From Sphingomicrobium astaxanthinifaciens (GTDB lineage: Bacteria > Pseudomonadota > Alphaproteobacteria > Sphingomonadales > Sphingomonadaceae), in NCBI RefSeq assembly GCF_022865105.1, contig NZ_JAKNYM010000002.1:529501-593500 (forward strand): DNA of 64,000 bases, given 5' to 3'. The notes under the pieces were generated by a model, which was not told the DNA's origin, did no database searches, and saw nothing but the letters and a program-made list of their open reading frames with translations. A program made the position numbers and the translations under genes. Position 1 is the stretch's first letter; each line of letters starts with the position of its first letter. Shown in pieces: positions 1-64,000 of the stretch.

Positions 1-1
1 G

Positions 2-3000
2 ATCAAGCGCGACGCCGACACCTTCGTCGACGTCATCACCGCCGAGGACATCGGCGCGCTGCCCGACCGCTCGGTCGCCGAATCGCTCCAGCGCGTGCCC
101 GGCGTGAACATCAGCCGCTTCGTCCAGCGCGACGACCCCGATCGCTTCTCGGTCGAGGGCTCGGGCGTGATCATCCGCGGACTTCCCTACGTGCGCTCGG
201 AACTCAACGGCCGCGACATCTTCTCGGCCAACGGTGGCCGCACGCTCGGCTTCAACGACGTCTCGCCCGAACTGCTCGGGCGCGTCGAGGTGTTCAAGAA
301 CCTCACCGCCGACATGGTCGAGGGCGGCATCTCGGGGACGGTCAACCTCGTCACCCGCAAGCCGCTCGACAATCCCGGCCTCAAGATCGCGGGCACGATC
401 GAAGCCAATGTCGGCGACCTCGCCAAGGAATGGTCGCCCGGTTTCTCTGGCCTCGTGTCCAACACCTGGGACTTCGAGGCCGGCACCATCGGGCTCCAGG
501 CTGCCTATGCGCAGCAGGAGCTGGTGACCCGCACCGACGCCAGCCAGATCACCGACCCCTGCTTCCGTCCCGAGACGCTGCTCGCCGACCAGCCCTGCTT
601 CCGCTCGCTGCCGACCGGTTCGGGCGGGATCGACGGCAATGCCGATCCGCTCGGCCCCGACGAGTTCGACACCACCGGGCTGATCATCGCGCCGAAGGGC
701 GCGGGGGTGCGCACCACCACGCTGACCCGCGACCGTAACGCCTTCTCGGGCGTCGCGCAGTTCGAGAGCGCGGGCGGCGAACTCCTCATCACCGCCGAAT
801 ATCTGCGCGCCGAGACCGACGGCAGCCTCGCCGAATTCGCGGTGTTGGCGCAGGTCAACGACGACAATTTCAGCCCGGTCATCGCGCCCGGCACCAACCC
901 CGTCATCATCGGCCGCGAGCTGGTGTCGGCCACGCTGACCCAGACCAGCCAGGAAGGCATCACGGGCATCCCGACCGAGACCCTGCGCTTCGTGCAGCAG
1001 GACGGCGCGATGACCGAGGACTTCTCGGTCGACGTCGATTTCGCGCTGACCGACCGGTTGCGCGGCAACGTCGAATTTCAGACGATCAACTCGGATCGCA
1101 GCCTCGACGGCGTGATCACCGCGATGCGCTCGTTCAGCGACATCTTCTACGACAATTCGGGCGAGACCCCGGTGGTCCGCTTCTTCGAGGCGGGCAGCGG
1201 CGGCAACGCCGACCTCAGCGCGGTCGCCGACCCCGAGGGCATCTACTACTGGTTCCACCTCGACGGGCGCCTGCGCAACGAGGGCGACCTCAATTCGCTG
1301 CGCGGCGACATGGAATATGACCTCGAGGCCGGCCCGCTCAAGCGCGTCCGCTTCGGTGCCCGCTGGGCCGAGCGCAACCAGAAGACCCGGCAGGCCACCT
1401 ACCAGGTCTGGTCGAACCTCGGCGACACCTGGACCACGCGGAACGGCGACTGGAGCTGGTCGCAGAACGACCCGAGCCGCTTCTACGGCGCGGGCGGCGG
1501 CGCCTATGTCGTCGACTTCCCCGGGCAGGCCAGCCTGTACGATCCGTTCGGCGACAACTTCCAGCGCGGCAACGTGGCCGCCCCGGTCGGCGCGGCCTTC
1601 TACTACGGCGGCGACGACCTGCTCCGCAAATATCTCGCGGGCACGCTCGAGGCCGACTTCCAGGCGATCCAGGACTTCACCCGTTCGCCCGAACAGCGCG
1701 ACCTCATCCCGCTCGACGAGGACGGCGAGCCGATCTTCCAGCCCGCCAGCGTCACCAGCGTCGGCGAAGGCACGCTCGGGCTCTACGCCCGCGCCGATTA
1801 CGAGCATGAGTTCGACAACGGCTGGGTGCTCGATGGCAACTTCGGCGTGCGCTACGTCGAGACCAACGTGCGCAGCGACGGTATCCTGAGCTTCCCCGAG
1901 CCGGGGGTGATCGACAACCCCGAGCTGGGCGGTGACGGCGACGGCGTCGCCGAGCGTTCGGATCTCGAGGCGGTCTGCGCCTTCATCGCGGGCAACCCGG
2001 GGCTCAACCGCAGCTTCTGCTCGCTGCCCGATTCGCGCCGCGACGAATATGTCGCCGCGTTGAACGGGGCGCGGACCGACCTGGGGTCGGGGCAGAGCTA
2101 CGACAACTGGCTGCCGAGCTTCAACGCGCGGCTCGACTTCGGCAACGGCATGCTCGTTCGCGGCGCGGTGTCGAAGGCGATCTTCCGTCCCGACCTCGCC
2201 GCCAACGGCGTGGGCGGGGTGATCGGCGACAATATCGGCGTCCTCGTCCAGTCGGGCACGCTCGACAGCGGGCCGCTGTTCGCGATCAACACGGGCAACC
2301 CGTTCCTCAATGCCACGCAGGCGTGGAACTACGACCTGTCGTTCGAATGGTATTGGGACACGGTCGGCTCGCTCACCGTCACTGGCTTCATGAAGGACAT
2401 CGACGACGTCGTGACCTCGGGCGCGGTGGTGAACCAGCTGGTCAACTCGGAGACGGGGCTCGCCTATGACGTTCGCGTCGACGGCCCGCAGAACCTCGAA
2501 TCGGGTCGCCTCAAGGGGGTCGAGGTCGCCTACCAGCAGGTCTACGACTTCCTGCCCGGCGCGCTCGGCGGGATCGGCTCGCAGCTGACCTACACCTATG
2601 TCGACGGCGGCGAGTTCTTCAACGACGCGGGCGGCGCGCGGCAGAGCCCGTTTGCGCAGGGGCTCCCGCTCGCGGGCATCTCCGAGCACACGGTCAACGC
2701 GGTGCTGTTCTACGAATATGCCGGCCTGTCGGCGCGTGCCGCCTACAACTGGCGCTCGGACTTCCTGCAGACCCCGCGCGACGTGATCTTCCCCTTCTCG
2801 CCGATCTATGGCGAGGACACCGGGCAGCTCGACGCGTCGATCTTCTACGCGGTCACCGACAATGTGAAGGTCGGGGTGCAGGGGGTGAACCTGCTCGACG
2901 AGGTCACCCGCACCTCGCAGCTGATCGATTACGACGGCACGCGGATCACCCGCTCGGCCTTCCGCAACGATCGCCGCTTCACCTTCCTCGCCCGTTTCGA

Positions 3001-3007
3001 CTTCTAG
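2..3007 (+). CDS. TonB-dependent receptor, 5'-truncated by window edge
   Basis: Outer-membrane active-transport receptor of the Caulobacter/Xanthomonas/Sphingomonas type (TIGR01782-like). The first complete codon is at base 2 and the frame is open to the edge, so the signal peptide and start lie outside the window. The visible 1001 residues begin inside the plug domain (DVITAEDIGALPDRSVAESL, then LQRVPGVNISR), followed by the plug sequence FKNLTADMVEGGISGTVNLV and a long beta-barrel with many alternating aromatic strands. The C-terminus FLARFDF ends in phenylalanine, as expected for BAM-assembled barrels. Substrate is not evident; relatives are often linked to oligosaccharide or siderophore uptake. 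A clear terminator follows 26 bases after the stop. The family call is firm, the ligand unknown. Confidence 0.95.
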   Translation: MKRDADTFVDVITAEDIGALPDRSVAESLQRVPGVNISRFVQRDDPDRFSVEGSGVIIRGLPYVRSELNGRDIFSANGGRTLGFNDVSPELLGRVEVFKNLTADMVEGGISGTVNLVTRKPLDNPGLKIAGTIEANVGDLAKEWSPGFSGLVSNTWDFEAGTIGLQAAYAQQELVTRTDASQITDPCFRPETLLADQPCFRSLPTGSGGIDGNADPLGPDEFDTTGLIIAPKGAGVRTTTLTRDRNAFSGVAQFESAGGELLITAEYLRAETDGSLAEFAVLAQVNDDNFSPVIAPGTNPVIIGRELVSATLTQTSQEGITGIPTETLRFVQQDGAMTEDFSVDVDFALTDRLRGNVEFQTINSDRSLDGVITAMRSFSDIFYDNSGETPVVRFFEAGSGGNADLSAVADPEGIYYWFHLDGRLRNEGDLNSLRGDMEYDLEAGPLKRVRFGARWAERNQKTRQATYQVWSNLGDTWTTRNGDWSWSQNDPSRFYGAGGGAYVVDFPGQASLYDPFGDNFQRGNVAAPVGAAFYYGGDDLLRKYLAGTLEADFQAIQDFTRSPEQRDLIPLDEDGEPIFQPASVTSVGEGTLGLYARADYEHEFDNGWVLDGNFGVRYVETNVRSDGILSFPEPGVIDNPELGGDGDGVAERSDLEAVCAFIAGNPGLNRSFCSLPDSRRDEYVAALNGARTDLGSGQSYDNWLPSFNARLDFGNGMLVRGAVSKAIFRPDLAANGVGGVIGDNIGVLVQSGTLDSGPLFAINTGNPFLNATQAWNYDLSFEWYWDTVGSLTVTGFMKDIDDVVTSGAVVNQLVNSETGLAYDVRVDGPQNLESGRLKGVEVAYQQVYDFLPGALGGIGSQLTYTYVDGGEFFNDAGGARQSPFAQGLPLAGISEHTVNAVLFYEYAGLSARAAYNWRSDFLQTPRDVIFPFSPIYGEDTGQLDASIFYAVTDNVKVGVQGVNLLDEVTRTSQLIDYDGTRITRSAFRNDRRFTFLARFDF

Positions 3008-3032
3008 TCGCGACGCGCCAGATCAACGCAGG

Positions 3033-3062
3033 GGGCCCCGGCAGCGATGCCGGGGCCCTTTT
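3033..3062 (+). terminator. Rho-independent terminator after TonB receptor
   Basis: Perfect 10-bp inverted repeat (GGGCCCCGGC / GCCGGGGCCC) with loop AGCGAT, followed directly by TTTT. Confidence 0.9.
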
Positions 3063-3140
3063 GCTTGGCGGGTAGGCGGGCGCGAGCGCGGGCGCGGGCG
3101 CGGGCCGGGCGCGAGCCGGGACGCTCCGCCGCGGCGCGCC

Positions 3141-3551
3141 TCACGCACCCGGCGCCGCGCTGCACGCGTCGGCCCATTCGCCGCGGAAGATGGCGCGCGC
3201 GCTGACGATCCCCATGTCCTCGTAGGCGAGCGTGCAGAAGTCGAAGAGCGTGTCGGCCTCGAGCGGTTCGAAGGTGAAGGGGTCGGGCAGGTGGTAGTCG
3301 GCGATCCGCTGGCTCTCGAGGATGGTCAGCGCGCGGTGCCGCCGATCGCGCGCGAGCGTGGCGATCAGCCGGTCGATCGCGCGCGCCGGCCCCTCGAGGC
3401 ACTGGAAGAATTCGTGGCTGCTCGAATAAAGCGCCGAGCGCAGCCCGCGCCGGATGTTGTTGCGCCGGCTCACGGCGATGATGTCGTTGAGCTTCTTGAA
3501 GGTGATCGGCCCGGTCGGCGCGCTCACGTAGCAGACCCTAAGCAGCGGCAA
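3141..3551 (-). CDS. Short BLUF-domain blue-light sensor
   Basis: A 136-residue protein consisting almost only of a BLUF (FAD-binding blue-light) domain. The photocycle residues are present at the AppA spacing: Tyr8 (VCYVS), Asn32 (SRRNN) and Gln50 (FFQCLEG), i.e. 24 and 18 residues apart. The DRRHR turn at 69-73 is also typical. The beta5 Trp/Met region of AppA or BlrB is not recognisable; the stretch reads IADYHLPDPFTF. The start is TTG, chosen because a strong AGGAGG lies 5 bases upstream and the upstream frame has no better candidate. It overlaps the end of the upstream PAS-GGDEF-EAL gene by 14 bases, so the two are probably translationally coupled. Inferred role: light input to the c-di-GMP enzyme. 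BLUF assignment is firm; the partner relationship is inference. Confidence 0.9.
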   Translation of the reverse strand: MPLLRVCYVSAPTGPITFKKLNDIIAVSRRNNIRRGLRSALYSSSHEFFQCLEGPARAIDRLIATLARDRRHRALTILESQRIADYHLPDPFTFEPLEADTLFDFCTLAYEDMGIVSARAIFRGEWADACSAAPGA

Positions 3552-5178
3552 GGTCGCCTCCTGCCCGCCCCAGCTCCTCGAAGTTGGTCGGGCGACCGAG
3601 GAAATAGCCCTGGAACAGCTCGATCCCGGCGGCCTCGAGCAAGGTGCGGGTCGCCGCGTCCTCGAGCCCCTCGGCGATCAGCTCGAGCTCGAGCGAGCGC
3701 GAGATCGAGGCGAGCGCGCTGATCACCGCGACATTGGCCTCGCTGTGCAGGTCGTCGACGAACGACTTGTCGATCTTGAGCGCGTTGACCGGCAGGCGGC
3801 TGATGTGCGCGAGGCTCGAATGCCCGGTGCCGAAATCGTCGAGCGCGATGCGAAAGCCGCAGGCGCGCACGTCCTCCAGCGCGCCGTAGAGCGCCGAGCC
3901 GGGGTCGAAGAAGGAGCTGTTCTCGGTGATCTCGACCACGAAGCGGGTCGGGTCGAGCCCGCGCTGCTCGATCTGGCGGGCAAGCCGCGGCGCGAACTTC
4001 TCGCTCAGCAGGTTGGCGGGGGTGCAGTTGAGGTGGATGACCGGGTGGGTGCCGACCATCGCCGCGAGCGCGGCGCTGTCGCGGATCGACTGCTCGAGCA
4101 CCTGCAGGCTGAGGTCGGGGTCGGTCAGCCCGGCGGCGAAGGCCTCGGGACGCTGCACCCGCTTGCCCGAGCGGGTGCGCGCCAGCGCCTCGACCCGGAC
4201 CGCGTCGGGATCGGCGAGCGAGACGATCGGCTGGAACGCGGTGAACAGGCGCCGTTCGGCCACCGCGGCGGCGAGGACGGCGACCTGCGCCGCCTTGGCG
4301 CCGAACGGGTCGGGCAGCGTGTCGGTGTAGAGGGTGGCATTGCCCTTGCCCGCGGCCTTGCCGTTGTAGAGCGCGATGTCGGCGCGGCGGAGCGCCTCGT
4401 CGAAGCTGTCGCCCGAATACCAGCGCGCCAGCCCGATGGTGCAGGGGATCGAGACGCGCGCGCTGCCGCATTGCATCGGTCTCTTGAGGGTGCGGATGAG
4501 CTTGCGCAGGAAGCGCATGGCGATCCGCTCGGAGACCGGCTCGGGGAAGAACATGGCGAATTCGTCGCCGCCGATCCGGCACAGCTCGGCGAAGGGGACG
4601 ATCTCGCGCATCAGGTTGGCGGCATGGCGCAGGGCCTGGTCGCCGACCGCGTGGCCGAAACCGTCGTTGATCGGCTTCATGTTGTCGAAGTCGCACAGCG
4701 CGACCCACCCGCTCTTACCCGGCTTGGCGAGCGTGCGCGAGACGATCCGGTAGAAGGCGCGGCGGTTGCGCAGCCCGGTGAGCGTGTCGTGCTCGCTCGC
4801 CCATTGGGTCTCGATCGACTTGTCATGCTGCTCGGAGATGTCGACGACCACGCCGGAGATCAGCGTGCGGTCCTCGCTGCCGCTGGCGAGCCCGAAACAG
4901 CGGACCCGGCGCAAGGCGCCGCGCGCGCTGATGATATCGGCCTCGAAGCTGAACTTCTCGCGCTTGTGCAGCGCCTCGAAGACCGCGCGGCGCACGGTGT
5001 GGCGCGACCCGCGCGAATAGAAGCCGAGCGCGCGATCGAGCGTGATTGGCTCGCCCACCGGCACGTCGTGGAGGCGGTAGGTGCCGGGCGACCAGTCGAC
5101 GTGGCGGTCGCCGTCGCGATATTGCCAGCACCCCACCTTCGCGAGGCTTTCGAGTTTGGCGTCCTGGGCCAGGAACAC
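3538..5178 (-). CDS. PAS-GGDEF-EAL cyclic-di-GMP enzyme
   Basis: Putative dual cyclic-di-GMP synthase/phosphodiesterase, 546 residues. An N-terminal PAS-like domain covers about 1-118 and shows no membrane segment, so the protein is predicted cytoplasmic. The GGDEF domain (about 125-285) has LTGLRNRRAF and an intact GGDEF at 203-207; no RxxD inhibitory site sits five residues before it. The EAL domain (about 300-535) keeps its catalytic set: EAL 330-332, Asn384 (LNCTP), Glu416 (VEITE), DDFGTG 447-452, Lys468, Glu503 (AEGLED) and QGY 523-525. Both halves therefore look competent. The GTG start has a weak G-rich ribosome site. The gene is followed, with a 14-base overlap, by a BLUF photoreceptor gene, suggesting light control. 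Confidence 0.93.
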   Translation of the reverse strand: MFLAQDAKLESLAKVGCWQYRDGDRHVDWSPGTYRLHDVPVGEPITLDRALGFYSRGSRHTVRRAVFEALHKREKFSFEADIISARGALRRVRCFGLASGSEDRTLISGVVVDISEQHDKSIETQWASEHDTLTGLRNRRAFYRIVSRTLAKPGKSGWVALCDFDNMKPINDGFGHAVGDQALRHAANLMREIVPFAELCRIGGDEFAMFFPEPVSERIAMRFLRKLIRTLKRPMQCGSARVSIPCTIGLARWYSGDSFDEALRRADIALYNGKAAGKGNATLYTDTLPDPFGAKAAQVAVLAAAVAERRLFTAFQPIVSLADPDAVRVEALARTRSGKRVQRPEAFAAGLTDPDLSLQVLEQSIRDSAALAAMVGTHPVIHLNCTPANLLSEKFAPRLARQIEQRGLDPTRFVVEITENSSFFDPGSALYGALEDVRACGFRIALDDFGTGHSSLAHISRLPVNALKIDKSFVDDLHSEANVAVISALASISRSLELELIAEGLEDAATRTLLEAAGIELFQGYFLGRPTNFEELGRAGGDLAAA

Positions 5179-5341
5179 GTGTCTTTCCCCCGCAAGCGAT
5201 GCCTGGGAGTGTAAACGGTTTACGGCGCGGATGGTCGACCCTTGCTCCGAAACGGAGCCGATTGGCGGAGCACCGGCCGCGCGCGTTCGGGGACGGGGCG
5301 ATGACCGCGCCGATTCGGTGCGAGCACGGCGCGGCGGGGCG

Positions 5342-5365
5342 CAAAAAAAAGGGGGGGCAGCGGGA
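5342..5365 (-). terminator. Possible terminator of tRNA-Thr transcript
   Basis: On the minus strand, downstream of tRNA-Thr, a C7 run is followed by T8 (bases 5342-5349). The hairpin before it is weak (CCGCGG...CCCGC), so termination is only likely. The remainder of 5179-5411 shows no other feature. Confidence 0.35.
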
Positions 5366-5411
5366 TGCCAACCGCGGGCGGCGGCGCACGGCGCGTGCCG
5401 ACCAGCGGATA

Positions 5412-5487
5412 TGGTGCCGCAGAAGGGACTCGAACCCCCGACCCCATCATTACGAATGACGTGCTCTACCAGCTGAGCTACTGCGGC
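5412..5487 (-). tRNA. tRNA-Thr (anticodon CGU)
   Basis: Minus-strand cloverleaf of 76 nt with CCA encoded. The acceptor stem GCCGCAG pairs with CTGCGGC, the D-arm is GCTCAGCTGGTAGAGC, the anticodon loop is TTCGTAA with anticodon CGT in the DNA (reads ACG, threonine), and the T-loop is TTCGAGT. The two outer T-stem pairs are G-U. Confidence 0.95.
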
Positions 5488-5673
5488 ATCGCTTGCGCCC
5501 CGGGAGGGGCCAGCGGATGCGCGCCTCTACCAATGTGCGCGCCCGCCTGCAAGCCCGTGCGCGCCGGCGCGCGAGCGGGACCCGGCGCGGCGCTGGTTGA
5601 GACGCGCTTAACGAATTTTTCAGCCCGCGCGCGCATGTTCCCATGCAGATCTTATCATCAGGCGGGGTGGGCC

Positions 5674-7785
5674 ATGTACGCGCAGCAGCAACAGACCGAC
5701 AGGGGTAGCGAGGCGGCCATCGCCGACCGGCGCATGCAGGTCCGGGCCTACAATTACTGGTATTCGCTGCTCGACGGGCGCGACTTCCCCTCGATCGACG
5801 ACCTCCGGCCCGCCGACCTCCAGCATTTCGCGGTCAACAGTGTGCTGATGGATTTCTCCCGCGGCACCGACGATCCCACGCTGCCCTATATCGGGCAGGC
5901 CGTGCGCGCGCAGTGCGGGGTGGGCGAATCGGTCGAACGGCTGAGCGAGGTCCCGCGCCATTCGATGCTCGGCGTGGTCGCCGATCATTATGCCCGGCTG
6001 ATGGAGTGCCGCGCGCCCGTCGGCTTCGAGAGCGAGGGCCCCGAGGAGGTCGGCGACGGCCCGCTCTACCGCGGCATCCTCATGCCCTTCTCCTCCGACG
6101 ATCGCACCATCGACTTCGTCTATGCGGTGATCAACTGGAAAACCGCCGAGCAGCGCGCGGCCGAAACCGCGGCGCGGCGCGAGGCCGAGGCCGAGGCGAC
6201 GGGCGCGCTCGAGGATCTCGACGCCCCCGCGCCGGTGCCGCACGGCGAGCCGGCGTCGCTCGACCCCGCCGAGCCCGCGCCCGTCGCGGCGACGCCGCAC
6301 GACGATGCCGGGAACGCGGCCACCGCCGCCTACGCTTCCGCCGCGGACTGGACCGACGGCCCCGACAGCGCGGTGGAGGCCGCGACCGAGGACCCCGCCG
6401 CCGCACCGGTCGACGCCGACGCGCCGGGGGTGGTCGCCTTCGCCCCCGCGCTCCCCGACGACGAGGAGGCCGCCTCGTTCGCTCGGGTCGACGACATGCC
6501 GACCGACGCGGCGGAGGCCGAGACGGCGGCTGCGGGTGATGCGCCGGCCGAGGCCGAACCGGCCGACGGGGGCGCCGATTATGCCGCGCTCGCCGCGGTC
6601 GAGCTGCCCGACGACATGGGCGATGCGGGCGAACAGGACGCCGGGGACGAGACGGGCGGCGACTATGCCGAGCTGACCGGCAGCTTTGCGCGCATGGAGC
6701 GCCCCGACCCGCTCGCCGACATGGACGAGGCGGCGGACGGCGACATCCTCGAACTGGCCCCCGAGGCGCAGGTCGAGGTCGACCCGTTCGATGCCGCCGC
6801 GCCGGGCGAGGACACCGCGGACGCCGCGGGCGCCGACGATGGCGACTCCGACGAGGGCCACTGGGGGGAGGCGCCGACACCGACGGCGCCGGTGCTCGAC
6901 ACCGCCGTGGACGAGCCCGAGCCGACCGCCACCATCGACCCCGCCGCGATCGACGCCGACACGGGCCCCGAGCCGGAAACCGACGCGGCGGACGGGGTAG
7001 ACGCCCAAGACGCGCTCGCCGCGACGCTCGCCGTGCCGCTGGCGCCGACCGACGCGGCGGACGAGGCGGAGGACGCGCACGAGCCGGACCCGCAGGCGGC
7101 GGAGGAAGCCGACGCGGCGACGGCCGACGTCCTCGCGGCCGAAGCGGACACGGACGCAGACGCGGACGCGGACGATGACGCCGACGACCCCTCGCCGCTC
7201 GAAACCTGGCTCGAGGCCGCGCGCGAGGCGGCGGCGCTGTCCAACGATGCCGACAGTCGCAGCCGCGCCGCGCTCTACAAGGCGCTCGGGCAGGCCTATG
7301 ACTTCAGTCTCGTCGCCGAGGCCGAACCCGATCATTATGCGGCGCTGCTCGAGGCGGCGGACCTCACCGTGCAGGCGCGCGCGCCGATGACCCCGATCGT
7401 CAAGCTCGTGTTCGGGATCGATTACGACAAGACCCGGCTGACCGAGTTCGCCGCCGCCCTGTCCTACGGCCACCGCAAGGGAATCGCGCAGGGGGACTTC
7501 GAGGCGTTCGTGAGCGAGGCCGAAGGCGGGCTCAAGGGGCTGGTCGCCGCCGAGCGCGCGCTCAAGCGCGGCGAGGAGGCGCGCGCGCCTGCCGGCAACG
7601 CCCGGCTCGAGGCGGCGTGTCGCCGCCTGCGCGAACGCGACGCCATCGACCTCGCCCGGCTCGGCGCCAACGAGGAGTTCGCGCTGGTGCTGGTGCGCCG
7701 CGACGACAATGGGGCGCACGCGCCGGTCGCGCGTGTGATCGATCACAAATTGGTCGAGCGCGCGATCCTCAAGTCGGGACGCTAG
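5674..7785 (+). CDS. PAS_5-like protein with long acidic linker
   Basis: A 703-residue protein in three parts. Residues about 1-160 resemble the PAS_5 family of alphaproteobacteria (YNYWYSLLDGRDFPSIDDL, PLYRGILMPF). Residues about 161-505 are an Ala/Asp/Glu/Pro-rich, strongly acidic stretch expected to be disordered. Residues about 506-703 form a folded-looking, charged helical domain (LETWLEAAREAAALSND, KLVFGIDYDKTRLTEFAAAL) that I do not recognise. No signal peptide or membrane helix is visible. The ATG at 5674 is preferred because it immediately precedes the conserved region and follows a G-rich ribosome site; the frame is open further upstream through the tRNA region but that part is not protein-like. 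Function unknown; PAS_5 proteins are often signalling or cell-pole proteins. Confidence 0.8.
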   Translation: MYAQQQQTDRGSEAAIADRRMQVRAYNYWYSLLDGRDFPSIDDLRPADLQHFAVNSVLMDFSRGTDDPTLPYIGQAVRAQCGVGESVERLSEVPRHSMLGVVADHYARLMECRAPVGFESEGPEEVGDGPLYRGILMPFSSDDRTIDFVYAVINWKTAEQRAAETAARREAEAEATGALEDLDAPAPVPHGEPASLDPAEPAPVAATPHDDAGNAATAAYASAADWTDGPDSAVEAATEDPAAAPVDADAPGVVAFAPALPDDEEAASFARVDDMPTDAAEAETAAAGDAPAEAEPADGGADYAALAAVELPDDMGDAGEQDAGDETGGDYAELTGSFARMERPDPLADMDEAADGDILELAPEAQVEVDPFDAAAPGEDTADAAGADDGDSDEGHWGEAPTPTAPVLDTAVDEPEPTATIDPAAIDADTGPEPETDAADGVDAQDALAATLAVPLAPTDAADEAEDAHEPDPQAAEEADAATADVLAAEADTDADADADDDADDPSPLETWLEAAREAAALSNDADSRSRAALYKALGQAYDFSLVAEAEPDHYAALLEAADLTVQARAPMTPIVKLVFGIDYDKTRLTEFAAALSYGHRKGIAQGDFEAFVSEAEGGLKGLVAAERALKRGEEARAPAGNARLEAACRRLRERDAIDLARLGANEEFALVLVRRDDNGAHAPVARVIDHKLVERAILKSGR

Positions 7786-7867
7786 AACGCCCGCAAACTC
7801 CCCCTTGTGACCCCTCTGGGGCGGGTCTATAGCCCGCCGCCAAGTCAGGATGCGTCAGGGAAGCGGC

Positions 7868-10800
7868 ATGTCGGAACAAGGGATCGATCCCGCCTGGGTG
7901 GAAGTGCTCGAACAGGCGATGGAAGCGAGCGCGCTTCCGGGTGACCTCGATGGCTATGGCCTCGAAGACCTCGAGGACGCGGCGCGCTTCGTTGCCGAGA
8001 CCGCGCAGCAGCGCAAGCCCGGCCGGCTCAACCTCGAACTCGAGAGTTCGGGCGGCGAGGCGGGGCAGCGGCGGATGCGGCTCGCGCTCGTCAACGACGA
8101 CATGCCCTTCCTCGTCGACAGCGTCGCCGGCGCGATCGCCGCGCGCGGGCTGTCGGTCTACCGCCTGCTGCACCCGATCATCCGCGTGCGCCGCGACGCG
8201 GAAGGGCGGATCATCGGCTGGGGCGGCGAGGAGGGCACCCCCGAGAGCCTGATCTTCATCGAGCTCGACCGCGCCGATGCGCGTGGGCGCCACGACCTGT
8301 CGGTGATCCTGCGTGACGTACTCGAGCATGTTCGCGCCGCGGTGCGCGACTGGAAGGCGATGCTCGCCGAGATGGCGAGCGACGCCGAGCGGCTGCGCGA
8401 GCAGCGCCCCGAAGCGGCCAATTTCCTCGACTGGCTCGGTGACAACAATTTCACCTTGCTCGGCCATCTCCTCATCGGCGAGGACGGCAAGCCGGGCGCG
8501 GGGCTCGGCATCCTGCGCGACGGTATCGAGCTGTGGGACGAGAGCGTCGTGCGCGCCGCGATCGAGGCGCTGACCTCGGGGGGGCGCAGCTATCTCATCC
8601 TCAAGGCCGACCAGGTCTCGCCGGTGCACCGGCGGGTGCCGCTCGACGTCATCATGGTCCGGCGCGAACAGGGCATCTCGGTGCATTGCGGGCTGTGGAC
8701 CTCGGAGGCGCTGCGCGCGCCCGCCGCCGAAGTCCCGATCCTGCGGCAGCGGCTCGCCGCGCTCGACAAGGAGCTTGGCTTCTCCCCCGCGAGCCATGGC
8801 GGCAAGGCGCTGACGCATGCCATCTCGACGCTGCCCCACGACCTCGTGATCAGCTTCGAGGAGGAGGAAGTGCGGCTCGCCGCGCTGACCGCGATGAGCC
8901 TCGCCGATCGCCCGCGCCCGACGCTGCTGGTGCTGCAGGGCACGCTCCAGCGTCACCTCTATGCCTTCGTCTGGCTGCCGCGCGACGAGCTCTCGACCTC
9001 GCGCCGGCTGGCGATCGCGATGATGCTCGAGGACGAGGTGGGCTCGCCCATCTCCTCCTGGTCGGTCGAATTGGGCGACGGCGAGCTGGCGCTGCTGCGC
9101 TACACCATGGCGACCGATCCCTCGATGCCGCTCCCCGATGTCGAGGCGCTCGACCGGGCGCTGGTCGAGATGGTGCGCGGCTGGGCCCCGGCGGTGGAGG
9201 CCGAGCTGATCGACGAGGTCGGCGCCGGCCGCGCCACCCGCCTCGCGCTCTCCTTCCTGCCCGGCATGCCCGAAAGCTATCGCGCGCGCACCACCCCGCG
9301 CGAGGGGGCGCTCGACATCACCCGAATGAGCGCGCTCGACCCCGACCTCGACGAGCGCAGCGTGCGGCTGGTGCGCGCCGAGCACGAGGCACCCAACCGG
9401 CTGCGGCTCAAGACCTATCGCGCCAACGGGATCATCCCGCTGTCCGAGGCGGTCCCGGTGCTCGAATATTTCGGCTTCGAGGTGCTCGAGGAAATTCCGA
9501 CGGCGCTCGCCGACGGGGCGCTCGGCTATATCCACGACTTCCACCTCGAGCTGCCCGAGGGCACCGACGTGGCGGCGATCATGGAGCGCGCCGAGGTGGT
9601 CGAGGCCGCGATCGCCGAAGTGATGCAGGGCGAGGCCGAGAACGACGGCTTCAACAGCCTCGTGCTGTTCGCCGGGCTCGAGCCCCGCTCGGTGGTCTGG
9701 CTGCGCGCGTGGTTCCGCTACATGCGGCAGATCGGGGTGGCCTTCGGGCTGGCCACCGTGGTCGAGACGCTGCAGGACGCGCCGACCGCGACCGCCGCGC
9801 TGATCGATGCCTTCATCGCCGCGCACGACCCGCAGGCCGCCGACGACCGCGCCGCCAACGTCGAGCGCGCGCTGCGCAATTTCGACGATGCGCTGTCGAT
9901 GGTGCAGTCGATCGACGACGATCGCATCCTGCGGCTGTTCCGCGCCATCGTGAAGGCGACGCTGCGGACCAACGCCTTCGCGGTGAAGGACGGCGAATGC
10001 CTCGCCTTCAAGTTCGACAGCGCCAAGATCCCCGGGCTGCCCGCCCCCGTCCCCTACCGCGAGATCTGGGTCTACGGCCCGCGCGTCGAGGGGATCCACC
10101 TGCGCGGCGGCCCGGTCGCGCGCGGCGGGCTGCGCTGGTCCGACCGGCGCGACGACTTTCGCACCGAGGTGCTCGGGCTGGTCAAGGCGCAGCTGGTCAA
10201 GAACGCGGTCATCGTGCCGACCGGCGCCAAGGGCGGCTTCTACGCCAAGCAGCTGCCCAACCCGAACGATCGCGAGGCGTGGTTCGCCGAGGGCACCGAG
10301 GCCTATCGCACCTTCATCCGCTCGCTGCTGTCGGTGACCGACAACATCGTCGACGACAAGGTCGTCCACCCCGACAATGTGGTCGTCCACGACGGCGACG
10401 ATCCCTATTTCGTGGTCGCCGCCGACAAGGGCACCGCGACCTTCTCCGACATCGCCAACGCGATCGCGCTCGAACGCGGGTTCTGGCTCGGCGACGCCTT
10501 CGCGAGCGGCGGCTCGAACGGCTATGACCACAAGGCGATGGGGATCACCGCCAAGGGGGCATGGGTCTCGGTCCAGCGCCACTTCCTCGAGATGGGGATC
10601 GACGTCCAGACCGACCCGATCGACGTCGTCGGGGTCGGCGACATGTCGGGTGACGTGTTCGGCAACGGGATGATGCTGTCCAAGGCGCTGCGCCTCGTCG
10701 CTGCCTTCGACCACCGCCACATCTTCATCGATCCCGACCCCGATCCCGCGACCAGCTGGGAGGAACGCAAGCGCCTGTTCGAGATGGGGCGCTCGAGCTG

Positions 10801-12511
10801 GGACGATTACGACCGCGACAAGCTGTCGCCCGGGGCGATGATCGTGCGGCGCGACCAGAAGTCGATCCGCCTCACTGCGCAGGCGCGCGCGGCGCTGGGG
10901 CTGGGCGAGGAGGTCGAGGAGGAACTCGCCCCGCAGGCGATCCTGTCGGCGATCCTCAAGGCCCCCGCCGACCTCCTCTGGTTCGGCGGCATCGGCACCT
11001 ATGTGAAGGCCGCGCGGCAGAGCAATGCCGAGGTCGGCGACCCGACCAACGACGCGATCCGCGTCAATGCCGAGGAGCTGCGCGTCAAGGCGATCGGCGA
11101 GGGCGCCAACCTCGGGATCACGCAGGAAGCGCGAATCGAGTTCGCGCTCGGCGGCGGGCGCATCAACACCGACTTCATCGACAATTCGGCGGGGGTCGAC
11201 TGCTCGGACAACGAAGTCAACATCAAGATCCCGCTCAACCGCGAGATGCGCGAGGGACGGCTCGATTTCGACGCGCGCAACCGCCTGCTCGAGGCGATGA
11301 CCGACGAGGTCGCGGCGCTGGTGCTCGAGGACAACCGGCTGCAGGCGCTCGCGCTGTCGGTCGCCGAGGCGCGGGGCGCGGTCGGGCTGCCCGGGTTCGT
11401 GCGCACGATCGAGATCCTCGAGGCCTCGGGCCGGCTCGACCGGCGCGTCGAGGGGCTCGCCAGTTCGGAGGCGCTGATGCGCCGCGGGCTCGACAATGTC
11501 GGCATGACCCGGCCCGAACTGGCGGTGGTGCTGTCGATGTCGAAGATGGCGTTGCAGGACGCGGCCGAACAGCTCGACCTCGCCGCCGACCCGGCGCTCG
11601 AGGAGGAGCTCTACGCCGCCTTCCCGCGGCCGATGATCGAGCAGCATCGCGACGCGGTCGCCGCGCACCGGCTCGAGAACGAGATCATCGCCACCAAGGT
11701 CGCCAACCGGCTGGTCAACCGGCTCGGCCCCTCGATCGCGCTCGACATGACCGAGGAGGAAGGCGTCGCGCTGGGGCAGGTCGCGGTGGCGTTCATCGTC
11801 GCCGAGCGGATCCTCGGGCTGCCCGCGCTGTGGGCGCGGATCGAGGCCGCCGAGGTCGACGAGAAGACCCGCATCGAACTTTTCTCGGTGGCGGCGCGCT
11901 CGGTGCGCAGCCACCTGTCGGACATCCTGCGCTCGGCCGGGGCGGAAACCCGCGTGTCGGCGCTGCTCGACCTGTTCGCGCCGGGCTACAACGAGGTCGA
12001 GAGCGCGACCCAGCGGCTGATCCGCGCCGAGGTGCGCAACGAGGCGCAGGCGCGGCGCGAACGGCTGACCGAGATGGGGGCCGACCCCGAACTGGTCGAT
12101 GCGCTGATCCACCTCTACGAGATGGACGGGGTGTTCGGGCTGGCCGCGCTGGGGCATCGCAAGGGCAGCAACATCCTGCCGCTGACCGCCGCCTATACCC
12201 GGCTCGGCGAAGCGCTCGGGCTCGACTGGGCGCAGCAGCAGCTCATCCGCTACGTGCCCGCCGACAATTGGGAGCGGTTGCTGGTCGCCGGGCTGGCGCG
12301 CGACTTCGAGCAGCTGCGGATCGACTTCCTCGCCAAGGTCCTGCGCGGCGATCGCGAACTCGAGGGCGCGATCGAGGCGTGGATCGAGCGCAACCAGCCG
12401 CGGATCGAGCAATTCCGCCGCCTCATCGAGCGCGCGCAGAAGGCGGGCGGGGCGACCACGCCGATGCTCGCGCAGATCGCCAACCAGGCGCGCATCCTGC
12501 TCGCCCGCTAG
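7868..12511 (+). CDS. gdhB: NAD-specific glutamate dehydrogenase, large (GDH-180) class
   Basis: Oxidative deamination of L-glutamate to 2-oxoglutarate and ammonia with NAD+; cytoplasmic. About 1547 residues, close to the roughly 1600 of the large bacterial class. The N-terminal ACT-like regulatory part contains RRMRLALVNDDMPFLVDS. The catalytic core includes GGLRWSDRRDDFRTEV and PTGAKGGFYAK, whose lysine is the substrate-binding residue, and the nucleotide-binding part contains KAIGEGANLGIT. ATG at 7868 is preferred because AGGGA lies 5 bases before it; an in-frame ATG at 7850 would add six residues but has a poorly placed ribosome site. An ATP-grasp gene follows after 5 bases and is probably co-transcribed. 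Confidence 0.96.
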   Translation: MSEQGIDPAWVEVLEQAMEASALPGDLDGYGLEDLEDAARFVAETAQQRKPGRLNLELESSGGEAGQRRMRLALVNDDMPFLVDSVAGAIAARGLSVYRLLHPIIRVRRDAEGRIIGWGGEEGTPESLIFIELDRADARGRHDLSVILRDVLEHVRAAVRDWKAMLAEMASDAERLREQRPEAANFLDWLGDNNFTLLGHLLIGEDGKPGAGLGILRDGIELWDESVVRAAIEALTSGGRSYLILKADQVSPVHRRVPLDVIMVRREQGISVHCGLWTSEALRAPAAEVPILRQRLAALDKELGFSPASHGGKALTHAISTLPHDLVISFEEEEVRLAALTAMSLADRPRPTLLVLQGTLQRHLYAFVWLPRDELSTSRRLAIAMMLEDEVGSPISSWSVELGDGELALLRYTMATDPSMPLPDVEALDRALVEMVRGWAPAVEAELIDEVGAGRATRLALSFLPGMPESYRARTTPREGALDITRMSALDPDLDERSVRLVRAEHEAPNRLRLKTYRANGIIPLSEAVPVLEYFGFEVLEEIPTALADGALGYIHDFHLELPEGTDVAAIMERAEVVEAAIAEVMQGEAENDGFNSLVLFAGLEPRSVVWLRAWFRYMRQIGVAFGLATVVETLQDAPTATAALIDAFIAAHDPQAADDRAANVERALRNFDDALSMVQSIDDDRILRLFRAIVKATLRTNAFAVKDGECLAFKFDSAKIPGLPAPVPYREIWVYGPRVEGIHLRGGPVARGGLRWSDRRDDFRTEVLGLVKAQLVKNAVIVPTGAKGGFYAKQLPNPNDREAWFAEGTEAYRTFIRSLLSVTDNIVDDKVVHPDNVVVHDGDDPYFVVAADKGTATFSDIANAIALERGFWLGDAFASGGSNGYDHKAMGITAKGAWVSVQRHFLEMGIDVQTDPIDVVGVGDMSGDVFGNGMMLSKALRLVAAFDHRHIFIDPDPDPATSWEERKRLFEMGRSSWDDYDRDKLSPGAMIVRRDQKSIRLTAQARAALGLGEEVEEELAPQAILSAILKAPADLLWFGGIGTYVKAARQSNAEVGDPTNDAIRVNAEELRVKAIGEGANLGITQEARIEFALGGGRINTDFIDNSAGVDCSDNEVNIKIPLNREMREGRLDFDARNRLLEAMTDEVAALVLEDNRLQALALSVAEARGAVGLPGFVRTIEILEASGRLDRRVEGLASSEALMRRGLDNVGMTRPELAVVLSMSKMALQDAAEQLDLAADPALEEELYAAFPRPMIEQHRDAVAAHRLENEIIATKVANRLVNRLGPSIALDMTEEEGVALGQVAVAFIVAERILGLPALWARIEAAEVDEKTRIELFSVAARSVRSHLSDILRSAGAETRVSALLDLFAPGYNEVESATQRLIRAEVRNEAQARRERLTEMGADPELVDALIHLYEMDGVFGLAALGHRKGSNILPLTAAYTRLGEALGLDWAQQQLIRYVPADNWERLLVAGLARDFEQLRIDFLAKVLRGDRELEGAIEAWIERNQPRIEQFRRLIERAQKAGGATTPMLAQIANQARILLAR

Positions 12512-12516
12512 TGGGC

Positions 12517-13368
12517 ATGCGCCTCGCGATCCTCACCCCGTCCGAGTGGGACGCGCAATTCTATGCCGCCGAATTGGCGCGGCAGCGCGGCTTGTTCGAA
12601 GCGGCGGGGCACGAGGTCGTCGCCTGCCGCTGGAACGCGGCCGACGATGCGCTGCTGCGCGGCGTCGATGCGGTGTTGCCGCTGATCGCCTGGGGCTACC
12701 ACCTCGACGGCGGGCGCTGGTTCGACCTGCTCGACCGGATCGCCTTTCGCAAGGTGCCCTGCGTCAACGACGTCGCGATCCTGCGGTGGAATTCGGACAA
12801 GGCCTATCTCGGCGAGCTCGCCGACAAGGGGGTTGCGGTGGTGCCCACGCTCGAGGGCGAGGGGCAGGACGAGCGGCTGCTCGCGCGCGCCGCCGCGCAG
12901 TTTGCGACCGACCGGCTGGTGGTCAAGCCGCGGCTCTCGGCGAGCGGGGAAGGCACCTATGCGCTGCGCCCCGACGAGCCGCTGCCCGCCGATGTCCGCG
13001 ACGAGCGGCTGGTGGTCCAGCCCTTCCTGCCCGACATCCTGAGCGCGGGCGAGATGAGCCTGCTCTATTTCGACGGTCGCTACAGCCATGCCGCGGTCAA
13101 GCGCGCCCGCGCGGGCGAATTTCGGGTCCAGCCCGAGTTCGGCGGGAGCGAGGAGCCGGTCGAGGCCCCCGCCGCGGCGCGCGCGCTGGCCGAGGCGGCG
13201 CTGGGCTGCGCGCCGCTCGCCCCCGCCTATGCGCGGGTCGACCTGGTGATGACCGATGACGGCCCGCTGCTGATGGAGCTCGAGCTGATCGAGCCCGACC
13301 TGTTCCTGCGCCATGCCCCCGACGAGGGGGCGGGGTTTCGCGACGCGGTGCTGGCGCGGCTCGGCTAG
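12517..13368 (+). CDS. ATP-grasp ligase-like protein
   Basis: A 283-residue protein of the RimK/glutathione-synthetase-like ATP-grasp superfamily, similar in layout to DcsG-like proteins. The N-terminal half (MRLAILTPSEWD... PLIAWGYHLDGGRWFDLLDR) is the pre-ATP domain. The grasp fold shows RLVVKPRLSASGEGTY (nucleotide lysine), VVQPFLPD, and the metal-binding end ARVDLVMTDDGPLLMELELI with its acidic residues. Such enzymes join a carboxylate to an amine with ATP; the substrate cannot be read from sequence. It starts 5 bases after NAD-GDH (a GTG at 12511 in the same frame is an alternative) and its TAG stop shares CTAG with the convergent gene. Confidence 0.85.
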   Translation: MRLAILTPSEWDAQFYAAELARQRGLFEAAGHEVVACRWNAADDALLRGVDAVLPLIAWGYHLDGGRWFDLLDRIAFRKVPCVNDVAILRWNSDKAYLGELADKGVAVVPTLEGEGQDERLLARAAAQFATDRLVVKPRLSASGEGTYALRPDEPLPADVRDERLVVQPFLPDILSAGEMSLLYFDGRYSHAAVKRARAGEFRVQPEFGGSEEPVEAPAAARALAEAALGCAPLAPAYARVDLVMTDDGPLLMELELIEPDLFLRHAPDEGAGFRDAVLARLG

Positions 13369-13622
13369 CCCTCGCGCATCCGCGCGATCGGCCCCTCGAC
13401 CATCAGCCACTGGCGGATCGCGCTCGCGAGGCCCGTGCGCGCGGCGCCCGTCTCGTCGAAGCGGGTGAGGTCGATCCGCGCGACCAGCGCGTTGACCGGC
13501 AGGTCGCGCTCGGCGGCGGCGACCTTGAGCGCCTCCCAGAACAGCGGTTCGAGGCTGATCGAGGTCTCGTGGCCACCGATGGTGACCGACCGCTTGGCGA
13601 CGGGATCGGGGGTGAAGGACAT
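13365..13622 (-). CDS. Ribbon-helix-helix domain protein
   Basis: Small 85-residue protein. Residues 10-60 (KRSVTIGGHETSISLEPLFW, then EALKVAAAERDLPVNALVAR) match the RHH_4-type ribbon-helix-helix family, a short DNA-binding fold that works as a dimer. The C-terminus LASAIRQWLMVEGP matches the family's usual end. Probably a small transcription regulator; target unknown. Its stop shares CTAG with the convergent ATP-grasp gene, leaving no room for a terminator between them. Confidence 0.85.
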   Translation of the reverse strand: MSFTPDPVAKRSVTIGGHETSISLEPLFWEALKVAAAERDLPVNALVARIDLTRFDETGAARTGLASAIRQWLMVEGPIARMREG

Positions 13623-13728
13623 GACGGCCTCGGCGCTAAGGGCGCGAGGGCGGCCTCGCGCCGTCGATCGGGTTTCCGCGTCGCCGACCCGTCGGCCGGC
13701 ATGCGCGTTTCCCTTTAGCGGATCGGCG

Positions 13729-13749
13729 GCAGGAGGGGGACCCTCCTGC
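13729..13749 (-). terminator. Hairpin downstream of phaB
   Basis: Perfect 9-bp inverted repeat GCAGGAGGG/CCCTCCTGC with loop of three, 12 bases past the phaB stop. There is no T-run on the minus strand, so it may be a 3'-end stabilising hairpin rather than an intrinsic terminator. Confidence 0.4.
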
Positions 13750-13761
13750 GCCCGCGCGCCG

Positions 13762-14487
13762 CTAGTACATGTGCTGGCCGCCGTTGATCGAGAGCGTCGA
13801 GCCGGTGATGAAGCCGGCGTCCTCGTCGACGAGGAAACCGACCCCGCGCGCGATTTCCTCGGCCTTGCCGAGCCGCCCGACCGGGATCCGCGCGACGATC
13901 TTCTCGAGCACGTTGTCGGGCACGGCGGCGACCATGTCGGTATCGATATAGCCCGGCGCGATCGCGTTGACGGTCACGTTGAAGCGCGCGCCTTCCTGCG
14001 CCAGCGCCTTGGTGAAGCCGTGGATGCCCGACTTGGCGGCGGCATAGTTGACCTGCCCGTACTGGCCCGCCTGCCCGTTGATCGAGCCGATGTTGACGAT
14101 GCGGCCGTAGCCGCGCTCGCACATGCCCTCGAACACCGCCTTGGCCATGTTGAAGCAGCCGCCCAGGTTGGTGTCGATCACTTCCTGCCACTGTTCGTGG
14201 CTTTGCCGCTTCATCGTCGAATCGCGGGTGATGCCGGCGTTGTTGACGAGCACGTCGACGGTGCCGAGGTCGGCCTCGATCCTGGTCACCGCGTCCTGGC
14301 AGCCGTTGAAGTCGGCGACGTCGAACTTGTAGGCGGGGATCCCGGTACGCTCGGTGAATTCCTTGGCCTTCTGTTCGTTGCCGGCATAGGTCGCGGCAAC
14401 CTTCATGCCCTTGTCCCTGAGGTGGACGGCGATCGCCTCGCCGATCCCTCGCGTGCCGCCGGTGACCACTGCAACTCGCTGCGTCAT
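13762..14487 (-). CDS. phaB: Acetoacetyl-CoA reductase
   Basis: NADPH-dependent reduction of acetoacetyl-CoA to (R)-3-hydroxybutyryl-CoA, the second step of polyhydroxybutyrate synthesis. A classical short-chain dehydrogenase of 241 residues: cofactor motif TGGTRGIG at 9-16, NNAG at 82-85, catalytic Ser135, Tyr148 and Lys152 (NYAAAK). The PhaB-type segments VFEGMCERGYGRIVNIGSIN and INGGQHMY support PhaB over FabG. AGGGAGAGGGAC precedes the ATG. It lies 17 bases downstream of ferrochelatase; phaA and phaC are not in the window. Confidence 0.93.
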   Translation of the reverse strand: MTQRVAVVTGGTRGIGEAIAVHLRDKGMKVAATYAGNEQKAKEFTERTGIPAYKFDVADFNGCQDAVTRIEADLGTVDVLVNNAGITRDSTMKRQSHEQWQEVIDTNLGGCFNMAKAVFEGMCERGYGRIVNIGSINGQAGQYGQVNYAAAKSGIHGFTKALAQEGARFNVTVNAIAPGYIDTDMVAAVPDNVLEKIVARIPVGRLGKAEEIARGVGFLVDEDAGFITGSTLSINGGQHMY

Positions 14488-14504
14488 GTCCCTCTCCCTG
14501 TTGT

Positions 14505-15503
14505 TCAGGCCCAGCCGCCAAGCTCCTGCCGGATGAGCGTTTCGAGCATCTCCATGCCCGTCTCACGATCATTCAGACAATCGAGGCGGGCGAATTGTTC
14601 ACCGCCGGCCTCGAGGAATTGTTCGCGCCCCCGGATCCCGAGCTCCTCGATGGTCTCGAGACAGTCGGCGGAAAAGCCCGGCGCGGCGATGGCGAGGCGC
14701 GTCACGCCCTCGCCCGGCAGCGCCTCGAGCCGGGTGTCGGTCGCGGGAGCGAGCCATTGCGCCGGGCCGAAGCGCGACTGGAAGGTCACCTCGGTGGGCA
14801 GCTCGAGCCGCTCGGTCAGCAGCCGCCCCGTCTTCTGGCACTGGCAGTGATAGGGATCGCCCTTGTGCAGGGTGCGCTCGGGCATGCCGTGGAAGGAGAG
14901 CAGCAGTTTCTGCGGCGCAAAATCGAGCGCGGCGAGCTGCGCCTTGAGGTCGGCGGCGAGCGCGTCGAGATGCACCGGGTCGTCATAATAAGGCGGCAGC
15001 GTGCGGATCGCGGGCTGCCAGCGGCGTTGCGCGAGCCAGTCCGACAGCGCATCCATGCTGCTCGCGCTCGTCGCCGCGCAATATTGCGGGTAGAGCGGCG
15101 CGAACAGGATCTTGCGCGCGCCCGCCTCCCACAGGCGGTCGAGCGCCGCGGGGATCGAGGGGTTGCCGTAGCGCATCGCCCAGTCGACCAGCACGCCTTC
15201 GCCGAGCCGCTCGCGCAGCTTGCCCCCCTGCGCCTTGGTGATGGCGGCGAGCGGCGAGCCGTCCTTTGTCCACACTTCCTTGTAGGCCGCCGCGCTCTTC
15301 CTCGGGCGCGTGTTGAGGATGATACCGCGCAGGATCGGCTGCCATGCGATCGGCGGGATCTCGATGACGCGGCGGTCGGACAGGAACTGCTTGAGGTAGC
15401 GCCTGACCGCTTTCGGCTCGGCCGCATCGGGGGTGCCGAGATTGGTCAGCAGGACGCCGACGCGCGGGGTCGGGAAGGTCGGATGGTCGGCGGGCTTGTC
15501 CAT
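14505..15503 (-). CDS. hemH: Ferrochelatase
   Basis: Inserts Fe2+ into protoporphyrin IX, the last step of haem synthesis. 332 residues, normal length. Family motifs: GVLLTNLGTPDA near the N-terminus, RRYLKQFLSDRRVI, the catalytic histidine in LLLSFHGMPERTL, YHCQCQKTGRLL, FQSRFGPAQWL, and the conserved glutamate region PGFSADCLETIEE. It starts 4 bases after the stop of the molybdenum-hydroxylase-like gene and precedes phaB by 17 bases, suggesting one minus-strand transcript. Confidence 0.96.
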   Translation of the reverse strand: MDKPADHPTFPTPRVGVLLTNLGTPDAAEPKAVRRYLKQFLSDRRVIEIPPIAWQPILRGIILNTRPRKSAAAYKEVWTKDGSPLAAITKAQGGKLRERLGEGVLVDWAMRYGNPSIPAALDRLWEAGARKILFAPLYPQYCAATSASSMDALSDWLAQRRWQPAIRTLPPYYDDPVHLDALAADLKAQLAALDFAPQKLLLSFHGMPERTLHKGDPYHCQCQKTGRLLTERLELPTEVTFQSRFGPAQWLAPATDTRLEALPGEGVTRLAIAAPGFSADCLETIEELGIRGREQFLEAGGEQFARLDCLNDRETGMEMLETLIRQELGGWA

Positions 15504-15507
15504 ATCC

Positions 15508-17610
15508 TCAACCCCCTAAAGCAAAGGGAAGGCGGCGCAAGGCTGGCCCTTCGCCCAGTGCATTGGCGAGCGCGGCGGGAAGGACCGCCGCACCGAGGCT
15601 CGACACCCCGCCGGGAAGCTCGCCCGAGGGGGTGGTGAGCACGGTGATCTCGGGCAGGGCGCGCAGCGCCGGCGCGAGGCCTGCGCGGGCGCCCGGGCGC
15701 GGCAGCCCGTCGACCACGCGCGGGGCGGGCAGCTGCAATTCGCCGAGCGCGGCGAGCAGCCCGCCCGTCACCTGTTGCTCGACGAGGGCGGGGTTGATCA
15801 TCGCGCCGCAATCGACCGCCGCGACGAGGCGGCTGACGCGGAAGGAGGAGGCACTGCCGCTCGCCTCGGCGACCAGCGCGATGCGGCTGCCGTCGAGGCG
15901 GGTGCAGGCGACCCCCATCATGCTCGCCCCGCCGCCACCGTCCCAGCCCGCTTCGGCGGCGAGCCGGGTCAGCAGCCGCGCCATGCGCACGTCGCCGCCG
16001 AGCAGGCCGATGCGGAACGACAGCGGCTCGCGGCCCAGCGCGCGGGCGGCGGCGTCGATCATCGTCTCGGTGGCGAGCGCGTGGAACGCCTCCTCGCGCC
16101 CGCGGTGCCAGCCGGTGCGCAGCGGCAGGTCGAGCGTCGTGGTGCGCAGCGCCTGCGCGGGGATCGTATAGGGCAGCCCGCCCGCCCCGAGCCGGCTTTG
16201 CGCGCGGGTGCCGTCGAGCCGGGCCAGCGACGCGCCAAGCCCGGGGGCGGCGGCGTAGGTAGCGCGCCAGCCCGCGATCGCGCCGCCCCCGAGCGCAACC
16301 TCGATGCGCGCCGCCATCGGCGGGGCGAACGCGCCGAGCCGCGCCGCCGCCGCGTGGGACACCTGCGCCTGCACCGGGCGGCCGAGCCGCTGCGCGAGCC
16401 GAGCCGCGACCGGGGCGGCATCGTTTTCGAGGAGGCGCCCGCTGGGATCGCCGATCCCCATCGGTACCAGCCGGATCGTGCCCGGCGACAGCCCGGTGGC
16501 CGCGGCGACCGCGCGGCGGGTCGCGTCAGGCGCGCGCGTGCCCGCCCAGACGTCGATCCCGCCGTCGCCGCGCGGGCGCGCGGTGGCGCTCGGCGCCTCG
16601 AGCCCGTGGTGGAGGATCGGCGCGGCGCGAAAATCGGCGACCAGCGGCGCTTCGGCGGCGGCGATCACCTCGCCCGCCTCGCCGACATCGACGAAGGCCT
16701 CCCCGCCCTCTTGCGCCAGCGCGGCGTCGAGCGCGGCATCGATCGCGGCATCGCCCGGCGGGGCGCTGGTGACGCGCACGTCGGCGGCGCGCAGCGCCTG
16801 TTCGGCGGCCCAGCTGGTCTCGCCGACCACCGCGACGAAATCGGGCGCCTCGACGATCTCGACCACCCCGCCGCGCTCGCTCGCGGCGGCACGGTCCAGC
16901 CGCGTCACGCGCCCGCCTGGCGGGGCGAGGCGGATGGCGGCGTAGAGCATGTTGGGCAGCCGGACGTCGGCGGCGAAGGTGAAGCTGCCGCGCATCTTGG
17001 GCGGCAGGTCGACGCGATCGGGGCTGGTGCCAATGATGCCCCCGCCCGCCCAGCTCCTGAGTCGGGCCTTGCCCGCGCGCCGCCGCGCCGCCCCTTCCGC
17101 GAGGTCGGCGAAGGACAGCGGGCGCTCGCCGCCGCGCACCTCGCTCCCGTCGATGAGCAGCGCGTCGCCATCGAGCCCGGTCCGCTCGGCCGCCTCGTCG
17201 CGCAGCAGCTCGCGCATCGCGGCGGCGGCGCGGCGAATATCGAGCGCGAAGCCGCGCACCGAGGTGGCGGCGGCGGTAAGGCGAAGATCGGGCCCGAAGG
17301 CGCGCGCGATCAGCGGGTTGGCGAACCCCGACCCGGCCTGTAGCGGCTGCACCGCGATGCTGTCGATCCGCGCCCCCATCTCGTCGGCGATGAGCTGGGC
17401 GAAGGCGGTCCAGATGCCCTGGCCATATTCGACCTGCGGGCAGTGCAGCGTGATCCCGCCCTGCGGATCGAGCGCGACCAGCCCGCCGACCGCGGTCCCG
17501 CCGGGGGCGACCGGGACGGCGGGGTCGTCATCGCCAAAAGCGTGCCAGGCAACGAGCAGTCCGACGCCGATGCCGCCGCCGATCAGCAGCGATCGCCGGT
17601 CGATGCGCAC
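15508..17610 (-). CDS. Degenerate molybdenum-hydroxylase large subunit (IorB-like)
   Basis: A 700-residue relative of isoquinoline 1-oxidoreductase beta subunit and periplasmic aldehyde dehydrogenases of the xanthine dehydrogenase family. It begins with a Tat-like leader (IDRRSLLIGGG then hydrophobic) and has YGQGIWTAFAQLIADEMGA and FANPLI, as in IorB. The C-terminal motif that normally reads PGGVGEPG, with the catalytic glutamate, reads PGGVSSLG here. No 2Fe-2S small-subunit gene is adjacent. The family is clear, but the missing glutamate and missing partner make ordinary hydroxylase activity doubtful. It lies between the acyl-CoA ligase (27 bases upstream) and hemH. Confidence 0.8.
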   Translation of the reverse strand: MRIDRRSLLIGGGIGVGLLVAWHAFGDDDPAVPVAPGGTAVGGLVALDPQGGITLHCPQVEYGQGIWTAFAQLIADEMGARIDSIAVQPLQAGSGFANPLIARAFGPDLRLTAAATSVRGFALDIRRAAAAMRELLRDEAAERTGLDGDALLIDGSEVRGGERPLSFADLAEGAARRRAGKARLRSWAGGGIIGTSPDRVDLPPKMRGSFTFAADVRLPNMLYAAIRLAPPGGRVTRLDRAAASERGGVVEIVEAPDFVAVVGETSWAAEQALRAADVRVTSAPPGDAAIDAALDAALAQEGGEAFVDVGEAGEVIAAAEAPLVADFRAAPILHHGLEAPSATARPRGDGGIDVWAGTRAPDATRRAVAAATGLSPGTIRLVPMGIGDPSGRLLENDAAPVAARLAQRLGRPVQAQVSHAAAARLGAFAPPMAARIEVALGGGAIAGWRATYAAAPGLGASLARLDGTRAQSRLGAGGLPYTIPAQALRTTTLDLPLRTGWHRGREEAFHALATETMIDAAARALGREPLSFRIGLLGGDVRMARLLTRLAAEAGWDGGGGASMMGVACTRLDGSRIALVAEASGSASSFRVSRLVAAVDCGAMINPALVEQQVTGGLLAALGELQLPAPRVVDGLPRPGARAGLAPALRALPEITVLTTPSGELPGGVSSLGAAVLPAALANALGEGPALRRLPFALGG

Positions 17611-17637
17611 GATCCTCCCCCGGGTCCCCGCGCGGGC

Positions 17638-19326
17638 CTAGTCGCGATACTGCTTGGCGAGCGCGATGCGGTCGACCTTGCCGGTGCCGAGGCGGGGCAG
17701 CGCGGTGTCGGCGACGACGATCTCCTCGGGCACCTTGAAGGCGGCCAGCCGTTCGCCGCAGAAGCTGCGCAGGTCTTCGGCATCGCACCCGCCCTCGGGG
17801 CAGGAGACGATGGCGAAGGGCACCTCGCCGAGGCGCTCGTCCTTCTTGGCGAGCACCACCGCCTCGGCCACCGCGGGATGTGCGTAGAGCGCTTCCTCGA
17901 CCTCGGCCGCGGCGATATTCTCGCCGCCGCGGATGATGATGTTCTTCATCCGGTCGACGATGTAGAGATAGTCCTCCTCGTCGAGATAGCCGATGTCGCC
18001 GGTGCGGAAGAAACCGTCGTCGGTATAGGCCGCGGCCGTCGCCTCCTCGTCGCCCCAATAGCCCTTGATCGTGGCCGCCGAGCGGATCGCGATCTCGCCG
18101 GTCTGCCCGGCGGGCAGCCGCTTGCCGTCGTCGCCGAGGATGGCGATCTCGACGAAGGGCATTTGCGGGCGCCCCACGCTGGTCGGGCGCTCCTTGTAAT
18201 TCTGCCAGAAATTGCCGCATCCGACCGCGTTGGTCTCGGTCAGCCCATAGCCCTGGATCGAGCGCGTTCCGGGCAGGTCCTCCTCCTGCCGCTTGAGGTG
18301 CGCGGCGGGGCGCGCGGCGCCCCCCGAGTTGATGTCGCCGAGGCTTGAGAGGTCGTAATTGTCCTTATTCGGGTGCGTCATCAGTTCGAGCGCCATCGTC
18401 GGCACCCCGGTGAAGACGGTGACCTTTTCCTTCTCGATCAGCTGCATCGCGAGCTCGGCGTCCCACTTGGGCATGAGCACCAGCGCGCGGTCGATGACAT
18501 AGCTGGTGAGCATCACCGGCACCTCGCCGGTGACGTGGAACAGCGGCACCGAGACGAGCGCGCGCATCTGCTCGGGCACCGGCCGGCCCTCGCTCTCGAG
18601 GATGCCGCGCAGCACCATCAGCGAGACGACATAGGTGTAGGTGCCCTGCACCACCTGCCCGTGGGTCGACAGCGCGCCCTTGGCCTTGCCGGTCGAGCCC
18701 GAGGTGAAGAGGATGGTGGCATCGTCGTCGGGGGTGACCTGCGGCAGCGCGGTCTCGTCGGCGGCGCCGAGCAGCGCGGCCATCGCGGTCTCGACGGGCT
18801 GGTCGATGTCGATATCGAGCGTGCTGTCGCCATGGCCGAGGCCCCGCGCCATCGCCGCGCGCGGCGCGTCGGCGATGATCAGCCTGGGGGCGGTCAGCTC
18901 GAGCGCATGGCGCAGTTCCTCCTCGCGCCACCAGCCGTTGATGAGGGTGGCGACGCCGCCCGCCTTCACCACGCCCATATAGGCGGCGATCCAGCTGGTG
19001 CAGTTGCGCATCGCGATGGCGACGCGGTCGCCCTTCTCGATGCCGCGCGCGACGAGCCCCTTGGCGATCTTGTCGGTCAGCGCGTTGATCTCGGCGTAGG
19101 TGAGCTTTTCCTCGCCCGAGATGACATAGGGATGGTCGGCGTAGAATTGCGCGAACATCATGAACATCATCGGCAGCGTGGGCGGGAAGTTGGCAACCGT
19201 CGGCCGCCCGCGGGCGTCGGGCCCGATCACGATGCGCCCGCCTTCGCCGCTGACCGCCGCGAGGACCGCTTCATACTTTTGATCGAGCTCGCTCGGCATC
19301 CAACTCTCCTTTGCCTTTGACGCCAT
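17638..19326 (-). CDS. AMP-dependent acyl-CoA synthetase (class I adenylate-forming)
   Basis: Activates a carboxylic acid to its acyl-AMP and then acyl-CoA; the acid is not identifiable, a fatty or aromatic acid being usual. 562 residues with the P-loop ILFTSGSTGKAKGA, the A5 motif IQGYGLTETNA, the A7 motif YLDEEDYLYIVDRMKNII, the A8 loop RGGENIAAAEVEEAL, and the C-terminal catalytic lysine in LPRLGTGKVDRIAL. An ATG nine codons in (MPSELDQ) is a possible alternative start. It is divergently transcribed from lgt with a 37-base gap. Confidence 0.93.
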   Translation of the reverse strand: MASKAKESWMPSELDQKYEAVLAAVSGEGGRIVIGPDARGRPTVANFPPTLPMMFMMFAQFYADHPYVISGEEKLTYAEINALTDKIAKGLVARGIEKGDRVAIAMRNCTSWIAAYMGVVKAGGVATLINGWWREEELRHALELTAPRLIIADAPRAAMARGLGHGDSTLDIDIDQPVETAMAALLGAADETALPQVTPDDDATILFTSGSTGKAKGALSTHGQVVQGTYTYVVSLMVLRGILESEGRPVPEQMRALVSVPLFHVTGEVPVMLTSYVIDRALVLMPKWDAELAMQLIEKEKVTVFTGVPTMALELMTHPNKDNYDLSSLGDINSGGAARPAAHLKRQEEDLPGTRSIQGYGLTETNAVGCGNFWQNYKERPTSVGRPQMPFVEIAILGDDGKRLPAGQTGEIAIRSAATIKGYWGDEEATAAAYTDDGFFRTGDIGYLDEEDYLYIVDRMKNIIIRGGENIAAAEVEEALYAHPAVAEAVVLAKKDERLGEVPFAIVSCPEGGCDAEDLRSFCGERLAAFKVPEEIVVADTALPRLGTGKVDRIALAKQYRD

Positions 19327-19363
19327 CCACCCTATGAGGCGGTAAAGCCTTAGGGAAGCCAGA

Positions 19364-20305
19364 ATGACCGCGATTTCGCCCGCCCCGCCGATCCAGGACT
19401 CGATCGATGTCGATCGCTACACCGCCTTTCCCGACCTCGGGCTGTCGGACACGGCGCTCGATCTCGGCGTCTACGAGCTCAAATGGTACAGCCTCGCCTA
19501 TATCGTCGGCATCTTCTTCGGCTATTGGTACGTGCGCAAGCTGGCCCGACAGCCGGGGTCGCCGATGGCCGAGCGCCATGTCGACGACCTCGTCTTCTGG
19601 TCCGCGCTCGGGGTCATCCTCGGCGGCCGGCTGGGCTATGTGCTGTTCTACAACCTCGAGCTCTACCTCACGCAGGGCACGACGATGTTCGGCATCGACC
19701 TGCCGCCGCCGCTGGGGATCATCAACCTGCGCGACGGGGGGATGAGCTTCCACGGCGGGGTGATCGGGGTGAGCCTCGCGATCCTCTTCTATTGCCGCAA
19801 GCACAAGCTCGACTGGCTGCGGGTCCACGACTATGTCGCCTGCTGCGTCCCGGTCGGGCTCGGGCTCGGGCGGCTGGCCAATTTCGTCAACGGCGAGCTG
19901 TGGGGCGGGGTCACCGACGTGCCCTGGGCGATCCGCTTCGTCGAGATGGTCAACGGGGTCGTGGTGCTCGGCCCGCCGCGGCACCCGAGCCAGCTGTATG
20001 AGGCGCTGTTCGAAGGGCTGGTGCTGTTCGTCATCCTCGCGGTGATGTTCTGGAAGACGCGCGCGCGCTATTATCCGGGGCTGCTCGTGGGGGCCTTCAT
20101 CTTCTTCTACGGGGTGTTCCGCTTCGGCATCGAATATTTCCGCGTCGCCGATGCGCACCTCAGCGAGTTCGCGGTAGAGACCGGGCTGCAGATGGGGCAA
20201 TGGCTGAGCTTGCCGATGATCCTCGGCGGCCTGTTCCTGATGGCGACCGCCAAGCGACGCCGCCAGCGGGTCGAACCGATCGCCGGGCCGACGAGCGTGG
20301 CGTGA
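19364..20305 (+). CDS. lgt: Prolipoprotein diacylglyceryl transferase
   Basis: Inner-membrane enzyme that transfers diacylglycerol from phosphatidylglycerol to the lipobox cysteine of prolipoproteins. 313 residues with about seven hydrophobic segments. Family signatures: ELKWYSLAYIVGIFFGYW, LGGRLGYVLFYN, RDGGMSFHGGVIG, the hallmark GLGLGRLANFVNGELWG, and RHPSQLYEALFEG. First gene of a compact plus-strand cluster: its TGA overlaps the next GTG start by four bases. Confidence 0.97.
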   Translation: MTAISPAPPIQDSIDVDRYTAFPDLGLSDTALDLGVYELKWYSLAYIVGIFFGYWYVRKLARQPGSPMAERHVDDLVFWSALGVILGGRLGYVLFYNLELYLTQGTTMFGIDLPPPLGIINLRDGGMSFHGGVIGVSLAILFYCRKHKLDWLRVHDYVACCVPVGLGLGRLANFVNGELWGGVTDVPWAIRFVEMVNGVVVLGPPRHPSQLYEALFEGLVLFVILAVMFWKTRARYYPGLLVGAFIFFYGVFRFGIEYFRVADAHLSEFAVETGLQMGQWLSLPMILGGLFLMATAKRRRQRVEPIAGPTSVA

Positions 20306-21279
20306 GCTTCGCCGAGGAATTGAGGCAGCGCATCGCGGCGGGCGGGATCAGCGTCCACGACTATATCGCCGCTTCCAACGCGCATTATTACGCGAGCCGC
20401 GATCCGCTCGGGAAGGCGGGCGACTTCACCACCGCGCCCGAGATCTCGCAGATGTTCGGCGAGATGGTCGGTGCCTGCCTCGCCGACTGTTTCCTGCGCG
20501 CGGGCGCGCCCGCCGATGCCGCCTACTGCGAATTGGGGCCGGGGCGCGGCACGCTGGCGAGCGACGCGCTCCGGCTGCTGCGCGGGGTCGGCTTCGCGGG
20601 CCCAACCCATTTCGTCGAGACGAGCCCGGCGTTGCGCGGCGAACAGGAAAAGCGCCACCCCACCGCGCATTGGCACGACGACGTCGACGCGCTGCCCGAG
20701 CGCCCGCTGCTCGTCGTCGCCAACGAATTCTTCGACGCGCTCCCGACCCGCCAGTTCGTGGGGGAACAGGAACGCCGGGTGGTGCTGGCCGACGGCGCCC
20801 CCGCCTTCGCCCCCGAGGGCGCGGTGACGCGCGAGGAGAGCGCGGACGCCACCGCCATCGCCGCGCGGCTGGCGGCGCACCTCGCGCGGGTCGGCGGCGC
20901 CGCGCTGGTCATCGACTATGGCTATGCGGGCGGCGAGCAGCGCGACACGCTGCAGGCGGTGCGCCGCCATGAACGGGTCGACCCGCTGGCGCACCCGGGC
21001 GAGGCCGACCTCACCACCCATGTCGATTTCGGCGCGCTCGCCGAGGCCGCGCAGGACGCGGGCGCACGGACCAGCCGCGTCATCAGCCAGGGCAATTGGC
21101 TCGAGACCCTCGGCCTTGGCCCGCGCGCGATGACGCTGGCGGGCAACAATCCCGCGCGCGCCGACGATATCGCCGCGCAGCGCCGCCGCCTGTCGTCGGA
21201 AGAGGGCATGGGCACGCTGTTCAAGGTGATGGCGATCCATCATCGCGGCTGGCCGGTGCCCGCGGGTCTGGGCCAGTGA
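20302..21279 (+). CDS. MidA/NDUFAF7-family SAM-dependent methyltransferase
   Basis: 325-residue member of the DUF185/MidA family; the mitochondrial homologue methylates a complex I subunit during assembly. Signatures: HDYIAASNAHYYASRDPLG, GDFTTAPEISQMFGE, the SAM-binding YCELGPGRGTLASD, VVANEFFDALPTRQ, and VIDYGY. The start is a GTG overlapping the lgt TGA (GTGA), which gives the family's usual N-terminus; an upstream in-frame ATG lies inside lgt and adds an unrelated extension. Whether it acts on complex I here is inference. Confidence 0.9.
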   Translation: MSFAEELRQRIAAGGISVHDYIAASNAHYYASRDPLGKAGDFTTAPEISQMFGEMVGACLADCFLRAGAPADAAYCELGPGRGTLASDALRLLRGVGFAGPTHFVETSPALRGEQEKRHPTAHWHDDVDALPERPLLVVANEFFDALPTRQFVGEQERRVVLADGAPAFAPEGAVTREESADATAIAARLAAHLARVGGAALVIDYGYAGGEQRDTLQAVRRHERVDPLAHPGEADLTTHVDFGALAEAAQDAGARTSRVISQGNWLETLGLGPRAMTLAGNNPARADDIAAQRRRLSSEEGMGTLFKVMAIHHRGWPVPAGLGQ

Positions 21280-22052
21280 GCCCCCCGCCGTTCATCGCCG
21301 CCCCCCCACTGGCCGGCCTGCCGCACGGCTTCTTCGGGCGCGAGGGCGGGGTGTCCGCGCCGCCCTTCGACAGCCTCAACGCGGGTCTCGGCACCGCCGA
21401 CGAGCCCGGCGCGGTACGCACCAACCGCCGCCGCGCCGCCGATGCGCTGGTCGAGGGCGCCCCGCTGGTCGGGCTCCACCAGGTGCATTCGCCCGAGGTC
21501 GTCATCGTCGAACAGCCGTGGGACGAGGCGGACTGCCCCCGGGCCGATGCGCTGGTGACGCGGACGCCGGGCCTCCTCCTCGGCATCGTCACCGCCGACT
21601 GCGCGCCGGTGCTGCTCGCCGACCGCGAGGCGGGCATCGTCGGCGCCGCGCATGCCGGCTGGCGCGGCGCGATCGGCGGGGTCACCGACCGGACCATCGG
21701 CGCGATGCTGCAGCTTGGCGCCGACCCGCGCCGCATCCGTGCCGCCATCGGCCCCTGCATCGCGCAAAAGCATTACGAGGTCGGGGAAGACATGCTCGCC
21801 CCCTTCCTCGAGGAGGACCCCGCCAACGCCCGCTTCTTTCGCGAGGGCGCGCGGGGCCGGCCGCATTTCGACCTCGAATCCTATGTCGCGGCGTGGCTCG
21901 CGGGGGCGGGGATCGGCACCGTCTGGCTCGCGGGGGAGGACAGCTATGGTCAGCCGCAGCGCTATTACAGCTACCGCCGCGCCACCCACGCGGACGCCCC
22001 CGACTGCGGTCGCCAGATCAGCCTGATTGGCATCGCGCCCGCGGAGCGCTAG
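21276..22052 (+). CDS. pgeF: PgeF/LACC1-family purine nucleoside phosphorylase (peptidoglycan editing factor)
   Basis: 258-residue protein of the YfiH/LACC1 family, described as a multicopper-like polyphenol oxidase, a purine nucleoside phosphorylase, or a factor preventing wrong amino acids in peptidoglycan. Zinc-ligand motifs are intact: LHQVHSPEV, TADCAPVLL and HAGWRGA. AAIGPCIAQKHYEVG and YSYRRA are also typical. The GTG start overlaps the midA TGA in GTGA, the second such junction in this operon. Confidence 0.9.
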   Translation: MSPPPFIAAPPLAGLPHGFFGREGGVSAPPFDSLNAGLGTADEPGAVRTNRRRAADALVEGAPLVGLHQVHSPEVVIVEQPWDEADCPRADALVTRTPGLLLGIVTADCAPVLLADREAGIVGAAHAGWRGAIGGVTDRTIGAMLQLGADPRRIRAAIGPCIAQKHYEVGEDMLAPFLEEDPANARFFREGARGRPHFDLESYVAAWLAGAGIGTVWLAGEDSYGQPQRYYSYRRATHADAPDCGRQISLIGIAPAER

Positions 22053-22081
22053 GACGCCCCTGAACGCTATTCAGGAGAGCA

Positions 22082-23353
22082 GTGCCCGTGACCAACGAGA
22101 CCAAGATCGGCAACCACCAGATCGACCCCCATTCGCTGATGATGGGGTATGGCTACGACCCGCAATTGTCCGAAGGCAGCCTCAAGCCGCCGATCTTCAA
22201 CACCTCGACCTTCGTCTTCGAGAAGGCGCAGGACGGCAAGGACCTGTTCGCCTATCTCACCGGGCAGAGCGACCGCGTCGCCAAGGGGCTCGTCTATTCG
22301 CGCTTCAACAACCCCAACCAGGAGATCCTCGAGGATCGCCTCGCCTTGTGGGAAGATTCGGAAGACGCGCTGGTCTTCTCCTCGGGGATGACCGCCATCG
22401 CGCACCTCATCCTCGCCTTCGCGCGGCCCAATGACGTGATCCTCATGTCGGGCCCGCTCTATGCCGCCTCCGAGGGCATCATCATGAAGATCATGCCGCA
22501 GTTCGGCGTGAGCTATGTCGACTTCCCCGCCTCGGCCACGCGCGAGCAAATCGACGCCAAGATGGAAGAGGCGAAGGCCAAGGCCGAGCGCCAGGGCGGC
22601 AAGGTCGCGCTGGTCTATCTCGAGAGCCCCGCCAACCCGACCAACGCGCTGGTCGACGTCGAGGCAGTCGCCGCCGCGCGCGACGCGATGCTGCCCGACG
22701 CGCCGATCGCGATCGACAACACCTTCCTCGGCCCGGTCTTCGCCAAGCCGCAGCACCATGGCGCCGACATGAGCGTCTACAGCCTGACCAAATATGTCGG
22801 CGGCCATTCGGACCTCATCGCCGGCGGCCTCACCGGCAAGAAGGCGCTGCTCGACCAGGTGCGCGGCATCCGCAATACGATGGGCGGCATCTGCGACGCC
22901 AACACCGCCTGGATGCTCCTGCGCAGCCTTGAGACGGTCGAACTGCGCATGACCCGCGCCGCCGAGAACGCCAAGGCGGTGTGCGACTATCTCAAGGACC
23001 ATCCCAAGGTCGAACGCATCGCCTATCTGGGGCACCTGCCCGAGGGCAGCCGCCAGAAGGATATCTTCGACCGCCACGAACTGGGCGCGGGGTCGACCTT
23101 CTCGCTCTACCTCAAGGGGGGCGAACGCGAGGCCTTCGCTTTCCTCGACGCGCTCAAGCTCGCCAAGCTGGCGGTCAGCCTCGGGGGCACCGAGACGCTC
23201 GCCTCGGCGCCCGCCGCCATGACCCACCTGTCGGTGCCGCCCGAGCGCCGCCGCGAACTCGACATCTCGGACAATCTGGTGCGCATCTCGATCGGGATCG
23301 AGAAGGCCGACGACCTGATCGCCGATTTCGAGCACGCGCTGAAGGCGGTCTGA
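22082..23353 (+). CDS. Cystathionine gamma-synthase family PLP enzyme
   Basis: Cys/Met-metabolism PLP enzyme, 423 residues. It shows YSRFNNPNQEILEDRLA, FSSGMTAIAHLI, the PLP aspartate region IAIDNTFLGPVF, the Schiff-base lysine in SVYSLTKYVGGHSD, and SLGGTETLASAPAAMTH. Residue reading cannot separate cystathionine gamma-synthase from methionine gamma-lyase or O-acetylhomoserine sulfhydrylase. AGGAG lies 5 bases before the GTG at 22082 and 11 before the in-frame GTG at 22088, so either could start the protein. It follows pgeF after 29 bases, with its own ribosome site. Confidence 0.88.
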   Translation: MPVTNETKIGNHQIDPHSLMMGYGYDPQLSEGSLKPPIFNTSTFVFEKAQDGKDLFAYLTGQSDRVAKGLVYSRFNNPNQEILEDRLALWEDSEDALVFSSGMTAIAHLILAFARPNDVILMSGPLYAASEGIIMKIMPQFGVSYVDFPASATREQIDAKMEEAKAKAERQGGKVALVYLESPANPTNALVDVEAVAAARDAMLPDAPIAIDNTFLGPVFAKPQHHGADMSVYSLTKYVGGHSDLIAGGLTGKKALLDQVRGIRNTMGGICDANTAWMLLRSLETVELRMTRAAENAKAVCDYLKDHPKVERIAYLGHLPEGSRQKDIFDRHELGAGSTFSLYLKGGEREAFAFLDALKLAKLAVSLGGTETLASAPAAMTHLSVPPERRRELDISDNLVRISIGIEKADDLIADFEHALKAV

Positions 23354-23368
23354 CCCCGCGCCGTGGCG

Positions 23369-23403
23369 GGCCGCGCGCGTCCCTGCGGGGCGCGCGCGCG
23401 GCC
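23369..23403. terminator. GC-rich hairpin between convergent genes
   Basis: Perfect 11-bp inverted repeat GGCCGCGCGCG / CGCGCGCGGCC with an 11-base loop, filling the 49-base gap between two convergent genes. No T-run on either strand, so it may only partly terminate transcription. Confidence 0.45.
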
Positions 23404-24068
23404 TAGCCCCAGTCCTCGACCGTGTAGCCGCGCACCTCGGCGATCCGCCGCAGCTCGGCATCGGGATTGACCGCGACCGCCTCGTCCGACCATTCGAAGG
23501 CGAAGGCGTCGCTGTTGTGGTCCGAATAGAAGCGGACATGCGCGCGCGCCAGCCCGGCGCCCTGCAGCCACTGCTCGATCATCGTCAGCTTGGCCGCGCC
23601 ATAGCAGTTGTAGCCGTCGATCCGCGGGTGGATGATGTCGTCGATCCCCGCGACCGTCCCGGTGCCGATGACATGGTCGAACCCCAGCAGCTCGCCGATC
23701 GCGGCGGCGTAGAAGCGATAGCTCGCGGTCGCCATCACCACCATCCGTCCCTCGGCCTTGTCGCGCGCGATCGCCTTGACCGCGCCGGGGCGCAGGTTGG
23801 TGGCGAGCGTCTTCTCGGCAAAGCTGCGCACGATCGGTTGGAGCGCTCGCTCGCTCACCCCCGGGCCGATCAGCAGCCGGTGGTTGATTTCCTTGAGCCG
23901 GGCCCGGTCGACGAGCTTGAGCGCATAGCCCAGCAGCGAGGCGGCCACGAGCGGCAGGAGCGCGAGCCGCCACGGCGCGCGCCGCACCGCGCAATGCAGC
24001 AGGAAGGGGGTGTAGGTGGGACGGCGCGTGACCGTCTTGTCCATGTCGTAGATTGCCAGGTCGGTCAT
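23403..24068 (-). CDS. HAD-IB family phosphatase
   Basis: 221-residue haloacid-dehalogenase phosphatase of subfamily IB, the group with SerB and lipid-head-group phosphatases. Motif I is YDMDKTVT (nucleophile Asp), motif II VVMATASYRF, motif III lysine in YGAAKLTMI, and motif IV FYSDHNSD. A hydrophobic stretch at about 33-50 (RLALLPLVAASLLGYAL) suggests membrane contact. Its ATG overlaps the TGA of the upstream CDP-alcohol transferase (ATGA), so the phosphatase probably removes a phosphate from that enzyme's product. Confidence 0.88.
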   Translation of the reverse strand: MTDLAIYDMDKTVTRRPTYTPFLLHCAVRRAPWRLALLPLVAASLLGYALKLVDRARLKEINHRLLIGPGVSERALQPIVRSFAEKTLATNLRPGAVKAIARDKAEGRMVVMATASYRFYAAAIGELLGFDHVIGTGTVAGIDDIIHPRIDGYNCYGAAKLTMIEQWLQGAGLARAHVRFYSDHNSDAFAFEWSDEAVAVNPDAELRRIAEVRGYTVEDWG

Positions 24069-25240
24069 GCGCCCTCGTCGCTTTCATCGGCTACGGGAAG
24101 GAGCCAGCTGGTCACCGGGTCGCCGCGCAGCGCGGCGCTTTTCGCCGCCGCCAGCCGGGTGCCGAGCACCATCGCGGTCACGAGGCTCCAGAAGGCCACC
24201 CACTGGATCCCCCACTCGGGGCGGAACAGGATCGCCGAGACGGCGAGCAGCAGGATGTTGATGTTGCGCCGCGCCGCGATCAGGTGGAAGCGGCTGTCGA
24301 ACGGTTTCCACAGGTGGAGCGCGAAGCCGTGCGCGCGCGCGAAGAGGATCTCGCTGCCGCGGATCGCGGCGTAGGCGGCGACGATGGTGGCGAGCAGGAG
24401 CAGCGCGTAGACCGGCTCGAGGAAGCGCTCGCCGCGCTCGAGCCCGCGCATCCAGCCGATATACCATAGCGGGGGGTGGAGCAGGTCGAGCGCGGCATCG
24501 AGCCGCCGACCCCACAGATTCGAGGTCCCGGTGATCTTGGCCAGCTTGCCGTCGATCGTGTCGGCCAGCGCGAAGAGCAGCGCGGCGACGAGCCCGGCGC
24601 CGAACCAGCCCTGCCAGAAGGCCGCAAACGCGAGCAGCGCGAACAGCGCGGCGATGCCGGTGACCCGGTTGGCGGTCAGCCCGGCGCGCGCGGCGGCGCG
24701 GGTCAGCGCGAAACCGATCGGGCGCAGCAGCGTGAGGCTGATCGCATCGGAGACGCGGGGAGTCGCGGCGCCGTAGAGCGCGCGTTCGATCGCGGTGCAG
24801 TCGGCGTCGGCATCGAGCCGCGCGATGAACGGGCGATGGCGCTGGTCGATCGCCTCGAGGTCGACGTCCTCGGCGTGCACGAGGGTGAGGACACTCGGCT
24901 CGCCGCCCTCGCCGCCGATCAGCCGCTGCGCCTCGATGCGTTCGGCCGGGCGGCTGGCATGGGCGAGCACCGCGACCCCCTCGTGGCACAGCAGCGTGCC
25001 CGGGCGCAGCCGCATGTAATCGATCCAGCCCGGGCTCACCGCATGGCCCGCATGCTGGATCATCACCGGGCGGGCGCCATCCTCGCGCAACGCCTCCTCG
25101 CTGGCGGCCTCGAGTCCCATCATCGCGGCGACCCGATAGGCGCGCATCCGCGGCGCCAGCCCGAAGGGGGCGATCGCCCCGTCGCCCAGCGGGACAAACA
25201 GCATCGGGCGCTCGTTCGCCTCTGGGAAGAACCCGCTCAT
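24065..25240 (-). CDS. CDP-alcohol phosphatidyltransferase family protein with N-terminal extension
   Basis: 391 residues. The C-terminal half (about 175-380) is a multi-helix CDP-alcohol phosphotransferase with its signature ADTIDGKLAK, eight residues, then GRRLDAALD: all four aspartates are present, and the usual AR is AK. The N-terminal 165 residues are soluble and lack the LAAGxGxR loop of nucleotidyltransferases, although the order (soluble domain then CDP-alcohol domain) recalls fused inositol-phosphate cytidylyltransferase/DIPP synthase. Four-base overlap with the HAD phosphatase. Product unknown: a phospholipid or a polyol phosphodiester. Confidence 0.85.
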   Translation of the reverse strand: MSGFFPEANERPMLFVPLGDGAIAPFGLAPRMRAYRVAAMMGLEAASEEALREDGARPVMIQHAGHAVSPGWIDYMRLRPGTLLCHEGVAVLAHASRPAERIEAQRLIGGEGGEPSVLTLVHAEDVDLEAIDQRHRPFIARLDADADCTAIERALYGAATPRVSDAISLTLLRPIGFALTRAAARAGLTANRVTGIAALFALLAFAAFWQGWFGAGLVAALLFALADTIDGKLAKITGTSNLWGRRLDAALDLLHPPLWYIGWMRGLERGERFLEPVYALLLLATIVAAYAAIRGSEILFARAHGFALHLWKPFDSRFHLIAARRNINILLLAVSAILFRPEWGIQWVAFWSLVTAMVLGTRLAAAKSAALRGDPVTSWLLPVADESDEGA

Positions 25241-25333
25241 GCCCCCCTGCTAGACGGGCAATGGGCGACGCGCCAAGCTTTTTGCCGCGCATCTCCTTGC
25301 GGGAGGCCCCGCTTTGGCCCATCTGTGGGGGCG

Positions 25334-26434
25334 ATGGGGGACCCTGATCAGACCCACGCCCCGCAGGAGGCGCACCGGCTCGCACCGACGGGCGCGCTGA
25401 CGATCGCGCGGGTGGGCAGCCTCGAGCGCGACATCGCGGCCGCGCCCGACCCGCTGGTGATCGATCTCGCGCGGGTCGAGACGATGGACACGGTCGGCGC
25501 GTGGCTGCTCTACCGCACGCGCAAGCACCGCGGCGCCGAGATCGTCAACGCGAGCCCCGCCGCGCGCGCGCTGCTCGCGCAGGTCGCCGCCGCCGATCAC
25601 GACACGCAGGTCCGTCCCGACCGCCCCCCCGGGCCGCTCGCCTTCCTCGAGGACCTCGGGATGTGGGCGTTCGACTTCTGGCGCACGCTGCTCGGCATGC
25701 TCGGCTTTTTCGGCGCCACGCTGCTTGGCTTCGCGAGCCTGCTGCGCCACCCCAGGCGCTTCCGCCTCAACGCGGTGGTCCAGCGCTTCGACCTCGTCGG
25801 GGTGCGCGCGCTCGGCATCATCGGGCTGATGAGCTTCCTCATCGGCATCGTCGTGGGCCAGCAGGGCGCGGTGCAGCTCGCGCAGTTCGGCGCCGAGGTG
25901 TTCACCATCAACCTCATCGGGCGAATCACGGTGCGCGAGCTGGGCACGCTGATGACCGCGATCATGGTCGCGGGGCGCTCGGGTTCGGCCTTCGCCGCGC
26001 AGCTCGGGACGATGAAGATCACCGAGGAAATCGACGCGATGCGCACGATCGGGGTCTCGCCGATCGAGGCGCTGGTGATCCCGCGCGTGCTCGCGGCGGT
26101 GATCATGATGCCGCTGCTCGCCTTCTTCTCGATGGTGCTCTCGCTCATCGGCGGGGGGCTGTTCTGCTGGCTGGTGCTCGAGATCCCGCCGCTGACCTTC
26201 ATCCAGCGACTGCAGGAAGTGGTGCCGATCACCGACCTGTGGGTGGGGCTGATCAAGGCGCCGGTGTTCGGGTTCCTCATCGCGCTCGCGGGCTGTTTCC
26301 AGGGCATGCAGGTGAAGGGCAATTCGGAGGAGGTGGGGCTGCGCACCACGTCGGCGGTGGTGCAGTCGATCTTTCTCGTCATCGTGCTCGACGCGGTGTT
26401 CGCGGTGTTCTTCAGCCAGATCGGGTGGATCTGA
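25334..26434 (+). CDS. mlaE: MlaE-type ABC permease with N-terminal STAS domain
   Basis: Inner-membrane permease of a lipid-trafficking MCE system, 366 residues. Residues 1-95 form a STAS-like domain (TIARVGSLERDIAAAPDPLV, then ETMDTVGAWLLY), equivalent to a fused MlaB. The permease part starts near 110 and has the family signatures GRITVRELGTLMTAIMVAGR and SGSAFAAQLGTMKITEEIDA, five or six hydrophobic segments and GMQVKGNSEEVGLRTT. The ATG at 25334 is used; GTG at 25325 is also in frame. It is followed by the ATPase with a TGATG overlap. Confidence 0.93.
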   Translation: MGDPDQTHAPQEAHRLAPTGALTIARVGSLERDIAAAPDPLVIDLARVETMDTVGAWLLYRTRKHRGAEIVNASPAARALLAQVAAADHDTQVRPDRPPGPLAFLEDLGMWAFDFWRTLLGMLGFFGATLLGFASLLRHPRRFRLNAVVQRFDLVGVRALGIIGLMSFLIGIVVGQQGAVQLAQFGAEVFTINLIGRITVRELGTLMTAIMVAGRSGSAFAAQLGTMKITEEIDAMRTIGVSPIEALVIPRVLAAVIMMPLLAFFSMVLSLIGGGLFCWLVLEIPPLTFIQRLQEVVPITDLWVGLIKAPVFGFLIALAGCFQGMQVKGNSEEVGLRTTSAVVQSIFLVIVLDAVFAVFFSQIGWI

Positions 26435-27225
26435 TGATCGCGCCCCCTCCCTCGTGCGAGCCGGTGATCAGCGTGCGCGGGCTGCGCAACGCCTTCGGCA
26501 CGCAGGTCGTGCACGAGGACCTCGACCTCACCGTGTGCCGCGGCGAGATCATCGGGGTGGTCGGCGGGTCGGGTTCGGGCAAGTCGGTGCTGATGCGCTC
26601 GATCATCGGGCTGCAGCCCCCGGTGGCGGGCTCGGTCGAGGTGCTCGGCGAGGAGATGATCGGGCGCGACGAGGACGAGGCCAAGAACATCCGCCGCCGC
26701 TGGGGCATCCTGTTCCAGAACGGCGCGCTGTTCTCGACCCTCACGGTGGCCGAGAACGTGCAGGTCCCGATCCGCGAATATTTCCCCTTCATCCGCCCCC
26801 CGCTGCTCGACGAGATTGCCGCCTACAAGATCGCGCTGGCGGGGCTCGGTCCCGAGGCGGGGCCCAAATATCCGAGCGAATTGTCGGGCGGGATGCGCAA
26901 GCGCGCGGCGCTGGCGCGTGCGCTGGCGCTCGATCCCGAACTGCTGTTCCTCGACGAGCCGACCGCGGGGCTCGACCCGATCGGGGCCGCCAAGTTCGAC
27001 GAGCTCATCCTGTCGCTGAAGAAAAAGCTCGACCTGACGGTGTTCCTGATCACCCACGACCTCGACACGCTCTATCAAATCTGCGACCGCGTCGCGGTGC
27101 TGGCCGATCGAAAGGTGATCGCGGTGGGAACGATTGCCGAGCTCACCGCGCTGGACCATCCCTGGATCCAGGAGTATTTCCATGGGCCCCGCGGGCGCGC
27201 AGCCGCGCCGAGGGTCGAGGGTTAA
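26434..27225 (+). CDS. mlaF: MlaF-type ABC transporter ATPase
   Basis: Cytoplasmic ATPase driving the MCE lipid transporter, 263 residues. Walker A GGSGSGKS, Q-loop ILFQNGALFSTLTVAENV, signature LSGGMRKRAALARA, Walker B LLFLDEPTAGLDP and the switch histidine in FLITHDLDTL. FQNGALFSTLTV is characteristic of MlaF. The start ATG overlaps the mlaE stop (TGATG). Confidence 0.95.
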   Translation: MIAPPPSCEPVISVRGLRNAFGTQVVHEDLDLTVCRGEIIGVVGGSGSGKSVLMRSIIGLQPPVAGSVEVLGEEMIGRDEDEAKNIRRRWGILFQNGALFSTLTVAENVQVPIREYFPFIRPPLLDEIAAYKIALAGLGPEAGPKYPSELSGGMRKRAALARALALDPELLFLDEPTAGLDPIGAAKFDELILSLKKKLDLTVFLITHDLDTLYQICDRVAVLADRKVIAVGTIAELTALDHPWIQEYFHGPRGRAAAPRVEG

Positions 27226-27234
27226 GAGGGGGCA

Positions 27235-28188
27235 ATGGAAACACGTTCGAACCATATCCTCGTGGGCACGGTGGTCCTTGCGCTGCTCGCGGGACTGCTC
27301 GTCTTCACGGTATGGATCGCCGGCCTCTCGGGCTCGGCCAAGAAGTGCTACGACATCTATTTCCCCGGCGGGGTCGGCGGGCTCAACCGCGGCTCCAACG
27401 TCTCCTTCTCGGGGGTGCCGGTGGGCGAGGTGCAGCAGATCAGCCTCCTGCCGCAGCGCCCCGAATTCGTCTGGGTGCGGATCAGCGTCGATGCCGACAC
27501 CCCGGTGCTCCAGGGCACCGAGGCGACGATCTCGGGGGTCGGCTTCACCGGCGTGTCCGAGATCCAGCTGACGGGCGCACAGACGGGCGCCCTCCCGGTC
27601 ACCGACGTTGGGCCGCAGGGCTGCCCCGTCATCCGCTCCTCGGCGAGCGTGCTCGACAGCGTGCTCAACTCGGCCCCCGAGCTGATCGACCGGATCCAGC
27701 GGCTGACCGAGCGAATGGCCGAGCTGCTGTCCGACGAGAACCAGAATTCGATCTCCGACATCCTCGAGAATATCGAGAGCGCGACCGACACGCTGGCGGC
27801 GCGCGCGCCCGACCTTGCCGACGCGATCGCGCAGGCCAGCGTGGCCGCCGAACGCGCGGGCATCGCCGCCGAACGCTGGGGCGAGGTGGCGCAGACGACC
27901 GACGGCATCCTCAAGAACAACGCCGCCCCGGCGATGGCCGAGCTGCAGGAGGCGATCGCCTCGATGAAGGATGCCACGCAGACGCTCGACGCGGCGGTCG
28001 CCGACGCGCGCCCCGGGCTCCAGCAATTCTCCAACTCGACCGTGCCCGAGGCCGACCGGCTGGTGCGCGACATGCGGACGCTGACGCAGAGCCTCGAACG
28101 CTTCTCGACCCGGCTCGACACCGACGGGATCGGCGGCGCGCTGGGCCCCAAGAAACTGCCCGACTACGACCCCGGAGACGCCCGATGA
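27235..28188 (+). CDS. mlaD: MlaD-type MCE domain protein
   Basis: Periplasmic lipid-binding subunit of the MCE transporter, anchored by an N-terminal membrane helix (residues about 8-30). The MCE domain spans about 38-120 (CYDIYFPGGVGGLNRGSNVS, FSGVPVGEVQQI). A long helical C-terminal part (140-290) with heptad-like SSASVLDSVLN and ILENIESATDTLAARAPD is longer than in E. coli MlaD and may form an extended tunnel or coiled coil. 317 residues; GGGGGC-rich leader 9 bases after mlaF. Confidence 0.93.
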   Translation: METRSNHILVGTVVLALLAGLLVFTVWIAGLSGSAKKCYDIYFPGGVGGLNRGSNVSFSGVPVGEVQQISLLPQRPEFVWVRISVDADTPVLQGTEATISGVGFTGVSEIQLTGAQTGALPVTDVGPQGCPVIRSSASVLDSVLNSAPELIDRIQRLTERMAELLSDENQNSISDILENIESATDTLAARAPDLADAIAQASVAAERAGIAAERWGEVAQTTDGILKNNAAPAMAELQEAIASMKDATQTLDAAVADARPGLQQFSNSTVPEADRLVRDMRTLTQSLERFSTRLDTDGIGGALGPKKLPDYDPGDAR

Positions 28189-28760
28189 CCCGCGCCGCGC
28201 TGCCTGCCCTCCTGACGCTCACGCTCGCCGCCTGCGGGCTGCCGAAGCTGGGCGGCGAGGACCCGCCGCCCGCGCTCACGACGCTCGCCTCGACGGTGCC
28301 CGAGCCGGCGCCGCTGGTGCGTGAGCGCGCGGTCACCTTCGCCGTGCCGCTGACCCCCGAGGCGCTCGCGACGACGCGGGTCGCGGCGGTGCGCGGCGGC
28401 ACCGCGGTCGCCTATATCCAGGACCTGTTGCTCGTCGACAGCCCCGACCGCCTGTTCCAGCAGCTGGTCTCCGAGACCGTCTACCGCTCGACCGACCTGC
28501 TGGTGGTCGACCCGCGCCAGCAGGACCAGGTGCCCGCGCTCAAGGTGACGGGCACGCTCTATCGCTTCGACTTCGATGCCGACACCCGCGAGGTGGTGGT
28601 CGGCTACGAGGCGCTGTGGGCCGACGGCGGGCGCGTCGCCAGCCGCCGCTTCGAGGCGCGCGAGCCCGCCGTCGGCTATGCCGGCGACGTCGCGCCCGCG
28701 CTCAATCGCGCGGCCAACCGCGTGGCCGCCGAGGTCGCCGCCTGGATCACCGGCGGCTGA
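28185..28760 (+). CDS. ABC-type transport auxiliary lipoprotein (PqiC-like)
   Basis: 191-residue lipoprotein with signal peptide and lipobox TLAACG (Cys17). The mature part (AYIQDLLLVDSPDRLFQQLV, TGTLYRFDFDADTREVVVGY, ANRVAAEVAAWI) matches the ABC-type transport auxiliary lipoprotein/PqiC family that accompanies MCE transporters. Its ATG overlaps the mlaD TGA (ATGA), so it is the fourth gene of the operon. It probably links the inner-membrane transporter to the outer membrane. Confidence 0.88.
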   Translation: MTRAALPALLTLTLAACGLPKLGGEDPPPALTTLASTVPEPAPLVRERAVTFAVPLTPEALATTRVAAVRGGTAVAYIQDLLLVDSPDRLFQQLVSETVYRSTDLLVVDPRQQDQVPALKVTGTLYRFDFDADTREVVVGYEALWADGGRVASRRFEAREPAVGYAGDVAPALNRAANRVAAEVAAWITGG

Positions 28761-28764
28761 CCGC

Positions 28765-31374
28765 TCAGGACAGCGACTTCGAGACCTGCTCGAACACGTC
28801 CTTCGACAGGCCCTCGGTCTCCATGATCCGTTCGAGCGCGGCGCGCATCATCGCCGAGCGCGCGGGCTCGAACCGCTTCCAGCGACCGAGCGGGGGCACC
28901 AGCCGCGCCGCGACCTGGGGGTTGAGCCGGTCGGCGGCGATGATCATGTCGGCGAGCAGTTCGTAGCCGCGCCCCGAGGCGTGGTGGAAGACCCACTGGT
29001 TGGCGGTGAAGTTGCTCATCAGCGCGCGTAGCCGGTTGGGGTTCTTCAGCGTGAAGTCGGGATGCTCGGCCAGTCGCGCCACCTCCTCGAGCGTGCCCGC
29101 GCGCTCGGCGCGCGCCTGCAGCCCGAACCATTTGTCGAGGACGAGGTTGTTGTCCTTGTAGCGCGCGTAGAAATCGTCGAGCGCCTCGCCGCGCTGCGGC
29201 TGCTCGAGGTTGGCCAGCACGGCGAGCGCGCCCTGCCGCTCGGTCATGTTGCGCGCCGCGTCATATTGCGCCTTGGCGAGCGCGGCGCCCGCCGCCGCGT
29301 CGCCGGCCGCGAGATAGCCGAGCGCGACGTTGCGCAGCGCGCGGCGGCCCTTGGCCTCGACCGACAGGTCGTCGCCCGCGGGGCGGTCGGCCGCGAGCAG
29401 CCGCTCGAGCCCCGCGCGCTGTCCCCGTCCGATCGCGGCGGCGAGCCCGCGGCGCACCTCGTGGACCTTGTCGGGGTCGATGACCTCGAGCCGCTCGCCG
29501 ATCATGCCTTGCGCGGGCAGCATGATGGCTTCGGCCTTGAAGGCCTGGTCGAGATCGGGGGCGTCGAGGGTGGCCTCGATCGCGGCGATCACCGGGCTGG
29601 GGTCGAGCGCGGCGCCCTGTTCGATCGCGGGCAGCATGGCGCGCAGCGCCAGTTCCTGCAGCGCCTCGAAGCGCGCGAAGGCATTGCCGTCGACCCGCGC
29701 CAGCGCGGCGAGCTCGTCGTCCTCGCGGTCGGTCTTGAGGATGATCGGGGCCGAGAAGTCGCGATTGAGCGAGACGATCGGGCAGGTCGCGCCGACCGCG
29801 TCATAGGTAACCTGCTGTTCGGGCTCGGTCAGCATGACGAGCCGTTCGCCGCCGGCGAGCTCGGCGCCGTTCTGGGGGTCGAGCAGCGCGAGCTTGAGCG
29901 GGATCGCCATCGGCGCCTTGTCCGACTGCCCGGGGGTGTCGGGGATCTCCTGCCGCAGCCGCAGCGTGCAGGTCCCCGCCGCCGCGTCATGGTCGAGATG
30001 CACGCTCACCCGCGGGGTGCCCGCCTGACTGTACCAGAGGCGGAACTGCGTCAGGTCCTCGCCGCTCGCATCCTCCATCGCGCGGACGAAATCCTCGCAG
30101 GTCGCGGCCTCGCCGTCGTGGCGCTCGAAATAGAGGTCGGCGCCCTTGCGGAAGGCCTGCGCGCCGAGGATCGTGCGCATCATCCGAATCAGCTCGGCGC
30201 CCTTGTTGTAGACGGTCGCGGTATAGAAGTTGGAAATCTCGATATAGCTGTCGGGGCGCACAGGATGCGCGAGCGGGCCATTGTCCTCGGGGAACTGGAC
30301 CGCGCGCAGGAGCCGGACGTCCTCGATCCGCTTGACCGCGGCCGAGTTCATGTCCTGCGAAAAGCACTGGTCGCGAAAGACGGTGAAGCCCTCCTTGAGC
30401 GAAAGCTGGAACCAGTCGCGGCAGGTGACGCGATTGCCCGACCAGTTGTGGAAATATTCGTGCGCGACGACCCCCGCGATGCCGTCGAAGTCCATGTCGG
30501 TCGCGGTCTCGGCGTCGGCGAGCACGTAGCGCGAGTTGAAGATGTTGAGGCCCTTGTTCTCCATTGCCCCGAAGTTGAAATCGTCGACTGCGACGATGTT
30601 GAACAGGTCGAGGTCATATTCGCGCCCGTAGGTCTGCTCGTCCCACCGCATCGCGTCCTTGAGCGAGCGCATCGCATGATGGGTCCGCGGCAGGTCCTTC
30701 TCGCGCACCCAGATGTTGAGCGCGACCTCGCGCCCGCTCATCGTGGTGAAGCGGTCCGAATTGGCGGCGAGGTCGCCCGCGACCAGCGCGAACAGGTAGC
30801 TGGGCTTGGGGAAGGGATCCTCCCAGCGCGCCCAGTGCCGCCCGTCCTCCCCCTTGCCCTCGGCGACCTTGTTGCCGTTGGCGAGCAGGATCGGGAAGGC
30901 CTGCGCGTCGGCATGCATGGTGACGCAATAGGTCGACAGCACGTCGGGGCGGTCGGGGTGGAAGGTGATGCGGCGAAAACCCTCGCTCTCGCACTGGGTG
31001 CATAGCAGCCCGCCCGAGGCGTAGAGCCCCATCAGCTGCGAATTGGCCGAGGGGTCGATCTCCACCGTGGTCACCACCTCGTGGCGCTCGCCCTCGAGTT
31101 CGATGACGAGGTCGTCGCCGTCGAGCGTCCAACGCGCGTCCTGCCCGTCGACCTGGACCGCGAGCGGCTTGAGCTCGTCGCCGGCGAGCCGCAGCGGCCC
31201 GCCGCGGTTCTTCTCGACGTCGAGCGTGGCGCGCACGCGGGTGCGCTTGGGGTCGAGATCGATGTCGAGGTCGACATGGCGCACCCACCAGGCGGGCGGT
31301 TCATAGTCCTTGCGATAGACGGCGGCATGGTCGGGCGCGGGCGGCGCCTCGGGGTTCATGCGGGCATCGGCCAT
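28765..31374 (-). CDS. pepN: Aminopeptidase N (M1 zinc metallopeptidase)
   Basis: Broad-specificity cytosolic aminopeptidase, 869 residues as expected. Substrate motif FGAMENKGLNIF, zinc site HEYFHNWSGNR with the distal glutamate in LSLKEGFTVFRDQ, the catalytic tyrosine region NFYTATVYNKG, and the C-terminal helical domain ending EQVSKSLS, all of the PepN (E. coli) type. ATG at 31374 is preceded by AAGGAGA ten bases upstream. The EamA exporter gene lies 17 bases upstream on the same strand. Confidence 0.97.
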   Translation of the reverse strand: MADARMNPEAPPAPDHAAVYRKDYEPPAWWVRHVDLDIDLDPKRTRVRATLDVEKNRGGPLRLAGDELKPLAVQVDGQDARWTLDGDDLVIELEGERHEVVTTVEIDPSANSQLMGLYASGGLLCTQCESEGFRRITFHPDRPDVLSTYCVTMHADAQAFPILLANGNKVAEGKGEDGRHWARWEDPFPKPSYLFALVAGDLAANSDRFTTMSGREVALNIWVREKDLPRTHHAMRSLKDAMRWDEQTYGREYDLDLFNIVAVDDFNFGAMENKGLNIFNSRYVLADAETATDMDFDGIAGVVAHEYFHNWSGNRVTCRDWFQLSLKEGFTVFRDQCFSQDMNSAAVKRIEDVRLLRAVQFPEDNGPLAHPVRPDSYIEISNFYTATVYNKGAELIRMMRTILGAQAFRKGADLYFERHDGEAATCEDFVRAMEDASGEDLTQFRLWYSQAGTPRVSVHLDHDAAAGTCTLRLRQEIPDTPGQSDKAPMAIPLKLALLDPQNGAELAGGERLVMLTEPEQQVTYDAVGATCPIVSLNRDFSAPIILKTDREDDELAALARVDGNAFARFEALQELALRAMLPAIEQGAALDPSPVIAAIEATLDAPDLDQAFKAEAIMLPAQGMIGERLEVIDPDKVHEVRRGLAAAIGRGQRAGLERLLAADRPAGDDLSVEAKGRRALRNVALGYLAAGDAAAGAALAKAQYDAARNMTERQGALAVLANLEQPQRGEALDDFYARYKDNNLVLDKWFGLQARAERAGTLEEVARLAEHPDFTLKNPNRLRALMSNFTANQWVFHHASGRGYELLADMIIAADRLNPQVAARLVPPLGRWKRFEPARSAMMRAALERIMETEGLSKDVFEQVSKSLS

Positions 31375-31391
31375 GGCGAAACATTCTCCTT

Positions 31392-32327
31392 TTATCCCGC
31401 GTCGGGATTGGTGACTTTCATGGGGCGCTGGCGCGACCATAGTGCGAGCACCAGCCCGAGGAGCGCAACCCCCGCGCCGGTCAGGCTGAGGCCGGTCCAG
31501 CGAAAACCCTCGAACAGCGTCGACAGTGCCATCGCCACGATCGGCACCATCGCCGAGGAATAGGCCGCCTTGCCCGGGCCGATCCGGCGCACCACCGGGT
31601 AGTAGAGCGAGAAACAGACCACCGAGGCGGCGAGGGCGAGCCACAGCAGCCCGGCCCAATAGCCCCAGCGCCACTCGACCACCGGGGCACCGTGCAGCGC
31701 GTAGGCGATGAGGCCGTCGGCGAGCGCGCCGATCCCCATCGCCCAGGCGAGCAAACTGAACAGCGGGAAGCGCTTCACCCGCTCGCGCGCCTGGTAGACA
31801 TTGCTGACCGCCGCCGCGAGCAGGGCGAACACGGTCCAGCCGACCCCGATCATCAGCGCGGTCAAGGTGAGGTCGGGGCGCTCGCGCAGTTCGTGGAGGA
31901 AGAGCAGCCCGATGCCGACGACCGCGACCAGCGTGGCGAGGATGAAGCGCGCATTGGGGCGCTGGCCGAGCCACCACCAGCCGAGCAGCGCGTTGGGCAG
32001 CATCAGCAGCGCGAAGACGGTCGCGACCAGCCCCGAGGTGACATAATGTTCGGCGGCATAGACGCCGTTGAAGTTGAAGCAGAACTGGCTGATGCCTACG
32101 ATCGCGGCGGCGCCGAGGAAGCCCGGGGTGGGGCGCAGGCTCTCGCCCTTCCATTTTGCCACCAGCGCCATGCCCGCCGCCGCGATGATGAAACGATAGG
32201 TCACCGACCAGGGGGCGGGGACGACCCCTAGCTGGTCCTTGATGACGATCCAGGTCGACCCCCAGATCAGCGTGAAAATGACGAAGGGGAGGGCGACCTG
32301 CCGCAGGCCGTCGGCGGGCAGGCTCAT
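31392..32327 (-). CDS. EamA/DMT-family transporter
   Basis: 311-residue inner-membrane protein with ten hydrophobic segments in two EamA repeats. VIFTLIWGSTWIVIKDQLG opens the first, LLWLALAASVVCFSLYYPVV and YSSAMVPIVAMALSTLFEGF lie in the second. Likely exporter of amino acids or related metabolites; substrate not determinable. Start ATG overlaps the TGA of threonine aldolase (ATGA), making amino-acid-linked export plausible but unproven. Confidence 0.9.
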   Translation of the reverse strand: MSLPADGLRQVALPFVIFTLIWGSTWIVIKDQLGVVPAPWSVTYRFIIAAAGMALVAKWKGESLRPTPGFLGAAAIVGISQFCFNFNGVYAAEHYVTSGLVATVFALLMLPNALLGWWWLGQRPNARFILATLVAVVGIGLLFLHELRERPDLTLTALMIGVGWTVFALLAAAVSNVYQARERVKRFPLFSLLAWAMGIGALADGLIAYALHGAPVVEWRWGYWAGLLWLALAASVVCFSLYYPVVRRIGPGKAAYSSAMVPIVAMALSTLFEGFRWTGLSLTGAGVALLGLVLALWSRQRPMKVTNPDAG

Positions 32328-33325
32328 AGGCTGGCGATCGCCTCGGCGAAGCGCGCGACCGCGTCCATGTCCTGGTCCCAGCTGGTGACGAAGCGCACCT
32401 CGCCCGCCGCCCAGTCGTAGAAATCGAACCCCTGCGCACGCAGTCGCGCCGCCTCCTCGGGGGTCATCTTCACGAACAGCTCGTTGGCCTCGACCGGATG
32501 GACCAGCCGCTCGCCGCAGGCCTCGGCGAGGCATTGCGCGGCGGCATTGGCGGCGCGCGCATTGGCGCGCCAGACATCGTCCTCCAGCATGGCAAGGATC
32601 TGCGCGGCGGCGAAGCGCCCCTTCGACTGGAGGTGCCCCGCGCGCTTCTTCATCACCCGCACCGTGTCGGCCAGCTCGCGGTCGAACAGCAGCAGCGCCT
32701 CGGCGCTCATCCCGCCGTTCTTGATGAACCCGAAGGACAGCGCGTCGACGCCAGCCCGCCACGTCAGTTCGGCGGGGGAGGCGCCGCTGTGCACCACCGC
32801 ATTGGCGAAGCGCGCGCCGTCGACGTGGAAGCGCAGCTGGTGCTCGCTGGCCTTGGCGCCGAGCGCGGCCATCTCGGCGGCATCATAGACGAGCCCATAT
32901 TCGGTCGCGTTGGTGACCGAGAGACAGGCGGGCTGGACCTGGTGGACGTCCTTGCGGACCGCCGCCATCGCGGCATCGATCGCGGCCGGCGCGAGCTTGG
33001 CACCGGGGCCCTCGAGCAGCGTAAGCTTGGCGCCATGGGTGAAGAAGCCCGGCGCCCCCGCCTCGTCCTGTTCGATATGCGCCATGCGATGGCACAGCAC
33101 CGAACCCCAAGGCGGGCACAGCGCGGCGAGCGCCAGGCAGTTGGCGGCGGTGCCGGTGGCCACCCAGATCGCGGTCACCTCGGTGGCGAACAACTCGGAA
33201 AAGGCGGCGTCCATCCGCGCCGACCAGCCATCGCCGTCATAGGCGGTGTCGAGCCGGTTGGCGGCCACCAGCGCCTCCATCACAGGCGGGCAGGCCGGGG
33301 CGGCATTGTCAGAGAAGAAGCGCAT
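32324..33325 (-). CDS. Low-specificity L-threonine aldolase
   Basis: PLP enzyme splitting L-threonine/allo-threonine to glycine and acetaldehyde. 333 residues: FFSDNAAPACPPVMEAL at the start, VATGTAANCLALAAL, HIEQDEAGAP, the PLP aspartate in RFHVDGARFANA, and the Schiff-base lysine in LSFGFIKNGGMSAEALLLFD. An intrinsic-terminator-like hairpin lies 57 bases upstream of the ATG on the same strand and could attenuate this gene. Confidence 0.92.
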   Translation of the reverse strand: MRFFSDNAAPACPPVMEALVAANRLDTAYDGDGWSARMDAAFSELFATEVTAIWVATGTAANCLALAALCPPWGSVLCHRMAHIEQDEAGAPGFFTHGAKLTLLEGPGAKLAPAAIDAAMAAVRKDVHQVQPACLSVTNATEYGLVYDAAEMAALGAKASEHQLRFHVDGARFANAVVHSGASPAELTWRAGVDALSFGFIKNGGMSAEALLLFDRELADTVRVMKKRAGHLQSKGRFAAAQILAMLEDDVWRANARAANAAAQCLAEACGERLVHPVEANELFVKMTPEEAARLRAQGFDFYDWAAGEVRFVTSWDQDMDAVARFAEAIASL

Positions 33326-33381
33326 GGCTCCCGCATGGCTCGGCCCGCGGGGCGCGTCAATCGGGGGCGGGGGGGAGCGCG

Positions 33382-33417
33382 AAAAAATGGGGCCGGACCG
33401 CTTGGCGATCCAGCCCC
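33382..33417 (-). terminator. Terminator/attenuator upstream of threonine aldolase
   Basis: On the minus strand a 13-bp stem (two G-U pairs) with loop CAA is followed by A and T6 (bases 33382-33387). No minus-strand gene ends here; the next minus-strand start codon downstream is that of threonine aldolase, 57 bases away. It therefore either ends a short RNA or sits in the leader of the aldolase gene. Confidence 0.65.
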
Positions 33418-33477
33418 GAGATCATAGGGAACATCATGAAGAAAGCCGTCGCTTTCAACTTCCCCTTTTACCTCGAT

Positions 33478-33485
33478 ATGGTTAA
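33478..33485 (-). promoter_or_regulatory. CtrA-like half site TTAACCAT
   Basis: TTAACCAT reads on the minus strand in the intergenic region between the divergent threonine aldolase and nuclease genes. It equals the 8-mer half site known for Caulobacter CtrA. A single 8-mer is weak evidence. Confidence 0.25.
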
Positions 33486-33505
33486 CGAATCCTGTATCCG
33501 CCCGC

Positions 33506-34006
33506 ATGAAACGGAAATTTCATCAACGAAAAAGGCCCGTTCGTCTCTTCCGGCGCTGGAAGGGTGCGGTCGTGCTGGGCGCGCTGCTGCTGCTGGCGGC
33601 AGTGCTGCACGACCCGGTGCGGATGCTCGAGGAGCGCGGCGGGGTCGTGGTGATGGCGGGGCAGTTCCCGCTGTGCAAGGCGTCGGGCGCCGATACAGCG
33701 TGCATTTCGGACGGTGACAGCATCCGGCTCGCCGGGGGCGCGCCGTTGCGAGTGGTCGGGTTCGACACCCCCGAGATCGGCGCGGCACGCTGCGACGCCG
33801 AGCACCGGGCGGCGATCGCGGCGCGGGCCGCGTTGCAGCGCTGGGTCAACGCGGGGCCGTTCGAGATCCACTATCGCGCCGAGCGCGACCGCTACGGACG
33901 GCGGCTGGGGCGGCTCGAGCGCGACGGCGCGGACGTGGCCGACCACCTGGTCGAGCGCGGGCTGGCGCGGCGCTACGCGGGCGGAAAGCGCGGCGACTGG
34001 TGCTAG
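33506..34006 (+). CDS. Thermonuclease (SNase-like) protein, membrane-anchored or secreted
   Basis: 166-residue staphylococcal-nuclease fold protein. Residues 18-35 are a hydrophobic signal/anchor after a very basic N-terminus. The nuclease core has the calcium/catalytic set: ISDGDSIRL (Asp69, Asp71), Arg82, GFDTPEIG (Asp87, Glu90) and DRYGRRLGRL (Arg132). VADHLVERGLARRY is the usual C-terminal helix. Predicted to cut nucleic acid in the periplasm or outside. The TAG stop shares CTAG with the small convergent gene. Confidence 0.9.
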   Translation: MKRKFHQRKRPVRLFRRWKGAVVLGALLLLAAVLHDPVRMLEERGGVVVMAGQFPLCKASGADTACISDGDSIRLAGGAPLRVVGFDTPEIGAARCDAEHRAAIAARAALQRWVNAGPFEIHYRAERDRYGRRLGRLERDGADVADHLVERGLARRYAGGKRGDWC

Positions 34007-34155
34007 GCGATGCCGCGCGCGGCGCGGACATGGGGGCTTTCCTCGGCGTCGGCGAAGCGCGCGGGCGCGCCGTCGGCGGCGAGCGCGGCGCGGATCGCGC
34101 GGGTGAGGACGAAGGCGAGACTGCCCGCGACGAGGCTGGCGGCGGTGGTCTTCAT
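34003..34155 (-). CDS. Small hypothetical protein with N-terminal hydrophobic helix
   Basis: Fifty-residue protein starting MKTTAASLVAGSLAFVLTRA, with a signal or membrane segment at about 5-20, a possible cleavage site ALAADG, and a charged tail RFADAEESPHVRAARGIA. GAAGAAAG lies nine bases before the ATG. Not recognised. Its end coincides with the end of the nuclease gene in one CTAG, which supports it being real. Confidence 0.5.
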   Translation of the reverse strand: MKTTAASLVAGSLAFVLTRAIRAALAADGAPARFADAEESPHVRAARGIA

Positions 34156-34254
34156 CGGCGGGCACTTTCTTCACTGGTCAACTGACAGCCCTGTTAGCAG
34201 CATGCCGATGAACATTTGGCAAATCGCGCGTTGCGTTCGCGCAACATCGGCGGC

Positions 34255-34671
34255 TCAATCCTTCTGCAGCGCGATCGGCACGCAGCGGATCAGCCGGCTG
34301 TCGGCGAGCGCGGCGGTGCGGTGGACGGTGGCGGCGCGATAGTCGGGATCGGCGATCATCGCGAGGAAGGCGCGCGCGTCGGGGTAGCGCGCGATGAACG
34401 CCATGTCCCACGCCTCGTCGGCGGGGCCGATCAGCGTGAGCGCGGGGGTCGCCGACCAGATGACGTCGAGCCCGAGCCGCCGCGTCACCGCGCCCGCCGC
34501 GTCGAGATAGCGGTGATAGGCCTCGGCCCCGGTGCAGGGCGCGGCGCCATGCCCCTCGGGGTAGCGCGCGGCGGCGCGGAACCGCAGTAGGTTGAGCATC
34601 TCGATCGGCGCGTCGGTCGGCAGGTCGCGAAAGGCGGCGAGCTGGTCCTCGCTCGGGTGGAGATGGGTCAT
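34255..34671 (-). CDS. DUF1330 family protein
   Basis: 138 residues with the DUF1330 pattern of a dimeric alpha-beta barrel: IEMLNLLRFRAAARYPEGHG, EAYHRYLDAAGAV, PADEAWDMAFIARYPDARAF and PDYRAATVHRTAAL. Function of the family is unknown. CAGGAG is nine bases before the ATG. A conserved glycine/aromatic pocket suggests ligand binding, but no catalytic residues can be named. Confidence 0.85.
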   Translation of the reverse strand: MTHLHPSEDQLAAFRDLPTDAPIEMLNLLRFRAAARYPEGHGAAPCTGAEAYHRYLDAAGAVTRRLGLDVIWSATPALTLIGPADEAWDMAFIARYPDARAFLAMIADPDYRAATVHRTAALADSRLIRCVPIALQKD

Positions 34672-34711
34672 GCGCGGCGGCTCCTGCCGGGGTGAAGGGG
34701 AAGGACCCCCA

Positions 34712-34729
34712 TTGTCCACTTTGTCCACT
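34712..34729 (+). repeat. Tandem 9-bp repeat TTGTCCACT x2
   Basis: Two perfect adjacent copies in the 220-base gap between DUF1330 and ppk2. A second short tandem (GCGGACGGGG(G)CTT, 34831-34857) lies nearer ppk2. Either may be chance or a protein-binding site; nothing else is seen in this gap. Confidence 0.6.
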
Positions 34730-34891
34730 TCGGGAACTTCGCGCCGGCGGCTCGCCGACGCCCCCGCGACCATGGCAGAGGCGCGCGGCGTAGGACAGGG
34801 GGTTGGGGAGGGGGTCGGGGACAGGGGCCTGCGGACGGGGGCTTGCGGACGGGGCTTGCGCGGGCGCGAGCGGGGGCGCAGGTTCGGGCAC

Positions 34892-35668
34892 ATGAAGGGC
34901 AAGGACTATCGCCGCGCGCTCGAGCCGCTCGAGCATGAACTGGCGCAGATGGCGCATTGGGCGCGCGCGACGGGGGAGCGGATCGTGGTCCTGTTCGAGG
35001 GGCGCGACACGGCGGGCAAGGGGGGCGTCATCCGCGCCATTTCGCAGCGGCTCAACCCGCGCCAGTGCCGGGTGGTGGCGCTGCCCAAGCCGAGCGAGCA
35101 GGAACGCAGCCAGTGGTATTTCCAGCGCTATGTCGCGCACCTGCCGAGCGCGGGCGAGATCGTGCTGTTCGACCGCAGCTGGTACAACCGCGCGGGGGTC
35201 GAGCGGGTGATGGGCTTTGCTAGCGAGGAGCAGGTGGCCGCCTTCCTCGACGCGGCGCCGCGGTTCGAGAAGATGCTGGTCGAGGACGGGATCCGATTGT
35301 TCAAATATTGGCTGTCGGCGAGCCAGGAGAAGCAGGAGGAGCGCTTTGCCGAGCGGCTCGCCGATCCGTTGAAGCGGTGGAAGCTGTCGCCGATCGACCT
35401 CGCCGCGCGCACCCGTTACGCCGACTATACAAGCGCGAGGGAGGCGATGTTCGCCAAGACGCACACGCCACACGCGCCGTGGACGGTGGTCGACTTCAAC
35501 GACCAGCGGCGCGGGCGGCTGACGCTGATCCGCGACCTGCTCGACCGGCTTCCCGATACGCGGATCGAGGAAGAGGCAATCGACTGGCCCGCGCTCGGGC
35601 ATCCGCCGCTCGGCGAGGACTTCGGGCTGCTCCACCCGATCGCGCACCGCGAGGGGGAGGAGGGCTGA
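34892..35668 (+). CDS. ppk2: Polyphosphate kinase 2 family protein
   Basis: Transfers phosphate between polyphosphate and nucleotides. 258 residues with Walker A FEGRDTAGKGGVI, PKPSEQERSQWYFQRY, Walker B/lid LFDRSWYNRAGVERVMGF, FEKMLVEDGI and KYWLSASQEKQEERF, all of the one-domain class I PPK2 family that phosphorylates ADP or GDP. The ATG gives the family's usual N-terminus. It is joined to the next gene by TGATG. Confidence 0.92.
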   Translation: MKGKDYRRALEPLEHELAQMAHWARATGERIVVLFEGRDTAGKGGVIRAISQRLNPRQCRVVALPKPSEQERSQWYFQRYVAHLPSAGEIVLFDRSWYNRAGVERVMGFASEEQVAAFLDAAPRFEKMLVEDGIRLFKYWLSASQEKQEERFAERLADPLKRWKLSPIDLAARTRYADYTSAREAMFAKTHTPHAPWTVVDFNDQRRGRLTLIRDLLDRLPDTRIEEEAIDWPALGHPPLGEDFGLLHPIAHREGEEG

Positions 35669-35967
35669 TGGACGGATGGTTCTGGATGATGGTGACCTTT
35701 GTCGTCGGCTACCTGCTCGGGCGCAACAGCATGGCGGGCAAGGCCGCGGCGGGCCCGACGGCGGCGGCGAAGGGTCGCCCGGTCGGCGAACTGTCGGCGC
35801 GCGGGCGCGCGGCGGTCGAGGCGGCGTTGCACCGCGGCCACAAGATCGAGGCGGTCAAGGCGGTGCGCGAGGAAACGGGGGCGGGGCTGAAGGAAGCCAA
35901 GGCGTTCGTCGACGCCTTTGCCGCCAAGCGCGCCGAGCGCCGCAAGGGCGACCCGATCGAGCGCTAG
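35668..35967 (+). CDS. Membrane-anchored protein with L7/L12 C-terminal-like domain
   Basis: 99 residues. A membrane helix (WFWMMVTFVVGYLLG, 4-18) is followed by a linker and a motif like the C-terminal domain of ribosomal protein L7/L12: VEAALHRGHKIEAVKAVREE then TGAGLKEAKAFVDAF. Start ATG overlaps the ppk2 TGA by one base. Such anchored L12-like proteins are seen as hypothetical proteins; function unknown. Its stop shares CTAG with the small convergent gene. Confidence 0.75.
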   Translation: MDGWFWMMVTFVVGYLLGRNSMAGKAAAGPTAAAKGRPVGELSARGRAAVEAALHRGHKIEAVKAVREETGAGLKEAKAFVDAFAAKRAERRKGDPIER

Positions 35968-36110
35968 CGGCGGCGCGGCGCGGCGCGGGCGGCGGGATCG
36001 CGGCGGGGGTCGGCGCGGTCGTAGCGCGGCAGCAGCCCGGCCCATTCGACCAGCGCGAGCAGCGCGGGGCCGATGATCAGCACGACGAGCATGTAGGTGG
36101 CAATCGACAT
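35964..36110 (-). CDS. Small membrane protein, 48 residues
   Basis: MSIATYMLVVLIIGPALLAL forms one membrane helix; VEWAGLLPRYDRADPRRD and an Arg-rich end follow. GGGGGA is 5 bases before the ATG, a good ribosome site. The stop shares CTAG with the L12-like gene. Family unknown. Confidence 0.65.
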   Translation of the reverse strand: MSIATYMLVVLIIGPALLALVEWAGLLPRYDRADPRRDPAARAAPRRR

Positions 36111-36140
36111 CGCTTCCCCCTGCGTTGTTCAACGCCGGGT

Positions 36141-36267
36141 TTAACGCGCGCGGTTTAACGCGGGGTAAACGGCACGATCGGGATCAAGGCCGGGGGTTAA
36201 CCATGTCCCTTGTCGCGGGGCGGGTGAGCGCGGGGCGCACCAAGGCGGCTGAATCGGGCTTAACCCT
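36141..36267. promoter_or_regulatory. Cluster of TTAAC words, possible CtrA region
   Basis: In the 201-base gap are TTAACGCG at 36141 and 36155, TTAACCAT at 36197 and TTAACCCT at 36260, in DNA otherwise very poor in A/T. TTAACCAT is the CtrA 8-mer half site of Caulobacter; no canonical TTAA-N7-TTAA is present. Likely promoter DNA for the gene at 36312 and/or 35964. Confidence 0.3.
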
Positions 36268-36311
36268 GTCCGCCAAGGGGTCGTGAACCTTGCGGGTCAA
36301 CCATCGCGGGC

Positions 36312-36611
36312 ATGGCACGGCAGGATCGGATCGCGCCCGGCGAGGCGCTGTGGGACTGGATCGGCGCGCAGGCGCGCGACGAGGCGATCCGGCAATTGGA
36401 ACGCGAGGGCTGGCGCGCCCCGCCGACCCCCGAGGAGCGCGGGTCGAGTGCGGGCTGGGCGGTGATCGCGCTGGTCGCGTTGGCGATGCTGGCGGGGCTG
36501 TGGTGGGGGTTTACCGGCGGGCGGCACGAGGGGCCGACCCGGCTGCAGGAATGGAATGAAATCCGATCCGGCAGTCCGGGCGGCCCGTCAAGCCACCCGT
36601 CTCGACCCTAG
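36312..36611 (+). CDS. Small single-helix membrane protein
   Basis: 99 residues: a charged amphipathic N-terminus (RIAPGEALWDWIGAQARDEA), one membrane helix (WAVIALVALAMLAGLWWGF, about 50-68), then a short polar tail. Not recognised. A 152-bp part (36408-36559) recurs about 943 bases downstream as a broken copy. The ribosome site is weak. Stop shares CTAG with the Cys-rich gene. Confidence 0.6.
   Translation: MARQDRIAPGEALWDWIGAQARDEAIRQLEREGWRAPPTPEERGSSAGWAVIALVALAMLAGLWWGFTGGRHEGPTRLQEWNEIRSGSPGGPSSHPSRP
36408..36559 (+). repeat. 152-bp direct repeat, copy A
   Basis: Near-identical (roughly nine in ten bases) to 37351-37502, same orientation and length. It covers the membrane-helix half of the gene at 36312. 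The Cys-rich gene lies between the two copies. Confidence 0.85.
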
Positions 36612-37177
36612 CCGAGGACGAGGCAGCCGATGAAGGTCACTCCGCATCCGCAGCAGCAGCTCTGCCCCTTGCTCGCCTGGCAATCGGCCTTGCACTTTTG
36701 TCGATCCGAATTGCACTTGAACGGCTTGGTCTCGTAATTGGGGCTCGAGGTGCCGCCCGAGGACAGCACCGCATAGAGCTGGTCGCCGGCACGTTCGGCG
36801 CGCGACAGCAGGCGATTCATCTCCATCGGGTCGTTGCCGTCATATCGGGCGACGGCCTCGACGGCTTCAATGGCGCGGCGCTGGGCGGTCATGGCGCGAC
36901 TGTTGAGCGCCTCGCGCGCGGTGCGCTTGACCATCGCGATCTCCGCCTGCGGATTGGCGACTTGCAGGCGCTGGACGCGTTGCGGGGTGGCTTGTGCCTG
37001 GCCTCCAGCGATATTGGCGAGCACCCACCGCGCTTCCTCGCGTTGGGCGTTGATGCCGGTGGCATCGGTGACGCTGACCGAGCAGGTCTCGCTCGCGCTG
37101 TTGACGCTCGCAGCAGGCAGCGCCGGGGCGCCCCATAACGCCGCCAGCGCGGTCAGCAGGGTGACGAAGAATGTCAT
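36608..37177 (-). CDS. Secreted Cys-rich hypothetical protein
   Basis: 189 residues. A signal peptide (FFVTLLTALAALWGAPALPA) is followed by a mostly helical middle (NAQREEARWVLANIAGG... RAIEAVEAVARYDGNDPMEM), and the last 40 residues hold eight cysteines (FKCNSDRQKCKADC, SCCCGCG, GC). One more Cys is at the start of the mature part. GAGGGAGC lies six bases before the ATG. Family not recognised; the Cys pattern suggests disulfides or metal binding. It is convergent with the small membrane gene and lies between the two copies of the 152-bp repeat. Confidence 0.7.
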   Translation of the reverse strand: MTFFVTLLTALAALWGAPALPAASVNSASETCSVSVTDATGINAQREEARWVLANIAGGQAQATPQRVQRLQVANPQAEIAMVKRTAREALNSRAMTAQRRAIEAVEAVARYDGNDPMEMNRLLSRAERAGDQLYAVLSSGGTSSPNYETKPFKCNSDRQKCKADCQASKGQSCCCGCGVTFIGCLVLG

Positions 37178-37350
37178 GGTTCAGCTCCCTCTGGGCAGTC
37201 GGCGCAAGCAGGCCCCCGCGGGTGAACGCCCCATCGGGGACTCGCACCGACGCACGGGCCCACTCCTTAACATAGATCAGCTCTTCCCGATACTGTAGAA
37301 GGCGGCATCAGCGGGCTTGGTGCGGCCCGGCGGAAGGGGAGAGATGGGGG

Positions 37351-37502
37351 GGCTGGCGCGCCCCGCCGCGCCCCGAGGCGCGTGGTTCGAGTGCGGGCTG
37401 GGCGGTGATCGCGATGGTCGCGCTGGCGATGCTGGCGGGGCTGTGGTGGGGGTTCACCGGCGGGCGGCACGAGGGGCCGACGCGGTTGCAGGAGTGGAAT
37501 GA
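37351..37502 (+). repeat. 152-bp direct repeat, copy B
   Basis: Second copy of 36408-36559; see the pseudogene entry for its coding content. Confidence 0.85.
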
Positions 37503-37539
37503 GCTAAGGGCCGCCGAGCGGAGCGGGAGCGGAACGTAA
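37351..37539 (+). pseudogene. Truncated copy of small membrane gene
   Basis: In the frame of the parent gene it reads GWRAPPRPEARGSSAGW, then a helix WAVIAMVALAMLAGLWWGF and LQEWNELRAAERSGSGT to a TAA. The N-terminal 32 residues of the parent and any ATG in this frame are missing, so it is probably a dead copy made by local duplication. Confidence 0.65.
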
Positions 37540-37638
37540 GCGAGCGAGCGCTAGGCGAAGAGACGGCGCGCCGCGGACGGCCTGCGGGCGTCTAGCGCGA
37601 CTGGACCAACGGGGTCGGCCGCCCTGACCCCAGCTAAG

Positions 37639-38259
37639 CTACATTTTCCGCAACGTTGCTCGCTCGTTTTCGAGGCTTTCCAATTTTGACTTAGTAAGTT
37701 CAGCGGCCTTGAGCCAATAGACCATGGGCGCGATGGTCCCGCCTTCGTATTGGCCAGCCGCGAATGTCGCCTCGGCCTCCCGGTATGCTTGCCAACTATT
37801 TATCGCGATATCGAAGCACGCTTGGTCGTCGGCAGTGAGAAACTCGGACCATTGTCGGAGTTCGTTGTCGAAGTAAATTTCGAGCAACTCATAATTCTTC
37901 TTTGACTTTTCGTTCAAAGCCAACTGCGGCCAAATTGATGACTTCGTTGGTGGGTTTTCGGCAGCATCACGTTCGGACTCGGTCAATTCGTAGTCGAAGA
38001 ACATCCACTCTTGTGGGGCCTTAAGACCAACGACGTGAACGTCGGTCTCCGAGGGTGAAAGCTCAAGCTTTTGCTGTTTGATGGACCCGTCGCGTCGAAG
38101 GAAATCCGTCCGAAGCCTCTGCATCTCGTCGAAACTCGGGCTTCGGCCGTGGAAGGCTTTGTAAACCTCAATCCAGTTTCGCACATTCTGGACAGTTTCT
38201 GACTCACGCTTCCCCTCAATATGACGTCGTAGAAAGTATCCTACGCCAGTCAAAAGCAT
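37639..38259 (-). CDS. LprI/DUF1311-like protein in low-GC DNA
   Basis: 206 residues. An N-terminal membrane segment (MLLTGVGYFLRR; in-frame hydrophobic sequence continues upstream without an ATG) is followed by a charged helical region. The C-terminal ACFDIAINSWQAYREAEATF and WLKAAELTKSKLESLENE match the lysozyme-inhibitor LprI N-terminal family (DUF1311). Base composition is near 50% GC, with stretches of about 35%, far below the neighbours, and codon use is different. It follows nrdB by 45 bases on the same strand. Probably acquired horizontally; function in envelope stress is only a guess. Confidence 0.75.
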   Translation of the reverse strand: MLLTGVGYFLRRHIEGKRESETVQNVRNWIEVYKAFHGRSPSFDEMQRLRTDFLRRDGSIKQQKLELSPSETDVHVVGLKAPQEWMFFDYELTESERDAAENPPTKSSIWPQLALNEKSKKNYELLEIYFDNELRQWSEFLTADDQACFDIAINSWQAYREAEATFAAGQYEGGTIAPMVYWLKAAELTKSKLESLENERATLRKM

Positions 38260-38303
38260 GAGGGTTAGCGGAAGCGCCCAGCTCCACTCTATCCCTTGTG
38301 TCT

Positions 38304-39344
38304 CTACTTCGCCCCCGCGAACATATCCTCGCCTTCGTCCTCGGCATCGTCGGCCGCGCCGGCTTTCGCTTTCTGGCGGGTGTCGAAGTTGTCCCAGACG
38401 TCCTTCCAGTCGCCGCGCGTCGCGCCCTTCGAATATTCGGTGGCGCGGGTCTCGAAGAAGTTGGCGTGCTCGACGCCGTTGAGGAGCGGGGCGAGCCAGG
38501 GGAGCGGGTGTTCCTCGACCATGTAGATCGGCTTGAAGCCGAGCTGTCCCAGCCGCCAGTCGGCGATGTAGCGGATATACTTCTTGATGTCCTTGGCGGT
38601 CATGCCCTCGACCGGGCCCATCTCGAAGGCGAGGTCGATGAAGGCGTCCTCGAGCCGCACCACCTTCTGGCAGCAGTCGACGATGTCGTCCTTGACGCTC
38701 TGGGTGAGGCAGTCGCGTTCCTTCACGAATTCGTGGAACATGCGGATGATGCCCTCGCAGTGGAGGCTCTCGTCGCGCACCGACCAGCTGACGATCTGCC
38801 CCATGCCCTTCATCTTGTTGAAGCGCGGGAAGTTCATCAGCATGGCGAAGCTGGCGAACAGCTGGAGGCCTTCGGTGAAGGCGCCGAACATGGCCAGCGT
38901 TTTGGCGATGTCCTCGTCGGACTCGACCCCGAACTGGTTCATGTAGTCGTGCTTGTCGGCCATCTCCTTGTACTGGAGGAAGGCCGAATATTCGCTCTCG
39001 GGCATGCCGATGGTGTCGAGCAGGTGCGAATAGGCCGCGATGTGGATCGTCTCCATGTTGGAGAAGGCGGCGAGCATCATCTTCACTTCGGTCGGCTTGA
39101 ACACGCGGCCGTATTTCTCGTGGTAGCAGTCCTGCACCTCGACGTCGGCCTGCGTGAAGAAGCGGAAGATCTGCGTGAGCAGGTTGCGCTCATGCTCGGT
39201 GAGCTTCTGCGCCCAGTCGCGGCAGTCCTCGCCCAGCGGCACTTCCTCGGGCATCCAGTGGACCTGCTGCTGGCGTTTCCAGAAGTCGTAGGCCCAAGGA
39301 TATTCGAACGGCTTGTAGGTCTTGCGGGCTTCGAGGAGGGACAT
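38304..39344 (-). CDS. nrdB: Class I ribonucleotide reductase beta subunit
   Basis: Holds the dimetal site and tyrosyl radical of ribonucleotide reductase. 346 residues. Ligands Asp67, Glu98, His101, Glu158, Glu192 and His195 and the radical Tyr105 (IHIAAYSHLL) are all present. The C-terminal tail has many acidic residues. No ATP cone. Lies 4 bases after a small membrane gene that separates it from nrdA. Confidence 0.97.
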   Translation of the reverse strand: MSLLEARKTYKPFEYPWAYDFWKRQQQVHWMPEEVPLGEDCRDWAQKLTEHERNLLTQIFRFFTQADVEVQDCYHEKYGRVFKPTEVKMMLAAFSNMETIHIAAYSHLLDTIGMPESEYSAFLQYKEMADKHDYMNQFGVESDEDIAKTLAMFGAFTEGLQLFASFAMLMNFPRFNKMKGMGQIVSWSVRDESLHCEGIIRMFHEFVKERDCLTQSVKDDIVDCCQKVVRLEDAFIDLAFEMGPVEGMTAKDIKKYIRYIADWRLGQLGFKPIYMVEEHPLPWLAPLLNGVEHANFFETRATEYSKGATRGDWKDVWDNFDTRQKAKAGAADDAEDEGEDMFAGAK

Positions 39345-39347
39345 GGC

Positions 39348-39530
39348 TCAGGCTCCGGTGAAATGCATGTAGAGAGCGGCGGCCATGATGGCGAGGCCGG
39401 CCAGCGTCTCGACGATGACGATGATGGTCCGCTGCTGCGGGCCGAGGGCGGCGATGCGCGGGTAGATGAGGGCGGCGGAGGCCACCATCACCATCCCGGC
39501 GATCAGCATGACGAGGTGCAGCGTCTCCAT
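39348..39530 (-). CDS. Small two-helix membrane protein between nrdA and nrdB
   Basis: 60 residues: helix one LVMLIAGMVMVASAALIY, loop RIAALGPQQRT, helix two IIVIVETLAGLAIMAAALY. The ATG at 39530 is two bases from the nrdA TAA; a longer start inside nrdA (39557) is also open. It ends 4 bases before nrdB. No family recognised; no strong ribosome site, so translation may depend on nrdA. Confidence 0.65.
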   Translation of the reverse strand: METLHLVMLIAGMVMVASAALIYPRIAALGPQQRTIIVIVETLAGLAIMAAALYMHFTGA

Positions 39531-39531
39531 C

Positions 39532-41394
39532 TTACTGGCACGCCAGACATTCGTCATAGTCGGTGCTGGGCAGCTCGTACTTGGCCGCCTCGGGAGTGTT
39601 GTCGGCCTCCACCCCGCCCGCGAACCCGGCGCGCTGCACCGACTTTGAACGCAGGTAATAGAGCGACTTGATGCCCAGCTCCCAGGCGCGGAAGTGGAGC
39701 ATCAGCAGGTCCCACTTGTCGACGTCGGCGGGGATGAAGAGGTTGAGGCTCTGCGCCTGGTCGATCATCGGCGCGCGGTCGCCCGCCAGCTCGAGGAGCC
39801 AGCGCTGGTCGATCTCGAAGCTGGTCTTGAAGGTCGCCTTCTCGTCCTCGGTGAGGAAGTCGAGGTGCTGGACGCTGCCGCCCTTCTCGAGGATCGAATT
39901 CCACACCGCGTCGCTGTTCTTGGCCTTCTCGGTGAGCAGCTTCTCGAGGTGCGGGTTCTTGACCGACCAGCTGCCCGAGAGCGTCTTGTGGGTGTAGATG
40001 TTGGCGGGGATCGGCTCGATGCAGGCCGAGGTGCCGCCGCAGATGATCGAGATCGACGCGGTCGGCGCAATCGCCATCTTGCACGAGAAGCGCTCCATCG
40101 CGCCCATGTCGGCGGCATCGGGGCAGGGGCCGCGCTCCTTGGCGAGCATCATCGAGGCCTCGTCGACCTGGCCGCGGATATGCTTGAAGATCTTGTTGTT
40201 CCACGACTTCGCCATCGCGCCCTCGAAGGGCAGCCCGCGGGCCTGGAGGAAGCTGTGGAAGCCCATCACCCCGAGCCCGACCGAGCGCTCGCGCTCGGCG
40301 CTGTACTTGGCGCGCGCCATCTCGTCGGGGGCGCGGGCGATATAGTCCGACAGGACATTGTCGAGGAAGCGCATGACGTCCTCGATGAAGCGGTGATTGC
40401 CCGACCATTCGTCCCACGTCTCGAGGTTGAGGCTGGACAGGCAGCAGACCGCGGTGCGGTCGGCGCCCAGATGGTCGCGCCCGGTCGGCAGCGTGATCTC
40501 GCTGCACAGGTTGGAGGTCGAGACCTTGAGCCCGAGGTCGCGGTGATGCTTGGGCATGTTGCGGTTCACCGTGTCCGAGAACACGATATAGGGCTCGCCG
40601 GTGGCCAGCCGCGTCTCGACCAGCTTCTGGAACAGCGAGCGCGCGTTGACCTTGCCGCGCGCCGACCCGTCGCGGGGCGACTTGAGCTCGAACTCGGCGC
40701 CGTCGCGCACCGCTTCCATGAACTCGTCGGTGAGCAGCACACCGTGGTGCAGGTTGAGCGCCTTGCGGTTGAAGTCGCCGCTCGGCTTGCGGATCTCGAG
40801 GAACTCCTCGATCTCGGGGTGCGAGATGTCGAGGTAGCAGGCGGCCGACCCGCGCCGCAGCGAGCCCTGGCTGATCGCCAGCGTGAGGCTGTCCATCACC
40901 CGCACGAAGGGGATGATGCCGCTGGTCTTGCCGTTGAGGCCGACGGGTTCGCCGATCCCGCGGACCGCGCCCCAATAGGTGCCGATGCCGCCGCCCTTGG
41001 AGGCGAGCCAGACATTCTCGTTCCAGGTGCCGACGATGCCGTCGAGGCTGTCATCGACGCTGTTGAGATAGCAGCTGATCGGCAGCCCGCGCCCGGTGCC
41101 GCCGTTCGACAGCACGGGGGTGGCGGGCATGAACCACAGGTTGGAGATGGCATCGTAGAGACGCTGCGCGTGCTTCTGGTCGTCGGCATAGGCGGCGGCG
41201 ACGCGCGCGAACAGGTCCTGGTAGCTCTCGCCCGGCAGGAGGTAGCGATCCCGCAACGTTTCCTTGCCGAACTCGGTCAGCTTGGCATCGCGCGAGGGAT
41301 CGGTTTCGATCGGGAAGCGGCGCTCGTGGACCTTCTTCGAATCGGAGACGACAATGTCGTCGGCGGTCACGTCGCTGCTCGATGCGAGGTCCAT
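39532..41394 (-). CDS. nrdA: Class I ribonucleotide reductase alpha subunit
   Basis: Catalytic subunit reducing ribonucleoside diphosphates to deoxy forms. 620 residues, shorter than E. coli NrdA (about 760), because the N-terminal ATP cone is absent. Core motifs: LPISCYLNS (redox Cys), STSNLCSEITLPTG (Asn, radical Cys, Glu), and C-terminal DYDECLACQ with the redox CxxC. Behind it upstream lie LexA-type, NrdR-like and DnaA-like sites. Confidence 0.97.
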   Translation of the reverse strand: MDLASSSDVTADDIVVSDSKKVHERRFPIETDPSRDAKLTEFGKETLRDRYLLPGESYQDLFARVAAAYADDQKHAQRLYDAISNLWFMPATPVLSNGGTGRGLPISCYLNSVDDSLDGIVGTWNENVWLASKGGGIGTYWGAVRGIGEPVGLNGKTSGIIPFVRVMDSLTLAISQGSLRRGSAACYLDISHPEIEEFLEIRKPSGDFNRKALNLHHGVLLTDEFMEAVRDGAEFELKSPRDGSARGKVNARSLFQKLVETRLATGEPYIVFSDTVNRNMPKHHRDLGLKVSTSNLCSEITLPTGRDHLGADRTAVCCLSSLNLETWDEWSGNHRFIEDVMRFLDNVLSDYIARAPDEMARAKYSAERERSVGLGVMGFHSFLQARGLPFEGAMAKSWNNKIFKHIRGQVDEASMMLAKERGPCPDAADMGAMERFSCKMAIAPTASISIICGGTSACIEPIPANIYTHKTLSGSWSVKNPHLEKLLTEKAKNSDAVWNSILEKGGSVQHLDFLTEDEKATFKTSFEIDQRWLLELAGDRAPMIDQAQSLNLFIPADVDKWDLLMLHFRAWELGIKSLYYLRSKSVQRAGFAGGVEADNTPEAAKYELPSTDYDECLACQ

Positions 41395-41444
41395 GTTGCT
41401 CTCCCTAGCCCCCTGATCACATCGCCCGACTCGGCGGGGTCGAT

Positions 41445-41459
41445 GTTCCTGTTTCGTTC
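41445..41459. promoter_or_regulatory. LexA-type operator GTTC-N7-GTTC upstream of nrdA
   Basis: GTTCCTGTTTCGTTC, a perfect match to the alphaproteobacterial LexA direct repeat, 51 bases before the nrdA ATG. A further GTTC follows at 41466 with one base less spacing. Suggests SOS induction of ribonucleotide reductase. Confidence 0.6.
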
Positions 41460-41520
41460 ATATCGGTTCCAACCCCCTGTTGGAAGCCGTTCGTCGGATT
41501 TGGAGAGTCATCGCAACGAC

Positions 41521-41529
41521 TTATCCCCA
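41521..41529 (+). promoter_or_regulatory. DnaA-like box TTATCCCCA
   Basis: One mismatch from TTATCCACA. A weaker CTACCCACA (41539-41547) and a reverse-strand TGTGGATGA (41743-41751) lie nearby. In E. coli DnaA binds the nrd promoter. Confidence 0.35.
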
Positions 41530-41617
41530 CCATCCCCGCTACCCACAGCTCGCCCCATGCCAGAAATAGGGATTCCTGGCCCCAATCGCTAGATGTTGCG
41601 GGGCGAACCGATGGTCA

Positions 41618-41633
41618 ACACAAGGGATAGTGT
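41618..41633. promoter_or_regulatory. NrdR-like box
   Basis: ACACAAGGGATAGTGT, 13 of 16 positions matching the NrdR-type palindrome (ACAC...GTGT). It is 224 bases upstream of nrdA. No clear second box at the usual 15-16 or 31-32 base spacing was found. Confidence 0.4.
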
Positions 41634-41701
41634 CTTGGGCGGAGGCTTAACGCAAGAGTCATTTTTCGCTCGACCCCCCGATTGAAGCCGAATTGAACGG
41701 C

Positions 41702-41727
41702 AAAGCCCCGAGCTTCCGGGGTTTTTT
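41702..41727 (+). terminator. Orphan plus-strand terminator
   Basis: CCCCG / CGGGG with loop AGCTTC, extended by A-T pairs, followed by T6. No plus-strand gene ends nearby, so it may end a small RNA. Confidence 0.7.
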
Positions 41728-42120
41728 GACGATCAAAAAATCTGTGGATGATCGTGTCCCGAAACGACCCGCTCACCGGTCGCGCCGGGGCGGCCCGGGA
41801 TCGCCCCCGCGCGGCGCCCCGGAGCCCCCCGTCACGCGGCGCCGGCGTCGCTCGGATCACCCCCGGCCCGCCGCGCTGAACTTTCTCGCCGCCGCGGCAT
41901 TATTGGCGGTGCGGACCGGGCCCCTCTGGCGCGTCCCCCGAGCCGCCCGGCGACGGGCGCGCGGGCGCGTGATGTCGGACCGTATCGGAAGGAACAGCTC
42001 CGATGCGCCGGGACGGGCCCCTGCTTTCCCACCCGCGGCGCGACCGGGCGCATCGGCTGGCCGTTTCCTTGCGATCATGCTCGTCGCTCGAGGGAGAAGC
42101 TGATGACGGCCACCGTGTGT

Positions 42121-42139
42121 GCCCCCCGGACCGGGGGGC
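42121..42139 (+). other. Strong hairpin in terC leader
   Basis: GCCCCCC / GGGGGGC with a five-base loop region, 70 bases upstream of terC, with no T-run. May be a regulatory leader structure; the yybP-ykoY consensus was not found. Confidence 0.35.
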
Positions 42140-42208
42140 TGACAGGACCAGGGGGCGAGCGCGCGGCGCGGCGCGCCCCCGCGCCGCCGCGCGGCGGGGA
42201 GGGCGAGG

Positions 42209-43252
42209 GTGGCTGACCTGCTCGCGACCGACTGGCTGGGCACCCCGCTGTGGTTCTGGGGCGCCTTCCTTGCCATCGTGGTTTTCCTCACCGCCTTCGA
42301 CCTCGGGGTCCTCCACCGCGACGACCGCGAGCTGGGGATCGGCGAGAGCCTCAAGCTGAGCGCCTTCTATATCGGGGTGGCGCTGCTGTTCGGGCTCTGG
42401 GTCTGGGCCGAGCGCGGGGCGACCGCGGGGATCGAATATTATACCGGCTTCTTCATCGAGAAGGCGCTGAGCATCGACAATATCTTTGTGATCAGCCTGA
42501 TCTTCTCCTATTTCGCGATCCCGGCGAAATACCAGTATCGCGCGCTGCTGTGGGGGATCATGGCGGTGATCGTGCTGCGCGGGCTGATGATCGCGGGAGG
42601 CGCGGCGCTGCTGGCGGAAGCCTATTGGGTGATTTACCTGTTCGCCGCCTTCCTCATCGTCACCGGGGTGAAGATGTTCTTCGCGGGCGATGCGCCGCCC
42701 GACATCGCGAACAACCCGCTGGTGCGCTGGATCGCGCGCCACCTCGCGGTGACCCCCGAACTGCACGGCCCGCAGTTCTTCACGCGCGTCGAGGATCCCG
42801 CGACGGGCCGCCGCGTGCGCGCGGCCACCCCGCTGTTCCTCGCGCTGGTGGTGATCAACATCGCCGACCTCGTGTTCGCGCTGGACAGCGTGCCGGCGAT
42901 CTTCGCGATCACCACCGACACCTTCATCGTCTACACCTCGAACATCTTCGCGATCCTCGGGCTGCGCGCGCTCTATTTCGCGCTCGCCGCGATGATCCAC
43001 CGCTTCCACTATCTCAAATATGCGCTGGCCGCCGTGCTGGTCTTCATCGGCGCCAAGATCTTCGTCGCCGACCTTGCCATTGATGGGGGCAAGTTCCCCG
43101 CGTGGATCAGCCTCGCGGTCACCTTCGGGCTGATCGCCGCGGGCGTCCTCTATTCGCTGTGGCGCACCCGGGGGCAGCCCGAGGCCGGGTGGCCCGCGAC
43201 CCCCGATGCCGGGGCGAGCCCGGCCCCGCCGACCGGCGAGGAGAAGCGATGA
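42209..43252 (+). CDS. TerC/Alx-family membrane protein
   Basis: 347 residues with about nine hydrophobic segments. Family motifs: FDLGVLHRDDRELGIGESL, EKALSIDNIFVISLIF, and NIADLVFALDSVPAIFAIT with membrane aspartates. In other bacteria Alx/TerC proteins export manganese or load metal onto secreted proteins. GTG start with GGGGAGG six bases ahead. A Pro/Ala/Gly-rich tail (from 320) is soluble. Confidence 0.93.
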   Translation: MADLLATDWLGTPLWFWGAFLAIVVFLTAFDLGVLHRDDRELGIGESLKLSAFYIGVALLFGLWVWAERGATAGIEYYTGFFIEKALSIDNIFVISLIFSYFAIPAKYQYRALLWGIMAVIVLRGLMIAGGAALLAEAYWVIYLFAAFLIVTGVKMFFAGDAPPDIANNPLVRWIARHLAVTPELHGPQFFTRVEDPATGRRVRAATPLFLALVVINIADLVFALDSVPAIFAITTDTFIVYTSNIFAILGLRALYFALAAMIHRFHYLKYALAAVLVFIGAKIFVADLAIDGGKFPAWISLAVTFGLIAAGVLYSLWRTRGQPEAGWPATPDAGASPAPPTGEEKR

Positions 43253-43283
43253 GGCGCCGGAACGCGGCGGGTGGGTCGGATGG

Positions 43284-43321
43284 AAAAAAGGGGCGGCGCC
43301 TCGGCCGAGGTGCCGCCCCTT
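43284..43321 (-). terminator. Terminator between terC and DUF3617 gene
   Basis: 15-bp stem (GGGGCGGCGCCTCGG / CCGAGGTGCCGCCCC, one G-U) with T6 on the minus strand and TTG on the plus; ends the minus-strand gene and perhaps terC. Confidence 0.85.
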
Positions 43322-43349
43322 GCTGTCGTGTCGCCGCGGCGCGGCGGGC

Positions 43350-43883
43350 CTATTGCGCGACCTCGGCCTCGAGGTCGGCCTCGGCTTCGGCCTCGGTGCA
43401 GTCGCCGGTGCGGCGCCCCGAGAGCGTGCGGGTCATCGCATAGTCGCCCTCACCCGAGAAATAGGTGACCGTCTGGACGGTGCCGTCGACCCCGTCCTCG
43501 GTGAATTCGGCATCGACCTGGAGGCGGATCTGCCCGCTCTGGCCCTCGCGCTGGCAGACCAGCGCCTGGCGGATCTTGCCGCGCCGGACATAGGGGTTCT
43601 CGATCACGCAATCATCGCCTTCCTCGCCGAAGGCGGCCGCGGGCAGCAGCCCGTCCTCGCCGACGCAGACGTTGGCGGTGGTGGTCGAGCCGAGTTCGGC
43701 CGAGGTGACGGGATCGGCCTCGTCGGTCGAATCGAGCGACGTCACCTCGCTGGTGATCTCGAAATTGCCGGGCAGCAGCGTGTCGACCGGTGCGACCGCC
43801 TCTTCCTCGGCGGCGCTGTCACCACTGCCGCAGGCAGCCAGCGCGAGCGCCAGTGCGCTGGTGGCGAGAATGCGTGTCTTCAT
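43350..43883 (-). CDS. DUF3617 lipoprotein A
   Basis: 177-residue lipoprotein: signal peptide with lipobox LAACG (Cys19), then a DUF3617 domain (PGNFEITSEVTSLDS, CVIENPYVRRGKIRQALVCQ, GTVQTVTYFSGEGDYAMTRT) with paired cysteines. Function of DUF3617 is unknown. Acidic C-terminal tail (EAEAEADLEAEVAQ). Part of a cluster of three DUF3617 genes; 36 bases after the next one. Confidence 0.85.
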   Translation of the reverse strand: MKTRILATSALALALAACGSGDSAAEEEAVAPVDTLLPGNFEITSEVTSLDSTDEADPVTSAELGSTTTANVCVGEDGLLPAAAFGEEGDDCVIENPYVRRGKIRQALVCQREGQSGQIRLQVDAEFTEDGVDGTVQTVTYFSGEGDYAMTRTLSGRRTGDCTEAEAEADLEAEVAQ

Positions 43884-43919
43884 GCTTGTCCCCTCCTCTT
43901 GGATAATCGCGAGCGCCGC

Positions 43920-44477
43920 TCAGGCGGCGCCGTCCTCGCAGTCGCCGACCCGTTCGGCGCTGACCTTCATCGTCATGTGCATCCCGCCCTCGTCGGGCGA
44001 GGAGGCGCGCATGGTCAGATCGTAGCTCTCGGCCCCGTAGGTGCCGCTCATTTCCATCACCTGCCGGACCCCGTCCATGTTGCAGGTCATCTGCGCGTCG
44101 ATGCGGCCGTCCTTGAGCGCGAAACGGTCGTAGGCGCAGTCATTGTCCTCGCCCGCGAAGAAGCGCTCGTCGGGCTGTTCGACGTCCTCGGGGGTCAGGC
44201 AGGTCGAATAGGTGCGATTGCCCATCATGTCCTGCATCATCGCCGCCATGTCCTCGGTCATGCCGGGCAGCTGGACGTCCTCGATCAGGATCCGGCTCTG
44301 CCACTCGCCCGCGCTCATGAAGCTGCCCGCGGCCATGGCGTCGCCAAGCTGGGCCTCGACCTCCTCGGCGCTGATCTTGCCGTCGCCATCGGTGTCGCGG
44401 ACCTCGCCGTCTTGCGCGCTCGAGCAGGCGCCGAGGCCGAGGCCGAGCGCGAGGGTGAAGGCGGCAACAGGACGCAT
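43920..44477 (-). CDS. DUF3617 lipoprotein B with EF-hand
   Basis: 185-residue lipoprotein (lipobox LGACS, Cys18). Right after the lipid anchor, residues 28-39 form a canonical EF-hand loop DTDGDGKISAEE, followed by a DUF3617 domain (RTYSTCLTPEDVEQPDERFF, CAYDRFALKDGRIDAQMTC, MEMSGTYGAESYDLTMRA). Calcium sensing is suggested by the loop but not shown; a single EF-hand is unusual. ATG at 44477. Confidence 0.8.
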   Translation of the reverse strand: MRPVAAFTLALGLGLGACSSAQDGEVRDTDGDGKISAEEVEAQLGDAMAAGSFMSAGEWQSRILIEDVQLPGMTEDMAAMMQDMMGNRTYSTCLTPEDVEQPDERFFAGEDNDCAYDRFALKDGRIDAQMTCNMDGVRQVMEMSGTYGAESYDLTMRASSPDEGGMHMTMKVSAERVGDCEDGAA

Positions 44478-44553
44478 GGTCGTCTCCCCGGTGATTGGGA
44501 AGGCAGCTTGGAGGGGGGCGCGGCGCTTGGCAAGGGGCAAGGCCGCGCCGCGG

Positions 44554-44892
44554 CTAGCGGCGGCGCCCGGCGGGGCGGCGGGTCGGCGCGTGGAAGTCGG
44601 GCGGCTTGGTCGCGATCCAGCCGAGAAAGGCGGCGAGCGCGGGGTGCGCGCGCAGCGCCTCGGCATCATCGCCGATCGCGGCAAGCGTCTTGTTGTCGAG
44701 CCCGGCATGGAGCGCGCGGTGGCAGATCGGGTGGACCGGGCGGGTGGTGCGCCCACCGCGCGAGCGCGGGACCGGGTGATGGCGCTCGACCCGCCGCCCG
44801 AGCGCGCGGTCGCAGAGCCAGCAGCGGCCGGTATCGGGGCCGGTGTCGGGGCCGGCGTCGGGATCGGGGTCGGGGGGCGCGCGGCGCGGCAC
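44554..44892 (-). CDS. HNH endonuclease-like protein
   Basis: 112 residues. CWLCDRALGRRVERHHPVPR then HPICHRALHAGLDNKTLA give the HNH/zinc pattern: two CxxC/CxxH-like metal pairs and the catalytic HH. N-terminal Pro/Asp-rich linker (PDPDPDAGPDTGPDTG). GTG start 5 bases after the DUF3617-C stop. Small stand-alone HNH proteins of this kind are common in sphingomonads; target unknown. Confidence 0.82.
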   Translation of the reverse strand: MPRRAPPDPDPDAGPDTGPDTGRCWLCDRALGRRVERHHPVPRSRGGRTTRPVHPICHRALHAGLDNKTLAAIGDDAEALRAHPALAAFLGWIATKPPDFHAPTRRPAGRRR

Positions 44893-44896
44893 GGGC

Positions 44897-45364
<468 letters not shown>

Positions 45365-45486
45365 GGGCGAACCTTTGCTGGGACGGGGCCGGGACGAGAA
45401 ACCGGGACGGACAGAGGGCGCCCCCGACTAAGCCGCAAAGCGCGCGGTTGTGCAACCATCGGCGCGGCCCCACATTGGCCCCAACG

Positions 45487-47682
45487 ATGGCTATCCAGAT
45501 CCGCACCACGCTCGAGGAGCCCGAGACGGGCGAGAGCTTCGTCCCGCATCGCCCCGCGCGTCCCGACAAGGCCGAGGGCGGGCGCCGCTTCGTGCTCAAG
45601 TCCGACTACGAGCCCGCGGGCGACCAGCCGACCGCGATCGCCGAGCTGGTCGAGGGGGTGCGCGAGCAGGGCGAGAACAGCCAGGTGCTGCTCGGCGTCA
45701 CCGGGTCGGGCAAGACCTTCACCATGGCCAAGGTGATCGAGACGCTGCAGCGCCCCGCGCTCATCCTCGCGCCCAACAAGATCCTCGCGGCGCAGCTCTA
45801 CGGCGAGTTCAAGAGCTTCTTTCCCGACAATGCGGTCGAATATTTCGTCAGCTATTACGACTATTACCAGCCCGAGGCCTATGTGCCGCGCACCGACACC
45901 TATATCGAGAAGGAAAGCTCGGTGAACGAGGCGATCGACCGGATGCGACACAGCGCCACCCGGTCGCTGCTCGAGCGCGACGACGTGATCATCGTCGCCA
46001 GCGTGAGCTGTCTCTACGGCATCGGCTCGGTCGAGACCTATTCGGCGATGACGTTCAGCCTGAAGAAGGATGACCAGGTCGACCAGCGCGAGATCATCCG
46101 CAAGCTGGTGGCGCTCCAGTACAAGCGCAACGACAGCAATTTCACGCGCGGCTCGTTCCGCGTGCGCGGCGACAACCTCGAGATCTTCCCCAGCCACTAT
46201 GAGGACATGGCGTGGCGGGTGAGTTTCTTCGGCGACGACATCGAGGAAATCCTCGAGTTCGACCCGCTCACCGGCAAGCCGGGGGCCAAGCTGGATCGGG
46301 TGAAGATCTACGCGAACAGCCACTATGTGACGCCGGGGCCGACGCTCGAGCAGGCGCGGCACGCGATCAAGCACGAGCTCGAGGAGCGGTTGAAGGAGCT
46401 GGTCGCCGAGGGCAAGCTGCTCGAGGCGCAGCGGCTCGAACAGCGGACCAATTTCGACCTCGAGATGATCGCCGCCACCGGCAGCTGCGCAGGCATCGAG
46501 AATTACAGCCGCTTCCTTACCGGACGGTTGCCGGGCGAGCCGCCGCCCACCTTGTTCGAATACCTGCCCGACAATGCGCTCTTGTTCGTCGATGAAAGCC
46601 ACCAGACGGTGCCGCAGATCGGCGCGATGGCGCGGGGCGACCATCGCCGCAAGATCACGCTCGCCGAGCATGGCTTCCGGCTGCCGAGCTGTATCGACAA
46701 CCGCCCGCTGCGCTTCAACGAGTGGGACGCGATGCGCCCGCAGTCGGTGTTCGTCTCGGCCACCCCGGGGCCGTGGGAGATGGAGGAGACGGGGGGCGTC
46801 TTCTCCGAGCAGGTGATCCGCCCCACCGGGCTGATCGACCCGCCGGTCGACATCCGCCCGGTCGAGGACCAGGTCGACGACCTCGTCAACGAGGCCCGCA
46901 AGGTCGCGGCGGCGGGCTATCGCACGCTGGTCACCACGCTGACCAAGCGGATGGCCGAGGACCTGACCGAATATATGCACGAGCAGGGCCTGAAGGTGCG
47001 CTACATGCACTCGGACGTCGAGACGTTGGAGCGCATCGAGCTGATCCGCGACCTGCGCGTGGGGGTCTATGACGTGCTGGTGGGGATCAACCTGCTGCGC
47101 GAGGGGCTCGACATTCCCGAATGCGGGCTGGTCGCGATCCTCGATGCCGACAAGGAGGGCTTCCTCCGCTCGGAGACCAGCCTCATCCAGACGATCGGGC
47201 GCGCGGCGCGCAACGTCGATGGCCGCGTCATCCTCTACGCCGACCGGGTGACGGGGTCGATGGAGCGCGCGCTCAACGAGACCCAGCGCCGCCGCGAGAA
47301 GCAGCTCGCCTACAACGCGGAGCATGGCATCACCCCGCAGTCGACCAAGCGTGCGGTCGAGGACCTGTTGAAGGACGTCAAGGACGCGGTCGCGGGCGGC
47401 GCCGCGCACCCGAGCCCCGAGGCGCCCCCGCTCGCGGGGCACAATCTGCGCGCCTATATTGGCGAGTTGGAAGAGAAGATGCGCAAGGCCGCCGCCGACC
47501 TCGAGTTCGAGGAAGCGGCGCGGCTGCGCGACGAGATCCGCAAGCTCGAGGAGGACGAACTCGGCATCCCCGAGGCCGAGCGCGCCGCCCCCAAGGTGGG
47601 CTATTCGAACGCCGGGCGGCCGGGGACGCGCAAGACCCGCTTCGGCAAGACGCGCGCGAAACGGATGGGCGGGCGGCCCTAG
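45487..47682 (+). CDS. uvrB: Excinuclease ABC subunit B
   Basis: Nucleotide-excision repair helicase that verifies damage and hands DNA to UvrC. 731 residues. Walker [13 protein letters not shown], the beta-hairpin [27 protein letters not shown], helicase motifs VSATPGPWE and [20 protein letters not shown], and a C-terminal UVR motif ([20 protein letters not shown]). ATG at 45487 gives the usual N-terminus. No GTTC-N7-GTTC site is visible upstream; CCCCACAT lies in the leader. Confidence 0.97.
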
Positions 47683-47688
47683 CGGCGG

Positions 47689-48078
47689 CTAGCCGATCGC
47701 CCCGAGGATCGCGCCGAACAGGGTGAATTGCGCGGCGTGATAGCCGCCGTTGATGAGCCACAGCCCGAGCGGGCGACGCTCGAACAGGTAGGACACGCCG
47801 AAGCTGCCCGCGACCCAGAACAGCCCCGCGACCAGCCCGTAGGTGGCACCGGTGACGATATCGACCTCGCCGAGGAACATCGAGAAGGTCGCCGCGGCGA
47901 GCAGGTTTAGGACGAAGGCGAGCGAGTAGATCATCGCCATGTTGGCCGAGGCCATGGTCTCCTCGGTGATGCCGACGAGCGCCATCCATTTCCTGCCGAA
48001 CAGCGGGCCGTACCACAGCCCGCCGAGGACAAAGGCGGACACCGCCGCCACGACAATCGCGATCCAGTTGAATTCCAT
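47689..48078 (-). CDS. DUF1761 membrane protein
   Basis: 129 residues, four hydrophobic segments, with the DUF1761 signature VLGGLWYGPLFGRKWMAL and the C-terminal LINGGYHAAQFTLFGAILG. Function unknown. 25 bases downstream of the next membrane gene. Confidence 0.85.
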   Translation of the reverse strand: MEFNWIAIVVAAVSAFVLGGLWYGPLFGRKWMALVGITEETMASANMAMIYSLAFVLNLLAAATFSMFLGEVDIVTGATYGLVAGLFWVAGSFGVSYLFERRPLGLWLINGGYHAAQFTLFGAILGAIG

Positions 48079-48103
48079 CGGGTCCCTCCTTCCGGCCGCG
48101 CGA

Positions 48104-48568
48104 TCAGCGCAGCACGCCCTTGCGAACCATCGTCACGCTGTACCAGACGAGCAGCAGGGTCACCGCGAAGATGACCGCGGTGAACACCGCATAGCCCGCG
48201 CTGCCCATGCTCTCGGGCACCGGATTGACGACGAAGCTGTAGATCGAGGAGCCGACCAGCCCGACGAGCGAGACGATGAAGGCATGGACCGCCCAGCGCT
48301 TGCGCAGCAGCAGCAGGACCGAACCCGCGACCGCCCCCCAGACGCCGAGCGCCCAGAAGAATTCCATCCACGCCGGGAAGCCGTAGAAATAGTCGAGCTG
48401 GTCGGGGGTGAACTGCCCCATATAGGCATCGTTGCGCGTCTGCGTCATGAGATAGTCGTAGGCGCCGAAGGCGTTCCAAAGCAGGCTGACGACGCCGACC
48501 ACCCAGAGGTGCCAGGGCGCCGCCGGCGCGGCCGCGGTGGCGTTGGAGGTGACGATCTTCTCGGTCAT
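48104..48568 (-). CDS. Conserved four-helix membrane protein
   Basis: 154 residues; N-terminal Ala-rich soluble part then four hydrophobic segments: WVVGVVSLLWNAFGAYDYLM, EFFWALGVWGAVAGSVLLLL, FIVSLVGLVGSSIYSF, AVFTAVIFAVTLLLVWYSV. The loop GQFTPDQLDYFYGFPAWMEF is typical of an uncharacterised family. Start at MTEKIV has a G-rich ribosome site. Forms an operon with the DUF1761 gene. Confidence 0.75.
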   Translation of the reverse strand: MTEKIVTSNATAAAPAAPWHLWVVGVVSLLWNAFGAYDYLMTQTRNDAYMGQFTPDQLDYFYGFPAWMEFFWALGVWGAVAGSVLLLLRKRWAVHAFIVSLVGLVGSSIYSFVVNPVPESMGSAGYAVFTAVIFAVTLLLVWYSVTMVRKGVLR

Positions 48569-48641
48569 GGTGCTTCCCCCTGCACGAGGGCGCCGTGTCC
48601 GGTGCCCGACATCCGCAACCTGACGCAAGCCGACGCCGTGG

Positions 48642-50183
48642 TCAATCGCCCGCCGCGACCCCCGCCGTGCGCGGCGGCGGGGCGCCCTGCCAGGACAGGC
48701 GCAGCGCGTCGCTCGCGCCCGGATCGGGGCGCGTCTCTAGGGCGATGCCGTCGAGCGCGTCGGCCAGCGCCGCGAGCGCCTCGGGCGGCCCGCTCGCCAC
48801 TAGCCCGAGACCGAGCCGCCGCGCCGCCCAGCGCGCCTCGGCGAGCGCGGCGGGGTCGAGCCCGCCCTCCGCGTCGAGCGCGATCGGGGCCAGCGGCAGC
48901 AGCGGGGGGACGAGTTCGACCGACCAGCCGGGGGCGCTCGCGGCCATGCGGCGCTCGAACCCCCGATAGGCGTCGTAGCCCGCCCCGCCGATGGCCTGCG
49001 CGCGCGCTTGAACACGGCGCTTGTCGCGGTCGACCAGCACCTCCTCGGGGGACACGCCGGCGACGATCGACAGCGTCTGGCTGAGCGCGTCGACCTGCCG
49101 CTGGACCGCGGCGGCGGCCTCGCGCCCGCGCGCCGCGGCGAGCGCGGCCTGCTCGGCGGCCTCGCCCCCCACCTCGACCTGGAACTGCTCGATGGTCACG
49201 CTGACGGGGCGGGCGAGCGTGTCGGCGAGCGCGGCCTCGGCGCGGCGTTCGGCCTGCCCGCGAAGGTCGGGGGTGAGCACCACCGCCGAGACGGCGAGCG
49301 GCTCGGCGTCCCAGTCGATCGACAGCGCGTCGATCTTGGCCCGCGCGTCGAATTCGCGCGCGAGCGCCTGGTTGATCGAGCGGGTGGCCTGCGCCTCGAA
49401 GGCGATGTCGCGCAGGCTGAGCGTGAGCGGGACCGCGAGCAGCAGCAGCGCGCCGACGATGACCAGCGACTGCACCCAGCCGCGCTTCTTCGAAAGCGTG
49501 GTGCGAAACCCGTAGAAGCGCGCCATCGCGGCGGCGGCGGCGGCGATGGTGACGAGGTTGGTGATGAACAGCATCAGCGCCCCCCCGAAGACGCTGCGGT
49601 CGAGGGTCGCCAGCCCGAAGCCGACCACCGCGAGCGGGGGCATCAAGGCGACCGCGATGGCGACCCCGACGATCGTGCCCGCGCGGCCCTTGATCATGGC
49701 ATAGGCGCCGGCCAGCGCCGAGAAGAGCGCGACGAACAGGTCGAGCAGCGTGGGGCGCGTGCGCGCCGCGATCTCGCTGGTGATCTGCTGGATCGGGCTG
49801 AGCCACGAGAGCAGCGCGGCGAAGAGGACCGCGGCGACCACCCCGAGGAACAGCGCGCGCGCGCACTCCCGCATCCAGCGCACGTCCCAGATGGCGAGCG
49901 CGAACCCCGCGCCGAGGATCGGCCCCATCAGCGGTGACAGCAGCATCGCGCCGATCACCACCGCAGGCGAGGACAGGATCAGCCCGAGCACCGCGATCCC
50001 CGCCGACATCGCGGTCATGAAGACATAGCGCGCGTCGGGGGTCGCCTCCTCGCGCAGCCGCGTGATCGCCGCCTCGTGGTCGACGTCGCGCACGAAGTGG
50101 CGCCGCCACTGGCGGCGCACGAGCGCGAGAATCTTGAGCTTGTCGCTGATTTCGATCGGCGCGCGCGCGGCTTGGTCGGTCAT
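48642..50183 (-). CDS. DUF389 membrane protein
   Basis: 513 residues. The N-terminal half is a DUF389 domain with about six helices (YVFMTAMSAGIAVLGLILSS, VVIGAMLLSPLMGPILGAGF, ALMPPLAVVGFGLA). The C-terminal half is a long soluble, probably periplasmic domain with helices and an OmpA-like end (VDRDKRRVQARAQAIGG). Starts at MTDQAA; MRPMTDQ nine bases upstream is possible. Function unknown. Confidence 0.85.
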   Translation of the reverse strand: MTDQAARAPIEISDKLKILALVRRQWRRHFVRDVDHEAAITRLREEATPDARYVFMTAMSAGIAVLGLILSSPAVVIGAMLLSPLMGPILGAGFALAIWDVRWMRECARALFLGVVAAVLFAALLSWLSPIQQITSEIAARTRPTLLDLFVALFSALAGAYAMIKGRAGTIVGVAIAVALMPPLAVVGFGLATLDRSVFGGALMLFITNLVTIAAAAAAMARFYGFRTTLSKKRGWVQSLVIVGALLLLAVPLTLSLRDIAFEAQATRSINQALAREFDARAKIDALSIDWDAEPLAVSAVVLTPDLRGQAERRAEAALADTLARPVSVTIEQFQVEVGGEAAEQAALAAARGREAAAAVQRQVDALSQTLSIVAGVSPEEVLVDRDKRRVQARAQAIGGAGYDAYRGFERRMAASAPGWSVELVPPLLPLAPIALDAEGGLDPAALAEARWAARRLGLGLVASGPPEALAALADALDGIALETRPDPGASDALRLSWQGAPPPRTAGVAAGD

Positions 50184-50278
50184 GGGTCGCATTGGTGACC
50201 GATCGGGGGGCAAAGGCCAAGAGGCTTCTCGCACCCGCGGCCCTTGGCGAAGCGGGCGCGCGGCCCTAGGTAGGTGGG

Positions 50279-50869
50279 ATGAACAAGATCCCGCTGCTGC
50301 TTGCCCCGCCCGTCTTCCTCCTCGCCTGCGCGCGCACCGAGCCGGTGAGCGAGGAGGAACTGTCCGATGTCGTGGTCGAGACCCCCGCGCTGGCCGACCC
50401 CGAGGTCGCCGACGACGGCCCCGACGCGCTGCCCGCCAACGCGATGCAATGGCGGGTCGAGGACGACACCGCGCTGCTCGCGGTCGATCCGGCGAGCCCG
50501 CTCCTGTCGATCGCCTGCGGCGAGGATGACAATGGCATCGTGCTGACCCGCTACGGGGTCGAGGGGTCGGGCAGCGCGGGCACGCTGACGATCGTCGGCA
50601 ACGGCGCCTCGGCGCGGGTTCCGGTGGTCGCCGCCGAGGCCGCCGAGGAAGGCGAGTTCCACTGGACCGCGACGCTGGCGCGCGGCGAACTGGCGAGCAA
50701 CATCCGCACCGCCTTCGCCGAGGACGAACCGGTCAACATCACCGCCACGAGCGTTGACCCGATCGTGGTCGCGGCGAACCCCGAGCTGCGCGGGCTCCTT
50801 GCTCGCTGCGTGGGCGGCGAGATCGGCGACGCCCCGCTGCTGGCGGAGGAGGCCCCGGCGGCCGAATAG
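50279..50869 (+). CDS. Hypothetical lipoprotein
   Basis: 196 residues; short signal with lipobox FLLACA (Cys16), an acidic stretch, then a beta-rich domain with two cysteines (LLSIACGEDDN, RGLLARCVGGE). AGGTGGG directly before ATG. Not recognised; similar small lipoproteins occur in sphingomonads. Confidence 0.75.
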   Translation: MNKIPLLLAPPVFLLACARTEPVSEEELSDVVVETPALADPEVADDGPDALPANAMQWRVEDDTALLAVDPASPLLSIACGEDDNGIVLTRYGVEGSGSAGTLTIVGNGASARVPVVAAEAAEEGEFHWTATLARGELASNIRTAFAEDEPVNITATSVDPIVVAANPELRGLLARCVGGEIGDAPLLAEEAPAAE

Positions 50870-50899
50870 GCGCGCCTTCCCTCGCGGGCGAAAGGAAAA

Positions 50900-50929
50900 G
50901 GGGCGGCGGGTCCGATGACCCGCCGCCCC
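50900..50929. terminator. Bidirectional terminator
   Basis: Perfect 13-bp stem (GGGGCGGCGGGTC / GACCCGCCGCCCC), loop CGAT, followed by TCTTTGTT on plus and CTTTTCCTTT on minus, between convergent genes. Confidence 0.88.
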
Positions 50930-50964
50930 TCTTTGTTGTCGTCGTGGCGAGGTACCGGGGGGGC

Positions 50965-52869
50965 TTAGAGCCCGACCCCGAGCCCGACCATGACGCTGGC
51001 ATCGTTGCCGCTATCCTTCCACAGCGCGAAGGACATCGCCGCGTTGAGGTCGACCCCGGGGGCGAGCATCGCGGTGAAGCCGCTGGTGAAGCGGCCGTAC
51101 ATCCCGTCGTCGATCTCGGCGGTGGTCCAGCGGTTGACGATGTCGGGGCTGGTCGCCTGCGCGAAGCGATAGGTGCGCTGGTCGGCGTCGAGCTCCTGCT
51201 CGGCGACGAGCGCGGCATAGGGACGGATCTGGATGCCATAGCCCTCGAAGTCGCCGCGCATCTCGAGCCCGGCCTGCCCGCGCAGGCTCGACAGCGAGAC
51301 CTCGGCGACGCTGAGCATCAGCGCGGGGTCGCCGCTCTCGTCATAGCCGTCGACGTCGAGGCTGACATGGTCGAGCGCGATCACCGGCCCGATCCGCGCG
51401 CCGAGCATGTTGGCAAGATAGCCGATCTTGCCGCCGGCGATGAAATGGTCGCCGTCGAACTCGGCGGTCATCGGCAGGCTCTCGAGCACGCCCGCGCGGG
51501 TGAGGTCGAAATCGTCGCGGCCGAGCCCGGCATAGGCCTGCGCGAACAGCGGGCCGAGCGCGTAGGCGCCGTAGACCGCGCCGGTCAGGCTGGTCGCCTC
51601 GACCGCCGCCGAACCGCGGAAGAACTCGCCCTCGGGCATGGCATAGCGGCCGGCGAGGCCGAGCATGCCGTTGCCAAAGCCATATTCGAACCCGGCGGTG
51701 ACGCCCGCGCCGTTCATCGCGAGCTCGTCGGTGGTCGCGTTCATCGCCTTGGTGCGGGTCCATCCGTCGCCCTGGACGAACAGCTTGAACCCTTCGGCAT
51801 AGTCGCCGTCGCGCGGCGCGGTGCCGGCGATGCGATTGCCGACGATGCGGCCCATCTGGTGCGCGTTCTCGAGCGCGACATCGGAGGGGGCATCGAGCGT
51901 GAGCGGCGCCTGCAGCTGGGTCGCGACATAGCGCGCGATCACCGCCGAGCCCGCGGCGGTGAGGTGCACCCCGTCGCCGTAGAAGACGAACTGGTTGGCG
52001 ACGCTGTTGTCGAGCGCGCAGACCAGCGAGCTGAGATCGCCGCCCGCGGCCGCCGCGGTATCGAAGATCGGGCAGGTGGTGCCGGTGAAGCCGAATTCGG
52101 CGAGGTTGGCCTCGATCACGCCCGCGACGGTGTCGAGGTCGAGATAGTGGACCATGATGCCCTGCGCGGCATAGTTGGCGAGCACCGGGCGGGTCGCGGC
52201 GTCGTAGACGTCGTTGTAGGCTTGGCGGATCTGCCCGGCCTGCGCGGCGGGGGGATAGAGCGCGGTCTCGGGCAGGTTGGCGGTGTTGCCGTTGATCCAG
52301 CTGATCGTGCGCGCGCCCGCGCCGACCACCGCGTCGAGCGCGGCGGTCGCGCCGGCGGCGCTGTTGAGCGCCTCGGCCTGGAGGTCGGCGATGTCGGCGG
52401 CGCCGGTGGCGACGTCGAGCTGGAAGTCGCGCGCGTCATTGCCGCCGATGTTGAAGGTCACGAGGTCGCCCTCGCCCAGCGTGCCCGACACGCTAGGGAA
52501 GACGTCGGGGCCGACGCCGATATAGCCGCCCGAGAGGAAGCTGGCGATCTGGTAGTCGAGCCCGGGCAGGAAGTCGTTGGTGTTGCCGCCATTGGCCTTG
52601 GCGCCGCCGACCGCGAAGATCTCGTCGCTGGCGCCGAGCAGGTTGGCGAGCACCTCGGTATAGGCGGGGCCGTTGGAGAAGCGACCCGAGGTGTAGACCA
52701 CGGTGCCGCGCGGATCGACGCCGCCCAGCTCGAAGGCATTGCCGTCATCGGCATAGCTGTCACCGAAGGCGACGACGCGGTCGATGCGCTGGGCGCTGGC
52801 GGCCTGCGGCAGCACGGTGGCAGCGGCCGCCGCCATGGCGGTCGCGGTCAGCAAGCGGGTCTTGATCAT
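50965..52869 (-). CDS. Autotransporter GDSL esterase (EstA-like)
   Basis: 634-residue outer-membrane esterase. Signal peptide (about 1-26), then an SGNH/GDSL hydrolase passenger: block I AFGDSYADDG with nucleophile Ser38, block III LVTFNIGGNDARDF, block V YGDGVHLTAAG with the catalytic Asp/His. From about 370 a C-terminal autotransporter beta-barrel, ending VGLGVGL. Probably displays an esterase/lipase on the cell surface. Likely monocistronic. Confidence 0.9.
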   Translation of the reverse strand: MIKTRLLTATAMAAAAATVLPQAASAQRIDRVVAFGDSYADDGNAFELGGVDPRGTVVYTSGRFSNGPAYTEVLANLLGASDEIFAVGGAKANGGNTNDFLPGLDYQIASFLSGGYIGVGPDVFPSVSGTLGEGDLVTFNIGGNDARDFQLDVATGAADIADLQAEALNSAAGATAALDAVVGAGARTISWINGNTANLPETALYPPAAQAGQIRQAYNDVYDAATRPVLANYAAQGIMVHYLDLDTVAGVIEANLAEFGFTGTTCPIFDTAAAAGGDLSSLVCALDNSVANQFVFYGDGVHLTAAGSAVIARYVATQLQAPLTLDAPSDVALENAHQMGRIVGNRIAGTAPRDGDYAEGFKLFVQGDGWTRTKAMNATTDELAMNGAGVTAGFEYGFGNGMLGLAGRYAMPEGEFFRGSAAVEATSLTGAVYGAYALGPLFAQAYAGLGRDDFDLTRAGVLESLPMTAEFDGDHFIAGGKIGYLANMLGARIGPVIALDHVSLDVDGYDESGDPALMLSVAEVSLSSLRGQAGLEMRGDFEGYGIQIRPYAALVAEQELDADQRTYRFAQATSPDIVNRWTTAEIDDGMYGRFTSGFTAMLAPGVDLNAAMSFALWKDSGNDASVMVGLGVGL

Positions 52870-53090
52870 CTCTATTCTCTCCTGACGGGGGCGGGACGGC
52901 GCCCCGGAAACCTTTTGCGGCGGCGATTCTTGGACAGCGCCCGAGCGAACACAAGCGCGACGGCCGCGCCGCGTGCGCTTCTTCGCGCCATTGTGGCGGG
53001 TAGGACACGGCGCCGCCGACGATCGGTTAAAACGCTGTCCTACAGCGAACCGGAATGGTTATATGGGGCGACTCGACCAAGGAGACCGCG

Positions 53091-53678
53091 ATGCGCCCCG
53101 ACGACTTTTCCAGCCCCGAGCAGCGGGTCGATTTCCTCGACCGGCTGGTCGACCGCCTGATCGACCGCGAGGGCGGTTATGTCGACCATGCCGACGACGC
53201 CGGCGGGGCGACCCGCTTCGGCATCACCGAGCGGGTGGCGCGGGCGCACGGCTATGACGGCCCGATGGCGCTGCTGCCGCGCGCCGAGGCGCGCGCCATC
53301 TATCGCCGGCTCTACTGGCTGCGCCCGCGCTTCGACGAGGTCGCGCAGGTCGCGCCCGGGGTGGCGGCCGAACTGTTCGATACGGGCGCCAACATGGGGC
53401 CCGCGGTCGCCGCGACCTTCCTGCAGCGCGCGCTGACCGCGCTCAACCGGCAGGGGCGCGACTATCCCGACCTCGTCCCCGACGGGCGGATCGGCCCGCG
53501 CACGCTGGCCGCGCTGCGCGCCTTCCTCGAGGTGCGCGGGGACGAGGGCGAGACGGTGCTGCTGCGCGCGCTCGAGGCGCTGCAGGGCGAGCGCTACCTG
53601 CGGCTCGCCGAGAAGCGGCCCGCCAACGAGAGCTTCCTCTACGGCTGGCTCGCCAACCGGCTCGGCGACCGCGCATGA
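53091..53678 (+). CDS. GH108-family muramidase/endolysin
   Basis: 195 residues of the glycoside hydrolase 108 / secretion activator family: LIDREGGYVDHADDAGGATR, FGIT, the catalytic-glutamate motif EGGY, GANMGPAVAATFLQRAL and DGRIGPRTLAAL (peptidoglycan-binding domain PG_3-like). No signal peptide. AAGGAGA lies five bases before the ATG. First gene of a phage-like lysis cassette. Confidence 0.9.
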   Translation: MRPDDFSSPEQRVDFLDRLVDRLIDREGGYVDHADDAGGATRFGITERVARAHGYDGPMALLPRAEARAIYRRLYWLRPRFDEVAQVAPGVAAELFDTGANMGPAVAATFLQRALTALNRQGRDYPDLVPDGRIGPRTLAALRAFLEVRGDEGETVLLRALEALQGERYLRLAEKRPANESFLYGWLANRLGDRA

Positions 53679-54001
53679 GGCTGCCCCGCTGGAGCGCGCG
53701 CGACTGGCGCGCGATGCTCGCGCTCGTCGCGACGGTGGCGGGGGCCGCGGTCCTGACCGGCTTGTCGATGTGGCTCGTCGCGACCATCGCCGCGAGCGGG
53801 GCGGGCGACCGGGCGCTCGCGCTGCCCGCGCTCAAGGCGCTGGCGCGCTCGAACTACGGGCTGCTGGTGATCATCGGGACGGTGCTGCTCAGCCTCGGGC
53901 TGGCGATCAACCGCCGCAGCGTGAAGGCGCGCGCGTTCGGCGCCGAGTTCGAGGCCGACGGGGGCGCGCGGCATCCCGACGAGCGGCGCGCCGATGGTTG
54001 A
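53675..54001 (+). CDS. Holin-like small membrane protein
   Basis: 108 residues with two hydrophobic segments (MLALVATVAGAAVLTGLSMW and LLVIIGTVLLSLGLAI) and a charged tail. Its ATG overlaps the endolysin TGA (ATGA). Position and topology suggest a holin; sequence alone does not prove it. Confidence 0.6.
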   Translation: MRLPRWSARDWRAMLALVATVAGAAVLTGLSMWLVATIAASGAGDRALALPALKALARSNYGLLVIIGTVLLSLGLAINRRSVKARAFGAEFEADGGARHPDERRADG

Positions 54002-54307
54002 GCGGTGGCGCGTGCTGTCGCGACGGGGGCGCGCCGCGCTGCTCGCGCTGCTGCTCGCGCCGCTCGCCTGCCAGCAGCGCGCGCGGCCGCCGGGCGCGCC
54101 GCGGTCGACACTATCGCGGCGCATGCGGGAGAACAGCTGGCGGGCGAAGCGCTCGGCCGCCGCAACCGGGAGGAGATCGACCATGCCCAAGGGGCCGAGG
54201 CGCCGGTGGGCGCCGCTGTGTCTGGTGCCGGGCTTGACAGCCTGTGTCGCCGCGCCGCCTATCGTGACGACGAACGCTGCCGATTGCGCGGCGCTGGTGC
54301 CCGCTGA
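53994..54307 (+). pseudogene. Frameshifted i-spanin (Rz)-like gene
   Basis: The ATG at 53994 (overlapping the holin-like stop) gives a membrane helix RAALLALLLAPLACQQRAR, then the frame changes. The continuation in the +2 frame (AVDTIAAHAGEQLAGEALGR, IDHAQGAEAPVGAAVSGAG, SLCRRAAYRDDERCRLRGAG) to a TGA at 54305 looks like the periplasmic part of an alphaproteobacterial i-spanin. One missing base near 54090-54100, in a run of G/C, would restore a single frame. Could be a true decay or a sequencing error. Confidence 0.6.
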
Positions 54308-54521
54308 ATGGCGCGAGGGGGTCGCGGGCGCCACGCTCCCCCCCGAGGCGGCGAGCGTGGGCGACTGGATCGTCTTCGCCGACGCGCAGACCGGGCGGCT
54401 CGACCGCGCCAACGCGCGCACCCGCGACACGCTCGCCATCGTCGAGACCTGCGAGGCGCGGCACGCCGAGGCGCTCGCGCGAGCGCGACGGCGGGGATGG
54501 TTCGCGCGGCTCGGGCTGTGA
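54183..54521 (+). CDS. o-spanin (Rz1)-like lipoprotein
   Basis: 112 residues starting MPKGPRRRWAPLC, with lipobox GLTAC and a Pro-rich start CVAAPP. The rest (VGDWIVFADAQTGRLDRANA, RTRDTLAIVETCEARHAEAL) matches phage Rz1-like/lysis-associated proteins. GGAGGAG lies seven bases before the ATG. It overlaps the Rz-like gene out of frame, the classical Rz/Rz1 arrangement; after the putative frameshift the upstream helix is now fused in frame to it, which would give a 175-residue product. Confidence 0.7.
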   Translation: MPKGPRRRWAPLCLVPGLTACVAAPPIVTTNAADCAALVPAEWREGVAGATLPPEAASVGDWIVFADAQTGRLDRANARTRDTLAIVETCEARHAEALARARRRGWFARLGL

Positions 54522-54566
54522 GCCGGATTGTCGCGCCGCGCGGCGCTTGCTAGGCTCGATAGCGAT

Positions 54567-55511
54567 ATGAAACTGGAACTGTCCCGTCCGGTGCGGCCGC
54601 CCGTCTCGCCGCAGGCCCGCCGCCGGGCGCGACGCTGGGCGCGCCGGCTCGCGGTGGCGGGCGAGACCTCGCTCTACGCGCTCGAGAAAGTCGGGATCTC
54701 GCCGATCGCCATGTTCGACCGGCTGAGCCGGTGGCGCGAGCCCAAGGACGCGGCGCGGCGGGTCGCGCGCGGCGTCACCTATGGCGCGCACCGGCGGCAG
54801 AAGCTCGACGTCTACCTGCCGGTGCGGCGGGGCAGCGCGCCCCTGCCGATCCTGCTGTTCTTCTACGGGGGCGGCTGGGTGAAGGGCGAGCGCGGCGAGT
54901 TCGGCTGGGTCGCGCGGGCGATGGCGGCGCGGGGCTATATGGTGGTGCTGCCCGACTACCGGCTCGCCCCCCAATATCGCTTCCCCGCCTTCATCGAGGA
55001 TGGCGCGCTGGCGGTGAAATGGGCGCTCGACCATGGCGGCGAACTGGGCGGCGATCCCGCGCGGCTCGCGCTGGCCGGGCATAGCGCGGGGGGGCACCTG
55101 GCGGGCATCCTCAGCCTCGATCCGCGCTATCTCGCCGCCGCCGGGGTGGCGCCGGAGGCGATCAGGGCGGCGGCGCTGATCTCGGCGCCGACCAACTTCC
55201 TGCCCTTCGTCGACCCGCGCGCGATCGCCGCGCTCGGGCGGCACCGGCCCGAGCACGAGACCCAGCCCTATCACCTCGCGCACGGGGCGGCGCCGCCGCT
55301 CCTGCTTCTCCACGGGACCGCCGACATCATCGTGCGCGCGCGCAACGCGCAGCAACTGCATCGCAAGGTGCTGGCGGCCGGCGGCGAGGCGGAAATGAAG
55401 CTCTATCGCGGGCTGACCCATTCGGACCCGATCAAGGCGTTCAGCCCGATCGTCGACAAGGCCGATATCGCGGGCGATCTCGACGCTTTCCTGAAAGCGC
55501 GGCTGGGCTGA
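54567..55511 (+). CDS. Alpha/beta hydrolase, hormone-sensitive-lipase type
   Basis: 314 residues. Basic N-terminus, then the alpha/beta fold: [14 protein letters not shown] (oxyanion hole), [16 protein letters not shown], nucleophile in [15 protein letters not shown], Asp in [10 protein letters not shown], and catalytic His in RGLTHSDPI. Esterase of unknown substrate. ATG at 54567 chosen. Confidence 0.88.
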
Positions 55512-55641
55512 TCGCGCATGCCCGATGGCGACCGAGGCGATTCCCAACCGCCGGGGGGCCGCTAGGGCGGGCGCGAGGACGGGCGCGCGGGACGTCACGA
55601 TCGGCTCGGGGGCTTCAAGGCAAGCCCGCGCGCGCCGCCGA

Positions 55642-55671
55642 CTTGAAATCGGGGCGGCTTGTCCCCCACAT
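55642..55671 (+). promoter_or_regulatory. Sigma32 (RpoH)-type promoter of hslV
   Basis: CTTGAAA at 55642-55648 and CCCCACAT at 55664-55671, 15 bases apart, close to the heat-shock consensus (CTTGAAA ... CCCCATNT). The predicted start of transcription is about 55678, at or next to the hslV ATG (55679). Confidence 0.7.
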
Positions 55672-55678
55672 GGCAGGC

Positions 55679-56221
55679 ATGAGCGATACACCCAGGTTTC
55701 ACGGCACCACCATCATCGGCGTCAAGCGCGGCGGCACCACCGTCGTCGCGGGTGACGGGCAGGTGTCGCTCGGCAATACGGTGATGAAGCCCAATGCCAT
55801 CAAGGTCCGCCGCCTCGGGCGCGAGGGCAAGGTGGTGGGGGGCTTTGCCGGCGCCACTGCCGATGCCTTCACGCTGTTCGAGCGGCTCGAGAAAAAGCTC
55901 GAGGCGCATTCGGGCAAGCTGATGCGCGCGGCGGTCGAGCTGGCCAAGGACTGGCGCACCGACAAGTATCTCAGGAACCTCGAGGCGATGATGATCGTCG
56001 CCGATGCCGATACGATGCTGATCGTCACCGGCAATGGCGACGTGTTGGAGCCCGAGGGCGGGATCGCGGCGATCGGGTCGGGGGGCAATTATGCGCTCGC
56101 GGCGGCGCGCGCGCTGTCGGATTACGAGAAGGACGCCGAGAAGCTGGCGCGCAAGGCGATGCAGATCGCCGCCGAGGTGTGCGTCTTCACCAACGACAAC
56201 GTCACGCTCGAGCGGGTCTGA
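55679..56221 (+). CDS. hslV: HslV proteasome-like peptidase
   Basis: Proteolytic core of the HslUV heat-shock protease. 180 residues. The N-terminus [15 protein letters not shown] gives a nine-residue propeptide and catalytic Thr10; [13 protein letters not shown] and [18 protein letters not shown] are typical. ATG at 55679 chosen; ATG 55670 overlaps the -10 box. Ribosome site is weak, consistent with a nearly leaderless transcript. Confidence 0.95.
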
Positions 56222-56232
56222 CCGGGGGCGGG

Positions 56233-56787
56233 GTGGGCGCGCGCTTCACCCACCGGCTGGCGCGCGACGACGACCGCCCCGCGCTCGCGGCGCTGATGCG
56301 GCTGGCGATCGACCGGCTGCAGGCGGGTGTGCTCACCCCCGCGCAGATCGCGGCGAGCCACGAGATCATGGGGATCGACCGGCAGCTGATCGCCGATCGC
56401 ACCTATTTCTGCCTGTTCGCGGGGCCGCAGCTGGTCGGCTGTGGCGGGTGGAGCGCGCGGCGCACGCTGTTCGGGGGCGATCACAGCCTCGCGCAGCGCG
56501 CCCCCGAGCGGCTCGACCCCGCGACCGAGCCCGCGCGGATCCGCGCGATGTACACCCACCCCGACCATGCCCGCCGGGGCGTCGGCAGCCGGATCCTCGC
56601 GCTTAGCGAGGCAGCGGCGCGGGGCGCGGGGTTCGAGGCCGCCGAGCTGATGGCGACGCGCGCCGGCGAACCCTTCTACGCGGCCGCGGGCTATCGCGTC
56701 ATCGAACGCACCGCGCATCGCGGCGCCAACGGCGCGCTCGTGCCGCTGGTGCGGATGGGCAAGCGGCTCGAGCGCGCGCCCGCTTGA
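56233..56787 (+). CDS. GNAT-family acetyltransferase
   Basis: 184 residues with the GNAT acetyl-CoA loop [19 protein letters not shown] and LVGCGGWS. The GTG at 56233 gives the usual start. It sits between hslV (11 bases) and hslU (32 bases) in the same direction, so it is part of that transcript; its substrate is unknown. Confidence 0.82.
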
Positions 56788-56819
56788 AGCGCCACCGTCC
56801 AGCCCCCACCTTCGCCGCC

Positions 56820-58142
56820 ATGACCGAACATATTCCCATCACCAAGTCGCAGCCGCTCACCCCCAAGGCGATCGTCGCCGCCCTCGATGAGCATATCATC
56901 GGCCAGCGGGACGCGAAGAAGGCGGTCGCGGTCGCGCTGCGCAATCGCTGGCGGCGCCAGCAGCTCGGCCCCGAGCTGCGCGCCGAGGTGACCCCCAAGA
57001 ACATCCTGATGATCGGCCCGACGGGGTGCGGCAAGACCGAGATCAGCCGCCGCCTCGCCAAGCTCGCCGACGCGCCCTTCATCAAGGTCGAGGCGACCAA
57101 GTTCACCGAGGTCGGCTATGTCGGGCGCGACGTCGAGCAGATCGCGCGCGACCTCGTCGAGGAAGCGGTGCGATTGGAGCGCGACCGCCGCCGCCGCAAG
57201 GTCAAGCGCGCCGCCGAGGACGCGGCGATGGAACGGCTGCTCGACGCGCTCACCGGCAAGGACAGCTCGCAGGCGACCCGCGCCTCCTTCGCCGAACGCT
57301 TCCGCGACGGCAGCCTCGACGCCGCCGAGGTCGAGATCGACGTGGTCGAGGCGCCCTCGACCCCGTTCGACATCCCCGGGCAGGGCGGGATCGGGATGAT
57401 CAACCTGTCCGACATGATGAAGGGGCTGGGCGGGCAGCTACCGCGCAAGAAGCGCAAGCTGAAGGTGCCCGCCGCCTACGACCGGCTGGTCGAGGAGGAG
57501 GCCGACAAGCGACTGGACGACGACGACGTCAACCGCGCCGCGCTGGAGGATGCGGAGGCCAATGGCATCGTCTTCCTTGACGAGATCGACAAGATCGCGG
57601 TGAGCGACGTGCGCGGCGGCTCGGTCAGCCGCGAGGGCGTCCAGCGCGACCTGCTGCCGCTGATCGAGGGGACGACGGTGGCGACCAAGTACGGGCCCTT
57701 GAAGACCGACCATATCCTGTTCATCGCGAGCGGCGCCTTCCACGTCGCCAAACCCTCCGACATGCTGCCCGAACTGCAGGGGCGGCTGCCGATCCGGGTC
57801 GAGCTGCGCGCGCTGACCAAGGAGGATTTCGTCGCCATCCTCAAGGACACGCGCGCCAGCCTGACCGACCAGTATCGCGCCCTGATGGGGACCGAGGATG
57901 TCGCGGTCGACTTCACCGACGAGGGCATCGAGGCGCTCGCGCGGATCGCCGCCGAGGTCAACGAGAGCGTCGAGAATATCGGCGCACGGCGCTTGCAGAC
58001 GGTGATGGAGAAGCTGCTCGAGGACGTGAGCTTCGAGGCCGAGGACCGCAAGGGCGAGACGGTGGTGGTCGATGCCGCCTTCGTCGAGGCGCAATTGAAG
58101 GACATCGCCGGCGACAGCGACCTGTCGCGCTACGTCCTCTAG
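56820..58142 (+). CDS. hslU: HslU ATPase
   Basis: AAA+ unfoldase partner of HslV. 440 residues. [20 protein letters not shown], Walker [10 protein letters not shown] (66-74), [12 protein letters not shown] pore region, the I-domain 130-230, Walker [10 protein letters not shown] and C-terminal SRYVL, the tail that inserts into HslV. ATG at 56820 fits the family; an in-frame TTG at 56784 is less likely. Confidence 0.96.
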
Positions 58143-58858
58143 GGGACGGGCGCCTCGGGCGGGCGGTAGCGCCATGGCAGCCCCTTGGAAAAGGGGGACC
58201 ACAGCGAGCTTTCGACCCCCGCGATGCGCAGGCGGTCGGCGACCCACTGGTTGCAGGTGGCGACAAGGTTGAAGCCGCCCTTGGCCTCGTAAAAGGCGTC
58301 GGAAGCGAAATAGCCCGGGGTGTCGAGCCGTTGCGGCCAGCCGTCGGCGCCGAGGTCGAAGCTCTGCCGCACCGCCTGCCACAGCCGCCGGTATTCGACC
58401 GGGCGCAGGCGCAATTCGGCGGCGGCGAAACGCGCCGGGTCGGTGACATATTGGACGTGCATCACGCGGTCGCCCGCGACCAGCGCGCGCACCGCGGTGG
58501 CGGGGCGCAGGTCGGCCCAGCGCTCGGCCTCGGTATAGATGCCGCGGTCGCCCGAGCCGATCATCACCCAGTCCGCGCGGGCCCACGCCGGTTCGGCGAG
58601 GTCGGCGGCCGGGAAATAGGGCGCCCAGCTGAGCCCGCCCGCCTCGACCGGGAAGACGAGGTCGAGGTGGATGCCGTTGTCGACGAGGTAGACGGTGATG
58701 CCCTCGTCGGGTTCGCGCCAGTCGGCGTTGACCGGGACGAGGCTGCCGAGCGCGGCGAGCCCGAGGTAGAGCGCGAGCGGGGCAAGCAGGAACGCGGCGA
58801 TCCGGCGCGGCCAGCCTGCCTTCCCTCGCTTGGTCGAAGTGCGCTTGCGCCTGGTCAC
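58139..58858 (-). CDS. TIGR02117 family (DUF2459) protein
   Basis: 239 residues. N-terminal membrane helix ([20 protein letters not shown]), then a periplasmic domain with [47 protein letters not shown] and [12 protein letters not shown], the TIGR02117/urease-region signature with a conserved Cys. Function unknown. GTG start with GGGGGAG five bases before. Stop shares CTAG with hslU. Confidence 0.85.
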
Positions 58859-58988
58859 TAGAGCTCCCCCGTCGCCCCGGCGTGCGGCGGGGGCCCATGG
58901 CGGCTGGGTAGCAGGGCGGTCGCTATTTGTCTCGGCAGGGCGCGAGTGCGGCGTGCCGTTCGGATCGCCATCGCCCGGCTCATCGTTG

Positions 58989-59035
58989 CAAGAGCGGGAA
59001 AGAGCCGCGCCGCGGCTTTTCCCGTCTCGCTCTTG
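58989..59035 (-). other. Long imperfect inverted repeat downstream of tRNA-Pro
   Basis: CAAGAGCGGGAAA...GCCGCG paired with CGCGGC...TTTCCCG...GCTCTTG, about 20 bp of stem with interruptions, just 3' of tRNA-Pro on the minus strand. No T-run; perhaps a processing or termination structure. Confidence 0.5.
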
Positions 59036-59043
59036 AGAAAAAG

Positions 59044-59121
<78 letters not shown>

Positions 59122-59235
59122 ACCGGCCCGCGACCGTTTGGGTCGCCGCGGGACGGACGGGCCTCTAGCCCGGGATGCCGTCCCATGCAAGCGCCTCTGG
59201 CAAATAGTTTGTTCGCATGATAGGCGCCCCGCTGA

Positions 59236-59266
59236 CTTGAAAAACGGGGGGCGGGTTCCGACCATA
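59236..59266 (+). promoter_or_regulatory. Possible sigma32-type promoter of yajC-secDF
   Basis: CTTGAAA at 59236-59242 and CGACCATA at about 59259-59266, similar to the hslV promoter but with a weaker -10. The start codon of yajC is about 36 bases after the predicted start point. Confidence 0.4.
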
Positions 59267-59308
59267 AGCGGATCGCTGCATCCCGACAGCCGAACAAGAG
59301 ACGAATCC

Positions 59309-59635
59309 ATGATCCACTTCCTCGCCGCCGCTGCCGCCGAACCCTCGGGCGCGGTCGCTTTCTTCTTCCAGCTTTTCCCGCTCCTCCTCATCTTCATCAT
59401 CTTCTGGTTCCTGCTGATCCGTCCGCAGCAGAGGAAGATGCGCGACCACCAGGCGCAGATCGCCGCGGTCAAGAAGGGCGACCGCGTCGTCACCGGCGGC
59501 GGGCTGATCGGCAAGGTGACCAAGGTCACCGACGACGAGGTCGAGATCGACCTTGGCGGCGGCAACAAGGTGCGCAGCGTCAAGTCGATGCTCGCCAGCG
59601 TGACCGACAAGACCGCCAAGCCGGCCAACGACTAG
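59309..59635 (+). CDS. yajC: Sec translocase accessory protein YajC
   Basis: 108 residues; one membrane helix (AFFFQLFPLLLIFIIFWFLL) followed by IRPQQRKMRDHQAQIAAVKK and GDRVVTGGGLIGKVTKVTDD. Part of the SecDF-YajC holocomplex. First gene of yajC-secD-secF; secD follows after 10 bases. Confidence 0.96.
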   Translation: MIHFLAAAAAEPSGAVAFFFQLFPLLLIFIIFWFLLIRPQQRKMRDHQAQIAAVKKGDRVVTGGGLIGKVTKVTDDEVEIDLGGGNKVRSVKSMLASVTDKTAKPAND

Positions 59636-59645
59636 GACCCCGACC

Positions 59646-61277
59646 ATGCTCGAATTCGCGCGCTGGAAGGTCTGGGCGGTGTGGGCGATCATCGCCGCCG
59701 GCATCGTCCTGTCGATCCCGAGCATCCTGTCCGAGGAACAGCTCGAATCCTATCCCGACTTCCTGCCGCAGAGCCGGATCAGCCTCGGGCTCGACCTCGC
59801 GGGCGGGTCTTACCTCCTGCTCGAGGCCGACGAGGGCGACCTCGCCAAGCAGCGGCTCACCGCGCAGGAAGAGAATGTCCAGACCGAGCTGCGGGGTGAT
59901 CCGCGCGTGCGGATCGGCGATGTGTCGACCGCCGACGGGCGGCTCTCGTTCATGGTGCGCGATCCCGCCCAGCTCGACGAGGCGGTCGAGCGCCTGCGCG
60001 CGATGACCCAGCCGGTCGGGCTGACCGGGCAGCGCGACTGGAACGTGTCGGTCGAGGATTCGACGCGGATCGTGCTGACCCCCACGGCAGAGGGCGAGCT
60101 GCGCGCGATCGAGGACGCGGTGACGGTCGCGCGCGACGTCGTGCGCCGCCGCATCGACCCGTCGGGCACGCGCGAGGTGACGGTCCGCACGCAAGGGTCG
60201 AACCGCGTGCTGGTGCAGGTCCCCGGGGTCGAGGACCCCGAAGCGCTGAAGGCGCTGATCGGGCGCACCGCCCGGCTCGAGTTCAAGCTCGTCGACCTCG
60301 AGGCCAATCCCGCCCAGCTCAACGCCGGGCGTGCCCCCGTGGGCAGCGAGATCGCGCCCTATCCCGACGCCCCGCTCGGCCTTCCCTTCGTCGGCTATTC
60401 GACCGCAGACGGCGTGCCGGTGATCGCGCTCAAGCGCCGCGTCATCGTCTCGGGCGACCAGCTCGCCAATGCGCAGCAGAGCTTCGACCAGGACGGCAAC
60501 CCCGTCGTCAGCCTCACCTTCAACAGCCAGGGCGCGCGGCGCTTCGGGCGGGTGACGCAGGAAAATGTGCAAAAGCCCTTCGCCATGCTGCTCGACGGCG
60601 CGGTGCTCTCGGCGCCCAACATCAACGAGCCGATCCTCGGCGGGCAGGCGCAGATCAGCGGCAATTTCACCGTCGACAGCGCCAACGATCTCGCGATCGC
60701 GCTGTCCTCGGGCAAGCTGCCGGTCAAGCTCGACGTGGTCGAGGAGCGCACCGTGTCGGCCGACCTCGGCAAGGATTCGATCGAGAAGGGCGCGGTGGCC
60801 GCACTGGTCGCCACGCTCGCGGTGCTGCTCTACATGCTGGCGACCTACGGGCGCTTCGGCGTCTATGCCAACATGGCGCTGATCATCAACGCGTTCATGA
60901 TCCTCGCCGCGATGGCGGTGTTCAACGCCACGCTGACGCTGCCCGGGATCGCGGGCTTCGTGCTCACCATCGGCGCCGCGGTCGACGCCAACGTGCTGAT
61001 CAACGAGCGCATCCGCGAGGAATTGCGCCGCGGGCGCAAGGTCCTCGACGCGATCAAGCATGGCTATGACGAGGCCTCGACCGCGATCTTCGATGCCAAT
61101 ATCACCAACACCATCGCCGCCGCGATCATGTTCTATTTCGGTTCGGGGCCGATCCGCGGGTTCGCGGTCGTGCTCCTGATCGGGATCGTGACCTCGGTGT
61201 GGACCGCGGTGACCTTCACCCGGATGATGGTCACGCTGTGGGTGCGCAAGGCGCGTCCCAAGACGATCGCCGTCTAG
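59646..61277 (+). CDS. secD: Protein translocase subunit SecD
   Basis: 543 residues: N-terminal helix, then the periplasmic SecD domain (SRISLGLDLAGGSYLLLEAD), LFNSQGARRFGRVTQEN region, and the C-terminal six-helix RND-type part with GAAVDANVLINERIREELR, which carries the proton-relay aspartate. SecD and SecF use the proton motive force to pull secreted proteins out of SecYEG. Confidence 0.97.
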   Translation: MLEFARWKVWAVWAIIAAGIVLSIPSILSEEQLESYPDFLPQSRISLGLDLAGGSYLLLEADEGDLAKQRLTAQEENVQTELRGDPRVRIGDVSTADGRLSFMVRDPAQLDEAVERLRAMTQPVGLTGQRDWNVSVEDSTRIVLTPTAEGELRAIEDAVTVARDVVRRRIDPSGTREVTVRTQGSNRVLVQVPGVEDPEALKALIGRTARLEFKLVDLEANPAQLNAGRAPVGSEIAPYPDAPLGLPFVGYSTADGVPVIALKRRVIVSGDQLANAQQSFDQDGNPVVSLTFNSQGARRFGRVTQENVQKPFAMLLDGAVLSAPNINEPILGGQAQISGNFTVDSANDLAIALSSGKLPVKLDVVEERTVSADLGKDSIEKGAVAALVATLAVLLYMLATYGRFGVYANMALIINAFMILAAMAVFNATLTLPGIAGFVLTIGAAVDANVLINERIREELRRGRKVLDAIKHGYDEASTAIFDANITNTIAAAIMFYFGSGPIRGFAVVLLIGIVTSVWTAVTFTRMMVTLWVRKARPKTIAV

Positions 61278-61295
61278 GGAGCGCGGGAAACCATC

Positions 61296-62258
61296 ATGAA
61301 ACTCATCAAGCTTGTCCCCGACAACACCAACATCGACTTCATGCGCTTTCGCAAGATCGCCATCGCGCTCACGATGGCGCTGGCGATCGCCGGGTTCGTG
61401 CTCACCGGCGTGCGCGGGCTCAACCTCGGCATCGACTTCGTCGGCGGCCAGTCGGTGCAGGCCGATTTCGCCCAGCCGGTCGAGATCGAGGAGCTGCGCG
61501 GCAAGGTGAACGGGCTCAACCTGGGCGATGCCTCGATCCAGCAGTTCGGCTCGGACACCGCCTATCGCATCCGCCTGCCCAAGCCCGAGGGCGACGAGGC
61601 GGCGGCCAATGCGGTGGTGAGCGAGCTGCGCGCCATGCTCGAGGCCGAATATCCCGGCGTCGACGTGGGCTCGGGCGAATCGGTCTCGGGCAACGTGTCC
61701 GAGGAACTGGCGATGGACGGCACGCTCAGCCTCGTCTTCGCGATGATCGGTATCGCCGCCTATATCTGGATCCGCTTCGAATGGCAGTTCGGGGTCGGCG
61801 CGCTGGTCACGCTGTTCCACGACATCGGACTGCTGCTCGCCTTCTTCTCGATCACCCAGTTGCAGGTCGACCTCAACATCGTCGCCGCCTTCCTCACGGT
61901 GGTCGGCTACACGCTCAACGACACCGTGGTCATCTACGACCGTATCCGCGAGAACCTGCGCAAATATCGCAAGATGGGGATCGTCGAGCTGATCAACCTG
62001 TCACTGAACGAGACGCTGTCGCGCACCATCACCACCTCGGTGGCGCTGCTGCTGGCGATCGGCGCGCTGCTCCTGTTCGGCCCCGAGGTCATCTTCGGGC
62101 TGACGATCGCGATCTTCCTCGGGCTGTTCATCGGCACCTATTCGTCGATCTACGTGTCGGCGCCGCTGCTCGTGTTCCTCGGGGTCACCTCGGACAGCTT
62201 CGTTCACGACGAGGACAGCGAAGATCGCCAACGCAGGGACGACGGCGCGGTCGTCTGA
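61296..62258 (+). CDS. secF: Protein translocase subunit SecF
   Basis: 320 residues: first helix, GLNLGIDFVGGQSVQADF (SecF signature), and the second helical bundle with VVGYTLNDTVVIYDRIRENL and LSRTITTSVALLLAIGALLL. Ends with an acidic tail HDEDSEDRQRRDDG. 18 bases after secD. Confidence 0.97.
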   Translation: MKLIKLVPDNTNIDFMRFRKIAIALTMALAIAGFVLTGVRGLNLGIDFVGGQSVQADFAQPVEIEELRGKVNGLNLGDASIQQFGSDTAYRIRLPKPEGDEAAANAVVSELRAMLEAEYPGVDVGSGESVSGNVSEELAMDGTLSLVFAMIGIAAYIWIRFEWQFGVGALVTLFHDIGLLLAFFSITQLQVDLNIVAAFLTVVGYTLNDTVVIYDRIRENLRKYRKMGIVELINLSLNETLSRTITTSVALLLAIGALLLFGPEVIFGLTIAIFLGLFIGTYSSIYVSAPLLVFLGVTSDSFVHDEDSEDRQRRDDGAVV

Positions 62259-62312
62259 CACCGCCCTCGCAAAGCCCTTGGCGAGCGATACCCGGAAGGT
62301 TAGAGAACAGTC

Positions 62313-63095
62313 ATGTCCATTGGTCCCACCCGCGCGGCGCTGGCCGCTGCCCTCCTCGCCCTTCCCCTGAGCGCCTGCGCCGGCGGCAGCGCGACCGAGG
62401 CGGTCGATACCGCCTATGTCGCGCGCGACGTCAACACGCTCTACGCGCTCGGCAAGCAGAGCGCCGACCGCGGCCAATGGTCGCGCGCGGCGGTGGTCTT
62501 CGCCGAGGTCGAGCGGCAGCACCCCTATTCGGTGTGGGCGCGGCGGGCGCAGCTGATGAGCGCCTTCTCGCACTACATGGACCGCAACTATCCCGAAGCG
62601 GTCTCGGCGGCGCAGCGCTTCCTGTCGATCCACCCGGGCAACAAGGACGCGCCCTACGCCCACTATCTGATCGCGATGAGCTATTATCGCCAGATCGAGG
62701 ACATCAGCCGCGACCAGAAGATCACCAGCCAGGCGCGCGACGCGTTCGGCGAGCTGATCCGCCGCTATCCCAACAGCCGCTATGCCGCCGACGCGCGGAT
62801 CAAGGTGGACCTCGTCAACGACCAGCTCGCGGGCAAGGAGATGGAGGTCGGGCGCTTCTATCAGGACAACCGCCGCTGGCTCGCCGCCTCGATCCGCTTT
62901 CGCAAGGTGATCGACGATTATCAGACGACGAGCCATGCGCCCGAGGCGCTGCACCGGCTGGTCGAGAGCTATCTCGCGCTCGGCATCCCCGCCGAGGCGC
63001 AGAAGGCCGCGGCCACCCTCGGCGCCAATTTTCCCGACAGCAAATGGTATGAGCGCAGCTATCGCCTCATGCAGGACCATCGCCCGCAAGGATAA
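62313..63095 (+). CDS. bamD: Outer membrane protein assembly factor BamD
   Basis: 260-residue lipoprotein with lipobox LSACA (Cys22) and five TPR-like repeats (RGQWSRAAVVFAEVERQHPY, YMDRNYPEAVSAAQRFLSIH, NSRYAADARIKVDL). A BAM complex subunit that folds outer-membrane proteins. GTACCC-rich gap of 54 bases after secF, then recN 6 bases later. Confidence 0.95.
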   Translation: MSIGPTRAALAAALLALPLSACAGGSATEAVDTAYVARDVNTLYALGKQSADRGQWSRAAVVFAEVERQHPYSVWARRAQLMSAFSHYMDRNYPEAVSAAQRFLSIHPGNKDAPYAHYLIAMSYYRQIEDISRDQKITSQARDAFGELIRRYPNSRYAADARIKVDLVNDQLAGKEMEVGRFYQDNRRWLAASIRFRKVIDDYQTTSHAPEALHRLVESYLALGIPAEAQKAAATLGANFPDSKWYERSYRLMQDHRPQG

Positions 63096-63101
63096 TCCCT
63101 G

Positions 63102-64000
63102 ATGCTCAGCCGGCTCGGCATCCGCGACATCGTTCTGGTCGAGCGGCTCGAGCTGGACTTCGCGCCGGGCCTCACCGTGCTCACGGGGGAGACCGGGGCG
63201 GGCAAGTCGATCCTGCTCGACGCGCTGGGCCTCGCGCTCGGCGCGCGCGCCGATTCGGCGCTGGTGCGCGAGGGCGCCGAGCGCGCCGAGGCGATCGCCG
63301 AGATCGAGCTGCCCGCGGGGCATCCCGCGCTGGCCATGCTCGCGCGCGAAGAGATCGAGGTCGAGCCGGGCGAAGCGCTCATCCTCCAGCGTCGCCTCAA
63401 GGCCGATGGCGGCTCGTCGGCCAAGGTCGCGGGCCAGAGCGTGCCCGCCCGCATCGCCCGCGCGCTCGGCGAGACGATGGTCGAGATCCACGGCCAGCAC
63501 GCCGACCGCGGGCTCTTGGACGCCAAGGCGCATCGCGGACTGCTCGATGCCTTCGGGCAAGTCGACACGCGCGAGGTGGAGGGGGCCTGGTCGCGGTTGT
63601 CGGCGCTGCGCCGCGAGCGCGACGAGCTTGCGGCGAAAGCCGAGGCGGCGGCGGCGGACCGCGAATGGCTCGACCATGCGATCGAGGAACTCGACGCGCT
63701 CGCCCCCCAGCCGGGGGAGGAAGAGGAACTGGCGGGGCTGCGCCAGCAGATGAAGGATGCGGCGCGGATCGAGGACGACCTGTCGGCGATCGACCCGCTG
63801 CTCAACGGCGGCGAGGGGGCGCTGTCGCAGATGCGGCAGGCGGCGCGCGCGTTCGGCCGCGTCCACGAGGTGCACGAGGGGCTGGCGAGCGCGCTTGCGG
63901 CGATCGACCGCGCGATCATCGAGGCCGACGAGGCCGAACGGCTGTTCGCCGAGGCGCGCGCCGAACTGGTGCACGACCCGCGCGTGCTCGACGAGGCCGA
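63102..64000 (+). CDS. recN: DNA repair protein RecN, 3'-truncated by window edge
   Basis: Visible 299 residues: LSRLGIRDIVLVERLELDFA, Walker A LTGETGAGKSILLDAL, LGLALGARADSALVREGAER, VEIHGQHADRGLLDAK, then coiled coil. SMC-like ATPase of double-strand-break repair. The reading frame is open to the end of the window. It starts 6 bases after bamD. Confidence 0.96.
   Translation, partial: MLSRLGIRDIVLVERLELDFAPGLTVLTGETGAGKSILLDALGLALGARADSALVREGAERAEAIAEIELPAGHPALAMLAREEIEVEPGEALILQRRLKADGGSSAKVAGQSVPARIARALGETMVEIHGQHADRGLLDAKAHRGLLDAFGQVDTREVEGAWSRLSALRRERDELAAKAEAAAADREWLDHAIEELDALAPQPGEEEELAGLRQQMKDAARIEDDLSAIDPLLNGGEGALSQMRQAARAFGRVHEVHEGLASALAAIDRAIIEADEAERLFAEARAELVHDPRVLDEA

Follow-up and report, generated by a model that had tools for sequence, protein, structure and literature searches.

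Several systems are known in which a BLUF photosensor is tied to an EAL protein, and they differ in whether the two reside on one chain or on two. In Rhodopseudomonas palustris the short BLUF protein PapB and the EAL protein PapA, which is described as a solo EAL protein, are two separate proteins forming a light-controlled heterotetramer (PMC8846402). In BlrP1 of Klebsiella pneumoniae a BLUF domain is coupled to an EAL phosphodiesterase within one polypeptide, with the BLUF domain at the N-terminus and no GGDEF domain. Escherichia coli BluF (YcgF) also carries BLUF and EAL domains, but its EAL domain is degenerate, without phosphodiesterase activity, and the protein acts on BluR as an anti-repressor (PMC3509220), and BlsA, a short BLUF protein, is described as acting on Fur (PMC5955987).

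The locus analyzed here lies in the window, by which we mean the whole stretch of 64,000 nucleotides of Sphingomicrobium astaxanthinifaciens DNA, and consists of a short BLUF gene directly behind a gene for a PAS-like-GGDEF-EAL protein (Table 1). It resembles the PapB-PapA pair in that the photosensor, a short BLUF protein, and the c-di-GMP enzyme, an EAL protein, are encoded separately, but its enzyme has an intact GGDEF domain in addition. The original prediction compared the split design with the fused chains of BlrP1 and YcgF and did not name PapB-PapA; the design is not in itself new, since PapB-PapA is already a two-protein, light-controlled system as described (PMC8846402). The principle of a split between BLUF and EAL is therefore known; what is different here is a GGDEF-EAL partner with a further sensor domain, and how widespread and one-sided the arrangement is.

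Table 1. Features of the BLUF gene pair and of the site that holds it (window positions).
Feature	Position	Strand	Description and basis
PAS-like-GGDEF-EAL gene	3538..5178	-	546 aa, GTG start, predicted c-di-GMP synthase/phosphodiesterase; Pfam, residues
Short BLUF gene	3141..3551	-	136 aa, TTG start; Pfam, AppA relative, AlphaFold2 model
Shine-Dalgarno AGGAGG	3557..3562	-	Five bases 5' of the BLUF TTG; sequence
tRNA-Thr (cgt)	5412..5487	-	Bounds the variable site upstream of the pair; ARAGORN
GC-rich hairpin followed by TTTT	3032..3063	+	Terminator-like, at the end of the neighbouring TonB-receptor gene; bounds the variable site at its other end; sequence

The two genes overlap by 14 bases, the stop codon of the enzyme gene lying inside the BLUF gene, and the BLUF start context reads AGGAGG-CGACC-TTG. 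Both the overlap and the spacing of AGGAGG five bases before TTG were as predicted from the open reading frames and the sequence, and together with the strength of the Shine-Dalgarno sequence they support the view that the genes are laid out for joint translation. The BLUF and EAL domains are nevertheless separate chains, being encoded in different frames with a stop codon between them. Scanning upstream of the pair returned no sigma-70-like promoter, such a scan being uninformative at 70% GC.

In the enzyme, the EAL and GGDEF domains were recognized by Pfam (7.5e-51 and 4.8e-31, respectively), but at the N-terminus only PAS_3 was reported, with an E-value of 0.17, which is below the Pfam cut-off. 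The region is nonetheless homologous to the segment located directly N-terminal of GGDEF in a related protein, L035 (32% over 111 aa, E 5e-18 in this one comparison). Of the predicted PAS-GGDEF-EAL architecture, the last two domains thus stand above the cut-off whereas the first does not and is PAS-like by homology, which makes "PAS-like" the safe wording. Catalytic residues, assigned through family knowledge and alignment with the closest solved relatives, are complete in the GGDEF site (D163, K168, N171, D180 and GGDEF at 203-207) and in the EAL site (E330, N384, E416, E419, D447/D448, K468, E503, E506 and Q523), in agreement with what had been claimed for both domains, and in the case of EAL in contrast with the degenerate domain of E. 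coli BluF. An inhibitory RxxD I-site was absent from the enzyme in the same residue check.

The window BLUF matched PF04940 with an E-value of 1.5e-18 and 67 bits (cut-off 25), over profile positions 1-83 of 92. Its residues Y8, N32 and Q50, corresponding to the Tyr, Asn and Gln of the flavin hydrogen-bond network, align with those of AppA, the BLUF domain of which is the nearest solved relative, and with those of 16 other BLUFs paired with EAL genes in the survey described below; the AppA-like spacing that had been proposed is therefore confirmed. Across the 17 paired BLUFs, that of the window included, Y8, S10, N32, Q50, D69 and R71 are invariant and H72 is nearly so. BLUF domains fold as a beta sheet with two helices, followed by C-terminal helices, and the AlphaFold2 model of the window protein (pLDDT 86) adopts the BLUF fold, with AppA, PixD and TePixD as the top PDB matches in Foldseek. 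We infer that the protein binds FAD.

Two features of the window BLUF are unusual: R38-S39 take the place of the usual T-G ("TGaL"), and the Trp/Met commonly present in beta5 is absent. That residue is semi-conserved among BLUF domains, typical of them but not strictly defining; among 79 aligned BLUFs, at least 90% have Trp. Judging from sequence, these losses may have altered the photochemistry or the output of the protein. A frameshift was considered as the source of the odd C-terminus and ruled out, because third-position GC remains coding-like (0.82-1.0) up to the stop codon; the other frames were read as well.

The pair fills a 2.4 kb site between a TonB-dependent receptor gene and tRNA-Thr (window positions 3007-5412), the latter also adjoining the site in four congeners. 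At the receptor end, the hairpin listed in Table 1 received no call from the terminator scan. At the same chromosomal place one congener (G203) has about 140 bp, another (G231) about 0.9 kb and a third (G200) about 7.3 kb, in which an autotransporter-like gene and a LytS/LytTR-like pair are found instead. Since these genomes differ from each other at this place, the site is variable and the pair was probably gained there.

Orthologs of this exact gene pair were sought across the genus (71 genomes, 70 of them congeners and one that of the window) and in 200 genomes of the family; neither the 70 congeners nor the 200 family genomes yielded one, so that orthologous conservation of the pair within the genus can be rejected. 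Outside its own genome, the enzyme has best matches of only about 30-35% identity among the genus and family genomes, and the best matches of the BLUF in the same genomes reach about 40% over its core. Scanning the genome contigs with the window BLUF as a single sequence gave no match, owing to its divergence. In the BLUF tree the protein is an orphan on a long branch with unsupported placement, the best identity in the tree set being 35% and that to the paired BLUFs 20-29%. In the EAL tree the window enzyme groups, with support of 96, with the GAF-(PAS-like)-GGDEF-EAL proteins L035-L038, and no BLUF was detected beside these closest relatives. A single clade of paired BLUFs or paired EALs containing the window proteins was thus not seen, the enzyme falling with unpaired GAF-...-GGDEF-EAL proteins and the BLUF remaining unplaced. 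With both window branches being long, this does no more than suggest that the window pair is a separate recruitment.

The orphan sequence, the missing beta5 Trp/Met and T-G and the variable site by tRNA-Thr, which spans about 140 bp in one congener and holds other genes in another, could be taken to mean that the pair in this genome was recently captured from elsewhere, or is decaying, and that its BLUF has lost the ability to sense light. The BLUF frame and codon bias are, however, intact over the whole gene, the Tyr, Asn and Gln of the FAD pocket are retained and the model remains a BLUF fold, and we regard this explanation as very unlikely.

Other evidence came from a survey of the surroundings of BLUF genes in the genus, in the family and in 289 class genomes drawn for this purpose, in which EAL and GGDEF domains were sought with profiles built for the survey. 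An EAL gene was found directly upstream, on the same strand and within 200 nt in 17 of 243 distinct alphaproteobacterial BLUFs, a sample that is not fully unbiased, as the enzyme search contributed one pair (L053) and the BLUFs at family level had been identified through their similarity to that of the window. None of the 243 had an EAL gene downstream or on the opposite strand at a like distance, the nearest other case lying on the opposite strand 460 nt away (L167). In the 17 pairs the gap between domain ends is 50-126 nt, many of the genes overlap by 1, 4 or 11 bases, and the sensors of the partners are PAS, GAF, MHYT or none that could be recognized. The pairs of Methylobacterium, Aureimonas, Rhizobium and Sphingomonas share with the window pair the gene order, the strand and the near-zero spacing, and some of them also a PAS-like domain, but the members sampled keep the beta5 Trp and the T-G which the window BLUF lacks.

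One BLUF clade, here called clade A, was in addition searched for in named genomes; it was picked because it is paired, and the resulting frequency (79 of the best 80 loci are directly preceded by a same-strand EAL gene, with GGDEF seen in 75) is therefore not a base rate. These loci come from the Hyphomicrobiales, Sphingomonadales, Acetobacterales, Geminicoccales and Rhodospirillales. The lone exception among the best 80 is a BLUF of Nitrobacter winogradskyi (L326, 3001-3363) with no EAL neighbour, which is perhaps a decayed pair; the match to it begins at query residue 23. According to public annotation, a plasmid of Aureimonas sp. AU20 that is typed as mobilizable carries such a pair, its two genes overlapping by 4 bases. 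As to whether the two genes keep company in other genomes, a check proposed along with the original prediction, the answer is twofold: the arrangement recurs (17/243 in the survey and 79/80 of the best clade-A loci), while the exact pair of the window is absent from the 70 congeners and 200 family genomes.

Mapped onto the EAL tree, pairing requires 8 changes, as against 48 in shuffles, and well-supported branches make at least 5 of the 8 unavoidable; for the BLUF tree the counts are 8 and 16.6, and at least 3 changes are unavoidable. Given the changes forced on the EAL tree and the strong clustering, the same layout has probably arisen or been lost several times.

In Novosphingopyxis baekryungensis DSM 16222 the domains are found as PAS-GGDEF-EAL-BLUF in one open frame (L278/L385). 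The BLUF domain is C-terminal in this fusion, as the BLUF gene follows the EAL-encoding gene in the window, in contrast with the N-terminal BLUF of BlrP1. The model of the fusion reached a pTM of 0.65, obtained with an unpaired alignment and with a low-confidence linker. Fusion of proteins that are usually separate neighbours is a classic sign of interaction, and this natural in-frame fusion and the wide recurrence of BLUF genes behind GGDEF-EAL genes argue that the BLUF acts on the enzyme.

We therefore regard it as probable that the two genes form an operon in which the short BLUF binds its co-translated PAS-like-GGDEF-EAL partner and light alters c-di-GMP turnover, most likely by increasing EAL hydrolysis. 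The BLUF, a blue-light sensor holding FAD, would bind the enzyme in trans, and light would shift c-di-GMP turnover by the partner. As with PapB-PapA and BlrP1, the most likely output is that the EAL domain hydrolyses more c-di-GMP in blue light; the GGDEF domain would provide a second activity or have a regulatory role, and an extra input would come through the PAS-like domain. Both the formation of the complex and the direction of the light effect are steps that we infer.

The intact GGDEF residues and the lack of an I-site make synthesis possible, and nearly all of the paired partners have a GGDEF domain, so that blue light might instead change synthesis through the diguanylate cyclase, or flip the balance of a bifunctional enzyme. 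Against this, EAL is always the domain adjoining BLUF, in gene order as well as in the fusion, the known BLUF-linked c-di-GMP enzymes work through EAL, and in one pair from the same genus (L120) the GGDEF motif is degenerate and the EAL motifs are kept; control of the GGDEF output is in our opinion unlikely. A target elsewhere, such as a transcription factor or another EAL protein, with the two genes being merely co-transcribed, would be in keeping with the fact that 226 of the 243 short BLUFs in the survey stand alone and with the diverse partners of known short BLUFs (Fur for BlsA, BluR for BluF), but the one-sided recurrence beside EAL and the natural fusion speak against it, and we consider it improbable, more so than control of GGDEF.

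Beyond the window, control of the EAL partner by BLUF may form part of a broader pattern, which we put forward tentatively, as a possibility with somewhat less than an even chance: that alphaproteobacteria have repeatedly and independently placed a short BLUF behind a bifunctional GGDEF-EAL enzyme with interchangeable sensors (PAS, GAF, MHYT), amounting to a general light switch for c-di-GMP built of two proteins and taking two inputs, of which the window pair would be a very divergent member signalling without the beta5 Trp/Met. In the literature searched, which was mostly freely readable, no description of BLUF behind GGDEF-EAL was found, and priority is not established thereby.

For the majority of short BLUF proteins no partner has, to our knowledge, been described, and the recurrent one-sided pairing together with the natural fusion points, for one class of these, to a concrete partner. 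Light control of c-di-GMP can be put to the test in genera living on plants and in soil, such as Methylobacterium, Aureimonas, Rhizobium and Sphingomonas, and, if the proposed mechanism is true, the PapB-PapA principle would extend to enzymes that are bifunctional and carry a second sensor domain, and the pairs would supply parts for the optogenetic control of c-di-GMP.

Further BLUF loci of the genus deserve mention. The L120 pair mentioned above (genome G219, 554-5209) is part of a row of genes on one strand, encoding a PAS-PAS histidine kinase, the GGDEF-EAL protein, whose GGDEF motif is degenerate but whose EAL motifs are kept, the BLUF and a LuxR-type (FixJ-like) response regulator; judged by its gene content, this row is a possible light-linked two-component island. 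In three congeners (L126, L129 and L131) a divergent solo EAL gene of about 275 aa is found some 1.3 kb away from a BLUF gene, with a NAD kinase-like gene in between at L126; at this distance they were left out of the pair count, and the solo EAL is possibly a PapA-like partner nearby. The window's own genome has another BLUF gene (L002, C1:234153); about 0.5 kb downstream of it, the opposite strand carries a GGDEF gene.
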